NCBI RefSeq assembly: GCF_000265425.1
Contig: NC_018014.1
Location: 4,898,001-4,962,000, forward strand
Origin: Terriglobus roseus DSM 18391
Lineage (GTDB): Bacteria; Acidobacteriota; Terriglobia; Terriglobales; Acidobacteriaceae
Length of the DNA: 64,000 nucleotides
Direction of reading: 5' to 3'
Shown here piece by piece: positions 1 through 64,000 of the stretch. The notes under the pieces are model-generated. The model saw nothing but the letters and a program-made list of their open reading frames with translations, did no database searches and was not told where the DNA came from. A program made the translations under genes and the position numbers. The stretch's first letter is position 1. Each line of letters opens with the position of its first letter.

Positions 1-1
1 C

Positions 2-958
2 ATCGACCTTGAGGTCGACGAGGACGCCGGCCTGCCCGGGCTGACCAGCATTCGCGGTGATCTCCGGAACCGCGTGCGCATGGAGCAGGTCTTTGCGGAA
101 CATCGCTTTGACGCCATCTTCCACGCTGCGGCCCAGCTTGCACATGGCATGCACCTGGATGAAGAGCTGCTGTGGACGAGCAACGTGGATGCTACGGTGC
201 TCTTAGCCGAACTGGCAAAGCAGCATGGTGTGAAGCCGTTTGTCTTCGTCTCGACGAACTGTCTGTGGGCTTCGAATCTGGGCCATCCAGTGCATGAGGA
301 GCGCGATCTACCCGCGCCGATTGAGATCTATGGCCGCAGCAAGCTGGAGGCAGAGGTGCGCCTGCGGGGCTTCTTCGACGACTTGAACGTCGTCATGCTG
401 CGCTGTCCCACCATCATGGACGAGGGCCGGCTGGGTCTGCTCGCCATCCTCTACGAGTTCATGGATGACAACAAGACGGTCTGGGTCGTGGGCGATGGCG
501 GCAACCAGTACCAGTTCATCTATGCGGACGACCTCGCGACCGCCTGCATCCTGGGCGCACAGTATGGCCGCAGCGGCCTCTTTCACGTGGGCAGCGACGA
601 TGTGAAGAGCATGCGCGCCGTGTACGAAAGCGTGATTGCCGCAGGCGGCAGCAAGAGCAAAGTCCGGTCGCTCCCTAAAGGGCCGACGATCGCCGCGATG
701 ATGGCCGCGCACAAGCTAAGGATCTCTCCCCTGGGTCCATACCACTACAAGATGATTGCGGAGAGCTTCGTCTTCGACACCACCTCGATCAAGCGCGAAC
801 TGGGCTGGCAGCCGACCCTGACGAATGAACAGATGCTGCTGCGGGCGTACGCACACTATCGCGACCACCGCGCGGAGATCCACGGCCGCACAGAGGTCAG
901 CGCACACAGGAAGCCGGCCGGGATGGGTGTGATTCGGCTGCTGAAGTGGCTTAGTTAG
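2..958 (+). CDS. NAD-dependent epimerase/dehydratase, 3' part
   Basis: The reading frame is open to the left edge, so the N-terminus with the glycine-rich NAD-binding loop lies outside the window. What remains is an extended short-chain dehydrogenase of the nucleotide-sugar epimerase type: a GDLR segment near the edge, an HAAAQ segment after the third strand, VSTN, and the catalytic pair in YGRSK. The C-terminal part has the usual substrate-domain features (FIYADDLATAC, FHVGSDD, LGWQPT). These enzymes isomerise or dehydrate sugar nucleotides, or act on similar cyclic substrates, in the cytoplasm. The exact substrate cannot be read from the sequence. A GTG at 74 could be called as a start, but the upstream codons continue the fold, so it is not the true start. 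Confidence 0.86.
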   Translation: MDLEVDEDAGLPGLTSIRGDLRNRVRMEQVFAEHRFDAIFHAAAQLAHGMHLDEELLWTSNVDATVLLAELAKQHGVKPFVFVSTNCLWASNLGHPVHEERDLPAPIEIYGRSKLEAEVRLRGFFDDLNVVMLRCPTIMDEGRLGLLAILYEFMDDNKTVWVVGDGGNQYQFIYADDLATACILGAQYGRSGLFHVGSDDVKSMRAVYESVIAAGGSKSKVRSLPKGPTIAAMMAAHKLRISPLGPYHYKMIAESFVFDTTSIKRELGWQPTLTNEQMLLRAYAHYRDHRAEIHGRTEVSAHRKPAGMGVIRLLKWLS

Positions 959-970
959 CCCTTACAGGTG

Positions 971-1255
971 TCATACGCGGCCGGGCCAGTCCTGAGCACC
1001 ATGCATGACGCGCAGGATCAAAACGCAGTCGGGAAGCACCTCGTAAATCAGAACGTATTGCGTTCCAGTAGCCGCAAACTGGCGCGCTTCTTCGAGACCC
1101 GCGGGCTTGCCAAGCCGCGGATGAATCGCGAGCCTGTAAATCGCAGCAAAGATTCGATCTTCTACGCTGTCCGCAGACCGTTCGCTGGACTGTGCGATGG
1201 AGTGCCAAATTCGATCGAGATCACGTTCCGCTGCGATCGAAAGGCGTACGTTCAA
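971..1255 (-). CDS. RelE/ParE-superfamily toxin
   Basis: A 94-residue basic protein with the ParE pattern: an N-terminal strand (VRLSIAAERDL), a helical hairpin with DRIWHSIAQ, an HPRLGKP turn, a conserved arginine-bearing strand (EEARQF), a YVLIYEV strand and the C-terminal ILRVMHG. ParE toxins poison DNA gyrase and RelE relatives cleave mRNA; which applies here is unknown. The gene overlaps the 3' end of the upstream small gene by 4 bases (stop TGA inside TTGA), the arrangement of a translationally coupled toxin-antitoxin operon. The start is a TTG, so expression is probably low. It converges on the epimerase gene with a 12-base gap. Confidence 0.72.
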   Translation of the reverse strand: MNVRLSIAAERDLDRIWHSIAQSSERSADSVEDRIFAAIYRLAIHPRLGKPAGLEEARQFAATGTQYVLIYEVLPDCVLILRVMHGAQDWPGRV

Positions 1256-1449
1256 CTAGCCTTCTCCAATCGAGCCCGTTCACGCCGCTGTTGGAGGCGT
1301 AGGCGTACTTCTTCGGGCGTTGACCAAACAGCGCCTGGCACGTGCGCTTCCTTCAAGCCTGCTTCTACCTCGCGACGAAACCACTCGTCATAGGCATCCG
1401 ATGCCGTTGAAGCAGTCGCACCACCGTCGATGATTTCGTCGTCGCTCAT
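1252..1449 (-). CDS. ParD/RelB-like antitoxin
   Basis: A 65-residue acidic-to-basic protein beginning MSDDEIIDGG. The middle carries DEWFRREVEAGLKEA, a stretch typical of ParD-type antitoxins, whose C-terminal helices wrap the toxin, and the end is a charged helix (LRLQQRRERARLEK). The frame is open for another 26 codons upstream, but the ATG at 1449 is the first that gives a family-like N-terminus. It precedes the toxin gene and overlaps it by 4 bases. Antitoxin-first order is typical for this class, and the antitoxin usually represses the pair's own promoter. No clear operator was found. Family membership is inferred from context and size as much as from sequence. Confidence 0.66.
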   Translation of the reverse strand: MSDDEIIDGGATASTASDAYDEWFRREVEAGLKEAHVPGAVWSTPEEVRLRLQQRRERARLEKAS

Positions 1450-1586
1450 GGAAAAAGCATACCCTCGGCGTCCGAAGCGCGCCAAGCGCGAAATCCGCGC
1501 CCCTGTCGTGACGCATCCGACCCGCACGCGATACCCTATAAAGTGCAGCGCCGCGGCAGCCGCGGCCCCAGAAGGAAGCCCCTACA

Positions 1587-2906
1587 TTGGCGATCTCCAC
1601 CACTACTTCCACTACGTCTTTATACGGCCGCAAGAGCACTGACTACCGTGCCATGAGCATTGCCACCACCTTGTTCTTCATGTGGGGCTTTCTCACGTGC
1701 ATGAACGACATCCTGATCCCGCACCTGAAGAGCATCTTTGAGCTCAGCATTGCGGAAGCTGCCCTGATCCAGACGGCCTTCTTCGGTTCGTACTTTCTGT
1801 TCGCCATTCCCGCCGGCAAGCTGGTCGAATACCGCGGTTATAAGCAGACGATGGTGATCGGCCTGATCGTTGCCGCTGCCGGCGCCGTGCTCTTCATTCC
1901 GGCTGCGCACCTGGCCTCGTACCCGCTCTTCCTCGCAGCGCAGGTTGTTCTCGCTGCCGGCATCACTGGCCTCCAGGTCTCCGCGAACCCGTTCGTTGCC
2001 AGCGTAGGACCGACGGCGACTGCATCCAGCCGCCTGAACCTGTCGCAGGCATTCAACTCGCTCGGCACAACCATCGCACCGTGGATCGGCCGCGTCACCA
2101 TCCTGGCCGGCGTCACGGCCATGAGTACGCTCGAGGTCAGCCGTCTCTCCGACGTGCAGCGCGTCGCATACCGCGCGCAGGAAGCCTCCACCGTGACGAT
2201 GCCGTACCTCGTCATCACCGGCATCCTGCTGGTGCTGGCTGCGTTGCTGGCCTCCGTTCGGCTCGATAATAAAGAGCACATGACCGTTGACTACCGGCCC
2301 ATCGCCGGCTTCGGCGCAAGTGTCTGGAACCAGCCGTGGCTGCTCGCCGGCGCGGTCGGCATCTTTGTCTACGTGGGCGCCGAGGTCTCCATCGGCAGCT
2401 TCCTCATCGGCTACTTCGGTCAGCCCGGCACGGGCAGCATGACCGCCGTTCAGGCCGCCGGCCTGGTGCCCTACTACTGGGGCGGAGCGATGATCGGCCG
2501 CTTCATCGGCTCGGCTGTGCTGCAACGCGTCCGCACCGGCACACTGCTGGGCCTTGCCGGAGCAGTCGCCTGCGCTCTGGTTTTGACCAGCGTCTTCACG
2601 CACGGCAACGTGGCCGTTTACACCATCCTCGGTGTCGGCTTCTTCAACTCCATCATGTTCCCCTGCATCTTCGCGCTGGGCCTCACGGACCTGGGCGAAC
2701 TCACCAGCAAGGGATCGAGCCTCCTGGTGCAGGCCATCGTCGGCGGCGCCCTCATCCCGTACCTGTACGGCAAGGTCGCCGATCACGTCGGCTACCAGCA
2801 AGCCTTCATCATCCCCGCCGTCTGCTACGTCTACATCGCCATCTATGGCTTTGCGGCCAACAATCGCAAACCGATGTACCCGTCACTGCCCAAAGAGATG
2901 ATCTAA
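1587..2906 (+). CDS. FHS-family sugar:H+ symporter (GluP/FucP-like MFS)
   Basis: A 439-residue integral membrane protein with about 12 hydrophobic segments. The first helix carries FFMWGFLTCMNDILIPHLK, the signature of the fucose-hexose-H+ symporter branch of the major facilitator superfamily, followed by the AGKLVEYRGYK loop. FHS members import fucose, glucose, galactose or related hexoses with protons across the inner membrane. The substrate is not decided by sequence alone; the N-terminal motif is closer to GluP (glucose/galactose) than to FucP. The start is a TTG at 1587 preceded by a good ribosome site (GAAGGAAG, 1571-1578). The gene stands alone: the antitoxin is divergent upstream, and a hairpin terminator follows 26 bases after the stop. 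Confidence 0.88.
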   Translation: MAISTTTSTTSLYGRKSTDYRAMSIATTLFFMWGFLTCMNDILIPHLKSIFELSIAEAALIQTAFFGSYFLFAIPAGKLVEYRGYKQTMVIGLIVAAAGAVLFIPAAHLASYPLFLAAQVVLAAGITGLQVSANPFVASVGPTATASSRLNLSQAFNSLGTTIAPWIGRVTILAGVTAMSTLEVSRLSDVQRVAYRAQEASTVTMPYLVITGILLVLAALLASVRLDNKEHMTVDYRPIAGFGASVWNQPWLLAGAVGIFVYVGAEVSIGSFLIGYFGQPGTGSMTAVQAAGLVPYYWGGAMIGRFIGSAVLQRVRTGTLLGLAGAVACALVLTSVFTHGNVAVYTILGVGFFNSIMFPCIFALGLTDLGELTSKGSSLLVQAIVGGALIPYLYGKVADHVGYQQAFIIPAVCYVYIAIYGFAANNRKPMYPSLPKEMI

Positions 2907-2931
2907 CCGCCCAACGCAACACAATTCTGAA

Positions 2932-2958
2932 CCCCACGTCTCGCTCCGGGACGTGGGG
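2932..2958 (+). terminator. Hairpin terminator, member of a repeated CCCACGTC family
   Basis: A 9-bp perfect stem (CCCCACGTC, 2932-2940; GACGTGGGG, 2950-2958) with a 9-base loop, followed by CTTGTCTTT. It sits 26 bases after the sugar transporter. A near-identical stem occurs at 43829-43854 behind another gene, which suggests a dispersed element rather than an independently evolved terminator. Confidence 0.55.
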
Positions 2959-3014
2959 CTTGTCTTTGCGCACGACACGCGGCAGCAACACATCCGCCAC
3001 GCAACTGTGATTGA

Positions 3015-4343
3015 ATGACCCGCATGAACAAGATCGCAACCGCCGTGGCCGCACTTTGTCTGGCAGCCACCACACTCGCCGCGCAGACATCCCAGCGCAA
3101 GCCCATGGTCGTCGTCATCAGCCTGGATGCCTTTGGCGCATCGCTGCTGCAGGACCCGCTGCTGCCCGTGCCCGCGCTCCACGCCCTCATGCAATCCGGC
3201 GCCTACGCCAAATCGATGCAGCCCGTGAATCCGACGGTCACCTGGCCCAACCACACCGCCATGGTCACAGGCGTTACGCCCGCAAAGCACGGCCTCATCG
3301 CGAACGGCCAGATCACCGGCCAGCGCACCGGCGGCCCCATCTCGGTCGAATTCCACGCGCCCAAGTCCCAACTCGTCCGCGTTCCCACCGTCTACGAGGC
3401 CGCACACGCCGCCGGCCTCACCACCGCCGAAATGGACTGGGTAGCAATCGAGCACGCCGGTATCGACTACAGCTTCTTCGAACAGCCAGAACCGGACAGC
3501 AAACTCATCAAGGAGATGCTCGCCGACGGCAGCCTCTCCCAGGCCGAGCTCGACAACTTCCGCAAAGCTTCGCAGCCCTCGCGCGACCGCCTCTACACGC
3601 GCGGTGCGACGTATGCCATCAAGCACCATCACCCCAACCTGACGCTGCTGCACCTGCTCGCGCTCGACTCTGCCGAGCACACCTACGGCTACGGCACCAA
3701 CGCCGGCGTCGTCACCGCAGCCTTCCTCGACGACCGCGTCGCAGAAGTCGTGCAGGCCGTGAAGGACGCGGGCGATCTCGACCGCACCACCTTCCTCATC
3801 GTCAGCGACCACGGCCAGAGCAGCGTGCACCACACCGCCGATCCCAACGCGATTCTGCGCGACGCCGGCATCACGCCCGCCGAAGCCACCGCCCTGCCCG
3901 AAGGCGGCGCAGCCTACATCTACGAGACGCACGCAACACCGGCGCTCACCGCAAAGATCCGCGCAGCCTTCGCCGCATCCCCTGCAACCGACAGCCTCCC
4001 CACCGACGCCGAGATCCGCGCCCAGGGCTGGCCGACACCCCACGACGCAGGCAAGCCCAACCCCACCGCCTTCGACGTACTGGTCTATGCCAAGGAAGAC
4101 TGGAAGTTCGGCGGAATCAAGCCGGGCGCACCCACGGTCGAGAGCCAGACCGGCGCCCACGGCTACCCCAACACCCGCCCGCTGATGCAGGAGATCTTCA
4201 TCGCAGAAGGCGCTGCCATAAAGCCGCACGCAGGCGAGCAGCCCGCCTTCCCAAACCTGGACGTGGCCGCCACCATCGCAAAGATCCTCGGCCTGCCGCA
4301 GACCGGCATGGACGGCAAGCCGCTCACCGCCATCCTGAAATAG
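3015..4343 (+). CDS. Exported type I phosphodiesterase / nucleotide pyrophosphatase
   Basis: A 442-residue protein of the alkaline phosphatase superfamily, NPP branch. A signal peptide covers roughly residues 1-22 (MNKIATAVAALCLAATTLAAQ region). The two-metal site is complete: aspartate in ISLDAFG, the threonine nucleophile in PTVTWPNHTAM, aspartate and histidine in LLALDSAEHTYGYGT, the VSDHGQSS pair, and a C-terminal histidine in GAHGYPNTRP. Such enzymes hydrolyse phosphodiester or pyrophosphate bonds of nucleotides or lysophospholipids in the periplasm. The exact substrate is unknown. The start is ATG 3015, with a second ATG at 3024 also possible. It converges on the next gene with only 3 bases between stop codons. 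Confidence 0.87.
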   Translation: MTRMNKIATAVAALCLAATTLAAQTSQRKPMVVVISLDAFGASLLQDPLLPVPALHALMQSGAYAKSMQPVNPTVTWPNHTAMVTGVTPAKHGLIANGQITGQRTGGPISVEFHAPKSQLVRVPTVYEAAHAAGLTTAEMDWVAIEHAGIDYSFFEQPEPDSKLIKEMLADGSLSQAELDNFRKASQPSRDRLYTRGATYAIKHHHPNLTLLHLLALDSAEHTYGYGTNAGVVTAAFLDDRVAEVVQAVKDAGDLDRTTFLIVSDHGQSSVHHTADPNAILRDAGITPAEATALPEGGAAYIYETHATPALTAKIRAAFAASPATDSLPTDAEIRAQGWPTPHDAGKPNPTAFDVLVYAKEDWKFGGIKPGAPTVESQTGAHGYPNTRPLMQEIFIAEGAAIKPHAGEQPAFPNLDVAATIAKILGLPQTGMDGKPLTAILK

Positions 4344-4346
4344 GCG

Positions 4347-5294
4347 CTACTGCCTGGCAAGCGTGCCGGACCAACGTGGTGGTTGCCCCGCCCCAGGGGC
4401 AGGCGCAATCACCGCCGTTGGCTTGCAGTCGGACCCCTCATACCAGATGTTCAGCATGACTTGTCCGGGCTGGAGAGCGAACACCGCGACCAGAGGAGGG
4501 GAAGGTGTCGGATAGAGCAGCACCGCCGTATTTTGAGCGCCGACACGCGTTCTCGCAATTGGCACTACGACCGAACAGGTTGGGAACGTGAGCTTGGCTG
4601 AGCCGGCGATGGAGGACTCGCCTGTCAGCGGGTCCGGATCGCTCTCGCTCAGAGCCATGGAGACACTGGGGATCGCGGTATCAACCGGCCCCGCCGAGAC
4701 CACCTGTTGCAGAGATCCCACGTAGGTACCGGTGAGAGAGCTCGAGTAGTACGCAAAGGCGGGCGAAGTAGCTACCGCGCATGTGCCGGTAGACCCCACA
4801 GCCGTAGTGATTCCCCCCGCAGGTGAATCCACCGCCGGATATGTCGTAGGAATATCCGCGTCGATTGTAAAAACGGTGCCATTCACGGTCGAAGAGCTTA
4901 GCGATAAATGCCTCGCGCTGTTCAATGTACCCTGCACCGTCACCGTTGTAGGCTGCACGCAGGCGGAAGCGTTAGACCCCGTCATCAGGAAAAACTGCAC
5001 CTGACCGACTCCCGTAACCGCAGTCCCGTTGGTGGACAGCACCCCGCTAAACACCACAGATGCAAACGGTACTGTCTGGCTGGTGGTTGAGAAAGACCAC
5101 CGGCCATCAATCGGCGCAGCCGAGGGTGTGACCGGCGGCGCGGCCACAGGAAGGCTGCCGCCGCCGCATGCCGATAGCAGCACGAGCACCACAGAGCCTA
5201 AGCAGCTAGTTAGAATCTTCCGAAGTCTGTACTTGGGCGAGAGGGTGTTGCAGCGTCCGACTGGACGGCCCCGAAAGATTCTTTTGCCAGCCAT
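4347..5294 (-). CDS. Lipoprotein of unknown function
   Basis: A 315-residue protein with a lipobox LLSACGGG after a hydrophobic stretch, so it is predicted to be lipid-anchored. The mature part is rich in serine, threonine and valine, with strand-like segments and no motif I recognise. Residues GRWSFSTTSQ just after the anchor and the repeated SGVLSTNG / SSSLTGTYVG phrases suggest a beta-sandwich that binds or displays something at the envelope. The only usable start in frame is the ATG at 5294, which gives a basic N-region about 20 residues longer than usual before the hydrophobic core. An unusual start codon nearer the core cannot be excluded. It is alone on its strand, between the clpB terminator and the convergent phosphodiesterase. 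Confidence 0.66.
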   Translation of the reverse strand: MAGKRIFRGRPVGRCNTLSPKYRLRKILTSCLGSVVLVLLSACGGGSLPVAAPPVTPSAAPIDGRWSFSTTSQTVPFASVVFSGVLSTNGTAVTGVGQVQFFLMTGSNASACVQPTTVTVQGTLNSARHLSLSSSTVNGTVFTIDADIPTTYPAVDSPAGGITTAVGSTGTCAVATSPAFAYYSSSLTGTYVGSLQQVVSAGPVDTAIPSVSMALSESDPDPLTGESSIAGSAKLTFPTCSVVVPIARTRVGAQNTAVLLYPTPSPPLVAVFALQPGQVMLNIWYEGSDCKPTAVIAPAPGAGQPPRWSGTLARQ

Positions 5295-5338
5295 GGACCA
5301 CGTTCTACCAGCGCCCCCGGGCTATGCCAACGAAAAAG

Positions 5339-5364
5339 GCCCGCCACAATTGCTGGTGGCGGGC
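5339..5364. terminator. Bidirectional terminator downstream of clpB
   Basis: A 9-bp stem (GCCCGCCAC, 5339-5347; GTGGCGGGC, 5356-5364) with an 8-base loop. It is flanked by AAAAA on the left (5333-5337) and TTTT on the right (5365-5368), so it can terminate transcription in both directions. Its main client is clpB, whose stop is 21 bases away. Confidence 0.78.
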
Positions 5365-5385
5365 TTTTGGTTCACTTTAGGAACC

Positions 5386-8025
5386 TCAGACTTCCACAGG
5401 CTCCGGCACAGCCTCATGCACGGTGACGTTGAAGGTCAGGTGTTCGCCCTTCGCATCCACCACCACATGGTCCCCATGCCGCACCTCGCCGCTCAGGATC
5501 TTGATCGCCAGCGGATCCTGCACCATCCGCTGGATCGCCCGCTTCAGCGGCCGCGCACCGTACGCACGGTCGTAACCCGCCTCAAAGATCAGGTGCCGAG
5601 CCTTCGGTGTCAGCTCCAGCTTGATCTTGCGATCCGTCAGCAACGCCTGCAGTTCGCCCAGGCGCAGGTCGACGATGTGCGTCAACTGCTCCTCGCCCAG
5701 CGAATGGAAGACCACCAGGTCATCCACGCGATTCAGGAACTCCGGCCGGAAGTGCTTCTTCAGCTCCTCGAGCACGCGCGTCTTCGCATCCTCGAAGCCA
5801 TCCGGCCCCTCCGCCCACGCCGTCGTCAACGCGCTCGCACCGATGTTCGACGTAAGGATCAGCACCGTGTTCTTGAAATCCACCGTGCGTCCCTTGGCAT
5901 CCGTCAGACGGCCATCGTCCAGCACCTGCAGCAGCACGTTGAAGACATCTGGATGCGCCTTCTCAATCTCGTCGAAGAGAATGACGGCATACGGCCGGCG
6001 ACGCACCGCCTCGGTCAACTGTCCGCCCTCATCGAAACCCACGTACCCCGGAGGCGCGCCGATCAGCCGCGCCACCGCGTGCTTCTCCATGTACTCCGAC
6101 ATGTCGATGCGGACCATCGCCTGCTCATCGTCGAACATAAAGTCCGCAAGCGCGCGCGCCGTCTCCGTCTTACCCACACCCGTCGGGCCCAGGAAGATGA
6201 ACGAGCCGATCGGCCGCTTCGGATCGCTGAGACCCGCACGACTGCGACGGATCGCATTCGCTACCGCGACCAGCGCCTCATCCTGCCCGATGACCCGCTC
6301 GCGCAGACGCGTCTCCATCTGCACCAGCTTCTGCACCTCGCCCTCCAGCATCTTGCTGACCGGGATACCCGTCCAGCGCGAGACGATGTCGGCGATGTCC
6401 TCCTCGTCCACCTCTTCCTTCAGCATGCGGCTCGCCGTGCCATCGTTCACCGCGTCCTGCTCGGCCTCCAGCTTCTGCAGCTCGGCCTCCGCCTTGGGCA
6501 AATCGCCATAACGAATCGCTGCCGCGCGCTCCAGGTTGCCGCGACGCGTCTGGTCCTCGGCCTCGAAGCGCAGGCTCTCCACCTGCTTCTTCAGCTCCGT
6601 AATGTTGCCGATGGCGTCGCGCTCATGCTGCCACTTCGCACGCAGGCCGCTCGCCTTCTCCTGCAGCTCCGCGAGCTCACGCTCCACGGTCTCCAAACGG
6701 TCGACAGAATTCGCATCCGTCTCACGCGTCAACGCGGTCTTCTCAATCTGCAACGAGATGACTCGCCGGTCGATCGCATCGATCTCCTCGGGCACCGAAC
6801 CGATCTGGATGGCAAGCGACGCCGCGGCTTCATCGACCAGGTCGATCGCCTTGTCCGGCAGGAAGCGGTCGCTGATGTACCGGTGCGAAAGCTCCGCCGC
6901 CGCGATGATCGCCGCGTCCTTAATCCGCACGTTGTGGTGCGCCTCGTACTTCTCCTTCAGGCCGCGAAGGATGGCGATGGTGTCCTCCACATTCGGCTCA
7001 CCGACGTACACCTGCTGGAAGCGCCGCTCCAGCGCCGCATCCTTCTCGATGTACTTGCGGAACTCGTTCAGCGTGGTCGCGCCAATCGCACGCAGCTCGC
7101 CGCGCGCCAGCGCGGGCTTCAGCATGTTGCTGGCATCGACCGCACCTTCCGAAGCACCCGCACCGACGAGCGTATGCAGCTCGTCGATGAACAGGATGAT
7201 CTGGCCGTGCGAATCCTCAATATCCTTCAGCATCGCCTTCAGGCGCTCTTCAAACTCGCCGCGGAACTTCGCACCCGCCAGCATGCTCGCAAGATCCAGC
7301 GAGACGACACGCTTGTCCTTCAACGACTCCGGTACATCGCCGCGGACGATCCGGTTGGCAAGGCCTTCGACGATAGCCGTCTTGCCCACGCCGGGTTCGC
7401 CAATGAGAACGGGATTGTTCTTGGTACGGCGGCTAAGCACCTGGATGACGCGGCGAATCTCTTCATCGCGACCGATCACGGGATCCAGGCGGCCCTCACG
7501 CGCCTGCTTCGTCACGTCCTTGCCGTACTTCTCCAGCGCCTGGAACTTGCCCTCAGGGTTCTGGTCGGTCACCCGCTGCGACCCGCGAACCTGCGTCAGC
7601 GCACGCAGGATGGCATCATGCGTAGCGCCCAACGCCGCCAGGGCTGTCTGGGTAGGATCGTTCTTGGTCTGCGCAAGCGCCAGCAACAGGTGCTCGGTCG
7701 AAACGTACTCGTCCTTGAAGTTGCCGGCCTCTTTGAATGCCTGCTCCAGCACACGATTGAGCGCACCGCCGCCATTAGGCTGCTGCTGCTGACCCTGGAT
7801 GCGTGGCAGCTTGCCGACGGCGGCATTCACGCTGGCCAGCAGTTGCTGCGCGGGAACGTCCATCTTCTCCAGCACAGGCAGGACGATGCCCTCGCGGTCC
7901 TCCAGCAGCGCCGCCAGCAGGTGCAACGGCATCACCTCCGGATTGCCGAACTCCGCGGCCATACTCCCGGCGGCGCTCAGCGCCTCCTGCGACTTCACTG
8001 TCAGCTTGTCCCACTTGATCGCCAT
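5386..8025 (-). CDS. clpB: ATP-dependent disaggregase ClpB
   Basis: An 879-residue Hsp100 chaperone that, with DnaK, extracts and refolds aggregated proteins in the cytoplasm. Order of parts: N-terminal Clp repeat domain (about 1-150); first AAA+ module with Walker A GEPGVGKT at 209-216 and [10 protein letters not shown]; coiled-coil middle domain (about 410-540, with the charged [19 protein letters not shown] region); second AAA+ module with Walker A GPTGVGKT at 613-620, the pore loop around GYVGFDEGG, and [10 protein letters not shown]; then the C-terminal oligomerisation region. The length is normal for ClpB. The start [10 protein letters not shown] matches the family. It lies downstream of hsp20 on the same strand, and heat-shock co-regulation is likely. 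A strong terminator follows. Confidence 0.98.
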
Positions 8026-8078
8026 CGTCAGCCTGTCCTCGTGTTCCGAAAGTGTTCGTGCATCCCGCCGGAAGCAAG

Positions 8079-8106
8079 GGGGTTGCCGTTATCCTTCGGC
8101 AACCCC
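8079..8106 (-). terminator. Intercistronic hairpin between hsp20 and clpB
   Basis: A perfect 10-bp stem (GGGGTTGCCG, 8079-8088; CGGCAACCCC, 8097-8106) with an 8-base loop, in the 126-base gap between hsp20 and clpB. On the minus strand it is followed by CTTGCTTCC rather than a clean U-tract. It is therefore either a leaky terminator that lowers clpB relative to hsp20 or an mRNA-stabilising stem. Confidence 0.5.
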
Positions 8107-8151
8107 GGTCATCGCTCAACCCTGCGGGGGTAGGTATTCCAACCGCCGCTG

Positions 8152-8682
8152 TTATGCGGCTTTCTTCTCGTCAGCAGCAGCCGCGGCCTGTGGCACCTGG
8201 GCCTCCACCTGCTTCGGCTGCGTTGCTGCGCCCACGGCCACCTTGATCTGCTTTGGCTGTGCGGCAGCCTTCTTGGGCAGCTCGATCACCAGTACACCGT
8301 GCTCGGCACGGGCATTCACCTGCTCGGTGTCCACCGACTGCGGCAGTGTGAAGCTGCGCACAAACGACCCGAAGCGACGCTCGATGCGGCGGAAGTTCTC
8401 TTCCTTCGCGTCGGTTGCGAAGCTGCGCTCGCCCTTCACGGTCAGCACATTGTTTTCCACGCGAACATCCACATCCTCCGGACGGATGCCCGGAACTTCG
8501 AAGGTCAGCGCCAGTTTCTGCGCGTCCTCATAGATGTCCACAGCCGGCACGAACGATCCGGCGCTCAGGCTCTCGCCGCCCTCCGTTGTGCCCTGCGGAC
8601 GGTTGAAGTCGTGAAAGATGGAGTTCAGACGGTTCTGCAAAACGGCAACATCAGAAAACGGGGTGAATCGGGTAATGGTCAT
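8152..8682 (-). CDS. Small heat-shock protein, Hsp20/alpha-crystallin family
   Basis: A 176-residue small heat-shock protein, an ATP-independent holdase that keeps unfolded proteins available for the ClpB/DnaK system. The alpha-crystallin domain runs from about residue 45 to 135: VDIYEDAQKLALTFEVPGI, the DVDVRVENNVLTVKGER strand, the RRFGSFVRSFTLP motif and the closing GVLVIELPKK. The tail is rich in alanine, lysine and glutamine. I take ATG 8682 because the codons above it contain the ribosome site (CAGGAGA) and it yields the usual N-terminus MTITRFTPF. Upstream in-frame ATGs would add 7 or 19 non-conserved residues. The promoter region carries a HAIR-like inverted repeat. Confidence 0.94.
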   Translation of the reverse strand: MTITRFTPFSDVAVLQNRLNSIFHDFNRPQGTTEGGESLSAGSFVPAVDIYEDAQKLALTFEVPGIRPEDVDVRVENNVLTVKGERSFATDAKEENFRRIERRFGSFVRSFTLPQSVDTEQVNARAEHGVLVIELPKKAAAQPKQIKVAVGAATQPKQVEAQVPQAAAAADEKKAA

Positions 8683-8785
8683 GACTCGGGTCTCCTGTGA
8701 CATAAGTGTCGAGCCGGATCGCGAAGTCCGCGGTGACACGGCTCACTACATCTGACGCAGAGCATAGCACAACCGATGCATATTA

Positions 8786-8806
8786 TGTGAGTGTCTTTCA
8801 CTCACT
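8786..8806 (-). promoter_or_regulatory. HAIR-like inverted repeat (putative HspR operator)
   Basis: TGTGAGT (8786-8792), 7 bases, then ACTCACT (8800-8806). The inner TGAGT-N7-ACTCA matches the core and spacing of the HAIR element (CTTGAGT-N7-ACTCAAG) bound by the heat-shock repressor HspR. It lies about 104 bases upstream of the hsp20 start codon. No hspR gene is in the window, so the assignment is an inference from the pattern. Confidence 0.42.
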
Positions 8807-8830
8807 TTCGAACGTGAAGAGACGCGAAGA

Positions 8831-8854
8831 AAGGCCCACCAATCGATGGGCCTT
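8831..8854 (-). terminator. Terminator of the small secreted protein gene
   Basis: Stem AAGGCCCA (8831-8838) / TGGGCCTT (8847-8854) with an 8-base loop. On the minus strand it is followed by TCTTCG. It lies 20 bases after the stop of the 8875-9282 gene and separates that gene from the hsp20 promoter. Confidence 0.6.
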
Positions 8855-8874
8855 CCTGGGAAATGAAATGAGCC

Positions 8875-9282
8875 TCACTTCTTGTCGGCGACGGCCTCAC
8901 CCTTCATGTGCTTTGCAATGGCTTCCGCTGTACTTTGCTCGCCATTATAAGCGCTGGTTTTATCCACGGAGTAGGCCCAGACCAATGTCCCATCGGTCGT
9001 CTTCAGCTGCACCGCAGCATGCGCAGCCGCCTTCGGAGAAACGAAAATCGTCTTCGCCCAACCGGCCTTCTCAGTGGACGACGTTCCGCTAAGGACGTAG
9101 GTGGCCTTCTCTTTCGCGTCGACAATCTGGACGGGGACATCCTTTTTCATGATGGCGGCCGCGATCGAAGTGTCAAATCCGTCCATCGGTTCGATATAAA
9201 TCTTCGATCCGACCGGGATTTTCTCGGCAGCAAACAGGGGCAAGGTAAACACAAGGAGTGCTACCGCAAAGAACTTACGCAT
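8875..9282 (-). CDS. Small exported protein of unknown function
   Basis: A 135-residue protein with a clear signal peptide (MRKFFAVALLVFTLPLFAAE). The mature domain has an alternating strand/helix pattern: SKIYIEPMDGF, then a helix SIAAAIMKK, VPVQIVD, a strand ending in YVLSGTSS, AAVQLKTTDGTLVWAY, and a C-terminal helix. The layout resembles small periplasmic proteins that handle outer-membrane or stress functions, but I recognise no named family. ATG 9282 is chosen over the upstream ATG because GGAGAG lies 7 bases before it and it begins directly with the signal peptide. It is monocistronic, with its own terminator. Confidence 0.76.
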   Translation of the reverse strand: MRKFFAVALLVFTLPLFAAEKIPVGSKIYIEPMDGFDTSIAAAIMKKDVPVQIVDAKEKATYVLSGTSSTEKAGWAKTIFVSPKAAAHAAVQLKTTDGTLVWAYSVDKTSAYNGEQSTAEAIAKHMKGEAVADKK

Positions 9283-9562
9283 CGTTAACTCTCCGGAAAG
9301 GGAATGGGCAATACTATCGCCAACTTCGTTAGAGCGCTTATCGATTGCACTGCGGGACACCCGACCCCGTGCCCACGTGTCGACTTTCAGACCGGGGTGG
9401 AGCGAGGCCCCTGGCTCTTAATCCAAGAGCGATGCAGCGACGGCTCGACCGCACCGTGAACGGAAACCTGTCAAGAGGTAAATCGCATAAGTGCTGTCAT
9501 CAGAACAACTTGCAGTGACCGGATTTCGACGCGAAATTGGTAGAATAGAAGCAGAGATCAGA

Positions 9563-9589
9563 AAGGCCTCACCGAATCGGTGAGGCCTT
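9563..9589. terminator. Strong orphan hairpin
   Basis: A 12-bp perfect stem AAGGCCTCACCG (9563-9574) / CGGTGAGGCCTT (9578-9589) with a nominal 3-base loop, followed by CGTCGTT. No annotated plus-strand gene lies within 250 bases upstream. It may be the end of an unannotated short RNA or a leftward terminator. Confidence 0.5.
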
Positions 9590-9605
9590 CGTCGTTCCCG
9601 TAAGT

Positions 9606-9697
9606 CCTTTGTTTACTAATTTTTGCCCGTAACCCCTTTGGAATCTAATTTTTGCCAAATCGGGAAACGTCAAGCCCTTTGTTTTCTGATATTTACG
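9606..9697. repeat. Three imperfect copies of a 22-base AT-rich repeat
   Basis: Copies at 9606-9627, 9635-9656 and 9676-9697 share CCTTTG, then TCT/ACT, then an AT run ending TTTGCC or TTTACG. Spacing between copy starts is 29 and 41 bases. The first two copies agree at all but a few positions; the third is more diverged. The copies lie just downstream of the cytochrome gene (minus strand). Confidence 0.7.
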
Positions 9698-9701
9698 AAA
9701 T

Positions 9702-9717
9702 TACCCCCGGGGGGGTA
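9702..9717. repeat. C/G palindrome at the cytochrome 3' end
   Basis: TACCCCC (9702-9708), GG, GGGGGTA (9711-9717). It abuts the stop codon of the cytochrome gene and closes the AT-rich repeat cluster. It could act as a 3' mRNA stem or form part of a dispersed intergenic element. Confidence 0.6.
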
Positions 9718-9719
9718 GG

Positions 9720-10445
9720 TCAGGGTCGTAGGCCGGCCGCGAGCGTCGCAGGCATCGCCATGGGAGCAAGGAACTGCCGGAGCGAGTCGCGCGCCGTTAC
9801 ACTCTTGCGCATAAGCAGCGCGACCAGGCGGGTGTCGGAATCGATCGCCGGCTGGTGCAGCTGAACCGAGTTCAACTGGTGGCAGGTATCGCAGGTGGTT
9901 GGAGCAGCCTTCTGGGCATGGCAGGAGATGCAGCCACCCATGGAAAGATCCTTCTCCTTGGCGATGACCTCGCGCTCGGCAACAGGGCCATGACAGTCCT
10001 GGCACTGGGAGCCGGCCGTCGTGTGGGTCTTGTGGCTGAAACTCACGAACGAGGGGACGCGGTAGACGCGGACCCACTGAACGTTCTCTTCATTCTTCGC
10101 CATGGCGGCCAGCCGCTGGATGTCCGGCTTGTCGGTGGCGATGGCGGCGTGGCACAGCATGCACTTGGTAGGCTGCGGCATGGCCAGCGTGCTGCCGTTG
10201 CGCGACGGCTCGTGGCAGTCGTTGCAACCCATCTTTGCCTCGCCGATGTGCTTCTTGTGGCTGAAGGCGATCGGCTGGGTCGGACCTGCACCCGGGCTGG
10301 CAATGGTCGGCGCGCCCGACGACGCGACCGTCCCCGGAGCGGGAGCGGTCGACGGCGGCGGGCCAACCGGAGCATCCTGTGCACGTGCAGTAACGCCACA
10401 GAAGAGCACGAACAGCAGTAGGATCAGACGGCGCAAGCTATACAT
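9720..10445 (-). CDS. Pentahaem cytochrome c (c3/c7-like)
   Basis: A 241-residue exported cytochrome. The signal peptide is residues 1-23 (MYSLRRLILLLFVLFCG...). Five CxxCH haem sites are visible: CNDCH 74-78, CMLCH 95-99, CQDCH 148-152, CISCH 172-176 and CDTCH 185-189. There are also FSHKKH and FSHKTH segments that supply distal histidines, typical of bis-histidine c3/c7 cytochromes. The role is periplasmic electron transfer. It is the last gene of a three-gene operon and overlaps the GMC flavoprotein gene by 8 bases, so it is the likely electron acceptor of that enzyme. ATG 10445 follows AAGGGG; the frame continues further upstream only inside the flavoprotein gene. Confidence 0.9.
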   Translation of the reverse strand: MYSLRRLILLLFVLFCGVTARAQDAPVGPPPSTAPAPGTVASSGAPTIASPGAGPTQPIAFSHKKHIGEAKMGCNDCHEPSRNGSTLAMPQPTKCMLCHAAIATDKPDIQRLAAMAKNEENVQWVRVYRVPSFVSFSHKTHTTAGSQCQDCHGPVAEREVIAKEKDLSMGGCISCHAQKAAPTTCDTCHQLNSVQLHQPAIDSDTRLVALLMRKSVTARDSLRQFLAPMAMPATLAAGLRP

Positions 10446-12006
10446 TCCCCTTGCGCATCTCTTCCGCCAAGTGCTCTGACGCACGCATCGCCAGAGCGCA
10501 CATGGTGATGGTCGGGTTCTGCCAGCCGGCACTCACGAAGACACTGGCGTCCGTGATGAAGACGTTCTTCATGTCGTGCGTCTGGTTCCACTGGTTGACG
10601 ACACCCTTCTTGGGGTCGGCGCTCATGCGGGCAGTGCCCTGCTCGTGGATGGAGAAGCCCGGCGGGTTGAACTCGTAGTTCTTTACCAGGATTTCGAAGC
10701 CTGCATCGGTCGCCATGGCAGCCATGGTGTCGATGTAGTCCTTCGTCATGTTGGTCTCGTTGCTGGTGTACCGGGTCGCGATGTTCAGGGTCGGCATGCC
10801 CCAGGCGTCCAACACCTGCTTGTTGAGCGTCACGTGGTTGTCGTAGTGCCCCAGCGTCTCGCCCATGATGTTGGTGGAGAAGCTGCTGCCGTTGTAGCTG
10901 GCCAGCTTGCTGTCCAGCTCTGCACCGTAATACGGCAGCGCGCGCGGATCGAACGGACCGTTGCTACAGGAGACATTGACCGCGTAGCGACGCAGGAAGC
11001 CGTCTGTCTTGGTGTCGAGGTTGCGGAAGCCTGGGATGAGCGCGCCGCCACCGGTGATGCCGCGGCTCTTGCCGTCGCGAGCTTCGGGAACGCTGCAGAT
11101 GATGCCTGCGCCATAGATCTGGTCGGTCAGGTAGTGGCCGAGCGCACCGCTGGAATTGCAGATCTCAGACGCCATCAGGAGCTTGGTGGTCTCAAGCGTG
11201 CCTGCGGCAACGATGATGACGCGCGCCTTCAGCGTCATCTCGCGGTGCGAGTGACGATCGACGAAGGTGACACCGTCGGCGAGGCCCGTGTTCTTGTCCA
11301 CGGTGATCTGGCGCACGATCGCGTTGGGAATCATCGTGAGCTTGCCGGTCTGGACGGCGTCCGGCAGCAGCAGGTTCAGCGATGCCGCGAGGCCGTCACG
11401 CCCCTGCGAGGAGCGCGGCTTGGTGACGGGAACGCCATGCTTCTTGCCCGCATCGACAAAGCGCTGCATCGCACCCGACCAGGGAGCCTTGTCCTCGATG
11501 AACTTGCCGTCCGGGTACTGCGGCAGGTGCTCGGTCGATCCGGTCACGCGGAAGATCTCTTCCACGCGGTCGTAGTAAGGAATCAGGTCGGAGTACTGGA
11601 TCGGCCAGTTCTCGCCGAAGCCGTCATGATCTTTGCTCTTGAACTCGTAGTCACTGTGGCGGAAGGACTGGCGGCCCCAGAAGGGCGACCGGCCGCCAAC
11701 GCTGCGCACGCGGACCCAGTTGTAGATCTGATCCGACGGGTGAGAGTACGGAATGACCTTCTCGTCGACCCACTGGTTCTCGTTGAACTCGCTCGACTGG
11801 TAGATGTGCGGGTTGCGGCCCGGCGTGCCGAGACCGCGGTACGGAAGCTGCGAAGCAGGCTTCAGTTCGCGATACTTCTCAAAGTTCAGCATCGGACCGG
11901 CGTCGAGCATGGTGCATGCGATGCCTTTTTCCGTGAGGATCTTTGCAGCCATACCGCCGGTGTGGCCGGAGCCGATGATGAGGACGTCAACCTTCTTCTG
12001 TGCCAT
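10438..12006 (-). CDS. GMC-family FAD-dependent dehydrogenase (large subunit)
   Basis: A 522-residue flavoprotein of the glucose-methanol-choline family. The N-terminal Rossmann motif is GSGHTGG at 12-18, with an ADP-ribose-binding acid in MLDAG. The C-terminal part has the catalytic HEQGTARM histidine segment and the ending FITDASVFVSAGWQNPTITM, with the conserved asparagine. Such subunits oxidise sugars, sugar acids or alcohols in the periplasm and pass electrons to a cytochrome. The partners are here: a gamma-type subunit upstream carries a Tat signal and probably exports this protein by hitch-hiking, since it has none of its own, and a multihaem cytochrome is downstream. The substrate is unknown. 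Confidence 0.92.
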   Translation of the reverse strand: MAQKKVDVLIIGSGHTGGMAAKILTEKGIACTMLDAGPMLNFEKYRELKPASQLPYRGLGTPGRNPHIYQSSEFNENQWVDEKVIPYSHPSDQIYNWVRVRSVGGRSPFWGRQSFRHSDYEFKSKDHDGFGENWPIQYSDLIPYYDRVEEIFRVTGSTEHLPQYPDGKFIEDKAPWSGAMQRFVDAGKKHGVPVTKPRSSQGRDGLAASLNLLLPDAVQTGKLTMIPNAIVRQITVDKNTGLADGVTFVDRHSHREMTLKARVIIVAAGTLETTKLLMASEICNSSGALGHYLTDQIYGAGIICSVPEARDGKSRGITGGGALIPGFRNLDTKTDGFLRRYAVNVSCSNGPFDPRALPYYGAELDSKLASYNGSSFSTNIMGETLGHYDNHVTLNKQVLDAWGMPTLNIATRYTSNETNMTKDYIDTMAAMATDAGFEILVKNYEFNPPGFSIHEQGTARMSADPKKGVVNQWNQTHDMKNVFITDASVFVSAGWQNPTITMCALAMRASEHLAEEMRKGNV

Positions 12007-12078
12007 GCGCTTCTCTTGCTCTCTCTTGTCGCGAACCCGCGGAACTGTTAGCTGCTGCTGCCTGGCCTGTGTGCGCGC

Positions 12079-12834
12079 CTAGCTGTGAGCGTGCTTGGTG
12101 GTCGGCGTGGCCTGTGCGACGCCATGCTTGACCCACGTCTCAATGCCGGGATCGATCGGGCTCCAGTAGAGACCAACACCCGGTGTACGTTCGCCCGCAG
12201 CGTCAGCCGCCATCGCCCATGCGGTGGAGTTCAGCGTGACGGTACGGATGTCGCGATGCGCCAGGTTGACGAAGCGCACATGCGTCTCCCGGGGCGGGTG
12301 GTCGTTCATCCAGCCCTTCAAATGAGGACGGATCACGGCGTCGGCCTGCTTCATGTCGGCCTTCGCGAAGGGCGTCTTGAACTGCTTCATGCAATCGGCG
12401 TTCAGACGATCGAGGCCGTCGTTGTACAGCTTCTGCTCTTCAGCCGGCGACGCGCCGAGGTAGAAATCCAGGAATTCCGGTGCGCCGGCCTTTACGGCAC
12501 TGGGATAGTCATTGCTGGCAGGCATCAGGACTTCGCACAGGTGCACAAGCGTGGCGTAGCGAACGGGCGTGAAGTACCGCGTGTCCGTCGTGGCAACAAC
12601 ATCCGGCTGCGAGACCGGGATGTTCGGCGTCTTGAACTGCGCCTGCTGTCTTACCCGGTCCTGCGCTGCAGGTGCCGATGCCGCAGCGGGGTTGACCGCC
12701 ATGGTTCCCTGGTCCGCTGCGTTCGCGGCAGGTGCCGGATTCTGCGCCTGCGGTGCCGGTTTCTGCTGGCCAATCGCGGTGCCGGCTGTCGCCGTGGCAA
12801 CGGCCAGCCCCTTTACAAAGTCACGCCTCTTCAT
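12079..12834 (-). CDS. Gluconate 2-dehydrogenase gamma-type subunit, Tat-exported
   Basis: A 251-residue protein starting MKRRDFVKGLAVATATAG, a twin-arginine signal (RRDFVKG). A low-complexity proline/alanine linker follows (about 25-65), then the conserved subunit-3 domain from about residue 85 (RYFTPVRYATLVHLCEVLMPA, the helical DFYLGAS region, and FVNLAHRDIRTVTLNSTAWAMA). In gluconate and related dehydrogenases this small subunit binds the flavoprotein and carries it through the Tat system. It is the first gene of the operon, 72 bases before the flavoprotein gene. The clustering supports one periplasmic enzyme complex. Confidence 0.88.
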   Translation of the reverse strand: MKRRDFVKGLAVATATAGTAIGQQKPAPQAQNPAPAANAADQGTMAVNPAAASAPAAQDRVRQQAQFKTPNIPVSQPDVVATTDTRYFTPVRYATLVHLCEVLMPASNDYPSAVKAGAPEFLDFYLGASPAEEQKLYNDGLDRLNADCMKQFKTPFAKADMKQADAVIRPHLKGWMNDHPPRETHVRFVNLAHRDIRTVTLNSTAWAMAADAAGERTPGVGLYWSPIDPGIETWVKHGVAQATPTTKHAHS

Positions 12835-13020
12835 GGAGGGAATGCTAGCGATGCGGATAGTGATTGGTCAAACCCGAAGTTGAACCGGTGGGCGGACATC
12901 GACACGATCTGTTGTGGGACAACAATCTACGGTGAATTAAGTGACCTAATTGATGACAGGTAACAGAAGCAGCGTTGGATCCGGCCCATGGAAGACTTCT
13001 GCGGTTGAAGAGTACAAGAC

Positions 13021-13044
13021 GCCGTGAATGCATGGATTCACGGC
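13021..13044 (-). terminator. Terminator-like hairpin after the carboxylesterase
   Basis: A perfect 9-bp stem GCCGTGAAT (13021-13029) / ATTCACGGC (13036-13044) with a 6-base loop, 17 bases after the esterase stop. It has only a weak T-rich tail (GTCTTGT) on the minus strand. Confidence 0.5.
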
Positions 13045-13061
13045 AGCCCGTAACCGCGCAA

Positions 13062-14567
13062 CTAGTCGAAGCGAATGCCGTCCCAGAGGCGCAGTTCGGC
13101 CTCGAAGGGCCGCTGCTCGACGGTGCTGGTGCCGTTGAAGAGCATGGTGGACCGTTTTTCCGGAGTCCACTTTGGCCACGCAGGCAAACCGGTGGCAGCA
13201 GGAGCTCGACCTTGGATGAAGGTGACCCAGGCATCATGCATCTGCCGGGAGAGGTTCTGTGCGGCCGGCGGCTCTTCTGCGGAGAGCTTCTGCCACACGA
13301 AGCCCAGGTCGTAGGAGTGGTAGCTTTCGCCCTTGTGCGGGCCGGCGACGGCCGTCTCGTCGAGACGATAGAACCAGGTGGAGCCACCGCCCTTGGCATG
13401 CGCCTGCGCCACGCGGATGCTGGGTACCCAGTACTCCTCGGCGGTCAGCGCCCGGATGTTGATGTCCGCGGGTGACATGTCGGGATAAATCTTGCGATAG
13501 CTGGCCAGGATCGCGTTGAACTGCGCCTCCGTGGTGTTGCCCAGGCGCTTTTGCGTGATGGGTTCCGCGGCGTGCTTGCCCAGATAGAGAGCGTTCTCGT
13601 CACGGTTGGTGCCGATCAGCAGTCGCTTGCCGCGGGTGTTGCCGGCGGCGATAGCAGGGACTGAGCGATGCGGTAGGAGCGCTCCGCCGGCCTCTGCCCG
13701 GAGTGGGAAGTTCGCCGGCCATACGTCCGTCATGGCAAGCTGCGCGGCGATGAGCGACTCTCCGCTGGCTGCCTGGATGCCTGCGGGCGTGCGGTCCTTC
13801 AACTGTGCTGCGAAGGCATCGGTCACGTGGGGTGCCGCCGTGGGTTCAAGGATGCGCTCCCCGCCACCGCTCTCGCTGATCATGCTCTGGAACAGCGGCT
13901 TTGCCTCTTCAATGCCCATGAGGGATCCGACCAGCTTGGCGCCGGCGGATTCGCCACCGATGGTCACGCGCGACGGATCGCCGCCGTACGCCCCAACGTG
14001 TTTCTTCACCCATTGCAGTGCGCACACCAGGTCTCGCAGGGCATTGTTTGCGCTATCTGCGTACTCGGCGCCAAGGAGCGGCGACCAATCCAGGAATCCG
14101 AAGACGCCCAGCCGATAGGCGACGGTGACAACCACGATTCCCTGCTTCGCGAAGACACCGCCGTCAAAGTCGTTCGGGCTGCCGCCGGTGAAGCCGCCGC
14201 CATGGATCCAGACGAAGACCGGGAACGTCTCCGCACCCGGCGTATTTGGATTGGGCGCGTAGACATTCAGGTACAGACAGTCTTCGCTGACGCCCTCGCG
14301 ACCCGGCTGCATGGCCGGCGACGGCAGATGGCCGAGCGCTGGTGCCCTCTTACGCACAGGCACGGGAGCGCGAAAACGGAGTGGTCCCACGGGCGGCTGC
14401 GCGTACGGGATGCCGAGATGCTCGACAGTGCCGTCGCTTCGATGACGTCCTTCAGCACGGTCGGCGCGGGCGTTTCCACCGCGATCCTGTGCATGCAGAG
14501 CGGACGCTGCCAGCGTCATGCCTGCTGCCTGTAACCATTGCCGCCGTGTCCAGAGTTGTGTCCGCAT
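13062..14567 (-). CDS. Exported type-B carboxylesterase
   Basis: A 501-residue alpha/beta-hydrolase of the carboxylesterase/lipase type B family. An N-terminal Tat-like signal (TRRQWLQAAGMTLAAS) directs export. Family blocks are in order: GIPYAQPPVGPLRF, the EDCLYLNVYAP block, the HGGGF oxyanion loop, the nucleophile elbow GGESAG, and a catalytic histidine in ESYHSYDLGFVW. It hydrolyses carboxylic esters in the periplasm or outside the cell; the substrate is unknown. ATG 14567 is chosen because it begins the signal peptide, although the frame is open further upstream. The stretch just before GIPYA (about residues 28-43) is unusually arginine-rich where relatives have a beta strand. Confidence 0.9.
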   Translation of the reverse strand: MRTQLWTRRQWLQAAGMTLAASALHAQDRGGNARADRAEGRHRSDGTVEHLGIPYAQPPVGPLRFRAPVPVRKRAPALGHLPSPAMQPGREGVSEDCLYLNVYAPNPNTPGAETFPVFVWIHGGGFTGGSPNDFDGGVFAKQGIVVVTVAYRLGVFGFLDWSPLLGAEYADSANNALRDLVCALQWVKKHVGAYGGDPSRVTIGGESAGAKLVGSLMGIEEAKPLFQSMISESGGGERILEPTAAPHVTDAFAAQLKDRTPAGIQAASGESLIAAQLAMTDVWPANFPLRAEAGGALLPHRSVPAIAAGNTRGKRLLIGTNRDENALYLGKHAAEPITQKRLGNTTEAQFNAILASYRKIYPDMSPADINIRALTAEEYWVPSIRVAQAHAKGGGSTWFYRLDETAVAGPHKGESYHSYDLGFVWQKLSAEEPPAAQNLSRQMHDAWVTFIQGRAPAATGLPAWPKWTPEKRSTMLFNGTSTVEQRPFEAELRLWDGIRFD

Positions 14568-14607
14568 CGCACCCACTTTACACGTGTAGCGTGTTGCATC
14601 CATCGGC

Positions 14608-15384
14608 TTACGGTCGGGCAGCGGATCCCGTGACGCAGACCTCGCGCAACGGACAACGGTTGCAATGGGCTTCACGCAGGGTGCAGACGCGCTGGCCGAG
14701 TTTCTTGACCAGGGTGTGGTGCTCGTCCATGGTGACGGCCGTCCAGTCGGCGGGTGCGAGGGGCACCAGGGCCGCCTCGACCTGCCGTGCCGTCGCATTA
14801 GCAGGCACGACGCCGAGACGGATGGCGATGCGCTGGTGATGGCCATCGATGGCGATCGCGCGTCGTCGAAGCGAAGAGAAGTTGACCACGGCCGCACTGG
14901 CCTTAACGCCGGCACCGGGCAGTTCTTCAATCCACGCGCGCACCTTGTCGGTACGGTACTTCCCAAGGAAGGCTAGTGATAACGTGCCGGCCCGTTCCGT
15001 GATGCGTTCGAGTGTTTGCTTCAACTGGACAGCTTTTCGATCGGGAAAGGTGGCCAACCGGAGCGTGTCTTCAATCTCTGGGATCGAGGCATCGCGCAGC
15101 CGCTCCCACCGCACCTCATCCCAACTGTTCGGGCCTGTCGGCCAGCCGCCGAAGCGGTCCCGCAGAGCGCGAATGGTCGCCTGCGACTCCGCGTCTTTCG
15201 TGCGGGATGAGCAGAGGGAATAGATGAGTTGCGTTAACGGATCCCATACCTCGCGCGGTTGCGGCGGACCGCCCCACCATGTAAGCAGGCGATCCTGGAG
15301 GTCCTGCAGGTCACGGAAGAGCAGGGTCGGTCCGGGACGCGAGACCGCATCGGGAAAGAGCGCGGCTTGTTGGGCCGGGGGCAC
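14608..15384 (-). CDS. nth: Endonuclease III-like DNA glycosylase
   Basis: A 258-residue HhH-GPD base-excision repair enzyme. The helix-hairpin-helix LPGAGVKAS contains the catalytic lysine (K161). The catalytic aspartate is D180 in AIDGHHQR. The iron-sulfur motif C234-x6-C241-x2-C244-x5-C250 is intact. These features fit endonuclease III, which removes oxidised pyrimidines. The protein is about 40 residues longer at the N-terminus than Escherichia coli Nth, and the D180 region reads DGHHQR rather than the usual DTHV, so it belongs to a divergent branch and specificity may differ. The start is a GTG at 15384 with AAGGA just before it. It uses an Fe-S cluster presumably built by the ISC system in this window. 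Confidence 0.87.
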   Translation of the reverse strand: MPPAQQAALFPDAVSRPGPTLLFRDLQDLQDRLLTWWGGPPQPREVWDPLTQLIYSLCSSRTKDAESQATIRALRDRFGGWPTGPNSWDEVRWERLRDASIPEIEDTLRLATFPDRKAVQLKQTLERITERAGTLSLAFLGKYRTDKVRAWIEELPGAGVKASAAVVNFSSLRRRAIAIDGHHQRIAIRLGVVPANATARQVEAALVPLAPADWTAVTMDEHHTLVKKLGQRVCTLREAHCNRCPLREVCVTGSAARP

Positions 15385-15422
15385 GTTTCCTTAGACGCAG
15401 ATGAGTCGGCAACGCGGGAGAC

Positions 15423-16271
15423 CTAGTTGCTCCTGATCGTGACGCTGCCGTTGCCCGAGGTGAGGCGTAGCGATGGGCCGCCACCGTTGATGTTGCCGTG
15501 AAGGTGGTGTCGATCGCTGGTCGACTGGCTCATCATTGGAAGATCGCTGTGAAGAGAGCCGTTGCCGGTGGTGAGGTCCAGCTCTGCCTTCAGGTCGCGC
15601 GGCACCGTCAGATGCATGCCGCCGTGACCGGTAGTGGCACGGGAGCTGCTCGTCAACGTTGTGCCCGGCTCCAGGACGATGTTCATGCCGCCATTTCCCG
15701 AGCGCACCTCAAACTGTGAGAGCCGACCTTCTAACGTCATAGGGCCGTTGCCGCTGACAGCCATCAACGTTCCTTCGACGCGGCGCACCGTCAAGGCGCC
15801 ATTACCGCTGGTGATGCGCAATGCTCCTGTGACATCCTCAACTCCGACGGATCCATTACCCGTCTTGACGTCCACGGATCCATGCACGCCGGTGAGTTGC
15901 AGGCCTCCGTTGCCAGATCTCAATTCGACGTCAGACTCAGTCGGGAGATCCACGAAGACCTCTGGTGATCGCCCCTGCCATCCCATGAAGAATCGCTCCT
16001 CGTCACGGCGCTTCATGGTGAAGTGGACGACGTTGCCACCCTGCATCTCCGTGAGGTGCCAGCGTGAGAGATCGTTTCCATGGGCATCGACATGGATGCG
16101 CACCGTACGGCAAGTCCCGCAGGTGCGCGTGATGACCGAGGCATTGTCGACACTGACCTGCACGGCAGCGCGACCGGAGACGTTGTAGGTCTTGTCCCAG
16201 TTGCTTTGTGCCGCGGCAGATACGGCAGTAATAAGGACGGCGACAGTAGCAAGGACGGACGAGTAGCGCAT
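15423..16271 (-). CDS. Exported DUF4097-like beta-helix protein
   Basis: A 282-residue protein with a signal peptide (MRYSSVLATVAVLITAVSAAAQ). From about residue 110 onward it carries about eight short repeats centred on SGNG/TGNG (RSGNGG, KTGNGS, TSGNGA, VSGNGP, RSGNGG, TTGHGG, TTGNGS, TSGNGS). These are spaced about 20-25 residues apart and alternate with hydrophobic strands. This is the pattern of DUF4097-type repeats, which are expected to stack into a right-handed beta-helix. An early CGTC pair may form a disulfide. Function is unknown; related proteins are often called putative adhesins. It is alone on the minus strand, 68 bases beyond the cupin gene's stop. Confidence 0.78.
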   Translation of the reverse strand: MRYSSVLATVAVLITAVSAAAQSNWDKTYNVSGRAAVQVSVDNASVITRTCGTCRTVRIHVDAHGNDLSRWHLTEMQGGNVVHFTMKRRDEERFFMGWQGRSPEVFVDLPTESDVELRSGNGGLQLTGVHGSVDVKTGNGSVGVEDVTGALRITSGNGALTVRRVEGTLMAVSGNGPMTLEGRLSQFEVRSGNGGMNIVLEPGTTLTSSSRATTGHGGMHLTVPRDLKAELDLTTGNGSLHSDLPMMSQSTSDRHHLHGNINGGGPSLRLTSGNGSVTIRSN

Positions 16272-16340
16272 ACGCGGAGTCTCCCACCGGCAGTTACGCA
16301 GGCGAGCCCCATTTTGTTCGCACTATCTTCCAACTCGCAA

Positions 16341-16754
16341 TCAATATTCCTGCGATGCGATGAAGGTCGATGCGTTGCCGTCCGCAGGGTTCACGAAATG
16401 CACGTCATCCGGCGGGCGGCGCGGCGTGTCGATGGCGAGAAAGACAAACGGATGTTCGAGAATTTCAGGTGTTCCGTGGACGACGCGGACCTTGAAGTGG
16501 ATAAGGTCGCCGGGCCCCACCTCGCGCACGGCGTCCTCAATCTGGATCCGGCCGCGGCCCTGCAACACGTACAGATACTCGTCGCAGGCGGTATGGAAGT
16601 GCAGCGGCGCCGGGCGGTAGACCCGGAAGATGCGGCAGCTGGCGGCGGCTTCGTCCGTCAGTCGAATGTCGCGCAGCATGGTCTCTGCGGTGGCTGGCAG
16701 CGTGGCGGCGAGTGCGGCGATGTCGAAAAACTGGCCCTGGCTCATGCGTTCCAT
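16341..16754 (-). CDS. Cupin-domain protein
   Basis: A 137-residue single-domain cupin. The metal site is readable: HFHTACDEYLYVLQG gives the two histidines and the glutamate of motif 1, and PGDLIHFKVRVVHG gives motif 2 with its histidine. Small cupins of this type act as sugar isomerases, dioxygenases or metabolite sensors; the substrate cannot be inferred. It is divergent from the ROK regulator gene, with an 84-base shared promoter region, and may therefore be a target of that regulator. The start is ATG 16754; ATG 16745 (MSQGQF) is an equally plausible start three residues later. Confidence 0.85.
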   Translation of the reverse strand: MERMSQGQFFDIAALAATLPATAETMLRDIRLTDEAAASCRIFRVYRPAPLHFHTACDEYLYVLQGRGRIQIEDAVREVGPGDLIHFKVRVVHGTPEILEHPFVFLAIDTPRRPPDDVHFVNPADGNASTFIASQEY

Positions 16755-16838
16755 GATGCACTGGCGGACGCATCTGCGGAATTAGCACAAGAAATCTCTG
16801 GACTTTGTGAATGTTCCTTATAAACTCGGTCTCACACG

Positions 16839-18086
16839 ATGCCTACTCCCCTGCTGACCCAGAGCACGCCTGCTTCCGGCGAGCCGCCCGCACCCGAGGC
16901 GGCCCGGCCGACTCATCTGCGTGAGGCAAACTGCCGCGCGTTGCTGCGTCTGCTGCGCAAGAGCAGTCCCTGCTCCAAGGCAGATCTGGTTCGAAGCTCG
17001 GGACTTTCTGCGCCGACGGTCGCGGCTGCCATCGCTCAGCTTGCGGAATGCGGCCTGGTCGAGCCGATCGGTGAAGGCAAGTCTTCGGGCGGACGGCCGC
17101 CGGATCTGCTGCAGTTCAACGCCTCGCACGCGTATGTTGCGGGTGCAGACATTGGCGGAACCTACTTGCGCATGATGCTGGCGGACCTGCACGGCCAGAC
17201 CGTCGCAACGTGGGAGGCACGCCTGGGCGCAGGCCGCAAGACTCCCAGTGCTGTGGTTTCGCTCTTGCGTGAAGGCCTGAAAGCGATGGCGGAGAGCGCA
17301 AACGCCGTCGGCCGCGTGCGTCACATCACCGTTGGTGCGCCGGGCATCACCGATGTCCGCAATGGTGTGGTGAAGGCCGCGCCCAATCTGCAGGACTGGA
17401 ACGACGTCCCCCTGCAGTCCCTGCTTGAGAGTGGCCTGGGTATTGACGCGACCGTGGAGAACGATGTGAACCTGGCCGCCGTGGGCGAGCGTGCGCGCGG
17501 CATTGCGCATGATGCCCGCGACTTTGTTTTTATCGCCATGGGAACGGGTGTGGGTGCAGGGATCTATGTGGAGGGCTCACTGCACCATGGAGCAACATGG
17601 TCCGCGGGCGAGATCGGGTATCTGCCCGTTGCCGGCATGCCTCGCGAGACGATGCGGCTGGAGCAGACCGGTCAACTGGAGCGGGTGATCGGTGGTGCCG
17701 GCATTGAAGATGCCTGGAGCGAGGCGCTGCAGCGCGAAGGGATCATCGAGGGACCGCTGCCGAAGCTGCGCGCGTCACAGATCTTCGACCTGGCGGGCGA
17801 GCCGACAGCGGACAGCCATCAACTCGCGATGGAGATCGTCGGCACGACGGCACGCATTCTTGCGGATGCCATCGGCATCCTGGGGCTACTGTATGACCCA
17901 AAGCTGGTGGTGCTGGGCGGCGGTGTCGGGTCGCACGGGGTGCTGCGCGCGACAACCGAAATATTTCTGCAGGAGAACGAGCTTGCGCAGCCGCTGCTGC
18001 GAACCTCAAGCCTGGGCAAGCAGGCCCAGTTGTTCGGCGCGATTTCATTGTCACTGGCGGCCATCGAGGCCGGCCTTCTCTGTTGA
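16839..18086 (+). CDS. ROK-family transcriptional regulator (NagC/XylR-like)
   Basis: A 415-residue protein: an N-terminal winged helix (about 28-85, with the recognition segment SKADLVRSSGLSAPTVAAAI and the wing GGRPPDLL), then a ROK sugar-kinase-like domain with ADIGGTYLR (phosphate loop), GAPGITD, the NDVNLAA segment and GTGVGAGIYVEG. These proteins bind an operator and release it when a sugar or sugar phosphate binds. The ROK zinc signature (CxCGxxGCxE) is missing: the region after GEIGYLPV has no cysteines. The domain may thus sense ligand without the structural zinc. It directly precedes the receptor gene at 18212 (125 bases) and is divergent from the cupin, so both are likely targets. 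Confidence 0.9.
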   Translation: MPTPLLTQSTPASGEPPAPEAARPTHLREANCRALLRLLRKSSPCSKADLVRSSGLSAPTVAAAIAQLAECGLVEPIGEGKSSGGRPPDLLQFNASHAYVAGADIGGTYLRMMLADLHGQTVATWEARLGAGRKTPSAVVSLLREGLKAMAESANAVGRVRHITVGAPGITDVRNGVVKAAPNLQDWNDVPLQSLLESGLGIDATVENDVNLAAVGERARGIAHDARDFVFIAMGTGVGAGIYVEGSLHHGATWSAGEIGYLPVAGMPRETMRLEQTGQLERVIGGAGIEDAWSEALQREGIIEGPLPKLRASQIFDLAGEPTADSHQLAMEIVGTTARILADAIGILGLLYDPKLVVLGGGVGSHGVLRATTEIFLQENELAQPLLRTSSLGKQAQLFGAISLSLAAIEAGLLC

Positions 18087-18211
18087 TGCCCCACGGTACC
18101 AAGACGGCAGACGGCAAGAGCGAGCGGGGCGACACGATCCCAAGGTAAGACAGCCAGCCGTCGCCATATGAAGTGACTTTTACAAGTACTCAATACATTC
18201 GGAGGCAGTTG

Positions 18212-21097
18212 ATGTCGAGAATCTCCCGCACGGTGGTTACTTCCGCGTTGATGCTGTCGGCTCTTCCCGCGGCATTGGCTCAACAGTCTGTCAACGGCAC
18301 CATCCGTGGCCGCGCGCTGGATCCCAGCGGCGCCGCCATTCCTAACGCAACGGTCACTGTCACGAACCCTGCCGTCGGCTTTACGAAGACGGTAACGACT
18401 GGCGGCAACGGGCTCTACGTGCTTCCTAATCTGCCACTGGGCGAATACACCGTTCAATTTGTGGCGCCAAGCTTTTCCACCCTGACGGTGAAGAGCGTTG
18501 TCTTGAATGCCGGATCAGAAGCCTCTATCGATGGCGAGATGGTGCTGGGTGAAGTTGGATCATCGGTAAGCGTGGTTGCGGACAATGTCAGCATCGATCC
18601 CACCAATCTGAATATTCAACGCACACTGGACTCGCGCGAAGTCGAGAACCTGCCGCTGACATCGCGCAATCCTTATAACTTCATCATCTTCCAGCCGGGC
18701 GTGTCGGGCCACCCGAATGCCGAGCTTGGTATTCCTCGCACCATCAATACAAACGGTCTGCTGGACCGCATTAACTACCAGATGGACGGCATGCTCAATA
18801 CGGAGTCGGATCGTATCGGTCTGCGCTTCTTTCCGGTCGGCACCATTTTCGTGAAGGAAGTGCAGGAGGTCGCGAATTCCTTCGCGCCTGAGTATGGATG
18901 GACGACGGGTAATGTTTACAACGTCATCTCAAACAACGGCACCAACGCGTATCACGGCATGTTCCAGTTTGTGCAGCGCTGGGTGGACGCGACAGCGTAT
19001 CCGCTGCTGAGCACCACGGGGTCTGCGAAGCCGAATCTTGAACTGCGTGACTATTCCGGCAACCTGGGCGGACGCATCATCAAGGACAAGCTGTTCTTCT
19101 TCGGATCGTACGAGCAGGTGAAGCGCGGCAGCCCGTCGCCCGTCACCGTCTCCCAGGCGAACATTAATGCGCTCGGCATTCCAGCAGAACAGCTGCAGGC
19201 GGCGCCCGGACTACTCAACGGTAAGTTCGCCCTTGGACGTCTTGACTGGACCATCAACAAGAAGAACCAGGCGATGATCCGCTACAACTACTTCGTCAAC
19301 GACTTCCCATACAACACGCAGGTCGGCGGTATCAATCTGCGGTCGACGGGTGCAAACTTCAAGGATCGCGCGCATGTCTTCGGCGGCCAGTTGATCACAA
19401 CCGTGAGCGACCATCTGCTGAATGAGTTCCGTATCTCGCTTCCGTTGCGTTCGAGTGTCACATCGGCAGCGACTCCCACCAATGCTCCCACAGTTACGAT
19501 TACAAACGTCGTTACGATGGGTGCGTCGTCCTCTGGTGGAACCACTTATTATGAGCACTCGCCCAATGGATCCGAGAACATTTCTTATACTCGCGGAGCT
19601 CATTCCTTGAAGGCAGGCTTCACTCTTGCGGCGCTTCAGCAGCGGCAGCGTTTGGCAAGCTTCAACACCTACACATTCGCCTCGATCGCTGCATATCAGC
19701 AAGCAGTGAGCGGAGTAAATCCGCGGTCCTATAACCAATTCAGTTCGCAGACCGACACGACGGGCATCGGGTATGCGTCGCTCTTCTACGGTGGCTACGC
19801 GCAGGATACCTGGCAGGTAGCGCCGCGATTGGTCGTTGTGGGTGGGTTGCGGTATGACCGCTTCCAGTCGCCCAATGCGAACCCGAACGCGCCGGTTGCG
19901 GACTCCCGCACGTTCCGCGTGCCGGCCGGTAACTTCGCTCCCCGTCTCGGCTTCTCGTTCAAGGCGACAGACAAGACTGTCTTCAAGGCATCGGCCGGTA
20001 TCTTCTATCAGCAGACGCCGACTAACCTTTGGTTTAATGCCCTCAACTCCGACGGCTCCAACCGCATCAACAGCTACACCTTCCAGCCCACGCAGACGGG
20101 TGCTCCGGCCTACCCGAACATCCCGAGCGCAACCGGCGTCGTGGCAGCGCAGAACGTGCTGACCGTCTCACCGAAGATCAAGAACGAGTACACGTGGAAC
20201 TTCAACACGCAGCTCACGCAGCAGCTCGGTTCGCGCAGTTCGTTCACCGTGGGCTACATCCTTTCCAATGGCCGCAACCTGATGTACCTGCACAACATCA
20301 ACCTCCAGAACCCAGTGGGTTCGCTGGCAGATGGACGGCCGGTATTTAACCCGAACCTGGCGTCTACAAAAATCGACACGCGCTTCAACCAGATCAATCG
20401 CGTGGAGTCCGGTGCGAACAGCAGCTTCAACGCGTTGGTGCTGAACTACTCGATGTCGCCGATCCACGGACTGCAGTTCAACGCGAACTACACCTGGTCC
20501 CACACGATCACGGACGCTCCGGAGGTCAACACCTTCGAGCAGAACACCACGGTTATGGACACCACTAACTACCGCCGCGACCGTGGCAACTCACTCGTTA
20601 ATCGTCCGAGCGCTTTCAACATGACCGCAGTGCTTGAGCCGACCTTCCACTATGGCAATGGCTTCCTGAACACCGTTGCCAACGGCAATCGCTTTGCGAT
20701 CCTGGCGAATCTGTCTTCGGGAGACCAGGCTAACCTAACCACATCTACCGGGACACTGAACGGCGATTCGTTTGCCGCCAGCGTTCAGCGCCCGGCCTTT
20801 GTCGGTCGCAATACGTTCCGTTCGCCGAACATCTACCAGTTCGACGCGCGCTACACCCGGACCTTTGGCAAGTACTGGGATCGTCTGGAGCCGTCGTTCC
20901 TGCTGGAGGCGAACAACGTCTTCAATCACCGGAACATCACCGGGCTGACAGTGACCCAGGCGACCACGCCATACAACTTCACGCTTTCACCAGCCGCCAA
21001 CGCCAACGCCGGAGTCGCGACGGGTGCGATCACCACCGTTCCTAGCACGGTGCTGGAAGCACGTATTGTGCAGTGGGGCTTTGCAGTCCGCTTCTAA
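18212..21097 (+). CDS. Oar-like TonB-dependent outer-membrane receptor
   Basis: A 961-residue outer-membrane protein. A signal peptide (MSRISRTVVTSALMLSALPA...) is followed by a carboxypeptidase-regulatory-like domain (NGTIRGRALDPSGAAIPNATVTV), a plug region (SREVENLPLTSRNPYNF...), and a long C-terminal barrel of alternating aromatic strands ending in VQWGFAVRF with a terminal phenylalanine. It belongs to the Oar-like family expanded in Acidobacteria, thought to import large substrates, often carbohydrates, using TonB energy. ATG 18212 is preceded by GGAGG at 18201-18205. An upstream TTG-initiated frame from 18173 has no ribosome site. The ROK gene upstream suggests sugar control. Confidence 0.92.
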   Translation: MSRISRTVVTSALMLSALPAALAQQSVNGTIRGRALDPSGAAIPNATVTVTNPAVGFTKTVTTGGNGLYVLPNLPLGEYTVQFVAPSFSTLTVKSVVLNAGSEASIDGEMVLGEVGSSVSVVADNVSIDPTNLNIQRTLDSREVENLPLTSRNPYNFIIFQPGVSGHPNAELGIPRTINTNGLLDRINYQMDGMLNTESDRIGLRFFPVGTIFVKEVQEVANSFAPEYGWTTGNVYNVISNNGTNAYHGMFQFVQRWVDATAYPLLSTTGSAKPNLELRDYSGNLGGRIIKDKLFFFGSYEQVKRGSPSPVTVSQANINALGIPAEQLQAAPGLLNGKFALGRLDWTINKKNQAMIRYNYFVNDFPYNTQVGGINLRSTGANFKDRAHVFGGQLITTVSDHLLNEFRISLPLRSSVTSAATPTNAPTVTITNVVTMGASSSGGTTYYEHSPNGSENISYTRGAHSLKAGFTLAALQQRQRLASFNTYTFASIAAYQQAVSGVNPRSYNQFSSQTDTTGIGYASLFYGGYAQDTWQVAPRLVVVGGLRYDRFQSPNANPNAPVADSRTFRVPAGNFAPRLGFSFKATDKTVFKASAGIFYQQTPTNLWFNALNSDGSNRINSYTFQPTQTGAPAYPNIPSATGVVAAQNVLTVSPKIKNEYTWNFNTQLTQQLGSRSSFTVGYILSNGRNLMYLHNINLQNPVGSLADGRPVFNPNLASTKIDTRFNQINRVESGANSSFNALVLNYSMSPIHGLQFNANYTWSHTITDAPEVNTFEQNTTVMDTTNYRRDRGNSLVNRPSAFNMTAVLEPTFHYGNGFLNTVANGNRFAILANLSSGDQANLTTSTGTLNGDSFAASVQRPAFVGRNTFRSPNIYQFDARYTRTFGKYWDRLEPSFLLEANNVFNHRNITGLTVTQATTPYNFTLSPAANANAGVATGAITTVPSTVLEARIVQWGFAVRF

Positions 21098-21104
21098 CGG
21101 AAAC

Positions 21105-21141
21105 GCAACCGGGGACGGCACATGTGGCCGTCCCCGGTTGC
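21105..21141 (+). terminator. Strong terminator after the first receptor gene
   Basis: A perfect 15-bp stem (21105-21119 with 21127-21141; arms start GCAACCGGGG and GCCGTCCCCG) with a 7-base loop ACATGTG, followed by TGTTTT. It lies 7 bases beyond the receptor stop and separates it from the lyase gene. Any lyase start upstream of 21141 would be inside this stem. Confidence 0.85.
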
Positions 21142-21172
21142 TGTTTTGAGTTATCACTCCTTGGAGAAATGC

Positions 21173-22675
21173 GTGCGATCGAACGACAAAGCCGGCAACC
21201 ACGAATACGCGGCGACCGGATCGAAGTTTCCGGCAGATGTTTATCGCGACACCGTGCTCGCACACGTCTTCGCCGATGCGCAGCGCCTCTTCCTTCCGTC
21301 ACTCATTGAATGCGATCTGGCGCATGTGCTGATGCTGGCGAAGCAGGGCATCTTGTCGCAGGACAGTGCATCGGCATGTCTTCGCGCGATCCTTTCGCTT
21401 GACCTTGATGCCATTCGATCCGTGCCTTATGACGGCTCTGTCGAAGACCTCTTTTTCTACGTTGAGCAGAAGCTTGCGGAGGCTGCAGGCGCGGACAACG
21501 CCGGCCGCATCCACACAGCGCGTTCGCGTAACGATCTCGATCTGACGATGTACCGCATGACGCTGCGGCAGCGCCTGCTGGATCTGCTTGGCAGCGCGAT
21601 AACTTTGCGCCGCACCCTGCTGGAGATTGCAACAAGGTACAGCGAGGCAATCATGCCCGCCTATACGCACAACCAGCCTGCGCAGCCCACGACGCTGGGT
21701 CACTTCCTGATGGCTTACATCGAGGTGATGGAGCGCGATGCAGAGCGCATCATCGGCTGCTATGCGCGTGTGAATCGCTCACCGTTGGGTGCGTGCGCGA
21801 TTACAACGACTGGCTTCCCCATTGACCGCGCCATGACAGCAGAGGCGCTAGGTTTCCGAGGCCTTGTTACTAATTCCTACGGTGCGATTGCTTCCGTCGA
21901 CTACGTCGCCGAGGCATGCGGTGTGGTTGCTGCAGCGATGTTATCCATGGGCCGCTTCGCGCAGGAGATGCTGTTGTGGTCTACCGCAGAGTTTGGCTAC
22001 CTGCGGCTGTCAGAGGGCTACGTGCAGATCAGCAGCATCATGCCACAGAAGCGCAACCCTGTGCCGTTGGAGCACACGCGCATCCTTGCATCGCGTGCGT
22101 TGACTGAGGCGCAATCTGTTCTCGGATCGTTGCACAATACCCCCTTCACCGATATGAATGACGGCGAAGATTCCCTGCAGCCGTTAGTCGCGCTTGCCTT
22201 TGCCGACGCAGTGCGATCGACCACGCTACTGGCCGGCGCGTTGTCCGAGGCGACCTTTAATGTTCAACGGATGCGCGAGCGGGCCGGTACAAGCTTTCTC
22301 ACGGTAACGGAACTGGCGGATACGCTGGTGCGATCGACCGGTATGTCTTTCCATGATGCACATAGCATCGTCTCGCTCGCCGTCCGGGACGCAGCCTCCG
22401 ACGACAACGAAGCACTTGCGAAGGACGTGCATCGGCAACTGCTCGCAGGTGGCTTCGATGTCCCGTTTGAAACGATTCAAACCGCGTTACAGCCTGCACA
22501 CTTCATCGAGGTGCGAGGCATCGCGGGAGGTCCTGCGAAGTCTGCGCTTGATCCTGAGTTGCAACGCGCTGCAACTCAACTGCAGCGTGATCATGATTGG
22601 CTTCGTGCCGAACGTGAGTATCTGACTACGAAGCACCTGGACTTGTTGAAGGCCGCGCAGTCGCACCTGATCTAG
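21173..22675 (+). CDS. Argininosuccinate lyase-like protein
   Basis: A 500-residue member of the fumarase/aspartase superfamily. It has HTARSRNDLDL (the argininosuccinate lyase block), YTHNQPAQPTTLGH with its catalytic histidine, NRSPLGA, and the signature loop ISSIMPQKRNP with the catalytic serine. This is the pattern of ArgH, which releases fumarate and arginine. The N-terminal KAGNHEYAATGSKFP and the QKRNP variant of QKKNP show divergence. It lies among receptor and carbohydrate genes, without argG or other arginine genes, so a catabolic role on a related substrate is possible. I choose GTG 21173, with GGAG 6 bases before it; an earlier ATG at 21122 lies in the preceding terminator. Confidence 0.84.
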   Translation: MRSNDKAGNHEYAATGSKFPADVYRDTVLAHVFADAQRLFLPSLIECDLAHVLMLAKQGILSQDSASACLRAILSLDLDAIRSVPYDGSVEDLFFYVEQKLAEAAGADNAGRIHTARSRNDLDLTMYRMTLRQRLLDLLGSAITLRRTLLEIATRYSEAIMPAYTHNQPAQPTTLGHFLMAYIEVMERDAERIIGCYARVNRSPLGACAITTTGFPIDRAMTAEALGFRGLVTNSYGAIASVDYVAEACGVVAAAMLSMGRFAQEMLLWSTAEFGYLRLSEGYVQISSIMPQKRNPVPLEHTRILASRALTEAQSVLGSLHNTPFTDMNDGEDSLQPLVALAFADAVRSTTLLAGALSEATFNVQRMRERAGTSFLTVTELADTLVRSTGMSFHDAHSIVSLAVRDAASDDNEALAKDVHRQLLAGGFDVPFETIQTALQPAHFIEVRGIAGGPAKSALDPELQRAATQLQRDHDWLRAEREYLTTKHLDLLKAAQSHLI

Positions 22676-22690
22676 CGACTGCGCGTGACC

Positions 22691-23569
22691 CTACGAGATC
22701 GGGTGTGGTCGCGGCGTGTACTGTGTCAGCCCCATTGACCACTTCAATGCTTCCAGGTACATCGTCTGTACCTCTGGCTTATCCCACGCTGCAACGGGGT
22801 GACCGAAGGTGGAGTAGAAGACATTGCCCTTGCCATACTGCTTTACCCAGGCAACGGGAAAGTCTCCGTCGGTGCGATGCAGGTCCTTCACCTTCATGTC
22901 GAGCTTTGACGCATCAAGCCGTGCCAGCACATCGACGTCCTTACGGGAGTAAGGCTTATCGGTCGCGACGTAGATTTCGTCCTGGATATAAAACTCCCTC
23001 GGAAACTGCTTGAAGCCCGGGAAGGTCGGCTGCTCAACGATGACGGGAGCCTTGAAGACACCCCACGGGTGGTTATCGAAGTAAGCGCCAAGCATCTGAC
23101 CATACTCCGGCCATGAGAAGAACGCATCAATGGCGGAGTGCGCGCCGACGAAGCCCTTGCCGTCATCGTGGATAAATGACAGCAGGTCACGCTTCTGGTC
23201 ATCGCGCAGCTCCTCTTCGCCCAGGCCATAGAAGAAGATCGCGTCGAAATCGTTGAGGTTCTTCGCATTCGATCGGCGCTCGCCTCCGGGGCCGTACTTG
23301 CCTATTCCGTATACGGGGGACTTGGTGATCAGTTGGGTGTCCGTCCGGATATAAGTCTCAAAGAGGCCGGTCGAGGTACCAAGGCGCTCAATAGTGGCCA
23401 GTGCATGCGATACCGAATCATGCTGATAGGCCGTATGAACATCGCCGATCGCGAGTACTCGGCGAGGTCTTGGCGCTGTCTGCGCAAGCGCGGCCTGCGG
23501 CGCCACCGCGGCAGCGGCAGTAACAACGCTCAGACTCTTCAGAAAACTGCGTCGCGTGCGTGCTTCCAT
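22691..23569 (-). CDS. ThuA-domain protein, Tat-exported
   Basis: A 292-residue protein beginning MEARTRRSFLKSLSVV, a twin-arginine signal. The rest matches the ThuA/trehalose-utilisation glutamine-amidotransferase-like fold: RVLAIGDVHTAYQHDS, a central FDAIFFYGLGEEEL, GKGFVGAHSAIDAFFSWPEYGQMLG, the DNHPWG turn and a C-terminal VAWVKQYGKGNVFYSTFGHP. The GAHSA position holds a histidine rather than a catalytic cysteine, as in other ThuA proteins, which are thought to bind or oxidise sugars. It converges on the lyase gene (15 bases between stop codons). ATG 23569 is preferred, having AGGGA 7 bases upstream; earlier in-frame ATGs at 23584 and 23599 are possible. Confidence 0.86.
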   Translation of the reverse strand: MEARTRRSFLKSLSVVTAAAAVAPQAALAQTAPRPRRVLAIGDVHTAYQHDSVSHALATIERLGTSTGLFETYIRTDTQLITKSPVYGIGKYGPGGERRSNAKNLNDFDAIFFYGLGEEELRDDQKRDLLSFIHDDGKGFVGAHSAIDAFFSWPEYGQMLGAYFDNHPWGVFKAPVIVEQPTFPGFKQFPREFYIQDEIYVATDKPYSRKDVDVLARLDASKLDMKVKDLHRTDGDFPVAWVKQYGKGNVFYSTFGHPVAAWDKPEVQTMYLEALKWSMGLTQYTPRPHPIS

Positions 23570-23998
23570 GCCGATATCCCTCATCCTTCTTCCACCCATC
23601 CTTTGTAAGCCGGCGTTTCTTTTGCTCTCACCAACCTTGAAAGCACCACCGGATTCTGTTCACAAACGAGCGCCCTGCCAATGGCCTCAGTAATCGTTAC
23701 AGCTGTGTAGACGCCGCGCGTGATCTTGGTTATAGTTCGTTCTATACACTAACTATCTTTCAGACGAAGACGATCTGGACGACGCATATCTGCCCTGCAC
23801 CGACACATCCTTTCTGTCGGTTCCGCGGCTTTCTTTGTCCGGGCATCCTGCCTGGCGCGTTCCTCTCTGCAGCAAAAGTCCCCCGTACCTGCACATCGCA
23901 GCATCGCAGCAAAATCAGTCAGCACTTCAAGAAGCTCTCTTTTCAGTCGCACCCAGCCTACTAAAGTATTCACTTTGTTTGAGCGAGGTTCCTGCACG
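23570..23998. other. 429-base divergent intergenic region
   Basis: This region lies between the ThuA gene (leftward) and the second receptor gene (rightward). No gene is supported. A possible operator is the inverted repeat ATAGTT (23732-23737) / AACTAT (23751-23756), with 13 bases between the arms. A weak -10-like TAAAGT lies at 23962-23967, about 32 bases before the receptor start codon. The rest is unremarkable. Confidence 0.45.
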
Positions 23999-26900
23999 AT
24001 GAAGATGCTCCGCCTTGTTGTCCCTGTCGTTCTCCTCTCAGCCGCGTCCGCGATGGCGCAACAGACTGGCCTGACCGGCAAAGTGACCGATGCCAGCGGT
24101 GCCGTAATTGCGGGCGCCACCGTGGATGTGAAGCAGGCTGGCGCCTCCACCTTTCACACCCGATCCAATGGGGACGGATCCTGGACTTTGCCCTCGCTGC
24201 CTGCTGGGGATTATCTGGTTACCGTTACCTCCTCTGGTTTCTCGACGATGGAGACGAAGATCAGCGTGCTGGTGGGCCAGACGCCCAGTGTGGACAGTGT
24301 ATTGCCCGCTGCGGGTGGTTCAACATCCGTGGTGGTAACGGCAGAGGCCGTGGCGATCGACACGACTTCTTCTGCAGTCGCAGGCAACATCACGCCGCAA
24401 GAAGTACAGGGCGTTCCGATCAACGGCCGCAACTATATGTCGCTGGCCACGCTGGTTCCCGGTGTTCGCATCAACGCGATTACGGCAGACGTTCCAGTCG
24501 GTTCGGCCTCCGAGTCGGGTAAGTTTCAGATCACGATGGACGGTCTTCAGGTCTCGCAGGATACGGCCGGTTCGTCCTTTGGACAGCCGCGATTCTCGCA
24601 GGATGCAATCGCACAGTTTCAGATCATCACCAATCGTTTTGACGCGACGCTCGGGCGCTCCGCCGGTGTGTATGTGAATTCGCAGTCGAAGAGCGGCACC
24701 AACACACTGCATGGCGGCCTCTTCGGATACTTCCGCAACGACGCGCTGAACGCTGCCGATCCAATCTCAAAAACCGTCCTACCCTTCAGCGATCAGCAGT
24801 TTGGCGGAACCCTGGGCGGCAAGATTAAAACAAACAAGCTCTGGTACTTCGGTTCGTACGAGGGGGAACGGCAGCCGTCTACTTCGACAAGCACACCTCT
24901 GACGACGAATACGGTATTTACAAATCCAGGCCTGCTCCGCCTGAATGAATACCTGGGACGCGGCGACTATCAGATCAACGACAAGAATCACATCCTGCTG
25001 CGAGGCGATGGCTTTACTTACAACAGTAACTATCTCGGCGTGACCGGCAGCGCCGATCCCTCCCGCGCGTATCAGGGAACGCGCACCAGCTATGGATTTA
25101 CGGCGGATTGGAACAGCAACATCTCCTCGTCGCTGGTGAATGACCTGCGCGTGGGTTACCACCACTTCGGCTGGCAGAACCTGCCCTTCTTCCTCAGCAT
25201 GGAACTGATTCTGCCGACTTCTACGATTGGTGGTCCCTATAACTATCCACAGATCTTCTCGCAGGACACACAACAGTATCGCGACGATATTTTCTGGTTG
25301 AAGGGTAAGCATTCGATCAAGGCCGGTGCGGAATACATCTACACAGCGCACGGCGGTTTCTTTCAACAGAACGTCCGTGGCCGCGTCTCCGCCTGCAGCA
25401 GCTCGAAGACGCTGGTTTCCACGCCAAATATCAATAGCGCGACGCAGACCAGTTACAACATCCTGTTCCCAACCGGCACGACAGACTTTGCGAACTGGAA
25501 TCTCTCGGCCATCAGTAACTACTGCAACACCGGCCTGACTTACATCCAGGGTTTCGGTAACTTCACCGTTGATGTGCCGCGTTCGATCCTTGGCATATGG
25601 CTGCAAGACGACTGGAAAGTCATGTCGCGGCTGACGCTCAATTTAGGTCTGCGCTTCGATGACGATCTCGGGGCCTTCACAGGCGGACCGAAGTTGAACA
25701 ATGGCTTGCTGGTACCGAAGGGCAATGACAACAACAACATCTCGCCACGTATCGGCTTTGCGTACGACGTCATGGGCGACGGTAAGACGTCAGTGCGCGG
25801 CGGCGCTGGCATCTACTTTGCGGATGTTTCGGCCAATCAAATCATCGATCAGCAGATCTTCAACGGCGTCTCCACCATTCAAGCTTCAGTTACAGGCACG
25901 AACGGTTCCGTCAATCTGGCGAACCCATTCGGCGGCGGTAATCCCGCAGCGAACCCCGCTGCCTACACCCAGGCAGTGCAGCCATTGGCGCAGGATGCCA
26001 AGGTCCCATACGCATTGCAGGCCTCCTTCGGAGTGCAGCGGGAACTGCCCGGCAGGATCATGATGAATGCCGACCTGGTGCATACGCGTACCTATCACGA
26101 CTGGGTTCGCGCGCAGGGCAATCTGCTGGTGGATCCTGCCAACCCGCAGCGCGCGCTAAATGCGAACGCTGCCATGACCGCCACCAATGTCGCTGCAGGC
26201 CTGAACTGCGGTAATGGTTCGGTCGCTCTGCAGACACCGACCGCATTCAGTGCCGCGACGAAACTGGTGTGCAACCAGGCCTTCACCAACGTCCAGCAGT
26301 TCTTCACGCCGGCGGGCGCTGGCTCTGTTTATGACGCGCTACAGCTTGGTCTTCACAAGTCCGTCGCGAAGTATTCTGCAGGCATCGCGTATACGTGGGG
26401 ACGCACAAAGAACTCGACCGAGGGACCGTTCTACTACCCGAACAAACCCTTCCTGAAAGACATCAAGAGTGAGTGGGCGAATGGCACCGACGACCAGCGA
26501 CATTCGCTGACCGTAAACGGCGAGTACAAGTTCCCGCTGGGACTTTCACTCTCTGGCCTGTATCGCTTTGGTTCGGGCCTGGCGTATGCCACTTCGACGG
26601 GCGGATCGAACTCGTTTGGATATGCCCCATCGTTCAATCGCACGCTAGCCAACGGTGCCATCCCAATCGCGGCTGGTACCACTTGCCCGACCGGCAGCAC
26701 GTGCTTTAGCACGTACGCACCGGTGAGTAAGTTCAAGCTGGATACGGGCATCGGTAACTACGTAATGGATCGCAACACCTTCCGCGGCATTGCTTATCAC
26801 CGTGCGGATGCCCGCCTGCAAGAGACATTCCCGATCCACGAACGCTATAAGGCAATCGTTGCGGTCGAGGCATTCAACCTATTCAATCACTCCAACTACA

Positions 26901-27019
26901 GTGCCTACCAAACAACCGCCAACAACCTTCGCTATGGTCTACCGACGACGGCAGGTGGCGGTGGCGTGCTGGAATACGCTGCACGTCAACTGCAGTTCCT
27001 GGTTCGCTTCCAGTTCTAA
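23999..27019 (+). CDS. Oar-like TonB-dependent receptor
   Basis: A 1006-residue receptor of the same class as the 18212 gene but clearly distinct. The signal peptide is MKMLRLVVPVVLLSAASAMAQ, then the regulatory-like domain TGLTGKVTDASGAVIAGATVDV. The plug carries VQGVPINGRNYMSLATLVPGV, and the barrel ends YAARQLQFLVRFQF with the terminal phenylalanine required for barrel assembly. The likely role is TonB-powered import of a bulky substrate across the outer membrane. ATG 23999 has GAGG about 10 bases upstream. It is followed by a hairpin terminator, then by the exported amidohydrolase gene, which may act on the imported or a related substrate. Confidence 0.93.
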   Translation: MKMLRLVVPVVLLSAASAMAQQTGLTGKVTDASGAVIAGATVDVKQAGASTFHTRSNGDGSWTLPSLPAGDYLVTVTSSGFSTMETKISVLVGQTPSVDSVLPAAGGSTSVVVTAEAVAIDTTSSAVAGNITPQEVQGVPINGRNYMSLATLVPGVRINAITADVPVGSASESGKFQITMDGLQVSQDTAGSSFGQPRFSQDAIAQFQIITNRFDATLGRSAGVYVNSQSKSGTNTLHGGLFGYFRNDALNAADPISKTVLPFSDQQFGGTLGGKIKTNKLWYFGSYEGERQPSTSTSTPLTTNTVFTNPGLLRLNEYLGRGDYQINDKNHILLRGDGFTYNSNYLGVTGSADPSRAYQGTRTSYGFTADWNSNISSSLVNDLRVGYHHFGWQNLPFFLSMELILPTSTIGGPYNYPQIFSQDTQQYRDDIFWLKGKHSIKAGAEYIYTAHGGFFQQNVRGRVSACSSSKTLVSTPNINSATQTSYNILFPTGTTDFANWNLSAISNYCNTGLTYIQGFGNFTVDVPRSILGIWLQDDWKVMSRLTLNLGLRFDDDLGAFTGGPKLNNGLLVPKGNDNNNISPRIGFAYDVMGDGKTSVRGGAGIYFADVSANQIIDQQIFNGVSTIQASVTGTNGSVNLANPFGGGNPAANPAAYTQAVQPLAQDAKVPYALQASFGVQRELPGRIMMNADLVHTRTYHDWVRAQGNLLVDPANPQRALNANAAMTATNVAAGLNCGNGSVALQTPTAFSAATKLVCNQAFTNVQQFFTPAGAGSVYDALQLGLHKSVAKYSAGIAYTWGRTKNSTEGPFYYPNKPFLKDIKSEWANGTDDQRHSLTVNGEYKFPLGLSLSGLYRFGSGLAYATSTGGSNSFGYAPSFNRTLANGAIPIAAGTTCPTGSTCFSTYAPVSKFKLDTGIGNYVMDRNTFRGIAYHRADARLQETFPIHERYKAIVAVEAFNLFNHSNYSAYQTTANNLRYGLPTTAGGGGVLEYAARQLQFLVRFQF

Positions 27020-27044
27020 CGGCCCCGCCTTGCCCTACACTTGG

Positions 27045-27073
27045 CGGCACGCAGCTTTCTTCGCTGCGTGCCG
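27045..27073 (+). terminator. Terminator after the second receptor gene
   Basis: An 11-bp stem CGGCACGCAGC (27045-27055) / GCTGCGTGCCG (27063-27073) with a TTTCTTC loop. There is no long T-tract after it, so termination may be partial and the amidohydrolase gene could be co-transcribed. Confidence 0.6.
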
Positions 27074-27136
27074 TCAACGTCTTCCGGTCACCCTGATCCA
27101 GGTTCCACAGAAGCCACTGAAGGAGCACGCCGCGTA

Positions 27137-30100
27137 ATGTCCTCTGTCCTGAAAAGCTCTGTCGCAAGCCTTGCGCTTGCCGCCGTCTCCACTGCCGGGC
27201 TGCATGCGGCTCCCGTGAAGCCCTCGTCCAAATCTTCTGCCGCCAGCATCACCATTCACGAGGCTACGAACGCGCAAGTGACTGTTTCGCCCGATGGCAA
27301 GACCATCCTCGCTGATTTCCAGGGGCTGATCTATTCCCTGCCCATGAGCGGCGGCCCTGCGAAGCGGCTGACAGAAGTAGTTCAGGAGGCTTCTCATCCG
27401 GACTGGTCGAAGACCGGCGACATCGTCGCGCTGCAGTGCTACGCGGGCGGCACCTTTCACATCTGGACGATGAAACCCGACGGCACGGGGATGAAGCAGG
27501 TAACGTTCGGCCATGGTGATGATCGCGAGCCGCGCATCAGTCCCGATGGCAAGACCATCGTTTTCGCCAGTGACCGCGCATTCAAAACAGGTGCCGATGG
27601 GTCGTCACAGGGTTCGTACGACATCTGGACCGTGTCCATCACGGGCGGCGAGCCTACACAACTTACGAAGAGTGATGCCGACGAGTTTGGCCCATCTTGG
27701 TCGCCCGATGGCATGAAGATCGCGTTTGTCAGTGGCACTGGGATTACAGCGACATCGATCCACACTATCGACGTTGCGAGCGGCAAGCAGACGGAACTGC
27801 TGAAGGTCGGCGGTGCGAATCGTGTCGAGGCACCGTCCTGGTCACCGGATGCGAAGCACCTGGCCTATGTTGAGTTTGAAGCGACCGACGCGCGTACTGT
27901 CAATGCCGGCGTGCTCAAGATTGTCGGCGCCGACGGTAAGGGGACGCCGACCGTTGCAAAGTCAACCGATGTCTTCCCCTTCCCTGCTGTGTGGCTTTCG
28001 CCGACGCAGTTGGTGTACACGGGCAGCGGCCATATTGTGAAGATGGATATCAGCAGCGGCAGCGAATCGGCAATCTCGTTCACGGCAGCCATTCCGTATC
28101 AGCCACATGGGTTTCCGCACAAGGTGCACAACTTCGACTCGGCTGTTGCAAAGCAGGTGAAGGGGATCTACGCGCCCGCACTATCGCCGGATGGCAAGAG
28201 CCTTGCCTTTGTCGCGCTAAATCAGCTATACGTCATGCCAATTGGCGGTGTGCCGAAGGCGATCACCAATGACACCTTCTACAAGCAGGGTCCAACGTGG
28301 AGTCCGGATGGATCGAAACTCGCATACATCAGCGATCGCGATGGCATTGAAAATGTCTATCTGCACGGTATGGGCGATTCGTCCGACGCGAACGACAAGC
28401 GCGTTGCACCGCAGCCAACCGCGCAGATCATGCCGGCATGGTCACCCGATGGCAAATCGCTGGCGTTCCAGGATCAGACTGGCGCGACGCTGCTTGCGGA
28501 CGTTGCCAGCGGCTCTCTGAAGACGCTGGCGGCATCAACCTTCTTCCCAGGCCGTGCGTCCTTCTCGCCGAACGGCAAGACCGTCGCCATCGCAACCATT
28601 CGGCCGTACACGAAGCGTTTCCGCGAAGGCACCAGCGCCATCCTTACCGTGGACCTGGCAACGCTAAAGCAACACTGGTTTGATCCTGCGCCCTTTGAGT
28701 CGGTGACGACACGGACGGAAGATGGCCCGACCTACACGCCCGATGGGAAGGAGATGATCTTCGTCCTGAGCGATCTGCTGTACTCCATGCCCGTCGACGG
28801 CGACGGACATCCCGCAGGAAAAGCTGTGAAGCTGAATGACGAGACAACTGACGCCCCATCGATCAGCGCGGACTCGAAGACGATCCTGTATCTGAACAAT
28901 GGCAAGCTGAAGCTAATGGACCGCGCAACTGGCAAGATCACTCCGGTCGCCATGCCGCTGACGTACACGACTGCCAAGCCAACGCAGAAGCTGCTGATCC
29001 ACGCCGGCAAAGTCTGGCAAGGGACGGGACCGGGCGTGCTGACGGATGTCGACATCGTCATCACGGACAATCGCATCACCAGCGTTGGTCCGCATAAGAG
29101 CACACCACCTGCAGGCATTACACGCACCATTGAAGCACCGGACAGCACCGTGATGCCGGGTCTATGGGAGAACCACGCGCACCCCGACAGCGACAACGGT
29201 ATTTACTACGGCGCACGCATGGGCCGGCTTTGGCTGAGCTACGGCGTCACCACGACACGCGGCATTGCAGACAACGCCTACCGGAGCGTGGAACACAACG
29301 AAAGCTACCGCGCTGGCGCTGCCGTTGGACCGCGTACCTTCTCTACCGGCGAAGCTGTGGACGGCGAGCGCGTGTACTACCCCATGATGATTGCGACGAC
29401 CAGCGAGGCGCAGTTGCAGCGCGAGTTCCTTCGGCTGAAAGCTCTCGACTTCGACATGGTGAAGCTTTATGTCCGGCTCCCGTTTGCGTGGGCAAAAAAG
29501 GGCATCGACTTCGCCCACACGCAGATGGGTGTAGACACGGCCAGCCACTATCTACTGCCAGCCGTGGCTCTCGGCGAAGATGGCATGTCGCATCTCTCCG
29601 CTACTTCCCGTTTCGGATGGGCGTATTCGCGTTCGCTCACGGGTCACTCGTATGACGACGTGCAGACGTTGCTGGCAAAGAGTGGCATGTGGACTATCTC
29701 AACCACTTTTGCGCAGGCGCAGTATGCCGAAGACCCAGCGATGCCCAACGATCCTCGCCAGGGCGTTGCGCCGCCATGGGAGCATGCGCGTGTCGTCACC
29801 GCATTCAACACGGCAAAGGCCAACGATCAGAAGTCTGCCTACATCCATCTCCGCGATGAAGAGTCGACCGTCGCAAACGACTTCCACACCGGAGGCATCG
29901 TCCTCGCGGGAACGGATTCGCCCCTCGACATCCCGGCGACCAGCCTTCACCTGAACCTGCGCGCGCAGGTGAAGTACGGCGGCATGAAGCCGTGGGAGGC
30001 GCTGACCACCGCGACGTCCATGGCCGCGAAGGCCTACGGCTACGGCAAGGACCTGGGCACGCTGGAGACGGGTAAGCTAGCCGATCTGATCATCGTGGGC

Positions 30101-30235
30101 GGTGATCCGCTTACGGCCATCGACGACGTCGCTAAGGTGCAGTGCGTCGCAGTGAACGGCAGGCTGCAGAGCGTCGATGAGATTGCCGCGCCTTTCGCAA
30201 AAGATGTTCCGAAGAATAACGTCTGTTCAAAGTAA
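27137..30235 (+). CDS. Exported TolB-like beta-propeller/amidohydrolase fusion
   Basis: A 1032-residue protein in two parts. After a signal peptide (about 1-26), residues 50-620 hold repeated PD40/TolB-type blades recognisable by phrases such as SPDGKTI, WSPDGMKIAFVS, LSPDGKSLAFVA and WSPDGSKLAYISDRDG. The C-terminal third is an amidohydrolase barrel: VMPGLWENHAHPD gives the HxH metal ligands, SYGVTTTRGI follows, LAGTDSPLD supplies the catalytic aspartate, and the closing KLADLIIVGGDPL is typical. Fusions of this kind cleave cyclic amides or peptide-like bonds; the substrate is unknown. ATG 27137 begins the signal peptide, with AGGAG upstream. Confidence 0.9.
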   Translation: MSSVLKSSVASLALAAVSTAGLHAAPVKPSSKSSAASITIHEATNAQVTVSPDGKTILADFQGLIYSLPMSGGPAKRLTEVVQEASHPDWSKTGDIVALQCYAGGTFHIWTMKPDGTGMKQVTFGHGDDREPRISPDGKTIVFASDRAFKTGADGSSQGSYDIWTVSITGGEPTQLTKSDADEFGPSWSPDGMKIAFVSGTGITATSIHTIDVASGKQTELLKVGGANRVEAPSWSPDAKHLAYVEFEATDARTVNAGVLKIVGADGKGTPTVAKSTDVFPFPAVWLSPTQLVYTGSGHIVKMDISSGSESAISFTAAIPYQPHGFPHKVHNFDSAVAKQVKGIYAPALSPDGKSLAFVALNQLYVMPIGGVPKAITNDTFYKQGPTWSPDGSKLAYISDRDGIENVYLHGMGDSSDANDKRVAPQPTAQIMPAWSPDGKSLAFQDQTGATLLADVASGSLKTLAASTFFPGRASFSPNGKTVAIATIRPYTKRFREGTSAILTVDLATLKQHWFDPAPFESVTTRTEDGPTYTPDGKEMIFVLSDLLYSMPVDGDGHPAGKAVKLNDETTDAPSISADSKTILYLNNGKLKLMDRATGKITPVAMPLTYTTAKPTQKLLIHAGKVWQGTGPGVLTDVDIVITDNRITSVGPHKSTPPAGITRTIEAPDSTVMPGLWENHAHPDSDNGIYYGARMGRLWLSYGVTTTRGIADNAYRSVEHNESYRAGAAVGPRTFSTGEAVDGERVYYPMMIATTSEAQLQREFLRLKALDFDMVKLYVRLPFAWAKKGIDFAHTQMGVDTASHYLLPAVALGEDGMSHLSATSRFGWAYSRSLTGHSYDDVQTLLAKSGMWTISTTFAQAQYAEDPAMPNDPRQGVAPPWEHARVVTAFNTAKANDQKSAYIHLRDEESTVANDFHTGGIVLAGTDSPLDIPATSLHLNLRAQVKYGGMKPWEALTTATSMAAKAYGYGKDLGTLETGKLADLIIVGGDPLTAIDDVAKVQCVAVNGRLQSVDEIAAPFAKDVPKNNVCSK

Positions 30236-30302
30236 GCGGGACGTGGGTGCAATGAAGGCAGTGACTGCTGACTCTTAGTCATGAAGCAGTCGGGAAAAGC
30301 GC

Positions 30303-30328
30303 AAGGGCCGGTAGCATCACCGGCCCTT
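30303..30328. terminator. Terminator between convergent genes
   Basis: A perfect 10-bp stem AAGGGCCGGT (30303-30312) / ACCGGCCCTT (30319-30328) with loop AGCATC. It is placed between the amidohydrolase stop (plus strand) and the third receptor's stop (minus strand), so it can serve both. Confidence 0.7.
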
Positions 30329-30352
30329 ACGCTTTCTGTGTTGTCCTCCGTC

Positions 30353-33300
30353 TTAGAAGACCAGCTTCGCACCCAACTGAAGGATGCGCTTATCGCGATA
30401 GTTCGTGATGTTCCCGGCCGTCGAGCTAAGTCCCGCGGTCGAGATAAGGGCACCAGTCGAAACGGTATCCGGGTTTGTATGGTTGAAAATGTTGAACGCC
30501 TCGCCGCGCAGCTGCAGGTTCAGGCTTTCAAAGATGCGGATGTTCCGGAACAGGCCGGGATCCACACGCCACCAACCAGGTCCGTTAACACCGTTCCTCT
30601 GTGCGTTGCCCGGCCGGTACTGGCCCGCGGGCACAGCCTGGTAGGCATTCACATTGAACCAGTGCCGGCGATTGTGGATGTCGCCGCTCGTAGCGCTCGC
30701 CACATTCGGGTTTGCCACCTGGTCCGGGCGTCCGCTTGCCGCGCTCGTCGAAACGATCACACCCACGCCGGCAGGATCAAGAGCGCTGGTTGTTACATTC
30801 AGCGGCAGACCGCTGTTGAAGTAACCAAGGGCCGAGATCTCCCATCCGCCGAGCAAGTGGCCGACGAATCCCTTTTGCTCATAGAAGAACGGGATAGCGA
30901 AGACCGCATTGAAGTTGAAGATATGGGTGCGGTCCGCAGCGCTGCGGCCGTACTCCAGGTAGGTCAGCGATGAGATCTGCGGCGCGCCCGTGCGGTCCGC
31001 ATTGGCATTCGTCAACGCGCGAGACCACGTATAGTTCATGCTCAACTGCGAGTCATGCTTCCACTGTTTGCGCCCGCTGATCTGCAGCGAATTGTAGTTG
31101 CCGTCGAAGATTGGCTGGACAGAGTTGATGGGACCATAGCCACGATAAGGACGGATCTGATTGATCAGGTTTACGTTCGTCGTGGTAAGGCTGTAGTTGC
31201 CGTTCGTCAAGGTTCCCAACTTAGCCGCGGCAAACGCGCCCGGCGCCGGTTGGTTGATGTCCACCAGACCAAGCAGGTGCACCTGGTGCGATCCGACATA
31301 GCTGATGTCGGTGGTTATTCCGAGACCGATGGCTGCCTGCACGCCCAGCGAGAACTGCTGGTTGTACGGCGTGCGGAACTTCGGCGAAGTCGCACGCAGC
31401 ACCGGCGCTGCAAAGCTAACATTCGCAGCCACAGCAGCGGGGTTATCGAAGGTGGTATTCGAGATCGTCGGTGTGTTTACAAAGGGTGTGTTCTGGAAGA
31501 TGTTCTGCTCGTAGATGCCGAACAACGACGAATCATACGAGATGCCGTAGCCGCCGCGCACTGACATCTTGCCGTTCCCCATAACATCCCACGCGAAGCC
31601 AACACGCGGAGCGAAGTTCAGGTTGTCGCTTTTGCCCACCTTCTCGCCATAGGGAGATGTTGCCGTTACACCGTTCGCAGCATTCGCATTAATGCTGATG
31701 CCGTTGAGGCGGTTTGCATTTGGATTGACCGTCGTGCCTGCGCAGCCTGCACCGGGCAGGCAGAGATTGCCGGCAGTGGTGGTGTCGATGGTCGGCGCAT
31801 TCGCCGCTACATACAGCGATGGATCGAACGTAGTCAGAGAATGATTCGCATCCGTGGGCTGCGCGTATTTGCTGTAGCGCAGGCCAAGGTTCAACTTGAA
31901 GCGCGGCGAGACCTTCCAGTCGTCCTGAGCGTATGCCTCAATTTGATTCACCTTGATGTCAGGCGTCACATCGATGGAAGCCTGCGAGAACGTCGACACA
32001 AAGCCGGTGAGGAAGTTTGCAAACGACTGCTGGTACGACTGTGCGCCAGCCTGGATGCCTGCGTTCGTGAAGGTAAAGCTGCCTGCATTCGCCGCCGCAT
32101 TGTTCTCGCGCTTGTTGTAGTGGTTGTAATCCACGCCAACGTGAACGGTGTGGCTGCCAAGCGTCTTCGTCAAATTCAGGAAGATGTTGTGATTGCGACT
32201 GAAATCGCGATACGGACCGTAGGTCGTAATGCCCGTGCCGCCCCCCGTGAACGAGATAGCTGGGACACGCGGCAAGACCGACTGATACGGCAGCTTGGTC
32301 GCCGCGGCAACATTGGTGGCTGACGCAAGCCGTGCCGTTCCTATCGGATCACTCAGTAGCGCTCCCTGAGAGAAGGCATACCCACCATCGATCAGCAGAG
32401 TCGGTGTGATGACGTACGTCACATGCCCCAGATAGATGCGGCCCGGCGCATTCGTCGACGTTGTCTGCACACCCGGATATCCGGATCCAGAAAAGAGACC
32501 ACCCGGCTCAATCGTCGGGATCGAATCGTTGATGATGCGGAAGAACACCTGCAGCTTCTCGCCGAACGACTGATCGATACGGCCGATCTGCTGGTTTGCA
32601 TTGAAGACGTTCTGCAATGGAGCCGTCACGAGTGTTCCAGTGCCGTCGGTCGAGGGCTGCGGCACACCCGCATAGATGTCCTGCAGGTAAGCGCGTGCCA
32701 TGGCACTGGTGATTGGAACGTTCTTGCTCACGGAGCCCGGAGTGCAGGTGCCACCGCTGTTCACAGCCGTACACACATTCACGTTGAAGACACCGCGGCG
32801 CTCGTCCAACGTGGGAACCCCTGTCAGTGTCACAGGCTTGTACGTGATGACCCGCCGAATCTCCTGCGAGAAGAAGAAGTATGTCTTGTGCTTGCGGCCA
32901 TCGTAAACGTGAGGAATAAGGACGGGGCCACCCAGCGTATAGCCAAAGTCGTTATAGCGCAGTTTGCCGCGCGGAACCACGCCAGTCGCCTTTGCCGTAC
33001 CGTTTGGATTCGTCGTCTGCTTGTTCAGCACGTCGTTCGCGTTGAACAGATCATTGCGCACGAACTCGTATGCAGATCCGTGCAGGCCGTTCGTGCCACT
33101 CTTGGTGACCACGTTGATCTGCCCGCTGGCGCTGCGGCCAAACTCGGCAGAGTACTGTCCACGCAGCGTCTTGAACTCTGCAATGGCATCCACCGACGGA
33201 TATGTGAGAAGCGTGGAGTTCGATCCGCGATCTACGTTGTCCGCGCCATCCACGGTCCATGCATTGCCGCTGGTACGCCCGCCGTTCACGCTGAAGTTCA

Positions 33301-33874
33301 CCACGTTGGTGGCGCCATTCGGGCTGCTGTTGCCGATGTAAATCTGGTCGCCGCCGCTGTACGACACACCCGGCTGCAGTCCCACGAGTTGCTCGTAATT
33401 ACGCGTGCCAAGCACGAGTTCACGCACCTGTGTCCCGTTGATCAGGCCCGCCTGCGTCGCATCTTCCAGGTTGATCTGCAGCTGGTCTGTGGTGACCGTC
33501 ACGGCATCGCTGCCGCCACCGGCCTTTAACGTGCCATTGATCGTCAGGGCATCATTCACATGCAGCGTAATGCCGCTCAGCGTCTGGGTAGAGAAGCCTG
33601 GTGCGGTCACTTCCACTGTGTAGCCGCCCAGCGGCAGCGCCGTGGCATTGTAGGTTCCGGAGCCGGACGTGGTCAGCGTCCGCACGACCAGGCTGCGATC
33701 CGTGTTGGTGAGTTTGATCGTGGCATTGGGGATCGCAGCGCCGCTTGCATCACGAACCGTGCCGGCGATGCTGCCGCTAACATCCTGCGCGTGCATCGGT
33801 GCGGCCATTACCGCCACAGCAGCGATGGGCAGAAGCGCACCGAAGACGGCGCTACGTGTAAAACGATGATTCAT
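30353..33874 (-). CDS. Oar-like TonB-dependent receptor (large)
   Basis: A 1173-residue receptor, the longest of the three. It has a signal peptide (MNHRFTRSAVFGALLPIAAVAVMAAPMHAQ region), a regulatory-like domain (SGSIAGTVRDASGAAIPNATIKL), and a plug with VRELVLGTRNYEQLVGLQPGV and the VDGADNVDRGS segment. The barrel starts near VTKSGTNGLHGSAYEFVRND and ends RILQLGAKLVF. The FNIFNHTNPDT strand near the end is the usual NVFNH-type Oar signature. A good ribosome site (GGAGG) lies 9 bases before the start. It stands alone with about 360 bases of upstream DNA before tRNA-Val. A role in uptake of large substrates is inferred from the family. Confidence 0.94.
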   Translation of the reverse strand: MNHRFTRSAVFGALLPIAAVAVMAAPMHAQDVSGSIAGTVRDASGAAIPNATIKLTNTDRSLVVRTLTTSGSGTYNATALPLGGYTVEVTAPGFSTQTLSGITLHVNDALTINGTLKAGGGSDAVTVTTDQLQINLEDATQAGLINGTQVRELVLGTRNYEQLVGLQPGVSYSGGDQIYIGNSSPNGATNVVNFSVNGGRTSGNAWTVDGADNVDRGSNSTLLTYPSVDAIAEFKTLRGQYSAEFGRSASGQINVVTKSGTNGLHGSAYEFVRNDLFNANDVLNKQTTNPNGTAKATGVVPRGKLRYNDFGYTLGGPVLIPHVYDGRKHKTYFFFSQEIRRVITYKPVTLTGVPTLDERRGVFNVNVCTAVNSGGTCTPGSVSKNVPITSAMARAYLQDIYAGVPQPSTDGTGTLVTAPLQNVFNANQQIGRIDQSFGEKLQVFFRIINDSIPTIEPGGLFSGSGYPGVQTTSTNAPGRIYLGHVTYVITPTLLIDGGYAFSQGALLSDPIGTARLASATNVAAATKLPYQSVLPRVPAISFTGGGTGITTYGPYRDFSRNHNIFLNLTKTLGSHTVHVGVDYNHYNKRENNAAANAGSFTFTNAGIQAGAQSYQQSFANFLTGFVSTFSQASIDVTPDIKVNQIEAYAQDDWKVSPRFKLNLGLRYSKYAQPTDANHSLTTFDPSLYVAANAPTIDTTTAGNLCLPGAGCAGTTVNPNANRLNGISINANAANGVTATSPYGEKVGKSDNLNFAPRVGFAWDVMGNGKMSVRGGYGISYDSSLFGIYEQNIFQNTPFVNTPTISNTTFDNPAAVAANVSFAAPVLRATSPKFRTPYNQQFSLGVQAAIGLGITTDISYVGSHQVHLLGLVDINQPAPGAFAAAKLGTLTNGNYSLTTTNVNLINQIRPYRGYGPINSVQPIFDGNYNSLQISGRKQWKHDSQLSMNYTWSRALTNANADRTGAPQISSLTYLEYGRSAADRTHIFNFNAVFAIPFFYEQKGFVGHLLGGWEISALGYFNSGLPLNVTTSALDPAGVGVIVSTSAASGRPDQVANPNVASATSGDIHNRRHWFNVNAYQAVPAGQYRPGNAQRNGVNGPGWWRVDPGLFRNIRIFESLNLQLRGEAFNIFNHTNPDTVSTGALISTAGLSSTAGNITNYRDKRILQLGAKLVF

Positions 33875-34234
33875 TGGTCGTGCCTCCAGAAGGAAAACAA
33901 GTGGTTCCGGACGAACTGATCCGGGAAGCCCGCTGCCCTTCTCTCAGAGGGAAAGGTCAACGGCTTGGGGATGACACAGTACGGGGAATGGTCGAAACTC
34001 TATCCGTGCGCCCTCAGCAGAGTCAACGGCGTGGCGACGATTGGCGCCAACCCATTCTTGTTCCCGTCGCGCTACAACGCCTCCCGGAATTGCACAGGGG
34101 GCTGCCGTGCGTGCGATAAGGCGGTACGGCACAATCCAAAATCGAGGCGAACTGTGGCGTGCACGTCGGCGCAGCAAGCCTCGATCAGCACACTGCATGA
34201 AAGCCTGAAACACAAAGTGGATTGGAGAAAGGAA
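33875..34234. other. 360-base intergenic region upstream of the third receptor
   Basis: It contains the receptor's leader (GGAGG ribosome site) and the 3' trailer of tRNA-Val. A plus-strand frame of 91 codons crosses it but has no ribosome site or recognisable sequence. No clear promoter hexamers, repeats or operators were found. Confidence 0.5.
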
Positions 34235-34311
34235 TGGTAGGCACGAGGAGACTCGAACTCCTGACCTCTACCGTGTCAAGGTAGCGCTCTAACCAACTGA
34301 GCTACGCGCCT
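34235..34311 (-). tRNA. tRNA-Val (anticodon GAC)
   Basis: A 77-base cloverleaf including the encoded CCA. The acceptor stem is AGGCGCG (5') with CGTGCCT (3'), containing one G-T pair. The D-arm has TAGCTCAGTTGGTTAGAGC. The anticodon stem CTACC/GGTAG encloses TTGACAC, so the anticodon is GAC (34275-34277 on the plus strand as gtc). The T-arm loop is GTTCGAGTC. It reads valine GUC and GUU codons and is a single isolated tRNA. Confidence 0.96.
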
Positions 34312-34452
34312 GCGCAGGTGACGCCCGGGCGATGCTTCTGCCACTGGCGTCCTTTCAGTGTACGTTGCCTTTCGCAGGAGAGCAACCGTGCGAATGCATC
34401 ATGCCTGACTCCCGTAGCTTGGTCTGCAGGCGTAAAGAGCGCCCGCACCGGC

Positions 34453-35055
34453 CTAACGCATTTTGCGCATGACCAGACGATGCAGATGACCAGCCTGTTC
34501 CGGCGTCAGTGACCTGCCAGGCACTGCGTCAAAACCATCCAGATGCACGAGAACGACCACGCCATTGCCCTGCCGTGCCTCCACCACGTCGCTCCACGAC
34601 CGTAGGGCTAGCGGCGCACCCGAACTCGGCGCAAGACCAGCGGAAGCTTCGGAGGGCAGGAGAGCCTGCGGTTGGAGCCTGGTGAACCGCCAACCGGCTT
34701 CCTGCAGCACCATCTCGCGGGTTCCCCGCGGCATAGGGCAGACGCCATCCCGCTGGCGTCGACGTCTGCGTCGGGCGACGATCAGCGCGGCCGCCGTCAG
34801 TGCGAAGAGCACCAGCAGCAGGGGTAGAAGGGATCCGGCGAGGCTGACCCTCCCCGAAGCGCGCACCAGCGAGATCAGATCGCCCGCCGCACCCAGCAGC
34901 GGAATACCCACCAGTGCGTAGATCATGCTGGGCAGCGGTGCTCCGCGGGCGGGTTTGCGCGTGGCCACGCCCACCGCCTCGTCCCACTCACGCTCCGTCC
35001 ATTCGTAGGTGATGCGCAACGTCGCTCCGCGCCGCTGGCGTAGCGACTCCCACAC
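34453..35055 (-). CDS. Membrane protein with YcxB-like C-terminal domain
   Basis: A 200-residue protein with two predicted membrane helices (about 42-63 and 72-93), followed by the basic stop-transfer ARRRRRRQR. The start LRITYEWTEREWDEA and the C-terminal SWSDVVEARQGNGVVVLV ... PGRSLTPEQAG segments resemble the YcxB-like family, whose function is unknown and whose C-terminal domain is cytoplasmic. The start is a GTG at 35055 and no ATG is available before the first helix. It is on the minus strand between tRNA-Val and the divergent phosphatidyltransferase gene. The family call is tentative. Confidence 0.6.
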   Translation of the reverse strand: MWESLRQRRGATLRITYEWTEREWDEAVGVATRKPARGAPLPSMIYALVGIPLLGAAGDLISLVRASGRVSLAGSLLPLLLVLFALTAAALIVARRRRRRQRDGVCPMPRGTREMVLQEAGWRFTRLQPQALLPSEASAGLAPSSGAPLALRSWSDVVEARQGNGVVVLVHLDGFDAVPGRSLTPEQAGHLHRLVMRKMR

Positions 35056-35213
35056 TCTATCGGCTGCCTACCGGGCTCGCATCACCCGCCCGGGTCAAAC
35101 GGGCTGCCCCGGAAAGGCACACGCGCGGAACGGTGCGCCGCTGCATACTAAGAGGGTTCACACAAACCATTCGACCCCGCCCAACGGCCCATAGACTTAC
35201 CCGGAACCGAACG

Positions 35214-35786
35214 ATGACGCTGCTCCGCCAAGCCCGCGCCCTGCCGAACCTACTCACGCTGGTACGGGTCATCGCCATCCCGTTCCTGGTGAAGGCCATG
35301 CTGCACCGGCGTGAGGAAGTGGCATTGCTCATCTTTGTGGTTGCCGGCGCAACCGACGCGGTTGACGGTCGGCTGGCGCGCCGGCTGAACCAGAGCACAA
35401 AGCTGGGACAATTCCTGGATCCCATCGCCGACAAGCTAATGCTCTCGACCCTCTTCCTGACTGCAACTTATATAGGACTGGTCCCGCTCTACGTCACCGT
35501 ACTGGTCTTCGCACGAGACGTCGGCATCCTCTTGATCGCCACACTGCTCTTCTTCTCCCACACCATGCGCGACTTTCGCCCCAGCGCCATCGGTAAAACG
35601 AACACCCTGGTGCAGATTTTCACCATGCTCCTGGTGATGGTGACGGCCGTCCGCACTACGCCGGAACTGTCGCATCTGCGACACAGCCTGCTGGTCATGA
35701 TCGCCTGGCTCGCCCCACTCTCCGCCGCGCAGTACGCTTGGGTGGTCATCCACCGCATCGGCACTGAGCCTCTGGAAGCGCTCTAG
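35214..35786 (+). CDS. pgsA: CDP-alcohol phosphatidyltransferase (PgsA-like)
   Basis: A 190-residue inner-membrane enzyme with about five hydrophobic helices. The family catalytic motif DG-x2-AR-x8-G-x3-D-x3-D is intact in VDGRLARRLNQSTKLGQFLD and the following PIAD. Members transfer a phosphatidyl group from CDP-diacylglycerol to an alcohol. The PNLLTLVRVIAIPFL start and overall size best fit phosphatidylglycerophosphate synthase, but cardiolipin synthase of the same fold cannot be excluded. ATG 35214 is used because upstream codons are arginine/proline-rich and not membrane-like. The ISC regulator operon begins 132 bases downstream. Confidence 0.85.
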   Translation: MTLLRQARALPNLLTLVRVIAIPFLVKAMLHRREEVALLIFVVAGATDAVDGRLARRLNQSTKLGQFLDPIADKLMLSTLFLTATYIGLVPLYVTVLVFARDVGILLIATLLFFSHTMRDFRPSAIGKTNTLVQIFTMLLVMVTAVRTTPELSHLRHSLLVMIAWLAPLSAAQYAWVVIHRIGTEPLEAL

Positions 35787-35809
35787 TCTGCATGGATCCC
35801 GCGCCCCTT

Positions 35810-35830
35810 CTTTGAGAATTATTCTCAAAG
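35810..35830. promoter_or_regulatory. Perfect palindrome, Fur-type 7-1-7 box
   Basis: The two arms are CTTTGAGAAT (35810-35819) and ATTCTCAAAG (35821-35830), with a single central T. The inner part is TGAGAAT-T-ATTCTCA, which fits the Fur-family 7-1-7 consensus TGATAAT-n-ATTATCA with one symmetric change per arm. Its centre is about 60 bases upstream of the predicted iscR transcription start. It is a likely binding site for Fur or a relative controlling the isc operon. Confidence 0.62.
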
Positions 35831-35845
35831 AACACCTCTTTGCCA

Positions 35846-35874
35846 TTGCAAGCGTCTGTTCCCGGGCCTACACT
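35846..35874 (+). promoter_or_regulatory. Predicted sigma-70-type promoter of iscR
   Basis: -35 TTGCAA (35846-35851), a 17-base spacer, and -10 TACACT (35869-35874). Transcription would start near 35881, about 38 bases before the iscR start codon. The Fur-type palindrome ends 15 bases upstream of the -35 box, a position that suits activation or upstream modulation better than simple occlusion. Confidence 0.55.
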
Positions 35875-35918
35875 TAGGACTGCACTGGTCGGATATCGTC
35901 CGGTCATGCTCTAAAACC

Positions 35919-36398
35919 ATGCTGCGGCTGACTAAAAAAGCGGATTACGGCCTGATGGCGCTGAAGTACCTGGCGGAGCAGGCGCTGCTGAGCGGCAAGA
36001 CCGGCGCCGCCAGCGCACAGTCTGCCAAGGACATCGCGGAGGCATATCACATCCCTCCTCAACTCCTTGCCAAGATTCTGCAGACGCTGGCCCGGCAGGG
36101 AATCCTTGCATCGCATGCCGGTACCAACGGCGGCTATGCGCTCGCCCGGCCCGCCACGGAAATCAACGCCTTTGAGGTTATTCGGGCCATTGACGGCCCC
36201 CTTTTCATTACCAGTTGCATCACGATTCACGGCACCTGCGACCTCGCGGGCCACTGCACCATCAAAGAGCCGCTACGCAAGGTGAATGACAGTATCAAAG
36301 ATTTGCTGACCGGCATCATCATCGCCGATCTGGCCGAAGTTCCAGACACAGAACCGACCACAACACTCGGCGGCGGTCTGGTCTCTATCGCTCTCTAA
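35919..36398 (+). CDS. iscR: Rrf2-family Fe-S regulator IscR
   Basis: A 159-residue Rrf2-type repressor/activator that senses [2Fe-2S] cluster supply. The winged helix covers about 1-75 ([36 protein letters not shown], and the wing [11 protein letters not shown]). Three cysteines that can hold the cluster are C100, C107 and C113 in [15 protein letters not shown]. With cluster bound, such proteins repress the ISC genes; apo-forms control other targets. It is the first gene of the isc series, 112 bases before iscS. There is no obvious Shine-Dalgarno before ATG 35919, but the start matches the family. Regulation is probably dual: autoregulation plus the Fur-type site upstream. Confidence 0.94.
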
Positions 36399-36510
36399 GG
36401 AGAGCTCGTTCTTTCGAAAGTCTGCGCATTGCATGAAGCAGACAGACACACGCATCACCTTTGCTCAACCCGGGCTGCACCGCCCGCAACGGATCAGGAG
36501 ATTAAGAAGC

Positions 36511-37779
36511 ATGAGCCTCGCCACCGAAATCGAACTGCTGGAGTCCACGCCCGTGCATAAGGGCGTTCAGTTGCCCATCTATATGGACAACCATGCCACC
36601 ACGGCGCTTGACCCGCGCGTGCTGGAAGCAATGCTGCCGTACATGACCAAGATCTACGGCAACGCCGCCAGCCGCAATCACCAGTTTGGGTGGGAAGCTG
36701 AGCAGGGCGTCGAACTGGCCCGCGAACAGATCGCAAAGCTCATCGGTGCCACGCCGAAGGAGATCATCTTCACCTCCGGCGCGACCGAAGGCAACAACCT
36801 CGCCATCAAGGGCGTCGCCGAGATGTACCGCGAAAAGGGCAACCACATCATCACCCAGGTGACCGAGCACAAGGCTGTGCTGGATACCTGTAAGCGCCTG
36901 GAAAAGAACGGTTACAAGGTAACCTACCTTCCCGTTCAGCCCGATGGCCTGGTCTCCGTTGCCGACATTGAAGCAGCTATGACGACCGAGACCATCCTGG
37001 TCACGATCATGTACGCGAACAACGAGATCGGCGTGGTCAACCCCATCGCCGAGATCGGTAAGCTCTGCCACGCCAAGGGCGTTCTCTTCCACACGGATGG
37101 CGTGCAGGCTGTAGGCAAGATCCCGGTCAACGTGCAGACGGACAACATCGACCTGCTGTCGCTGACTGCACACAAGATTTACGGCCCCAAGGGTGTGGGC
37201 GCGCTGTACGTTCGCCGCCGCAATCCGCGTGTCCAACTGAACGCACAGATCGACGGCGGCGGCCATGAGCGCGGCATGCGTTCCGGAACGCTGAATGTCG
37301 CCGGCATCGTCGGCCTCGGTAAGGCCTGCGAGATCGCCGGCGCAGAGATGGAAGCCGAGATCGCACGCCTGACCGGTCTGCGTGACTACATGCGCGGCAA
37401 GTTTGAGGCAGCGCTGGACTACATTGCGGTCAACGGCAACATGGATCACCACCTGCCCGGCAACCTGAACATGAGCTTCGTCTACGTCGAGGGCGAGTCG
37501 CTCCTGATGGGCATCAATGACATCGCGGTCTCATCCGGTTCGGCCTGCACCTCCGCCACGCTGGAGCCGTCGTATGTTCTCAAGGCGCTGGGCCTTGGCG
37601 ACGACGTCGCTCACTCGTCCATCCGCTTCGGTCTTGGCCGCTTCAATACCAAGGAAGAAGTGGACTATGTTGCCGACAAGCTGATCGACACTGTTCTGAA
37701 GCTGCGCGAACTGTCGCCGCTATACGAGATGGTCAAGGAAGGCATTGACCTTACCAAGATCGAGTGGACCGCTCACTAA
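36511..37779 (+). CDS. iscS: Cysteine desulfurase IscS
   Basis: A 422-residue class-V PLP enzyme that removes sulfur from cysteine and hands it to IscU. The PLP lysine is K222 in [12 protein letters not shown] and the persulfide cysteine is C346 in [12 protein letters not shown]. The protein ends LTKIEWTAH, the IscU-binding tail that distinguishes IscS from SufS and NifS. A ribosome site AGGAG lies 10 bases before ATG 36511; the frame is open upstream but not conserved. About 15 residues precede the usual start of the fold ([10 protein letters not shown]). It lies between iscR and a small membrane protein gene. Confidence 0.97.
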
Positions 37780-37788
37780 GGAGCTTCG

Positions 37789-37983
37789 ATGAAGGAGCCG
37801 ACGGGCAAGACCTGGGTATCCACGATGTTGTTCACATGGATCTCCAGCATGGCCGCCGGCTATTTCAGTACGCCCCTGACGTGGCGTGAGGCTTTGAAGA
37901 CGTTCGATTATTCGGTCGCATTTGCGACACTGGTTTGGCTCTTCGCCCTGGCTCGATGGAACCGGGCAATCATCAAGAATTAG
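37789..37983 (+). CDS. Small membrane protein between iscS and iscU
   Basis: A 64-residue protein with hydrophobic segments at about 8-27 (VSTMLFTWISSMAAGYFSTP) and 40-56 (YSVAFATLVWLFALARW), so it probably spans the membrane twice. AAGGAG at 37778-37783 overlaps the iscS stop region and sits 5 bases before the ATG, so it is very likely translated with iscS. No family is recognised. Its place inside the isc operon hints at membrane association or at a passenger gene; neither can be decided from sequence. Confidence 0.7.
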   Translation: MKEPTGKTWVSTMLFTWISSMAAGYFSTPLTWREALKTFDYSVAFATLVWLFALARWNRAIIKN

Positions 37984-38057
37984 CATCCGGCAGGGATTTG
38001 CACTGAAGTCTGACCGGCAGGCATCTAATTAACGCATTCGCTCAACAGGAGACGAAC

Positions 38058-38480
38058 ATGGCATATAGCGATAAGGTTGTTGATCACTACGAAAACCCCC
38101 GCAACGTCGGCACGCTCGACAAGAGCTCGTCCGAGGTTGGCACCGGCCTGGTCGGTGCACCGGAGTGCGGCGACGTCATGCGTCTCCAGATCAAGGTGAA
38201 CCCGGATACCCAGGTCATCGAAGACGCGAAGTTTAAGACCTTCGGCTGCGGCTCCGCCATTGCCTCTTCGTCGCTTGCGACCGAGTGGGTGAAGGGCAAG
38301 ACGGTTGCCGAGGCTCTCGCAATCTCGAACACGGAGATCGTGAAGGAACTCGCACTTCCCCCGGTCAAGATTCACTGCTCGGTTCTGGCGGAAGACGCCA
38401 TCCGCGCCGCGATCGGTGACTGGAAGAAGAAGAACAACGTTGCCGAGACTGAGCCCGCGCTCGTCGGCGCATCCGCGTAA
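38058..38480 (+). CDS. iscU: Fe-S scaffold protein IscU
   Basis: A 140-residue scaffold on which [2Fe-2S] clusters are built. The three cluster cysteines are C37 (APECGD, with D39 next to it), C64 (FGCGSAIAS) and C107 (KIHCSVL). LPPVK at 100-104 is the HscA recognition motif, which matches the presence of hscA and hscB in this window. AGGAGACGAAC precedes the ATG. The C-terminal 10-12 residues are an extra acidic/alanine tail. It is transcribed with iscS upstream and the secreted protein gene downstream. Confidence 0.97.
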   Translation: MAYSDKVVDHYENPRNVGTLDKSSSEVGTGLVGAPECGDVMRLQIKVNPDTQVIEDAKFKTFGCGSAIASSSLATEWVKGKTVAEALAISNTEIVKELALPPVKIHCSVLAEDAIRAAIGDWKKKNNVAETEPALVGASA

Positions 38481-38577
38481 TCACGCTTTGTTCAGGAACG
38501 CGCAGAGGCACTTCCGCCAGCACCTGGCGAAGCACTCTGCGCGTTTCTGTTCGTACCACCCGGTCTCTGAAGCCAGC

Positions 38578-39174
38578 ATGAGAACCTTCCGCTCAGCCAC
38601 GCATTGCCTCGCGCTTGCCGCCCTTCTTCTGATCGGCGCGGCCACAGGCTCTGCACAGCAGATCGTCCAACGCGGCGCCCTGGGCACGCCTGCCCTGGTG
38701 CAGGATGATACGGAACAGTGGACGACTCCTCTTCTGCTTGCGGAAGATCACGACGTCTCCATCTACATGCCGGACGTGTCGACCCCGCAATGGCTGCAGA
38801 AAAACTACGACAGCTTCATCAACAAGGGTACGTACGTCCTGACGCTCTTCACCTTCTACCGCACGCCGGCAGCCTGCCGCGCAAACCAGGTGGCATGGGG
38901 CCTAGGCGATGCCGCCCATCTCAACGCGTGCGTCGATACGGGATATCGCGCCCGCCGCGCGCTCATCGATCCGCAATCGAAGTCGGTTACGCTGCAGGCA
39001 GCGGTCATGGTCGATCAGAGCGGTTACATTCAGCCGTCTACCCTGCGCGACGACCAGCTCTTCCGCACATGGGATCAGCTCGACGGCAACACACAGCTCG
39101 CACTCAAGAAGGCAGACGAGTTCGTCACGCGGCAGTTAAAGATCTACGACGTCAGACAACGTAGCCTGCACTAA
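38578..39174 (+). CDS. Secreted protein of unknown function within the isc locus
   Basis: A 198-residue protein with a signal peptide of about 26 residues (MRTFRSATHCLALAALLLIGAATGSAQ). The mature part begins QIVQRGALGTPALVQDD and has a helical segment TPQWLQKNYDSFINKGTYVLTLFTFY. Two cysteines (in TPAACRAN and LNACVDTGY) could form a periplasmic disulfide. It ends in a lysine-rich helix (ALKKADEFVTRQLKIYD). No family is recognised. It sits between iscU and iscA, about 97 bases after iscU, without its own visible terminator. A link to cluster assembly is not expected for a periplasmic protein, so it may be a passenger. Confidence 0.75.
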   Translation: MRTFRSATHCLALAALLLIGAATGSAQQIVQRGALGTPALVQDDTEQWTTPLLLAEDHDVSIYMPDVSTPQWLQKNYDSFINKGTYVLTLFTFYRTPAACRANQVAWGLGDAAHLNACVDTGYRARRALIDPQSKSVTLQAAVMVDQSGYIQPSTLRDDQLFRTWDQLDGNTQLALKKADEFVTRQLKIYDVRQRSLH

Positions 39175-39195
39175 GCCATCAGTAAAGGAACATCC

Positions 39196-39669
39196 ATGTC
39201 CGTAGTCGGCATCAGCACCACCACCAGCAACGAGATGAGCGCGCCCGCACCGCAGGCCGGCGCTCCCGTGTACTCCAGTCCCATCGCTCCGCCGGTATCC
39301 GCACCCGCCGACAATGCGAAGGCGCAGAACATCCAGGTTACTGAGAAGGCGCTCAAGCGCATCCGCGCCGCCATGGCGAAAGAGAACGTAAACGGGGAGC
39401 AGGGCGGTCTGCGCGTCGGCATCACTGGCGGCGGCTGCAGTGGACTCAGCTACAACATCCGATTCGATTCGCAGCCGCGCGAGCGTGACCGCGTCTACGT
39501 CTACGCGCAGGATGGCGACAAGGTTCAGATCTTCGTCGACCCGAAATCGTTCCTCTACCTCAGCGGCATGACGCTCGACTTTGAAGAGACGCTGATGCGC
39601 CAGGGCTTCAACTTCATCAACCCGCACAGCACCAAGAGCTGCGGCTGCGGATCGTCTTTCACAGCGTAA
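39196..39669 (+). CDS. iscA: A-type Fe-S carrier IscA
   Basis: A 157-residue A-type carrier. The conserved domain starts near residue 46 (IQVTEKALKRIRAAM) and contains C81 in GGGCSGLSY and the closing pair C149 and C151 in SCGCGSSF, the three ligands for iron or a cluster. The first 45 residues are a serine/alanine/proline-rich extension not present in Escherichia coli IscA (107 residues), probably disordered. AAAGGAACATCC precedes the ATG. IscA delivers clusters from IscU to targets, mainly [4Fe-4S] enzymes such as the endonuclease III-like protein here. Confidence 0.95.
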   Translation: MSVVGISTTTSNEMSAPAPQAGAPVYSSPIAPPVSAPADNAKAQNIQVTEKALKRIRAAMAKENVNGEQGGLRVGITGGGCSGLSYNIRFDSQPRERDRVYVYAQDGDKVQIFVDPKSFLYLSGMTLDFEETLMRQGFNFINPHSTKSCGCGSSFTA

Positions 39670-39695
39670 GATCATCCCACCGTCTAGAGCCGCCT

Positions 39696-39902
39696 GTGCC
39701 CATCAAGTTCCTATCCGTTGAGAAAGTCAGGTTCGATGAGGACCGGCTGAAAGAAGCACACTATTGGGCTTCTAAGTCGGTAGCGGAACGCGTGATCGCG
39801 GGCTGGGAACTCGCAGACGAGGACTTCCGCTTGAGAGAGGGCGATGAGCCGAAGGGACGAACAGCTAGCACTCTTCGCCGCGTTCCACGCAGCGGGAGTT
39901 GA
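39696..39902 (+). CDS. Small protein upstream of the nucleotidyltransferase
   Basis: A 68-residue frame starting with GTG: PIKFLSVEKVRFDED, then an amphipathic helix (LKEAHYWASKSVAERVIAGWELADEDF) and a basic end. No family is recognised. It overlaps the following nucleotidyltransferase gene by 59 bases in another frame. Size, order and overlap resemble the antitoxin position of nucleotidyltransferase-type toxin pairs. Codon usage in the last 20 codons, inside the overlap, is not informative. It may be a real short gene or only a frame with a plausible start. Confidence 0.45.
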   Translation: MPIKFLSVEKVRFDEDRLKEAHYWASKSVAERVIAGWELADEDFRLREGDEPKGRTASTLRRVPRSGS

Positions 39903-40323
39903 ATACGCAGTGGTTGGAGGCGTTGCAGTAAACGCCCATGGCTTCGTGCGGAATACTCGCGATCTCGACATCTTCCTGCGACCCACGGTGGAGAACGCTC
40001 ATGCGGCATTCAATGCCCTTAAAGCGCTTGGCGCACCCGTGGAAGGCCTTGAGGCCACCGATCTCCTCACCGATGACGGCCAATACCAGTTCCAGACGGA
40101 GTTCAACCGAGTTGACCTTCTCACCTTTATCGGCGAAATGCAGTTCGACACGGTTTGGCGGAACCGCGTCGACACGGAGATCGACGGTGTTCCCGTACGG
40201 TTCATCTCGAGAACAGATCTCATCGAGAACAAACGCCAGGTCGGCAGACTGATTGACTTGGCAGATGTCGAGCAGCTTTCCGTAATCCCCGAGGCGGACC
40301 AGCTGCGCTTGCAAGAGGACTAG
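39844..40323 (+). CDS. Nucleotidyltransferase-fold protein (AbiEii/MNT-like)
   Basis: A 159-residue protein with the nucleotidyltransferase core: VEYAVVGGVAVNAHGFVRNT followed by DLDIFL, that is the GG(S/V) helix start and the D-x-D metal pair. The second half has RVDLLTFIGEMQFDTVW and a lysine-rich C-terminal helix (DLIENKRQVGRLIDLADVEQL). Single-domain proteins like this occur as AbiEii-like toxins, MNT antitoxins or stand-alone nucleotidyltransferases of unknown role. GAGAGGGCG precedes ATG 39844. It lies between iscA and an acetyltransferase gene on the isc strand, with the small overlapping frame upstream. Confidence 0.77.
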   Translation: MSRRDEQLALFAAFHAAGVEYAVVGGVAVNAHGFVRNTRDLDIFLRPTVENAHAAFNALKALGAPVEGLEATDLLTDDGQYQFQTEFNRVDLLTFIGEMQFDTVWRNRVDTEIDGVPVRFISRTDLIENKRQVGRLIDLADVEQLSVIPEADQLRLQED

Positions 40324-40326
40324 CCG

Positions 40327-40770
40327 GTGACTATGGAGTATCTGCATACTGCCGAACACCCAGCTACCCGCACTCCCGCCCGCTACTACCGGATGGTCAG
40401 TCCTGACGGCGAGCACGTCGGCAACATCAATCTCCGCCTCGACAACTCTGAAGCGATCACCCGCTACGCGGGCCACATTGGCTACGAGGTACTACCCGAA
40501 CACCGCGGGCACCGCTACGCCGCAAATGCCGTCCGCCTCATGATCCCCATCGCGCGCGAGCACGGCATCGATCCGCTCTGGATCACTTGCGATCCGGGAA
40601 ATACAGCCTCCCGCCGCACGCTGGAACTCGCCGGTGCGGAGTACGTCGAGACCGTCTCCGTTCTCTATAACAACGCCATCTTTCTCGCGGGCCATCCCCG
40701 CAAGTGTCGCTACCGGCTTCAAACCGCGCAAGAATCCAATGCGCACAAAGTACCATCGGAACAACCATGA
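40327..40770 (+). CDS. GNAT-family N-acetyltransferase
   Basis: A 147-residue acetyltransferase. The acetyl-CoA loop is HIGYEVLPEHRGHRYAANAV, and ITCDPGNTASRRTLELAGA is the following conserved helix. It transfers an acetyl group to an amine of unknown identity. The start is GTG 40327, with GAGGA 7 bases upstream, only 3 bases after the nucleotidyltransferase stop; ATG 40333 is an alternative. Its stop codon overlaps the hscB start (ATGA, 40767-40770), so translation of hscB is coupled to it. Confidence 0.86.
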   Translation: MTMEYLHTAEHPATRTPARYYRMVSPDGEHVGNINLRLDNSEAITRYAGHIGYEVLPEHRGHRYAANAVRLMIPIAREHGIDPLWITCDPGNTASRRTLELAGAEYVETVSVLYNNAIFLAGHPRKCRYRLQTAQESNAHKVPSEQP

Positions 40771-41375
40771 CCTACTTCGAAGTCTTCTCGTTGCCGCCCA
40801 AATTACAGATCGACACCGCCGCACTTGAGAAGACTTTCTACAAGCTGTCGCGCGAGTTCCACCCCGACCGCTTCGCCTCAAAGCCCGCGGAAGAACAGGC
40901 CGCAGCAACCGAAAAATCTTCCCTGCTGAACGACGCCTATCGCGCGCTGCGTGATCCCATCCGCCGCACCGAATACCTGCTGGAGCAGGAGGGCGTTGAG
41001 CTGGAAGAGCAGTCCGTCAAGGCCACGGAGTCTGCCCGCGCGGCCGGTACGCAGAAGAAACAGATCGTCCCGCCCGATCTGCTGGAAGAGGCCTTTGAGC
41101 TGAACATGGCCCTCGAAGAGATGAAAATGGCGAAGAAGATGGGCGACGACGACCCGCAGCTTCGCAAGGATCTTGAAACAGCGAAGTCCAACTTCACCAA
41201 CATGCTCGATGCCTCTGGCCGTGAGCTGGAAGCGCTGTGGACCAGTTGGGATGCGGCCGTGGATAGCGGTGACGACGGCGCGAAAGACGCCGCGAAGGAT
41301 GAGATGGTGGCGCTGCTCAATCGCCGCAGCTATCTGCGCAACCTGGTTCGTGACGTAAACGCAACACTCGAATAG
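40767..41375 (+). CDS. hscB: J-domain co-chaperone HscB
   Basis: A 202-residue co-chaperone that brings IscU to HscA and stimulates its ATPase. The J-domain is N-terminal with the HPD triplet at 32-34 (SREFHPDRF). The C-terminal helical bundle (about 95-200) contains the conserved FELNMALEEM and the NRRSYLRNLVRDV end. The length is slightly above Escherichia coli HscB (171). ATG 40767 overlaps the acetyltransferase stop by 4 bases. In most bacteria hscB is adjacent to hscA; here seven other features and 3.5 kb lie between them. Confidence 0.94.
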   Translation: MTYFEVFSLPPKLQIDTAALEKTFYKLSREFHPDRFASKPAEEQAAATEKSSLLNDAYRALRDPIRRTEYLLEQEGVELEEQSVKATESARAAGTQKKQIVPPDLLEEAFELNMALEEMKMAKKMGDDDPQLRKDLETAKSNFTNMLDASGRELEALWTSWDAAVDSGDDGAKDAAKDEMVALLNRRSYLRNLVRDVNATLE

Positions 41376-41379
41376 CTTT

Positions 41380-42486
41380 TTGGCGCGCACTCCGCATCGA
41401 ATAGGGGTGCTCGTCCCTAATCAGATCTCTTCCATCCCTGCAGAACCCAGCCAGCCCTGGAGCTGGCGAAGCATCGTGCTCTTCCTCCTCACGATGCTCC
41501 TCATCCTGCTCGCACTCGGCATTGCAGCGCCGTTCATGCCCGCCCTCACGTGGTCCATCGCCCTTGCCGTGTCGGTGCAACGGCCTTACAGGTGGCTGCT
41601 GCGTAAGACGCACAGACCCGCACTCGCTGCCGGACTCGGCACCATTCTTGTCATGCTGCTCATCGTAGGTCCGGTGCTCCTCCTACTGGAACGGCTCGCC
41701 AGCCAGTTCTTTCAGGTTGTGCCACTGTTCACCTCCGGCGCCGCGCAGGACTGGGTGCAGGCCACGCTGCAGAGCCACCCCAAGCTGAACTCGCTGCTCT
41801 CTCAGGCCACCGCTGGCATGGATCTCAAGGACAGTGCACGCACCGCAGCGGCCTTCATCGCGGGCAAGCTGCAGGGCATCCTCGCCGGCTCCGTCAACAC
41901 ACTGACGCAGATGGCCATCATGCTCTACGCTCTCTTCTTCTTCCTGCTCGACGGCAAGCAGATTGCGACCGCGCTGGGCTCCATCCTGCCCATGACTGCC
42001 GGTGAAAGCAGCAACCTGCTGCGCCGTATGCAGAGTGCCGTCGAAGCCTCCATCCTCGGCAGCCTCACAATCGCCGCCATCCAGGGCACCGTAGGTGGGA
42101 TCATTTTCGCCCTCCTGGGCGTGCCAAACGCTATTCTGTGGGGCTTCATGATGGGCGTACTGGCGACCGTTCCCAGCCTCGGAACCTTCCTTGTCTGGGC
42201 TCCTGTCGCCGTCTTCCTTCTGCTCTCCGGCCACGTCATCAAGGCCGCCATCCTTGTGGCATGCGGCATGTTCATCATCGGCTCCATCGACAACGTGCTC
42301 TACCCGTCGCTCGTCAGCAAACGGCTTGAGATGCACACCCTTGCGGCCTTCTTCGGCGTGCTTGGCGGCGTCGCGATCTTCGGCATCAGCGGTCTTGTCC
42401 TTGGACCACTCGTGCTCGTCACCGCCACCGAACTCATCCGCATCTGGCTGCCCGGCGCCTTCCGCGTTCCTACGACGGAGTCGTAG
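41380..42486 (+). CDS. AI-2E/PerM-family membrane transporter
   Basis: A 368-residue membrane protein with about seven hydrophobic segments and the family layout: paired N-terminal helices, a central soluble region (about 105-160), MAIMLYALFFFLLDG, then AAIQGTVGGIIFALLGVPNAILWGFMMGVLATVPSLG, where the GVPN and P-S-LG signatures lie, and SLVSKRLEMHTL. Members export AI-2-like molecules or act as Na+/H+ antiporters; the substrate is not known. The start is a TTG at 41380 right after the hscB stop; GTG 41407 is possible. Its last 187 bases are overlapped by the opposite-strand HxlR frame. Confidence 0.87.
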   Translation: MARTPHRIGVLVPNQISSIPAEPSQPWSWRSIVLFLLTMLLILLALGIAAPFMPALTWSIALAVSVQRPYRWLLRKTHRPALAAGLGTILVMLLIVGPVLLLLERLASQFFQVVPLFTSGAAQDWVQATLQSHPKLNSLLSQATAGMDLKDSARTAAAFIAGKLQGILAGSVNTLTQMAIMLYALFFFLLDGKQIATALGSILPMTAGESSNLLRRMQSAVEASILGSLTIAAIQGTVGGIIFALLGVPNAILWGFMMGVLATVPSLGTFLVWAPVAVFLLLSGHVIKAAILVACGMFIIGSIDNVLYPSLVSKRLEMHTLAAFFGVLGGVAIFGISGLVLGPLVLVTATELIRIWLPGAFRVPTTES

Positions 42487-42923
42487 CTACGCGGCGTCTG
42501 CCAGGGCTGGGTCTGTTCAATGCGTTCCGCGAAGCGCTTGCGTGATGCTTCGATCTGATCGCGATACCTCTCGGCCCAGATCCAGACGCCGCAGAAGGCT
42601 TCACTCAGGCTCGCGCCCAACGGCGTCAGTTCGTACTCCACACGCGGCGGTATGACGGGGAAGACGGTCCGCAGCAGCAGGCCGTCGCTCTCCATCTGCC
42701 GTAGCGTCTTGGTCAGCATCTTCTGACTGATGCCCTTCAGTTCTACCGCAACTTCGGTAAATCGCAAGCGGCCGTGCTCCTGCAGAGCCTCCAGCGCGAG
42801 CATGGTCCACTTATCCGCAACACGACCGATGACCTCCGTCACCAGCGCATCCAGCGCCGGGTCGGTCGTCCCCGGCGGCAGCGGGAAGGTTACGTCGCGT
42901 GAGTCCTGTGCAGGCAGCTTCAT
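42300..42923 (-). CDS. HxlR-family winged-helix regulator with an overlapping tail
   Basis: A 207-residue protein. The HxlR domain covers about residues 25-125: VIGRVADKWTMLALEALQEHGRLRFTEV, the recognition helix ISQKMLTKTLRQMESDGLL, and PPRVEYELTPLG. HxlR proteins sense redox or electrophile stress, often through a cysteine; here the only one in the domain region is in EAFCGVW. The usual end is near residue 145, but the frame runs on for about 60 residues antisense to the AI-2E gene. The tail is probably non-functional. The gene is divergent from the SDR gene, with 114 bases between start codons, an arrangement typical of regulator and target. Confidence 0.82.
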   Translation of the reverse strand: MKLPAQDSRDVTFPLPPGTTDPALDALVTEVIGRVADKWTMLALEALQEHGRLRFTEVAVELKGISQKMLTKTLRQMESDGLLLRTVFPVIPPRVEYELTPLGASLSEAFCGVWIWAERYRDQIEASRKRFAERIEQTQPWQTPRSYDSVVGTRKAPGSQMRMSSVAVTSTSGPRTRPLMPKIATPPSTPKKAARVCISSRLLTSDG

Positions 42924-42962
42924 GCGCCCAGTCTATGCCTCGCCCGATACTCTCCGGGCGGT

Positions 42963-42989
42963 AAGTATGGCGCGAAAAGGTGCGTACTT
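42963..42989. promoter_or_regulatory. Candidate HxlR operator in the divergent promoter
   Basis: Inverted repeat AAGTA (42963-42967) / TACTT (42985-42989) with 17 bases between the arms, in the 114-base region shared by the HxlR regulator and the SDR gene. Arm sequence and location suit HxlR/YodB-type operators; the assignment is by eye only. Confidence 0.35.
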
Positions 42990-43037
42990 CCGCGATTCAC
43001 AAGCGCATCCTATCCTCAAAATCAGAGGTGAAAGCAC

Positions 43038-43808
43038 ATGCAGATCAAGGGCAACACGATTCTCATCACCGGCGGCGGCAGCGGCATCGGACGCGGCCTG
43101 GCCGAGGCCTTCCACAAGGAAGGCAATCACGTCATCATCGCGGGCCGTCGTAAGGAAGCGCTCGACGCCGTCGTCGCGGCAAATCCCGGCATGAGCGCGG
43201 AAGTGCTCGACATCAACAGCGCCGACACCATCAAGACCTTCGCCACCGAACTCATCGCAAAGTATCCGAAGCTGAATGCCGTCATGCACAACGCCGGAAT
43301 TATGAAGAACGAAGACGTCAAGCAGGGCCGAACCGAGGACGCCGAAGCGACCATCACGACCAACCTGCTTGGCCCCATCCGCCTGAACGCCGCGCTGCTC
43401 CCGCACCTGATGCAGCAGCCGTCGGCCACCGTGATGACTGTGACCTCAGGCCTCGCCTACGTGCCACTCTCCATGACACCGACTTACTGCGCGACCAAGG
43501 CCGCCATCCACAGCTACACGCAGTCTCTGCGCTTCCAGCTACGCGACACCGGCGTGCAGGTGATCGAGATCATCCCACCCTACGTGCAGACCGAGTTGAT
43601 GGGCGACCGCCAGAAGAACGATCCCATGGCTATGCCGCTCGCCGATTACCTGAGCGACACCTTGAACTTCCTCCGCGACAATCCCGACGCACCCGAAGTC
43701 ATCATCGACCGCGTCAAGCCGCTGCGCTTCGCGGCACAGGGTGGCGACTACGACATCTTCTACAAGACCTTCAACGACCGCATGATCGCAGCCCGTCCGA
43801 ACGGCTAG
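43038..43808 (+). CDS. Classical short-chain dehydrogenase (DltE-like)
   Basis: A 256-residue SDR oxidoreductase. The cofactor motif TGGGSGIG is at 11-18, MHNAGIM replaces the usual NNAG, and the catalytic pair is in YCATK after a serine in TVTSGLAYVP. It follows with VIEIIPPYVQTELMG. It uses NAD(P)H on an unknown carbonyl substrate. GAGGTGA lies 6 bases before ATG 43038. The divergent HxlR gene probably controls it, a common pairing in which electrophile or quinone stress induces an oxidoreductase. A hairpin of the repeated CCCACGTC family follows the stop. Confidence 0.9.
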   Translation: MQIKGNTILITGGGSGIGRGLAEAFHKEGNHVIIAGRRKEALDAVVAANPGMSAEVLDINSADTIKTFATELIAKYPKLNAVMHNAGIMKNEDVKQGRTEDAEATITTNLLGPIRLNAALLPHLMQQPSATVMTVTSGLAYVPLSMTPTYCATKAAIHSYTQSLRFQLRDTGVQVIEIIPPYVQTELMGDRQKNDPMAMPLADYLSDTLNFLRDNPDAPEVIIDRVKPLRFAAQGGDYDIFYKTFNDRMIAARPNG

Positions 43809-43828
43809 AGCAGCGAAGATCCTGGTGC

Positions 43829-43854
43829 CCCACGTCTCGCGTTTGAGACGTGGG
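43829..43854. terminator. Hairpin terminator, second copy of the CCCACGTC family
   Basis: A 10-bp stem CCCACGTCTC (43829-43838) / GAGACGTGGG (43845-43854) with loop GCGTTT, then TTTCAC. It lies between the convergent SDR and VOC genes. The stem is nearly identical to that at 2932-2958 although the flanking genes are unrelated. Confidence 0.65.
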
Positions 43855-43872
43855 TTTCACCACCAACGCCAC

Positions 43873-44307
43873 CTACGCTGTATGCGCAGCCCACGGGTCA
43901 TACTCCCCCACGCTCCAGATCTGTCCCTCCGGATCACGCACCGTGAAGCTCCCGCCGCCATAATCCATCGCCTTCAGCTCCATCAGGATCTCGGCGCCAG
44001 CAGCCTTCGCACTCGCATACACCGGCGCACAGTCCGGCACCACCAGGTACGTCGACGCCGTCACGGCATTGCCGATCTCTGCCGGCTGCTTGTACCAGTC
44101 CGCCGCCTCACGGTTCTCGCCCACGCTTCCCAGCATCACCATGCCACTGCCCAGCAACAGCTCTGCATGGATGATCACCCCACCCTCGTTGCGGTAGACC
44201 GCATGCTCCGTAAAGCCGAGAGCTTTCTTCAGCCACAGAATCGCCGCGTCGACATCACGATAGCGAACCGCAGGAATCACGTGAGCCGTTCGTCCCGCTG
44301 TGCTCAT
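43873..44307 (-). CDS. VOC-superfamily (glyoxalase-like) protein
   Basis: A 144-residue glyoxalase/bleomycin-resistance-type protein with two beta-alpha-beta-beta-beta modules: VIPAVRYRDVDAAILWLKKALGF and VIIHAELLLGSGMVMLG in the first, and STYLVVPDCAPVYASAKAAGAEILMEL with SFTVRDPEGQIWSVGEY in the second. The end RDPEGQIWSVG is a metal-ligand position in many members. The function is unknown and may be in detoxification. ATG 44307 has AAAGGGG about 8 bases upstream; the frame is open 13 codons further. It converges on the SDR gene. Confidence 0.88.
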   Translation of the reverse strand: MSTAGRTAHVIPAVRYRDVDAAILWLKKALGFTEHAVYRNEGGVIIHAELLLGSGMVMLGSVGENREAADWYKQPAEIGNAVTASTYLVVPDCAPVYASAKAAGAEILMELKAMDYGGGSFTVRDPEGQIWSVGEYDPWAAHTA

Positions 44308-44424
44308 TGCAAAACCCCTTTCCCATTTCGCAGACCAAGCTATCACTCAATCTTTTGCTTGACACACGATAGTCCTGGCTCCACGATGGGCGCGACTTCA
44401 AAACGTTCCGTCAAGGTGGTTCCC

Positions 44425-44799
44425 ATGAAAGAAGTTGTCGAAGTTCCAGGCATGCCGGCGATCGGTCCTTACTCGCACGCAGTCAAAGCGGGCGGGCTGC
44501 TCTTCATCGCAGGACAGGCCGGCTTGAATCCCCTGACCGGCAAGGTGGAAGGTACCTCCCTCACGGAGCAGGCGAGGCAGGCCTTCCTGAACCTTGGAGT
44601 CATTCTCGAAGCCGGCGGCAGCTCCTTTGCGCAGGTGGTCAACACCACACTGCTGGTGGCGGACGCGGCCGAATTTCCCGCAGTCAATGCTCTCTTCGCA
44701 GAAGTCTTCGGACCGCAGCCCCCCGCGCGCATGACCATGCAGGTCACGCTTCCAAAGGGCCTGCTGTTCTCCATCGGGTGTGTTGCCTCTCTCGACTAA
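44425..44799 (+). CDS. ridA: RidA-family enamine/imine deaminase
   Basis: A 124-residue YjgF/YER057c/UK114 protein. Typical blocks: PGMPAIGPYSHAVKAGGLLFIAGQ (the IGPYSHA block), LNPLTGKVEG, and the C-terminal ARMTMQVTLPKG, whose arginine binds the substrate carboxylate. It hydrolyses reactive enamines such as 2-aminoacrylate made by PLP enzymes. ATG 44425 gives the normal family length and has AAGGTGG 6 bases before it; an upstream ATG at 44386 adds 13 non-conserved residues. It lies 93 bases before hscA. Protection of PLP enzymes such as IscS is a plausible link, but it is only inferred. Confidence 0.92.
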   Translation: MKEVVEVPGMPAIGPYSHAVKAGGLLFIAGQAGLNPLTGKVEGTSLTEQARQAFLNLGVILEAGGSSFAQVVNTTLLVADAAEFPAVNALFAEVFGPQPPARMTMQVTLPKGLLFSIGCVASLD

Positions 44800-44892
44800 A
44801 CCCGCCAAAAGCCCGGATGCGACAATGGAGAGTCGGCCTTTTCGCAGAAACACTGCGTCACAACGGCCCCGGAAGCATCCGAAAGAAGAGCT

Positions 44893-46824
<1,932 letters not shown>

Positions 46825-46825
46825 C

Positions 46826-47308
46826 TTACCAGCCCATCGTGCCCGGTGGCCCCTTGAAGGGGCCGCGCACGTGCGATGTGATCCACCCGCCGTAGAAGTC
46901 ACCTGGCTGCGGCTGCACCTTTTCCCCATCCACATAGCACTCATCGACGCGGCTGGCGTAGAACGCCAGGTGGTCTTTTAGCGCGGCAAATGATCCGGTT
47001 GGCTTCGGATAACTCCATGCTGCATCGCGCACTACGGCGTCGTTGATCACGATGTTCCAGTAGTCAGCGGAGCCTTTCCATTCGCAGAAACTGCTGCGTT
47101 TTGCGGAAGGCACGATGTGTTTCATTGCGATGTCGGATTGCGGGATGTAATAGACGGGCGGGTGGCTGGTCTCCAGAATCCGCAGCGATTGCGACGTTTC
47201 TGCGATTACGATGCCGCCGTGAACAATGCGTAGATGGCGGGGTGTTGGCTCCATCCGCGGGGGTCTTGGATAGTCCCATACTGATTCTGGTTCGGTCTTG
47301 TTGATCAC
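46826..47308 (-). CDS. DUF427-family protein
   Basis: A 160-residue single-domain protein with the DUF427 blocks: RIVHGGIVIAETSQSLRILETSHPPVYYIP, the SSFCEWKGSADYWNI segment, and WSYPKP followed by FYASRVDECYVDGEKV. The function is unknown; a beta-sandwich ligand-binding role has been suggested for the family. The start is a GTG at 47308. It runs opposite to the isc genes and ends one base from the hscA stop, so it breaks the isc series into two transcription units (hscA side and fdx side). Confidence 0.86.
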   Translation of the reverse strand: MINKTEPESVWDYPRPPRMEPTPRHLRIVHGGIVIAETSQSLRILETSHPPVYYIPQSDIAMKHIVPSAKRSSFCEWKGSADYWNIVINDAVVRDAAWSYPKPTGSFAALKDHLAFYASRVDECYVDGEKVQPQPGDFYGGWITSHVRGPFKGPPGTMGW

Positions 47309-47380
47309 TCGCGCGTCGCCCCCAATCGTTCAGCCATTGGACGTATTTCGCACGTAAACTGCGCAAGAACAGGTGATGTG

Positions 47381-47845
47381 ATGAACAGTACGGACAAGCG
47401 TTTGAATGAAATGAATCGTCTCAGTGATATGGGGCACTTTCCCGCCATTGTGAACGCGGGAGCGACGCTTAACATCCTGCTGACCATCACCATCACATGG
47501 TGGCTCCAGCCACGTCACCCGCAGACGTATGCACCCATGGTCTGGATTTCGCTGGTGCTGTTTTTTAACCTGCTGCCGGTCGTGATGCTGCGGATGTCCA
47601 TCACGCCGTCGACGACCTATCCCAGGTTGAGTGAGATGGACTTCATTCGTGACCAGCACAAGTTCTCTGACTGGGTATACCTGGCCGCGTCCGCGAATAT
47701 GACGTTCTGGGTGCTGGCCGCGTGGGCGGTCTTTTCGGTCTCGCACACTGCGCCGAGGCTTATCGCAATGCTGGTGGTCGCGTTTGTTGCGACGTTCTCG
47801 CCGGTGCTGCTCCGCACGGCGCGCCGGCCACGGCGACGAGCCTAA
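47381..47845 (+). CDS. Four-helix membrane protein of unknown function
   Basis: A 154-residue protein with about four hydrophobic segments (around 22-40, 50-68, 96-116 and 120-138) and a basic C-terminus (TARRPRRRA). The N-terminal 20 residues are polar. No family is recognised. ATG 47381 follows AGGTGAT; a GTG codon immediately before it could also serve. It is divergent from the DUF427 gene and 115 bases before fdx. Confidence 0.68.
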   Translation: MNSTDKRLNEMNRLSDMGHFPAIVNAGATLNILLTITITWWLQPRHPQTYAPMVWISLVLFFNLLPVVMLRMSITPSTTYPRLSEMDFIRDQHKFSDWVYLAASANMTFWVLAAWAVFSVSHTAPRLIAMLVVAFVATFSPVLLRTARRPRRRA

Positions 47846-47936
47846 CGCCGCAGAATCGCTTCTATGCTGTGCGGTTTGCCTCTGCTGGGCCTTATTCTGC
47901 TCACTTCTGCAGGCGGCCACCGAGGGGGTCTTCGGT

Positions 47937-47947
47937 AGAATGATTCT
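47937..47947. promoter_or_regulatory. Weak Fur-like inverted repeat before fdx
   Basis: AGAAT (47937-47941), G, ATTCT (47943-47947), with the same core as the palindrome upstream of iscR (AGAAT-n-ATTCT) but without the outer bases. It ends 13 bases before the fdx start codon and overlaps a -10-like TAGAAT (47936-47941). It could be a weaker operator or a chance match. Confidence 0.3.
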
Positions 47948-47960
47948 CGAGAGATAACTT

Positions 47961-48404
47961 ATGTCTGAGCACAACCTCGATCTACCCGAAGTCGACCTTT
48001 CGAAGCCACCCGCGGAGAACATTGTTCGCGTGACCTTCCAGCCGGAGAACAAGACGGTCGAGTTCCCCTTCGGATCGCTGCCCTACGACGGCCACGGCCA
48101 GCCCATGAGCCTGCTCGACGTCGCCGAGAACTACGGCATCTTCATGGACCACGCCTGTGGCGGCGTCTGCGCCTGCACCACCTGCCACGTCTACGTGAAG
48201 CAGGGCGAAAAGGGCCTGAACGATCCGGAAGATGACGAGCTCGATCGCATTGACCTGGCCGCCGGCCCCCAGACCAACTCGCGCCTCGGCTGCCAGGCGG
48301 TCATCACCGCGCCCGGCACCTACCTCGTCGAGATTCCCGCTTGGAATCGTAACTATGTGCAGGAAGGCAAGCCCGCTGCAGTCCTTGCAACGGGTAAGGA
48401 GTAA
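47961..48404 (+). CDS. fdx: ISC-type [2Fe-2S] ferredoxin
   Basis: A 147-residue ferredoxin of the adrenodoxin/Fdx class. The cluster cysteines are C66, C72, C75 and C111, in the pattern C-x5-C-x2-C-x35-C (DHACGGVCACTTCHVYV and RLGCQAVI). An additional C70 lies inside the loop. It donates electrons for cluster formation on IscU. The first 20 residues are an acidic/proline extension relative to Escherichia coli Fdx, and a C-terminal tail follows the domain. ATG 47961 is preceded by GAGAGATAACTT. A Fur-like half-site lies in the leader. iscX follows 3 bases later. Confidence 0.95.
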   Translation: MSEHNLDLPEVDLSKPPAENIVRVTFQPENKTVEFPFGSLPYDGHGQPMSLLDVAENYGIFMDHACGGVCACTTCHVYVKQGEKGLNDPEDDELDRIDLAAGPQTNSRLGCQAVITAPGTYLVEIPAWNRNYVQEGKPAAVLATGKE

Positions 48405-48407
48405 TCG

Positions 48408-48623
48408 ATGCCCTTTGAATACGGATGGGAAGAGACCGAAGAGATCGGTATCCAGCTCCAGGAGAAGTACCCGGAGATCGATCCGCTCACGGTCCGCTTC
48501 ACCGACATGCACAAGTACATCACCGAGCTGCCGGGCTTCACCGGCGACCCTGCAAAGTCGAACGAGGGCCTGCTGGAAGCCATCCAGATGGCCTGGCTGG
48601 ACGAGTACAACGACGCGAAGTAG
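48408..48623 (+). CDS. iscX: IscX (YfhJ-like) ISC accessory protein
   Basis: A 71-residue acidic protein of the IscX family: WEETEEIGIQLQEKYPEIDP, VRFTDMHKYITELPGF, and SNEGLLEAIQMAWLDEYND with the conserved C-terminal helix. IscX binds IscS, competes with frataxin and modulates iron or sulfur delivery. GTAAGGAGTAATCG precedes the start, with the ribosome site overlapping the fdx stop, so the two are co-translated. It is the last gene of the isc locus, followed by a strong terminator. Confidence 0.94.
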   Translation: MPFEYGWEETEEIGIQLQEKYPEIDPLTVRFTDMHKYITELPGFTGDPAKSNEGLLEAIQMAWLDEYNDAK

Positions 48624-48644
48624 GCGAGGGAACTCACGCTAAAA

Positions 48645-48685
48645 GCAACGGGTAGTGCCCGCTAGTTCAGGGCACTACCCGTTGC
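48645..48685. terminator. Very strong bidirectional terminator after iscX
   Basis: A perfect 16-bp stem (48645-48660 with 48670-48685; arms begin GCAACGGGTA and GGGCACTACC) with a 9-base loop. The left flank AAAA gives TTTT on the minus strand, so it mainly serves the leftward nucleobase transporter gene while also ending the isc transcript. Confidence 0.85.
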
Positions 48686-48726
48686 ACGTTTGAGACTGCC
48701 GCACGGTATCTTCCCGCGCCGTTGTC

Positions 48727-50061
48727 CTAGACCGACACACCCTCAGCCGTCAGCACCGGCAGCGACTCCGTCTTGGGCTGCAATCCAGCCTTGGCCAGAA
48801 TGACGTAGACGATAAATCCGGCGATGAAGCTGTAGAGCGCTGCCGGCTGCGTGTAGGCCTTTACGGCATCGCTGACCGGCAGGAATGGCAGGATGCCGAT
48901 GACAAAGCCCACGGCCCACGCACCATATCCTGCGAAGTTGATCCCTGCGCGTGGTCCTGCCCACTTCCTGCCCGACAGCAGGTAGTCCGCAACCATCGCG
49001 CCGATGATGGGGCCAAACGATGCGCCGATGATGGTGAAGAGGCCCACCAGGTTTGCCGCCACCCCTGTAATCGCCAGCACCGCGGCAATGACCGCGCCCA
49101 CCATGGTGGACGTGATGCGCGGCACACCCGGAATCATCGTTGCCAGGCTGTTGCCGGCGATGAACGACGAGAAGCACATGGAGACGATCGATGCGACCGC
49201 GAAGAGCAGGAAGGCGATGGAAGCGAAGCTGCCCGTCTGTGCGATGGCCGAATCGAAGTGGTAGTCCTTCACACCGAATGCGACGTGCGCGCCCGCAACC
49301 GAGATCAGCGGCAGTCCGCCTGCGATGACGGCGGCAAGCAGGATGCCGATGATGCCGCCCCACTTCACATCGCTCTCATTCCGAGCGCCCATACCGAAGT
49401 CCACACCAGCCGCGCCCGCCGTGGCGGAGAAGCCAACCACCACCTGCACCATCGTCATAAAGCCGATGTACGGGGCCGGATGTTCCGGCACATACTGGAA
49501 GGCCGAACCGCCTGTTTTGGCGGCGACGATGAGGATCATGAGCAATGGCACGAGGTTGAGATAGAGCGCGAACTTGCCGACGTACTGAATGCCCTTGGCG
49601 CCGACGAAGCCCAGCGCCAGCGACCACACTGCTGCGATCACCGCGAATGGCAACGTTCCCGGGCCGGCCTTGGAACCGAAGGCCGTCAGGATGAAGCTGG
49701 TCGAGACGTAGGCGTTCACCGACATCCAACCGACCTGCAACAGTCCCATGAGCAGGCCCGGCATCAGGTAGCCACCCTGCGTGCCGAAGGTGGAGCTGCC
49801 GACGACGTAGAGCGGGAAGCCCGTCTTCTGCCCGAGCATGCCGGGAACGTAATAAAAGAGCGCGTAACTGATGACGCCGCCCGCCAGCAGCGCCAGCAGC
49901 GATAGCCCGAGACCCGCACGATCGAGCGTACCGCCGGCAATCTCGCGATAGAAGACGACCCACAGGAAGATGCCCGCGTAGGTCGGCGCGATGTTCTTGT
50001 ACCAGGGGGCGCGATTGGAGATGGGGTTCGGGACAGCTTTCGAGATGTAGCCAGGCAACAT
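48727..50061 (-). CDS. NCS1-family nucleobase transporter (CodB-like)
   Basis: A 444-residue permease with about 12 membrane helices. NCS1 hallmarks: PNPISNRAPWYKNIAPTYAGIFLWVVFY near the start, the glycine-rich second helix, GSSTFGTQGGYLMPG, GFSATAGAAGVDFG, and FTIIGASFGPIIGAMVADYLL. It is expected to import cytosine, a purine or a related compound across the inner membrane; the substrate cannot be told apart here. ATG 50061 has AAGGAG 6 bases upstream; 14 more codons are open before it. No nucleobase-degrading enzyme is adjacent. Confidence 0.86.
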   Translation of the reverse strand: MLPGYISKAVPNPISNRAPWYKNIAPTYAGIFLWVVFYREIAGGTLDRAGLGLSLLALLAGGVISYALFYYVPGMLGQKTGFPLYVVGSSTFGTQGGYLMPGLLMGLLQVGWMSVNAYVSTSFILTAFGSKAGPGTLPFAVIAAVWSLALGFVGAKGIQYVGKFALYLNLVPLLMILIVAAKTGGSAFQYVPEHPAPYIGFMTMVQVVVGFSATAGAAGVDFGMGARNESDVKWGGIIGILLAAVIAGGLPLISVAGAHVAFGVKDYHFDSAIAQTGSFASIAFLLFAVASIVSMCFSSFIAGNSLATMIPGVPRITSTMVGAVIAAVLAITGVAANLVGLFTIIGASFGPIIGAMVADYLLSGRKWAGPRAGINFAGYGAWAVGFVIGILPFLPVSDAVKAYTQPAALYSFIAGFIVYVILAKAGLQPKTESLPVLTAEGVSV

Positions 50062-50242
50062 CACAGCTCCTTGAGGTTCGTGAAAGGAGCCAATTATAGC
50101 CACGGGAAGATACAGAAGACCCGCACCAAATCGAATGATTCCTTAACCTTCCCGATACTGCACCGGCACGGCGGGGTAGAAGCACTGCGGCTACGCCCTG
50201 ACGGCATAAGATAGAGTCTGTTCGCCCTCTCTTCGCGCTCGC

Positions 50243-52273
50243 ATGCCAACTACGACCATGACCGATAAGCTGCCCACGCTGCACGAGTTCTTCGCGCCGG
50301 GCGGCGTGCTGGCTGGATCGTCGCTGAACTACGAGCACCGCAAGGGTCAGTATGAGATGGCCAAGGCCGTCGAGAAGGCGCTGGAAGACCATCGTCACCT
50401 GATCGTCGAGGCAGGCACCGGCACCGGCAAGACGCTTGCGTACCTGCTGCCCGCGCTGCGGATCGCACGGGAGCGTGGCCAGCGCGTCATCATTTCGACC
50501 GGAACCAAGAACCTGCAGGAACAGCTGTTCTTCAAGGACATCCCCTTCCTCGAATCGCTGCTGGGGCCGCTGAAGGTCTGTTACATGAAGGGCCGCGGCA
50601 ACTACGTGTGCAAGCAGAAGCTTTATGCGTTGACCGCGGCGCCACTGCTCTCTGGCCTGGAGGAGATCGACCAGTTCCACAAGATCTCGGTGTGGGAACG
50701 CGACACGGAGACGGGTGATCGCGCAGAGATCGTGGGCCTGCCCGAGCCTTCAATGCTCTTCAGCAAACTGGACGCACGCAGTGAAGCCTGCCTGGGCCAG
50801 ACCTGCCCCAACTTCGAACCGTGCTACATCACGGCGATGCGACGCAAGGCGCTTGAGAGCGACATTGTCATCGTCAATCACCACCTGTTTTTCGCGGACC
50901 TGAACATCAAGCAGCAGGCGCCCGGTGCGCCGGACGCAGGCATTCTGCCTGACGCTGCCGCCGTCATCTTCGACGAAGCGCATGAGATGGAGTCTGTTGC
51001 CAGCGACTACTTCGGCGTAGCGATCAGTCAGCAGCGCGTGGAAGAACTCGCGCGAGATACCGAGATGCTGCTGCGCGCCAAGGCTGTCTCGTCCTCAAGC
51101 ATCGAAAGCGCCACCGTCAATCTGCGGGAGCGTGCGCGGTCGTTCTTCGCGTCGCTCCCCATGGAAGGCTTCCAACTGGGACGCCAGCCCTTTCACGACC
51201 GGCCGGGATTTCTGGAAGAGCGTGGCGAGAACTACGCGACCTACCTGACTGCACTGGACCGTCTGCGCGACGAACTGGACCGCGTAAAGGACGTCGACGA
51301 GGTGAACGGACTGAAGCGGCGCGTGACCGATCTGCGCACCTCCTCAAGCTTCCTGATGGAAGCGGAAGACCCCAACACCGTCTTCTGGATTGAGCGCCGC
51401 GCTGCCGGCGGCGTGAAGAACTTCAGCCGCACACAGACGGGCACACCCGCGGCCTTCCACACGTATCTGCAGGCGACGCCCATCGATGTTTCGGAGATTC
51501 TGCAGACGTCGCTCTTCGCCGGCTTTACCAGCGTCATCCTGACCAGCGCCACGCTTACCGTGCAGGGCGGTTTCGATCACGTCGCGAAGCGCCTGGGACT
51601 GGTGGGCGCGCGGGAACTCACGGTGCCGTCGCACTTCGACTATACGAAGCAGGCGCTACTCTACCTGCCGCCGTACATGCCTGACCCGCGCGACCAGGAC
51701 TTTATTCCGCAGGCGTCTGAACGGATGCGGCGTGTGTTGGAACTGTCGCGCGGCCGCGCCTTCTGCCTGTTCACCAGCTACGCGCAGATGAAGGTGATGT
51801 ACGAGCGGATGCTGGTCGAGTTGCCCTTCCCGCTGCTGCTGCAGGGCCAGGCTCCGCGCAAACAGCTGCTAGACGAGTTCCGCGAGACACCGAATGCAGT
51901 GCTCTTTGGTACATCGTCGTTCTGGCAGGGTGTCGACGTACAGGGCGACCAGTTAAGCTGCGTGATCATCGATCGGCTTCCCTTCGCTGTACCCAGCGAC
52001 CCCGTGCAACAGGCACGTATGGAAGCGATTGAAGCCAATGGCGGCAAGCCCTTCCACGACCTCTCGATCCCGCAGGCTGTGATCACGCTGAAGCAGGGCT
52101 TTGGCCGCCTGATCCGATCGGCCACAGATCGCGGCGTACTGATGCTGCTGGACAGCCGCGTGCAGCGCCAGAGCTACGGCAAGATCTTTCTGGACAGCCT
52201 GCCACCCTACCGCCTGACGCAGGATATTGATGACGTCGAGAAGTTCTTTGCACGAGACTCCTCCTCGACCTAG
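50243..52273 (+). CDS. dinG: DinG/XPD-type Fe-S DNA helicase
   Basis: A 676-residue superfamily-2 helicase. Walker A AGTGTGKT is at 57-64. Four cysteines typical of the XPD/DinG iron-sulfur domain lie between motifs I and II: one in GRGNYVCKQK and three in SEACLGQTCPNFEPCY. The DEAH box is at 244-247. Later motifs include SATLTVQGGFDH, GTSSFWQGVDVQGD and KQGFGRLIRSATDRG. It unwinds 5'-tailed DNA or R-loops. Compared with Escherichia coli DinG (716 residues) it is slightly shorter. It probably depends on the ISC system for its cluster. ATG 50243 was chosen; MTDKLPT at 50258 is an alternative. Confidence 0.9.
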   Translation: MPTTTMTDKLPTLHEFFAPGGVLAGSSLNYEHRKGQYEMAKAVEKALEDHRHLIVEAGTGTGKTLAYLLPALRIARERGQRVIISTGTKNLQEQLFFKDIPFLESLLGPLKVCYMKGRGNYVCKQKLYALTAAPLLSGLEEIDQFHKISVWERDTETGDRAEIVGLPEPSMLFSKLDARSEACLGQTCPNFEPCYITAMRRKALESDIVIVNHHLFFADLNIKQQAPGAPDAGILPDAAAVIFDEAHEMESVASDYFGVAISQQRVEELARDTEMLLRAKAVSSSSIESATVNLRERARSFFASLPMEGFQLGRQPFHDRPGFLEERGENYATYLTALDRLRDELDRVKDVDEVNGLKRRVTDLRTSSSFLMEAEDPNTVFWIERRAAGGVKNFSRTQTGTPAAFHTYLQATPIDVSEILQTSLFAGFTSVILTSATLTVQGGFDHVAKRLGLVGARELTVPSHFDYTKQALLYLPPYMPDPRDQDFIPQASERMRRVLELSRGRAFCLFTSYAQMKVMYERMLVELPFPLLLQGQAPRKQLLDEFRETPNAVLFGTSSFWQGVDVQGDQLSCVIIDRLPFAVPSDPVQQARMEAIEANGGKPFHDLSIPQAVITLKQGFGRLIRSATDRGVLMLLDSRVQRQSYGKIFLDSLPPYRLTQDIDDVEKFFARDSSST

Positions 52274-52363
52274 TTCCCGCAGGAATACGCGCATCGCAGA
52301 TTCTTCGTTGCGCGAAGCCTTATGACGTGATCAACTTTTCTCGCCGTTTCCCAGCGAGAGTCC

Positions 52364-53209
52364 ATGAAGCGATTCCATTCCTACCTGGCAGGATTTGCTG
52401 TTTCACTGTCGTTCCTGTGCTCCGTTGCCCACGCCGCGTCCAAGCCGGCGCTGACGGTCAAGCTGATACCGTGGCGGACACGGTGGGTGCTGCCGGTAAG
52501 CGTGGGTGGTGCAGAGCGTAAGTTGCTCTTCGACACGGGAGGTGGGCTGACACTGCTCTCTCCGGATGCGTTGAAGGGTTGCGACGCATGGGGACGTCTT
52601 ACCGGCTTTCGCATGTTTGGCGACCGCGGTGACACGAAGCGGTGCTCCAACATCAGGATCGGTGTCTCGGACTACAGTGTGGTCCTGCCCGCTGTGGGCT
52701 TTATCAACCTCGGCAAGCTGAATCCGGGCGATGCGGATCTGGATGGAATCGCGTCGCTGAACCTGTTCGACGGCAAGCCGGTGACCATCGACTTTTTGAA
52801 TGGACAACTTACGGTCGAGAGCCCGGAGAGTCTTGCCGAACGCACCAAAGGGATGCGGCATCTGAAGGCTCGACTGAACCGTGAGGTGCAGGGCCTGGCA
52901 CTGTCGGTGATGCTGGAGGTGCCGACGTCCAAGGGCCCCGCCTACATGGAGCTGGATTCCGGCAATGGCGGCACGGTCCTGGTCGGGAAACAGGTTGCCG
53001 AGCTTTTCGGTCTGGATCCGGCCAAGGAAGCGAAGCAGACTGCGCACTTCTCCGTCGTGCCGGGCGTCGACGTGGATACGGAGGACGCGTTCACGCCGGA
53101 CATCATTTTGGATGGCAATCTGGGCATGCCTTTTTTGAAGAGGTGGGTTGTCACTCTGGATCTGAAGACCGGGGATGTGTGGGTTGCTGCTGCGAAGAGA
53201 CCTTCGTGA
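52364..53209 (+). CDS. Exported retropepsin-like aspartyl protease family protein
   Basis: A 281-residue protein with a signal peptide (MKRFHSYLAGFAVSLSFLCSVAHA). Residues KLLFDTGGGLTLLS give a DTG-type catalytic motif, and a second candidate MELDSGNGGTVLVG lies in the C-terminal half, so it may have two pepsin-like lobes. Between them, GVSDYSVVLPAVGFINLG and DGIASLNLFDGKPVTIDF are typical of bacterial aspartyl protease domains. It is periplasmic or secreted; the substrate is unknown. It converges on the DinB-like gene with 16 bases between stops. The family call is tentative but the first motif is clear. Confidence 0.7.
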   Translation: MKRFHSYLAGFAVSLSFLCSVAHAASKPALTVKLIPWRTRWVLPVSVGGAERKLLFDTGGGLTLLSPDALKGCDAWGRLTGFRMFGDRGDTKRCSNIRIGVSDYSVVLPAVGFINLGKLNPGDADLDGIASLNLFDGKPVTIDFLNGQLTVESPESLAERTKGMRHLKARLNREVQGLALSVMLEVPTSKGPAYMELDSGNGGTVLVGKQVAELFGLDPAKEAKQTAHFSVVPGVDVDTEDAFTPDIILDGNLGMPFLKRWVVTLDLKTGDVWVAAAKRPS

Positions 53210-53225
53210 GGAGTGCTTGGCGACC

Positions 53226-53819
53226 CTATGCCAGAGACGCCGGCGCATGACCGCTTAGAGATGCTGCACGACGTACACCCCAGGCCTGCCACAGATGGCG
53301 TCTTTCGTGAGCCGTGATCACGTGAAGGCCGGTTGCGAGGCTGAAGCGAATGCCGCGAAGCAGTGGGTTCGCAAACCGGATGTCCGCAAGGTCCAAGTCG
53401 GAATTTGCGCGGAGGTAAGCCCTGACTTCGTCCTGAGATTTCAGGAAAGTGGCGAGAGCGTCCATGAGCGAAGGCGAGTTACCAGGCTTAATGTTGCGCG
53501 GCGCTTTCACCTTGAAGAAGGCTTTCACGGGAGGCTCAAGGTTTGCTGCGAACCAGCGTCCGACGCGTCCGGGAAGCGCAGGTCGCTGCCTGAATCTGCC
53601 GGCTTCGCGAGCACGCATGGCGGCTTCTTTCATTGCGCCGAGGTAGACCTGGTTCGTGACCGCAATGTGGTCGAGGCATTGCGCGACGCTCCATGAGTCT
53701 GGTCCAGGCCGCCAGCAGCCCTGCGCTTCGGGGAGGTCTTCCACGAGCAGCAGGGCATCGCGCTCCGCTGCGTCCAGTTGATCGTGGAGATCTGCGATCT
53801 CGGCGAAGAGTTCTGACAT
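53226..53819 (-). CDS. DinB-like four-helix metal-binding protein
   Basis: A 197-residue helical protein. The DinB pattern is visible: WSVAQCLDHIAVTNQVY supplies the first histidine, and GLHVITAHERRHLWQ the last histidine pair. DinB proteins bind a divalent metal and act as thiol transferases or as proteins of unknown function. The middle part (KVKAPRNIKPGNSPSLMDAL) is common in the Acidobacterial versions. ATG 53819 begins MSELFAEIADL; the frame is open far upstream but the additional sequence is not protein-like. Confidence 0.77.
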   Translation of the reverse strand: MSELFAEIADLHDQLDAAERDALLLVEDLPEAQGCWRPGPDSWSVAQCLDHIAVTNQVYLGAMKEAAMRAREAGRFRQRPALPGRVGRWFAANLEPPVKAFFKVKAPRNIKPGNSPSLMDALATFLKSQDEVRAYLRANSDLDLADIRFANPLLRGIRFSLATGLHVITAHERRHLWQAWGVRRAASLSGHAPASLA

Positions 53820-53948
53820 GGCTCCACACGCTAAGGTGCGGAAGAGAACGACGTCAATGGTTTTTGCGTTCAACCCCGCCTTCTCTATGAGGCGCCGGCC
53901 ACACACGCTACGCAAAGAACGCCCTAACTGCGATAGCCTGATGCAGAC

Positions 53949-54332
53949 ATGGCAAGCGTCCGTAAGATCGTCGCACCACTGCTCGCCGCCGCCGCCGTCA
54001 GCATCCTGACGGGCTGCCGTCCCAAAGAGATGCAGCGCTGCGTGGACGAACACGACAACGTCGTTGACGACAAGCTCTGCGCCAATCTGCCTCAGAACGC
54101 TGTGCAGCAGCAGCGGCCCGACGGACATGGCGGCTTCATTCCGTTCATTCTTCCCTATCGCTACTACTATGGCGGCGGGGGCGGATATGGGATGGGTTCG
54201 CGTGTCTTTGGCGGTGGCTACCAGCCGCAACCGAACCACATCTATGGCCGGCCCGGCAGCGGGCGTGGTGGGTTTTTCAATGGCGTCACCCGCGGCGGCT
54301 TCGGGTCGCACTTTGGCGGAGGGGGCGAATAA
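53949..54332 (+). CDS. Glycine-rich lipoprotein (YgiB/DUF1190-like)
   Basis: A 127-residue lipoprotein with the lipobox ILTGCRPK at about 19-26. Cysteine-bearing segments MQRCVDEHDNVVDDKLC follow, then a glycine/tyrosine-rich tail (YYYGGGGGYGMGSRVFGGG ...). Its partner gene, overlapping by one base (TAATG), is a glutathionylspermidine-synthase-like ATP-grasp, the same pairing as ygiB-ygiC in Escherichia coli. The DUF1190 assignment rests on that context plus the cysteine pattern. It is probably anchored in the envelope; the function is unknown. Confidence 0.66.
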   Translation: MASVRKIVAPLLAAAAVSILTGCRPKEMQRCVDEHDNVVDDKLCANLPQNAVQQQRPDGHGGFIPFILPYRYYYGGGGGYGMGSRVFGGGYQPQPNHIYGRPGSGRGGFFNGVTRGGFGSHFGGGGE

Positions 54333-55492
54333 TGCAGCGGAACACAGCGAAACCGCGCGCGGACTGGCAACGCAAAGTGGAAGTGGACGGCCTCACCTTC
54401 CATTCGCCGGAGGACCTTGCCGAGCAGGGTGCCGTCTACTGGGACGAGTCGGCTTTTTACAGCTTTAATGCCGACGAGATCGACACGCTGGAGTCTGCGG
54501 CGAACGAGCTGCAGACGATGTGCCTGGCCGCCGCGCAGCACATCATCGACACGAAGCGTTACGCCGACCTGACCATTCCGCCGGAGGCTATCCCGCTGAT
54601 CGAGCGGACGTGGAACAGCGAGCCGCCCGCGCTCTACGGACGCTTCGACCTGATGTATGACGGCAGCGGCCCGCCGAAGCTGCTGGAGTACAACGCCGAC
54701 ACCCCCACCTCGCTGATTGAGGCTGCGGTGACGCAGTGGAACTGGCTGAATGAGTGCCATGTGGGTTCCGACCAGTTCAACAGCCTGCATGAACGCCTGG
54801 TCGCGAAGTGGAAGGACATTGCGCCGTTTCTGCAGCAGCCCGTGCACTTTGCGAGCGCCGACAGCGAGGAGGATGTGCTGACCGTCGCCTATTTGCGCGA
54901 TACCGCACAGGAGGCCGGGCTGGCCACCGCGCAACTGTTGATGGAAGAGATTGGCTGGGACAATGGCGCGCGGCGCTTTGTGGATCTTGAGGACCAGCCG
55001 ATCCGGACGCTCTTCAAGCTGTACCCGTGGGAGTGTCTGCTCGCTGAGTCGTTCGGCCCAGACGCAATCGCTACCTACGATCGCACCACCTGGATTGAAC
55101 CGATCTGGAAGATGCTGCTGGCGAACAAGGGCATACTGCCCATCCTGTGGGAGCTTTATCCGAACCATCCGCTGCTGCTGGAGGCTTACTTCGACGATCC
55201 GCACGCGATGCGCAGTTATGTCCGCAAGCCGCTGCTGAGTCGGGAGGGGGCGAATATCACGCTGGTCGCTCCGGGAGCGTCCACGAAGACGGAGGGGCGG
55301 TACGGCGAAGGACGGTTTGTCTGTCAGCAGGCAGCGCCACTCGCGACGTTCCCCGCTGCGGATGGCAGTGCGCGTTATCCGGTGCTTGGGCTTTGGATGA
55401 TCGATCAGGAGTGTGGCGGCATGGGCATCCGCGAATCGCGGACACCCATTACCGGCAATCTAAGCAGCTTCGTCCCACACCTGTTCCGGTAG
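54332..55492 (+). CDS. Glutathionylspermidine synthase-like ATP-grasp (YgiC-like)
   Basis: A 386-residue protein of the glutathionylspermidine synthase C-terminal family. Typical blocks: VYWDESAFYSFNADEID, YGRFDLMYDGSGPPKLLEYNADTPTSL, TLFKLYPWECLLAESFG, ILPILWELYPNHPLLLEAYF and the ending SRTPITGNLSSFVPHLF. These enzymes form an amide bond using ATP; YgiC homologues lack the amidase half and their true product is unsettled. Translation is coupled to the lipoprotein upstream by the TAATG overlap. It converges on the XRE-cupin gene with 6 bases between stops. Confidence 0.88.
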   Translation: MQRNTAKPRADWQRKVEVDGLTFHSPEDLAEQGAVYWDESAFYSFNADEIDTLESAANELQTMCLAAAQHIIDTKRYADLTIPPEAIPLIERTWNSEPPALYGRFDLMYDGSGPPKLLEYNADTPTSLIEAAVTQWNWLNECHVGSDQFNSLHERLVAKWKDIAPFLQQPVHFASADSEEDVLTVAYLRDTAQEAGLATAQLLMEEIGWDNGARRFVDLEDQPIRTLFKLYPWECLLAESFGPDAIATYDRTTWIEPIWKMLLANKGILPILWELYPNHPLLLEAYFDDPHAMRSYVRKPLLSREGANITLVAPGASTKTEGRYGEGRFVCQQAAPLATFPAADGSARYPVLGLWMIDQECGGMGIRESRTPITGNLSSFVPHLFR

Positions 55493-55498
55493 CGACGA

Positions 55499-56293
55499 TT
55501 ACTGCGGTGTCTGTGTGGTACCGGCTTCCGGCGTGCGGGGGCGCATGATCGTGCCCGAGCTGCCGTTCAGTCCGCGCGTTTTGCCGTTGCCCGTCGGCAG
55601 AGCACCGGTTCCGCTGTTGGCGGATGCGGCATTGCCCTGCAACGTGACGATGAGCGCCTTGGCGGGTTCGTTGGAGGCGTTGGCGTAGCTGTGCGGCGTG
55701 TTGGCGTCGAAGTAGACCGCATCGCCCGCGCCGAGCTTGTGTTTGCCCTCGCCGTGCGAAATAACCATCTCGCCTTCAAGTACATACAGGAACTCGCAGC
55801 CCGGGTGCTGGTGTGCACGCCGCGGCGTCATGTTCGGCAGGAACTCTGCGAAGTAGGGATCGAGCTGACGATCGGGGATGAGGTAGCCAAGCGATTCGAA
55901 GTAGTACGACGGATCGTCGGTTCCACTCTGCGGCAGACGGATACGGTCCTTGCCGCGCTGTACGCGGAAGAGTGTCTTCGGCTCCGGCTCGAAGAAGTAG
56001 CTCAGGTCCTTCGAGAAGACCAGCGCGATGCGTGCCAGGTTGCGCAGTGTGGGCACGACGCGGCCCGTCTCAAGCTGGGAGAGGAAGCTGGCCGAGAGGC
56101 CGGTGTGTCGGCCAAGTTCGACGAGGCCCATGGATTTCTTGAGGCGAAGCTGCTTGATGCGGTCGCCAAGACGTTTTTCAGAGATGAAGGATTCAGCAGC
56201 TTCGGCGGCGACACGAACATCTTTTTCGCCGGGCTCCTCGGGGGACGGTAGTGGTGGTGTTGCCAGCTCTTGGGGGTCGATCTGGGTTGCCAT
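55499..56293 (-). CDS. XRE-cupin transcriptional regulator
   Basis: A 264-residue regulator. The XRE helix-turn-helix is at about 40-95 (LGDRIKQLRLKKSMGLVELGRHTGLSASFLSQLE), and a cupin sensor domain follows at about 155-225 (RRAHQHPGCEFLYVLEGEMVISHG, with GAGDAVYFDANTPHSY). Such proteins repress genes for amine, sulfur or sugar metabolism and respond to small ligands bound in the cupin. The first 35 residues and the last 40 are low-complexity. ATG 56293 has AGGAG about 11 bases upstream. It is divergent from the fibronectin-type lipoprotein gene. Confidence 0.91.
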   Translation of the reverse strand: MATQIDPQELATPPLPSPEEPGEKDVRVAAEAAESFISEKRLGDRIKQLRLKKSMGLVELGRHTGLSASFLSQLETGRVVPTLRNLARIALVFSKDLSYFFEPEPKTLFRVQRGKDRIRLPQSGTDDPSYYFESLGYLIPDRQLDPYFAEFLPNMTPRRAHQHPGCEFLYVLEGEMVISHGEGKHKLGAGDAVYFDANTPHSYANASNEPAKALIVTLQGNAASANSGTGALPTGNGKTRGLNGSSGTIMRPRTPEAGTTQTPQ

Positions 56294-56526
56294 GGGTCGA
56301 TATGCTCCTGACGGTCGGCAGTGTCGCAAGCCGAAAAGATGTTGTAACCCCGTCGAAAGATGTACGCGACACACTGACTGCTGGATTGGAGTGCGGCGAA
56401 ATAAGTTTCGTGGCCTACGCAAACATTCGCGGCTGCGATTTTTTGTCCTGCCATAGTCGCCGGTCTGACAGGGCGATACTTCAGCCGGTGCTGCGCCATC
56501 AGCCGCGATGCTACGCTTTTGAGGTG

Positions 56527-57669
56527 ATGCTCCCCGTCAAAGCGAAAACCATCGGGACCTGCCGCGGCACCCGTGCCCTGGCGCTCACCCCGATGCTGCT
56601 CCTGATGGTGGGTTGCGCCAGTGAGGGCCCTCTGCGGCCCCCCAGCCTGCGCCTGCCGGCAGCGGTCCGTGGACTGACGGCGCAGCGCGCCGGCGGCAAC
56701 GTCGACCTGGCCTGGTCTAATCCGACACGCACCACGGATGGTGTCTCGCTTACGGGAAAACACGGCGCCGGCGATCTGGCCGCAGAGATCTGCCGCGGCG
56801 AGACTTTACCTCCCACGACCTGTGGCCCGATCGCGAAGATCCCTGTGATCGCCGGCACGCCTGGAACCTTTCACGACCCCTTGCCGGCAGCCCTCGTCGC
56901 CGGTCCGGATCGTGCCCTGCACTACCGCATCCGCGTCGTAAACGGTGAGGGTAAAGGCGCCGCCTCTGCCGATGTACTGACGGTCGCCGGCGAAGCACCG
57001 GCTCCGGTCCGCGGATTAACCGCGTCTCCCGTCGCCGGTGGGATTGCTCTTCGCTGGCAGCCTGGCGCCACTCCGCAGGACCGCACGCTGCTCCGCGTGA
57101 CCCGCGGCGACGCTCCTGCCGTGGCCTTCCGCAGCAAGCCTGGCGCTCCTACTCCCTTGGCTTCGGCACCCGGCGAAAGACCGGCTGCAACGACGCTGAT
57201 GGCAGTCGAGCCCGGCCCGCGCGACCCTGCTGGCGCCATCGACGCTGGTGGCCATGCCGGTGTGGAACAGCACTACATCGTCTATCGGTCGCGCTCCACG
57301 CGCATCGGCGATGCCGACCTGACTGTGAATAGCGAAGCCTCCACGGTGACCGTGGCCGCGTCCGCGCTGGCGCCTCCACCGGCTCCGCCCCTGGGCCTGG
57401 AGGCCCTGGCGAATACCCTTGGCGCACCCTCCATCGACCTCGTCTGGCAGGCGAGCGCAGAGCCCGGGGTGGAGGGCTATCTTGTCTTCCGTGCCGAAGA
57501 GACCGGTGCTCCAACGCAGTTGACCGCCACGCCCGTCCGCGGCTTCAGCTACTCCGACACCACGGCCCGGCCTGCCGTCGACTACCGCTACAGTGTTGCC
57601 GGGGTCAGTCTTGACGGACGTGCCGGCGCGCACAGCCCGGAGATTCACGCGACCATTCCCAAGCCGTAA
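56527..57669 (+). CDS. Lipoprotein with fibronectin type III-like domains
   Basis: A 380-residue lipoprotein with the lipobox LLMVGCAS after a 30-residue signal region. The mature part has repeated fibronectin-III-like modules marked by PAAVRGLTAQRAGGNVDLAWSNP, PAPVRGLTASPVAGGIALRWQPG and LGLEALANTLGAPSIDLVWQAS ... GYLVFRAEETG. The role is probably envelope-associated binding; no catalytic motif is visible. GAGGTG immediately precedes ATG 56527, with almost no spacing, so initiation might occur at the overlapping GTG 56524. It is followed by the transaldolase gene 124 bases later. Confidence 0.74.
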   Translation: MLPVKAKTIGTCRGTRALALTPMLLLMVGCASEGPLRPPSLRLPAAVRGLTAQRAGGNVDLAWSNPTRTTDGVSLTGKHGAGDLAAEICRGETLPPTTCGPIAKIPVIAGTPGTFHDPLPAALVAGPDRALHYRIRVVNGEGKGAASADVLTVAGEAPAPVRGLTASPVAGGIALRWQPGATPQDRTLLRVTRGDAPAVAFRSKPGAPTPLASAPGERPAATTLMAVEPGPRDPAGAIDAGGHAGVEQHYIVYRSRSTRIGDADLTVNSEASTVTVAASALAPPPAPPLGLEALANTLGAPSIDLVWQASAEPGVEGYLVFRAEETGAPTQLTATPVRGFSYSDTTARPAVDYRYSVAGVSLDGRAGAHSPEIHATIPKP

Positions 57670-57793
57670 CGGCCGCTTTCGGAAGATGAATTCTCATACT
57701 CGGCTGGTCTCAGCGACTACTTATGCCCGGCCCGGGAAGCGTAGAATCAAGAAGTAGCATCGAAAATTGCAGCGATACAGCAAGGGAGATACG

Positions 57794-58786
57794 ATGGCGA
57801 CGCTCTTGGAGCAGTTGAAGCAGTACACCACGGTGGTAGCAGATACCGGTGACATGAAGTCGATGGAGAAGTTCAAGCCCACCGACGCGACCACGAACCC
57901 CTCGCTGATCACCGCAGCTGCGGGTATGTCGGAATACAGCTACATCGTCGACGACGTGCTGAAGCAGGCAAAGTCTGCCGCTGGCGCAAACTCTGACGAT
58001 AAGGCCGTCGCAGCCGCCGCGTTCAAGACGCTGGCCGTAGCCTTCGGTCGCAAGATCCTTGAGATCGTCCCGGGCCGCGTTTCGACCGAAGTCGACGCCC
58101 GCCTCTCCTTCGACAAGGAGAAGACGATCGAGATGGCGCACGACATCATCAAGCAGTATGAGGATGCCGGTGTCGATCGCAAGCGCGTTCTGATCAAGAT
58201 TGCCGCCACCTGGGAAGGCATCAAGGCAGCGGAAGAGCTCGAGAAGGAAGGCATTCACTGCAACCTGACGCTGCTGTTCGGCCTGCACCAGGCTGTTGCC
58301 TGCGCAGAGGCCAAGGTTACGCTGATCTCGCCGTTCGTCGGCCGCATCCTGGACTGGTACAAGAAGGACACGGGCAAGGAGTACACCGGCGCAGAAGATC
58401 CGGGCGTACAGTCCGTCACGACCATCTACAACTACTACAAGAAGTTCGGCTACAAGACCCAGGTGATGGGCGCCTCCTTCCGCAACACGGGCGAGATCAT
58501 CGAGCTGGCCGGTTCGGACCTGCTGACCATCGCACCCAAGCTGCTGGCTGAGCTCGACTCGACCGAAGGCAAGCTGGAGAAGAAGCTCGACGCGACCAAG
58601 TCCGCAGCCATGGACATCCAGAAGATCCCCATGGACAAGGAGACCTTCGAGAAGATGCATGCCGAGGACCGCATGGCCCACGACAAGCTGAAGGAAGGTA
58701 TCGAAGGCTTCAGCAAGGCACTCGAGGAGCTCGAAGAGCTGCTCGCCAAGCGCCTGAAGGAAATGCCCGAGCCTGCACACGCGTAA
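57794..58786 (+). CDS. tal: Transaldolase
   Basis: A 330-residue TalB-type transaldolase of the non-oxidative pentose phosphate pathway, moving a dihydroxyacetone unit from sedoheptulose 7-phosphate to glyceraldehyde 3-phosphate. The Schiff-base lysine is in [13 protein letters not shown]. Other blocks: [52 protein letters not shown] and the [11 protein letters not shown] end segment. It has an extra acidic C-terminal helix of about 12 residues compared with Escherichia coli TalB (317). AGGGAGAT precedes ATG 57794. A strong terminator follows, so it is monocistronic. Confidence 0.96.
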
Positions 58787-58807
58787 GTAGGCGGCAGTTG
58801 TTTATTT

Positions 58808-58839
58808 AAGAAAGGGACGGCCTCGGCCGTCCCTTTCTT
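58808..58839 (+). terminator. Terminator after transaldolase
   Basis: A 13-bp stem AAGAAAGGGACGG (58808-58820) / CCGTCCCTTTCTT (58827-58839) with loop CCTCGG. The A-rich left and T-rich right arms make it effective in both orientations; it lies 22 bases after the stop. Confidence 0.85.
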
Positions 58840-58922
58840 GTTGCAGACGATCGCGCTTTCGTTCCGATCGTGCGCAGCGAAGCACGGCATTGCCAGCACG
58901 CATTAGCGATATCCTGCACATC

Positions 58923-59087
58923 ATGGCTCGCCGCAACATCCCGCAGGAACAGCAGGCAGCATTTGCCACGCAGCAGCGGCAGCAGGTGGGTGCTGCCCTT
59001 TGGCTGGCGGCGGGTGTGCTGGTTTTGATCGTCTATCGCGCGGTGGTCCACGGCATGTTCGCGCAGGGTTGGTGGCGCGTTTGGTAG
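58923..59087 (+). CDS. Small single-pass membrane protein upstream of miaA
   Basis: A 54-residue protein: a polar start (MARRNIPQEQQAAFATQQRQ), one membrane helix (VGAALWLAAGVLVLIVYRAVV) and a tryptophan-rich end (FAQGWWRVW). It overlaps the preferred miaA start by 7 bases, so translation of miaA may depend on it. No family is known to me. No strong ribosome site is seen before the ATG, which lowers confidence. Confidence 0.5.
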   Translation: MARRNIPQEQQAAFATQQRQQVGAALWLAAGVLVLIVYRAVVHGMFAQGWWRVW

Positions 59088-60010
59088 CTGCAGAGCCGCT
59101 TCTGATCGTCCTGGTTGGACCTACCGGCAGCGGCAAGACGGCGCTGTCGCTGACGCTTGCCGAGCGGCTGGGTGGCGAGGTCGTCTCGTGCGACTCGGTC
59201 GCGGTCTATCGCGAGATGGAACTGGGCACTGCCAAGCCTTCGCGGGAAGAACGAGCGCGTGTGCCGCATCACCTGATCGATGTGGCCTGGCCGACCGAGG
59301 AGTACACGGCAGGCGACTACGGCCGAGCCGGGCGTGCTGCCGTTGCGGACATTGCGGCGCGTGGGCATGTGCCGATTGTGGCCGGCGGAACAGGACTCTA
59401 TCTGCGCGCTTTGCTGGATGGGCTGAGTCCCGTGCCGCAGCGCGATGAAGCGTTACGCGATCGCCTGCGCGCGGCTGTCGATCGTCGCGGACCGGAGTTG
59501 TTGCATCGCGTATTGCGGCGGCTGGATCCAGCGAATGCCGCGAAGATCCACGGAAATGATCTGCCGAAGCTGATCCGTGCGATCGAGGTTTCCGTGGTGG
59601 AAGGCCGGCCGATGAGCGAGGCGTGGAGCGAGCGCCGGCCGGAGCCATTGCGCGGGTTCCGTGTGGTGCAACTGGGGTTGATGCCGGATCGTGCAGCGCT
59701 TTATGCGCGGATCAATGCGCGTTGCGCGGCGATGTTTGCGGACGGCCTGGTGGAAGAGACGCGCGTGCTGACCGCGAAGTACGGCGCGACACGTGCGCTG
59801 GGTGCGCTGGGTTATGCGGAGGCGCAGGCCGTGTTGCGTGGCGAGATGACGGAGGCCGAAGCGGTTGAGCGGACGCAGATCGGCCATCGTAATTACAGCA
59901 AGCGGCAGGGCACATGGTTTCGCCGGGATCCGCGGATTCATTGGCTGAACGGCTTCGGTGTGGATGTCATGGATGAAGCTCTGAAGCTTATCGATCACCT
60001 AATCACCTAG
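59081..60010 (+). CDS. miaA: tRNA dimethylallyltransferase MiaA
   Basis: A 309-residue enzyme that adds a dimethylallyl group to A37 of tRNAs reading UNN codons. The P-loop is GPTGSGKTALS near the start, CDSVAVYREMELGTAKP is the DSxQ-type block (with V where most have Q), GGTGLYLRALLDGL follows, and IGHRNYSKRQGTWFRR near the end is the conserved tRNA-contacting block. The start is unclear: TTG 59081 gives the right distance to the P-loop and has GGTGG before it; GTG 59072 and TTG 59069 also fit. Weak non-ATG initiation plus the upstream overlapping gene suggests coupled translation. Confidence 0.92.
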   Translation: MVAAEPLLIVLVGPTGSGKTALSLTLAERLGGEVVSCDSVAVYREMELGTAKPSREERARVPHHLIDVAWPTEEYTAGDYGRAGRAAVADIAARGHVPIVAGGTGLYLRALLDGLSPVPQRDEALRDRLRAAVDRRGPELLHRVLRRLDPANAAKIHGNDLPKLIRAIEVSVVEGRPMSEAWSERRPEPLRGFRVVQLGLMPDRAALYARINARCAAMFADGLVEETRVLTAKYGATRALGALGYAEAQAVLRGEMTEAEAVERTQIGHRNYSKRQGTWFRRDPRIHWLNGFGVDVMDEALKLIDHLIT

Positions 60011-60071
60011 CGGCGGGAGGTTGCGCTGCGAATGGCTGCGCCCTCTGCGGACGTGCTGCATCTGAAGGTGC

Positions 60072-61109
60072 ATGGAATTTCGTCAGCTTGGCAAGAGTGG
60101 TTTGCATGTACCGGTGCTGTGCTTTGGCACGGGAACCTTCGGTGGATCAACGGATTTCTTCAAGGCCTGGGGCTCGACGGATGTCGCTGAGGCTCGTGAG
60201 TTAATCGATCTCTGCATGGATGCTGGTGTGAACTTTTTCGATACGGCGGACGTGTATTCCGCCGGTCACTCGGAGGAGATTCTGGGTGCGGCGATTGCCC
60301 ACCTACCGCGTGAATCCGTGCTGATTTCGACGAAGGCCACGTTCCCGTTTGGCGAGGGGCCGAACAACCAGGGGTCGTCGCGGGCGCATTTGACGAAGCA
60401 GATCCATGGCAGTTTGAAGCGTCTGGGTACGGATTACATCGATGTCTTTCACATGCATGGCTTCGACGCCAACACGCCGATGGAAGAGACGCTGAGTACG
60501 CTGGATGACTTCGTGCGCCAGGGCAAGATCCGCTATATCGCCTGTTCGAACTTTAGCGGCTGGCAGTTGCAACGGTCTCTGGACATCAGCGCGCAGTACG
60601 GGTGGGCCCGGTATGCGGCGCACCAGGTCTATTACTCGCTGGTGGGTCGGGACTACGAGCATGAGCTGATGCCGCTTGGAATTGCCGAGGGCGTTGGCGC
60701 GCTGGTCTGGAGCCCGCTGGGATGGGGACGTCTGACCGGGAAGATTCGGCGCGGGCAGCCGCCGGCCGAGGGTAGCCGTGCGAAGGAAGGAACCGCGGGC
60801 GGACCGGTGGTGGAGGACGAGTATCTATATACGGTCGTCGATGCGCTGGATGCGGTCGCGGGGGAGACGGGCAAGTCGGTGCCGCAGGTGGCACTGAACT
60901 GGTTGTTGCGGAAGCCCACGATCAGCAGCCTGATCATTGGCGCTCGCAATGCCGAGCAGTTGAAGGCGAACCTGGCGGCGGCGAGCTTCACGCTGTCAAC
61001 AGAGCAGGTGCAAAAGCTGGACCAGGCGAGTGAGCGGCCGGTGCCGTATCCCTACTGGCATCAGCGTCAGTTCGGGCAGTTGAACCCTGCTCCGCCGAGT
61101 TATCGCTAG
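60072..61109 (+). CDS. Aldo/keto reductase
   Basis: A 345-residue NADPH-dependent oxidoreductase of the AKR superfamily with a TIM barrel. Residues of the catalytic tetrad: aspartate and tyrosine in FFDTADVYSAGHSEE, lysine in LISTKATF, histidine in IDVFHMHGFD. The cofactor end has LIIGARNAEQLKANLAA. The sequence LGKSGLHVPVLCFGTGTFGG at the start fits the YajO/AKR11-13-like group. The substrate is unknown. Spacing of 61 bases from miaA suggests possible co-transcription. It ends before a perfect 11-bp hairpin. Confidence 0.93.
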   Translation: MEFRQLGKSGLHVPVLCFGTGTFGGSTDFFKAWGSTDVAEARELIDLCMDAGVNFFDTADVYSAGHSEEILGAAIAHLPRESVLISTKATFPFGEGPNNQGSSRAHLTKQIHGSLKRLGTDYIDVFHMHGFDANTPMEETLSTLDDFVRQGKIRYIACSNFSGWQLQRSLDISAQYGWARYAAHQVYYSLVGRDYEHELMPLGIAEGVGALVWSPLGWGRLTGKIRRGQPPAEGSRAKEGTAGGPVVEDEYLYTVVDALDAVAGETGKSVPQVALNWLLRKPTISSLIIGARNAEQLKANLAAASFTLSTEQVQKLDQASERPVPYPYWHQRQFGQLNPAPPSYR

Positions 61110-61151
61110 GCAGGATAACGAGTTACGTTGATCACGACTGCAGGATTACGC

Positions 61152-61180
61152 TAGCCCCCGGCCACCGATGCCGGGGGCTA
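61152..61180 (+). terminator. Terminator after the aldo/keto reductase gene
   Basis: A perfect 11-bp stem TAGCCCCCGGC (61152-61162) / GCCGGGGGCTA (61170-61180) with a 7-base loop, then CGACTTTGG. It lies 42 bases beyond the stop codon. Confidence 0.65.
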
Positions 61181-61334
61181 CGACTTTGGTACTGAAGAAT
61201 GGCCCTAACGGTCGACTGCGTGTGGGAGTACCCTCGCATCCAACGATCCATTGGTCCTACCCCGCACGACCCCTGTATTACTGCACGACTGATGGCGACT
61301 GCCTGAACAAATCAAAGCTTTTCAGGACCCCCGA

Positions 61335-61553
61335 ATGAGTGACCACCGTTGTGCTGCCTGCTCCAAGGGCAGGATGTTTCGAAGCGGACGACGCGGCTTA
61401 TGGGAGAACTACGTCCTCCCCCTTATGGGCAAGTACCCCTGGCGTTGTGGCTTCTGCCGCACGCGTGTGATGTTGACCGACCGCGGACCGGAGCGGCAGT
61501 ACGTTCGAAACAGCCCGTCGAAGCCTGTGGACGCAGAGACCGAGGGTATCTAG
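61335..61553 (+). CDS. Small zinc-ribbon protein
   Basis: A 72-residue basic protein with two CxxC knuckles: HRCAACSKG near the start and WRCGFCRTR in the middle, separated by about 30 residues, a likely single zinc site. The segment MGKYPWRCGFC resembles small zinc-ribbon proteins seen in Acidobacteria. The function is unknown; nucleic-acid or partner binding is typical of such folds. It has 225 bases of non-coding DNA upstream holding the previous terminator, and 111 bases before the hslV start. Confidence 0.72.
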   Translation: MSDHRCAACSKGRMFRSGRRGLWENYVLPLMGKYPWRCGFCRTRVMLTDRGPERQYVRNSPSKPVDAETEGI

Positions 61554-61664
61554 GCCCACGATCCATCCTCGCGTACGGTTCCCGACAGACGGGATTGCCC
61601 CTTCTGCGCCTCCGAATCCAGCAACCATGCGGGTTTTGTGGTGCCGCGCGTATACTTGTGGGTG

Positions 61665-62318
61665 ATGCAATCTTCTGATGGCGGCCGTTCCGGCGCGCCC
61701 ACATGCTCCGCTCCTATGCCGATTTCTTCCTTTAACGCGAAGCCCGCGATGCACCCGTACGACCAGGCCGAGGGTCGGCGCATCCGGTCGACCACGGTGC
61801 TGTGTGTGCGCCGCAACGGCTCGGTGGTGATGGCTGCGGACGGCCAAGTGACGCTTGGCTCTGCGGTGATGAAGTCGAGCGCGAAGAAGCTGCGCCGTCT
61901 GTACCAGGACAAGGTGCTGGCCGGATTCGCGGGTTCGACGGCCGATGCGTTCTCTCTGTTCGCACGCTTTGAGAGCAAGCTGGAGCAGTTCGCCGGCAAC
62001 CTGCCGCGCGCTGCGGTGGAGCTTGCAAAGGACTGGCGCACGGATAAGCTGCTTCGCCAACTGGAAGCGTTGCTGCTGATCGCGGACAAGGAACACATGT
62101 ACCTGCTGGGCGGCAATGGCGATGTCATCGAGCCGGACCAGATCGAGGGCGGCAGCATCATGACCATCGGCAGCGGTGGCAGCTTTGCGCAGAGTGCCGC
62201 ACAGGCGCTGCTGGAGAACACCGATCTTTCCGCTCGCCAGATCGTCGAGAAGAGCATGAAGATTGCTGCGGAGATCTGTATCTATACGAACGAGAACATT
62301 ACAGTGGAGGAGCTTTAA
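61665..62318 (+). CDS. hslV: ATP-dependent protease subunit HslV
   Basis: The peptidase of the HslUV proteasome-like complex. The catalytic threonine follows the propeptide in [13 protein letters not shown] (first Thr codon at 61791). The core continues with [38 protein letters not shown] and [15 protein letters not shown]. The mature subunit begins at that threonine. The start is uncertain: 61665 (ATG) gives a 42-residue propeptide, 61716 or 61749 a shorter one. A TATACT box at 61651-61656 would put transcription start close to 61665, which favours the later starts. It overlaps hslU by one base (TAATG). Confidence 0.94.
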
Positions 62319-63949
62319 TGGCCATCTACCTCCCCGGAGTAGCAGAAGACCAGGCCGTCAATCTGGAAGAGATGACGCCTCGCGAGATTGTTGCGGAGCT
62401 GGATAAGTACGTGGTCGGTCAGCATGCGGCGAAGCGTGCCGTTGCCATTGCGCTGCGCAATCGTCAGCGCCGGCAGAAGCTGCCGCCTGAGATTGCCGAC
62501 GAGATCATGCCGAAGAACATCATCATGATCGGACCGACGGGCGTTGGTAAGACGGAGATTGCAAGACGGTTAGCCAAGCTAACTAACTCACCGTTCCTGA
62601 AGGTGGAAGCCAGCAAGTTCACCGAGGTCGGCTATGTCGGCCGCGATGTGGAATCGATTGTGCGCGACTTGGTCGAGACATCGATCGAGATGGTGCGCGA
62701 AGAGAAGCTGGAAGAGGTGGAAGACAAGGCGGAGATGGTTGCGGAGGAGCGTCTGCTGGATCTGCTGCTGCCGCCCGCACCGCTGGATACGCTGAAGTCT
62801 GCTGCGGAGAAGAAGTCGGATGGCACAGCGCAGGATGCGGGTCATACGGGCGATGCCGTGACGGATGCGCAGCCGCCGGTTGCGATTGACTTCGATGCTG
62901 CGACTGCAAAGCCGGAGGAGCCGAAGTCGCTGGATGCGACGCGCGAGAAGCTGCGTACGCAGTTCCGCGAGGGCAAACTGGACGATCGCATGGTGGAGAT
63001 CGATGCGCGCGACCGCAATCAGCCTGCGTTTGAGATTGTGGGCGTGGGCGGCAGCGAAGATGCCGATGTGAACCTGAAGGACCTGTTGCCTGGTCTGTTC
63101 GGATCGCGCTCACGCAAGCGGAAGATGAAGGTCTCCGAGGCCTTTGAATACCTCATCAGTGAAGAAGAGGGCCGCCTGATCGATATGGAGCAGGTGACGC
63201 GCACAGCGATTGAGCGCGTGGAAGACAGCGGCATCGTCTTCCTGGATGAGATCGATAAGATCGCCGGCCGTGAGGGCGGACATGGGCCGGATGTGAGTCG
63301 TGAGGGTGTGCAGCGCGACATTCTGCCGATTGTGGAAGGCACCACGGTCAACACGAAGTATGGCTTTGTTTCGACGGACCACATCCTGTTCATTGCAGCG
63401 GGTGCGTTCCATGTGTCGAAGCCGAGCGATCTGATTCCGGAGTTGCAGGGCCGCTTCCCGATTCGTGTGGAGCTGCAGTCGTTGACCGTTGAGGACTTCA
63501 TCCGGATTCTTACGGAGCCGAAGTCTTCGCTGGTGAAGCAGTCGATTGCGCTGCTGGAGACGGAGGGTCTGAAGCTGGAGTTCAAGCCGGAAGCTCTGGA
63601 AGAGATGGCGAACTTTGCCTTCAGCGTGAACGAGACGACGGAGAATATTGGTGCGCGTCGTTTGCACACGATTATGGAGCGCGTTCTGGATGAGATCAGC
63701 TTCCAGGCGCCGGACCTGATCAAGAATGCGAAGCCTGCGGAAAACGGTGTGGTGGCGCAGGTGGAACCGAGTACCCTGCAGAAGCCGAAGGGCACGCCGG
63801 AGACCGAAGCACCGCAGCATCCGCTGCCGGTGATCGAACGGCAGGTTGAAGGCGGCGTGGAACGCGTGGTCGTGATCGATCCGGAGTATGTGCGGCAGCA
63901 GGTTGCGGCAATTGTTAAGAACCAGGATTTGAGTCGTTACATTTTGTAG
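62318..63949 (+). CDS. hslU: ATP-dependent unfoldase HslU
   Basis: A 543-residue AAA+ unfoldase that feeds substrates to HslV. Walker A is GPTGVGKT at 72-79; the Walker B aspartate is in [10 protein letters not shown] at about 306-315. The I-domain between them is long and acidic (about 145-235, with [15 protein letters not shown] and a lysine/alanine-rich linker). The end LSRYIL is the C-terminal tail that docks into HslV. It is longer than Escherichia coli HslU (443), from an enlarged I-domain plus an insert of about 40 proline/glutamate-rich residues (near 468-513) before the last helix. TAATG coupling with hslV supports equal expression. Confidence 0.97.
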
Positions 63950-63972
63950 GGCTTTCTCAACAGGACTTAGGG

Positions 63973-63992
63973 GCCGCAGCGGAAGCTGCGGC
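63973..63992 (+). terminator. Terminator after hslU
   Basis: An 8-bp stem GCCGCAGC (63973-63980) / GCTGCGGC (63985-63992) capped by the GNRA-type tetraloop GGAA, followed by TTCTTT. It closes the hslVU operon 23 bases after the stop. Confidence 0.8.
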
Positions 63993-64000
63993 TTCTTTGC

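Follow-up and report, generated by a model that had tools for sequence, protein, structure and literature searches.

The iscR gene of the soil bacterium Terriglobus roseus DSM 18391 is preceded by a perfect palindrome, and this locus raises the question of which protein reads that element and to what effect on the Fe-S assembly operon downstream. The window, which is the whole 64-kb stretch of DNA that was analysed, contains TTCTTTGAGAATTATTCTCAAAGAA at 35808-35832 (no strand assigned), read from the sequence as a candidate PerR-type operator of the Fur superfamily. It consists of TTCTTTGAGAAT-T-ATTCTCAAAGAA, 25 bp in which both 12-base arms match perfectly (12-1-12). The original prediction described 10-base arms at 35810-35830, and these are real, being the inner portion of the 12-base arms. 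Its TGAGAAT-n-ATTCTCA core was likewise found, as TGAGAATTATTCTCA at 35813-35827 (no strand assigned). With an AAT-N-ATT centre and 7-base arms in inverted symmetry, TGAGAAT-T-ATTCTCA has the 7-1-7 form of the Fur superfamily.

The palindrome is the second-longest perfect one in the window. When 64-kb sequences were simulated 60 times with a first-order Markov model, a perfect palindrome with arms of at least 12 bases arose in a single run. The longest, at 9563-9589 (AAGGCCTCACCGAATCGGTGAGGCCTT, 13-1-13), is G+C-rich and is perhaps a terminator. Genome-wide scans for the box were done by pattern. In the genome's own 5.23 Mb, no second copy of the core was found with fewer than two mismatches. 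At three mismatches the loose pattern fell mostly in background-like places, five of the best of which were inspected. A conserved island in divergent relatives, described below, is more decisive for the reality of the palindrome than such chance statistics. The palindrome is a real and conserved candidate operator, new in its place and combination and not in its kind.

The element lies in the gap that separates a pgsA-like gene, whose stop at 35786 is 21 bases away, from iscR, which starts at 35919. The upstream gene (35133-35786, plus strand) encodes a CDP-alcohol phosphatidyltransferase (PF01066, E 1.2e-32); the pgsA model TIGR00560 gives 99 bits, which is under the cut-off. The iscR-type gene (35919-36398, plus strand) encodes an Rrf2 regulator of 159 aa with three Cys (PF02082, E 2.5e-29). 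This protein passes the Rrf2 superfamily cut-off (TIGR00738) and stays under the cut-offs of the equivalogs IscR (TIGR02010, 57.5 of 207.6 bits), RirA (71.6 of 193 bits) and suf_reg_Xantho. The name iscR was given because of its operon place and its three cysteines. It is followed on the plus strand by iscS cysteine desulfurase (36511-37779; NF010611, 657 bits), iscU scaffold (38058-38480; TIGR01999, 214 bits), an iscA-type Fe-S carrier (39196-39669; TIGR00049, 109 bits), and hscB co-chaperone (40704-41375; TIGR00714, 69 bits), each above its cut-off. Nucleotidyltransferase-like and GNAT-like genes (39844-40770), by their look unrelated to Fe-S, separate iscA from hscB.

The promoter placed here by the original prediction was confirmed. 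The -35 hexamer TTGCAA (35846-35851, plus strand), where TTTGCC[AG]TTGC is conserved in eight divergent relatives, begins 15 bases after 35830. It is separated by 17 bases from the -10 hexamer TACACT (35869-35874, plus strand), where GCCTA[CGA]ACT is conserved. An antisense sigma70-like promoter can also be read on the minus strand at 35818-35846 (ATGGCA, 17, AATAAT; 9/12), with its -10 inside the palindrome. The isc-suf operon of Rhodobacter sphaeroides is influenced by antisense promoters (PMC6956336).

As judged by a search for SUF as the alternative, ISC appears to be the sole Fe-S assembly system in Terriglobus: a SufB/D match was found in 0 of 19 genomes of the genus and in all 14 control genomes.

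Conservation of the box was explored at iscR loci drawn from 61 related whole genomes and from named contigs (Terriglobus, Granulicella, Edaphobacter, and others). This search for the palindrome in relatives with the same promoter had been proposed together with the site itself, and the palindrome is kept in the close Terriglobus relatives. Nearly every iscR promoter of Terriglobus carries the box in a strong or a weak form, with weak versions in three genomes (G004, G006, and G011). Its centre lies 49 bp from the -10 in 10 of 17 genomes, 48 bp in one, 42 bp in four, and 38 bp in one. From the centre to the start of the -35, the distance is 26, 19, or 15 bp, as counted by eye on aligned Terriglobus upstream regions. 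The first and last of these spacings are roughly one helical turn apart, a series into which 19 does not fall. When eight divergent Terriglobus upstream regions were aligned on the -10, the only conserved islands were the box, the -35 region, and the -10. In these eight, the spacing between box and promoter is constant while the distance to the ATG varies from 44 to 64. The promoter-proximal half-site is the better conserved half of the box. In Terriglobus the box is thus a phylogenetic footprint, held mostly at a fixed promoter distance while the neighbouring sequence diverges. At iscR in other Acidobacteriaceae nearly all loci are without the box, and a good one was found only in G035. In Edaphobacter and Granulicella, a separate motif, CTTGTCAAC, recurs far upstream of iscR (L047, L074, L081, L085, L098, and others).

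A second candidate site was found at the same promoter. Outside Terriglobus, 70 of 85 iscR upstream regions carry a GACT-N5-AGTC-like palindrome, which is the form of known IscR type-1 sites. A matrix built from these 70 gives 18.4 for ACTTAGGACTGCACTGGTCGGATAT at 35872-35896 (no strand assigned) and at most 6.7 for the window background. This IscR type-1-like site has the GACT-N5-AGTC-like form and covers both the presumed start of transcription and the last bases of the -10. Neither it nor the longer arms of the palindrome had been part of the original prediction. The site is missing in 9 of 17 Terriglobus genomes (G013, G003, G008, G011, G004, G001, G007, G014, and G018), and the box, or a variant of it, persists in all nine.

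Which Fur-family proteins are available to read the box can be seen from the genomes. A core Fur-family gene is present in 17 of 19 Terriglobus genomes, often as the only Fur-family gene, and an accessory one is additionally found in some. The two without the core gene (G014 and G010) are incomplete genomes (70 and 89%) that yielded an accessory or partial match only. In the genome studied, the core gene lies beyond the window (G000:C1:876563-876991). The best PDB match of its protein is PerR of Bacillus subtilis (2FE3, E 1e-19). Position 104 is Asp in PerR and Glu in Fur. All 41 distinct core proteins have Asp at this position, and the accessory proteins, except L002, have Glu. The core protein retains His37, His91, His93, and the four Zn Cys, with Asp85 changed to Glu. 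Its best NCBIfam model is PerR (NF052545), at 87 of 180 bits. Because the cut-off of this curated model is missed, the protein is called PerR-like and is not certified as PerR. A second Fur-family gene of the genome (L002 1471-1917; G000:C1:2081473) lies directly before katG. Its protein carries Asn in place of D104 of PerR, and the other Terriglobus genomes showed nothing of this type. Gene pairs of furA and katG occur in other bacteria.

Boxes of the same type precede peroxide-related genes in the relatives. In other Acidobacteriaceae, AAACGATAATNATTATCGTTT stands before core perR at a position that hardly varies, and exact GATAA[GT]N[AC]TTATC sites in 100 genomes of the family include ten within about 50 bp upstream of perR. 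One Terriglobus group has ACGATAA[GA]AATTATCGT before perR. At 13 of 25 loci, the gene after perR encodes an AhpC-type peroxiredoxin. In G005, G013, and G008 the two genes stand apart, and there ahpC has its own box with scores of 17.0 to 20.8. These three are close relatives of the genome studied, and their ahpC box can be written GACAATAA[CT]AATTCTTGTT; G013 and G008 have GGACAATAANAATTCTTGTTC before ahpC and G005 has its core. Among the peroxiredoxins matched by PF10417 most are without a box, and only the AhpC type has one. For katG, the box is strong in G007 and weaker in G006 and G011. The boxes at perR, ahpC, and katG are a putative small regulon of PerR-like character.

In the genome studied, perR and katG were searched for the box and none was found, ahpC was not located, and no clear site of this kind was found apart from the iscR box. 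Because of this, the suggested link between box and PerR rests on relatives.

A set of 11 perR boxes, all from outside Terriglobus, served to train a matrix, which gives its top score in the 64 kb, 14.2, to the window palindrome, with the runner-up at 11.1. Applied to iscR upstream regions, it gives a mean of 17.3 for 17 from Terriglobus and of 1.9 for 84 others; the P of 2e-10 for this comparison is too good, as related genomes were counted as independent. Many boxes of relatives outscore that of the window because the window lineage has GAGAAT for GATAAT in both arms. By this matrix the palindrome is classed with the perR boxes, and its flanks and one core base differ. Outside GA[TG]AAT, the iscR boxes have TTT where the perR boxes have AAC.

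Taken jointly, the evidence makes it quite probable that the palindrome is an operator of the core PerR-like protein, released by iron loss or H2O2, and that feedback by IscR acts alongside it at the start of transcription. Two sensors, one of PerR type and IscR, would probably control one essential operon. Fe(II)-bound PerR, when peroxide is absent, would occupy the box, which lies some 61 bp before the presumed start of transcription, and would determine the rate at which the promoter at 35846-35874 is used. Iron loss or oxidation by H2O2 would free it from the box. IscR, the product of the first gene of the operon, would feed back the Fe-S supply through the site at the start point. Binding of the palindrome by PerR, the response to iron and peroxide, and the sign of control are inferred. 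The sequence directly shows that the palindrome exists, is conserved together with the promoter and matches the perR and ahpC boxes, that the core protein has PerR-like residues, that an IscR-type site is present, and that SUF is absent.

As to the sign, a simple repressor would not usually act from a box with its centre near -61, and this position and the fixed spacing would allow activation. The analysis leans only slightly towards repression relieved by iron shortage or peroxide, over iron-dependent activation, because peroxide should not switch off the sole Fe-S system; with SUF absent, a shut-off of ISC by peroxide would be unlikely. The original prediction had suggested that iron status tunes or activates the operon. 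The upstream position fits this idea, and the nearest experimental precedent, in Streptococcus mutans (PMC11631912), is repression. A further reading is that PerR captured the ISC operon of SUF-less Terriglobus as an Fe-dependent activator near -61, replacing IscR autorepression in about half of the species. This is conceivable but unlikely; if true, it would represent a regulatory handover in progress within one genus.

Three other explanations of the palindrome were weighed. It could be a classical iron-sensing Fur box, from which upstream Fe-Fur would tune or activate the isc operon. The relatives share the consensus TTTGATAATNATTATCAAA, whose layout is the 7-1-7 of Fur boxes, and the box is located upstream of the -35. 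The G in place of T at the second core position is also Fur-like, as judged by B. subtilis boxes. Against this, the one Fur-family protein of many Terriglobus genomes is PerR-like with Asp at 104, the genus, where each genome has 0-9 near matches, showed no set of iron-uptake genes with the box, and the recognisable neighbours are perR, ahpC, and katG. The other near matches in Terriglobus lie mostly within genes or beside transposons, and a global Fur regulon was rejected on this account and for want of an iron-uptake set. An iron-sensing Fur is thus an improbable reader of the box. From the original assignment to the Fur family, the superfamily form stands; a Fur of iron uptake does not, and a PerR-type protein is likelier, as it is often the sole Fur-family protein.

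Slighter still are the chances that the Rrf2 regulator of the operon, being IscR/RirA-like, binds the palindrome as a second class of operator. The core formally matches the RirA operator TGA-N9-TCA (PMC6386902), although this pattern is very loose and the Terriglobus box type, unlike that Rrf2-read operator, is longer and common to perR and ahpC. One strong site per genome would suit autoregulation, and the regulator (P0001) does better with the RirA and suf_reg_Xantho models than with the IscR models, all under cut-off. Yet orthologues outside Terriglobus, about 80% identical and with the same helix-turn-helix, are without the box. They use GAC[TC]-N5-[AG]GTC sites (70 of 85), a form also present in the window, and the box type, found before perR, ahpC, and katG, was predicted by a matrix trained on perR. 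An element that no protein reads, either a transcription terminator of pgsA or an AT-rich UP element for RNA polymerase, is very improbable. The inverted repeat does lie 21 bases past the pgsA stop, and it is AT-rich and 5' of the -35. But there is no T-run and no terminator call at the palindrome, the element is kept beside different or divergent upstream genes (G002, G009, G012, and G017), and arm changes occur across relatives without compensation. The terminator was rejected on the missing signal and on this persistence with different neighbours. UP elements span roughly -60 to -38, and neither the centre near -61 nor the palindromic consensus suits one; a similar motif also precedes perR.

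The proposed arrangement, control of the isc promoter by a PerR-like protein and IscR, can be compared with known systems. The iscRSUA promoter of Escherichia coli, an organism with SUF as a second Fe-S system, is not known to carry a direct Fur or PerR box. The likeness lies in the IscR type site at the promoter and the feedback from Fe-S supply (scheme: PMC8262890). PerR control of Fe-S assembly itself is already known from S. mutans, where PerR binds and represses sufCDSUB (PMC11631912). As there, the sole Fe-S operon of Terriglobus would have a PerR box at its promoter, read by a PerR-type protein of the Fur family. The S. mutans operon is SUF and not ISC, its box adjoins an extended -10 and is not near -61, and its repression is demonstrated, while repression in Terriglobus is a tentative prediction. 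An Rrf2 regulator as first operon gene is particular to Terriglobus. As in the Fur and PerR boxes of B. subtilis, two heptamers are inverted around one base, and the relatives have the TGATAAT core; the half-site of the window is TGAGAAT, and the PerR consensus of the literature is TTATAATNATTATAA (PMC11631912, PMC545781). Because PerR boxes vary between lineages (PMC545781), this departure is no objection. The isc-suf operon of R. sphaeroides also combines an Rrf2 protein, a Fur-family protein, and a peroxide sensor (IscR, Irr, OxyR), with Irr at the isc promoter (PMC6956336). Unlike Terriglobus, it uses the different proteins Irr and OxyR, several promoters, and a merged isc-suf operon. The isc-suf operon of Caulobacter is without direct Fur control (PMC11475020), which speaks against generality. 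In the literature, no direct report was found of PerR with isc, or of PerR in Terriglobus.

Fe-S assembly needs to be raised when peroxide or iron shortage harms the clusters. Many model bacteria hold a second, stress-proof Fe-S system, SUF. Terriglobus is without SUF, so its single ISC operon must serve both jobs. A PerR-type box beside, and sometimes instead of, an IscR site would be a simple candidate solution. If true, this would be a second, independent instance after S. mutans of PerR at a sole Fe-S operon, and the series of close species allows regulator exchange to be tested at an essential operon.

A further product of the analysis is a consensus for the box of the PerR-like protein in Acidobacteriaceae. 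One member of the family, G080, has eleven exact GATAA[GT]N[AC]TTATC boxes versus 0-3 in the other 99 genomes, which seems to indicate a broad Fur-type regulon in that organism. The box TTTGATAATCGTTATC[AG]AC is found about 120 bp before a gene for an ECF-type sigma factor in G015 and G012 (among L133, L145, and L148). It is also present in G009 and is possibly a further target.
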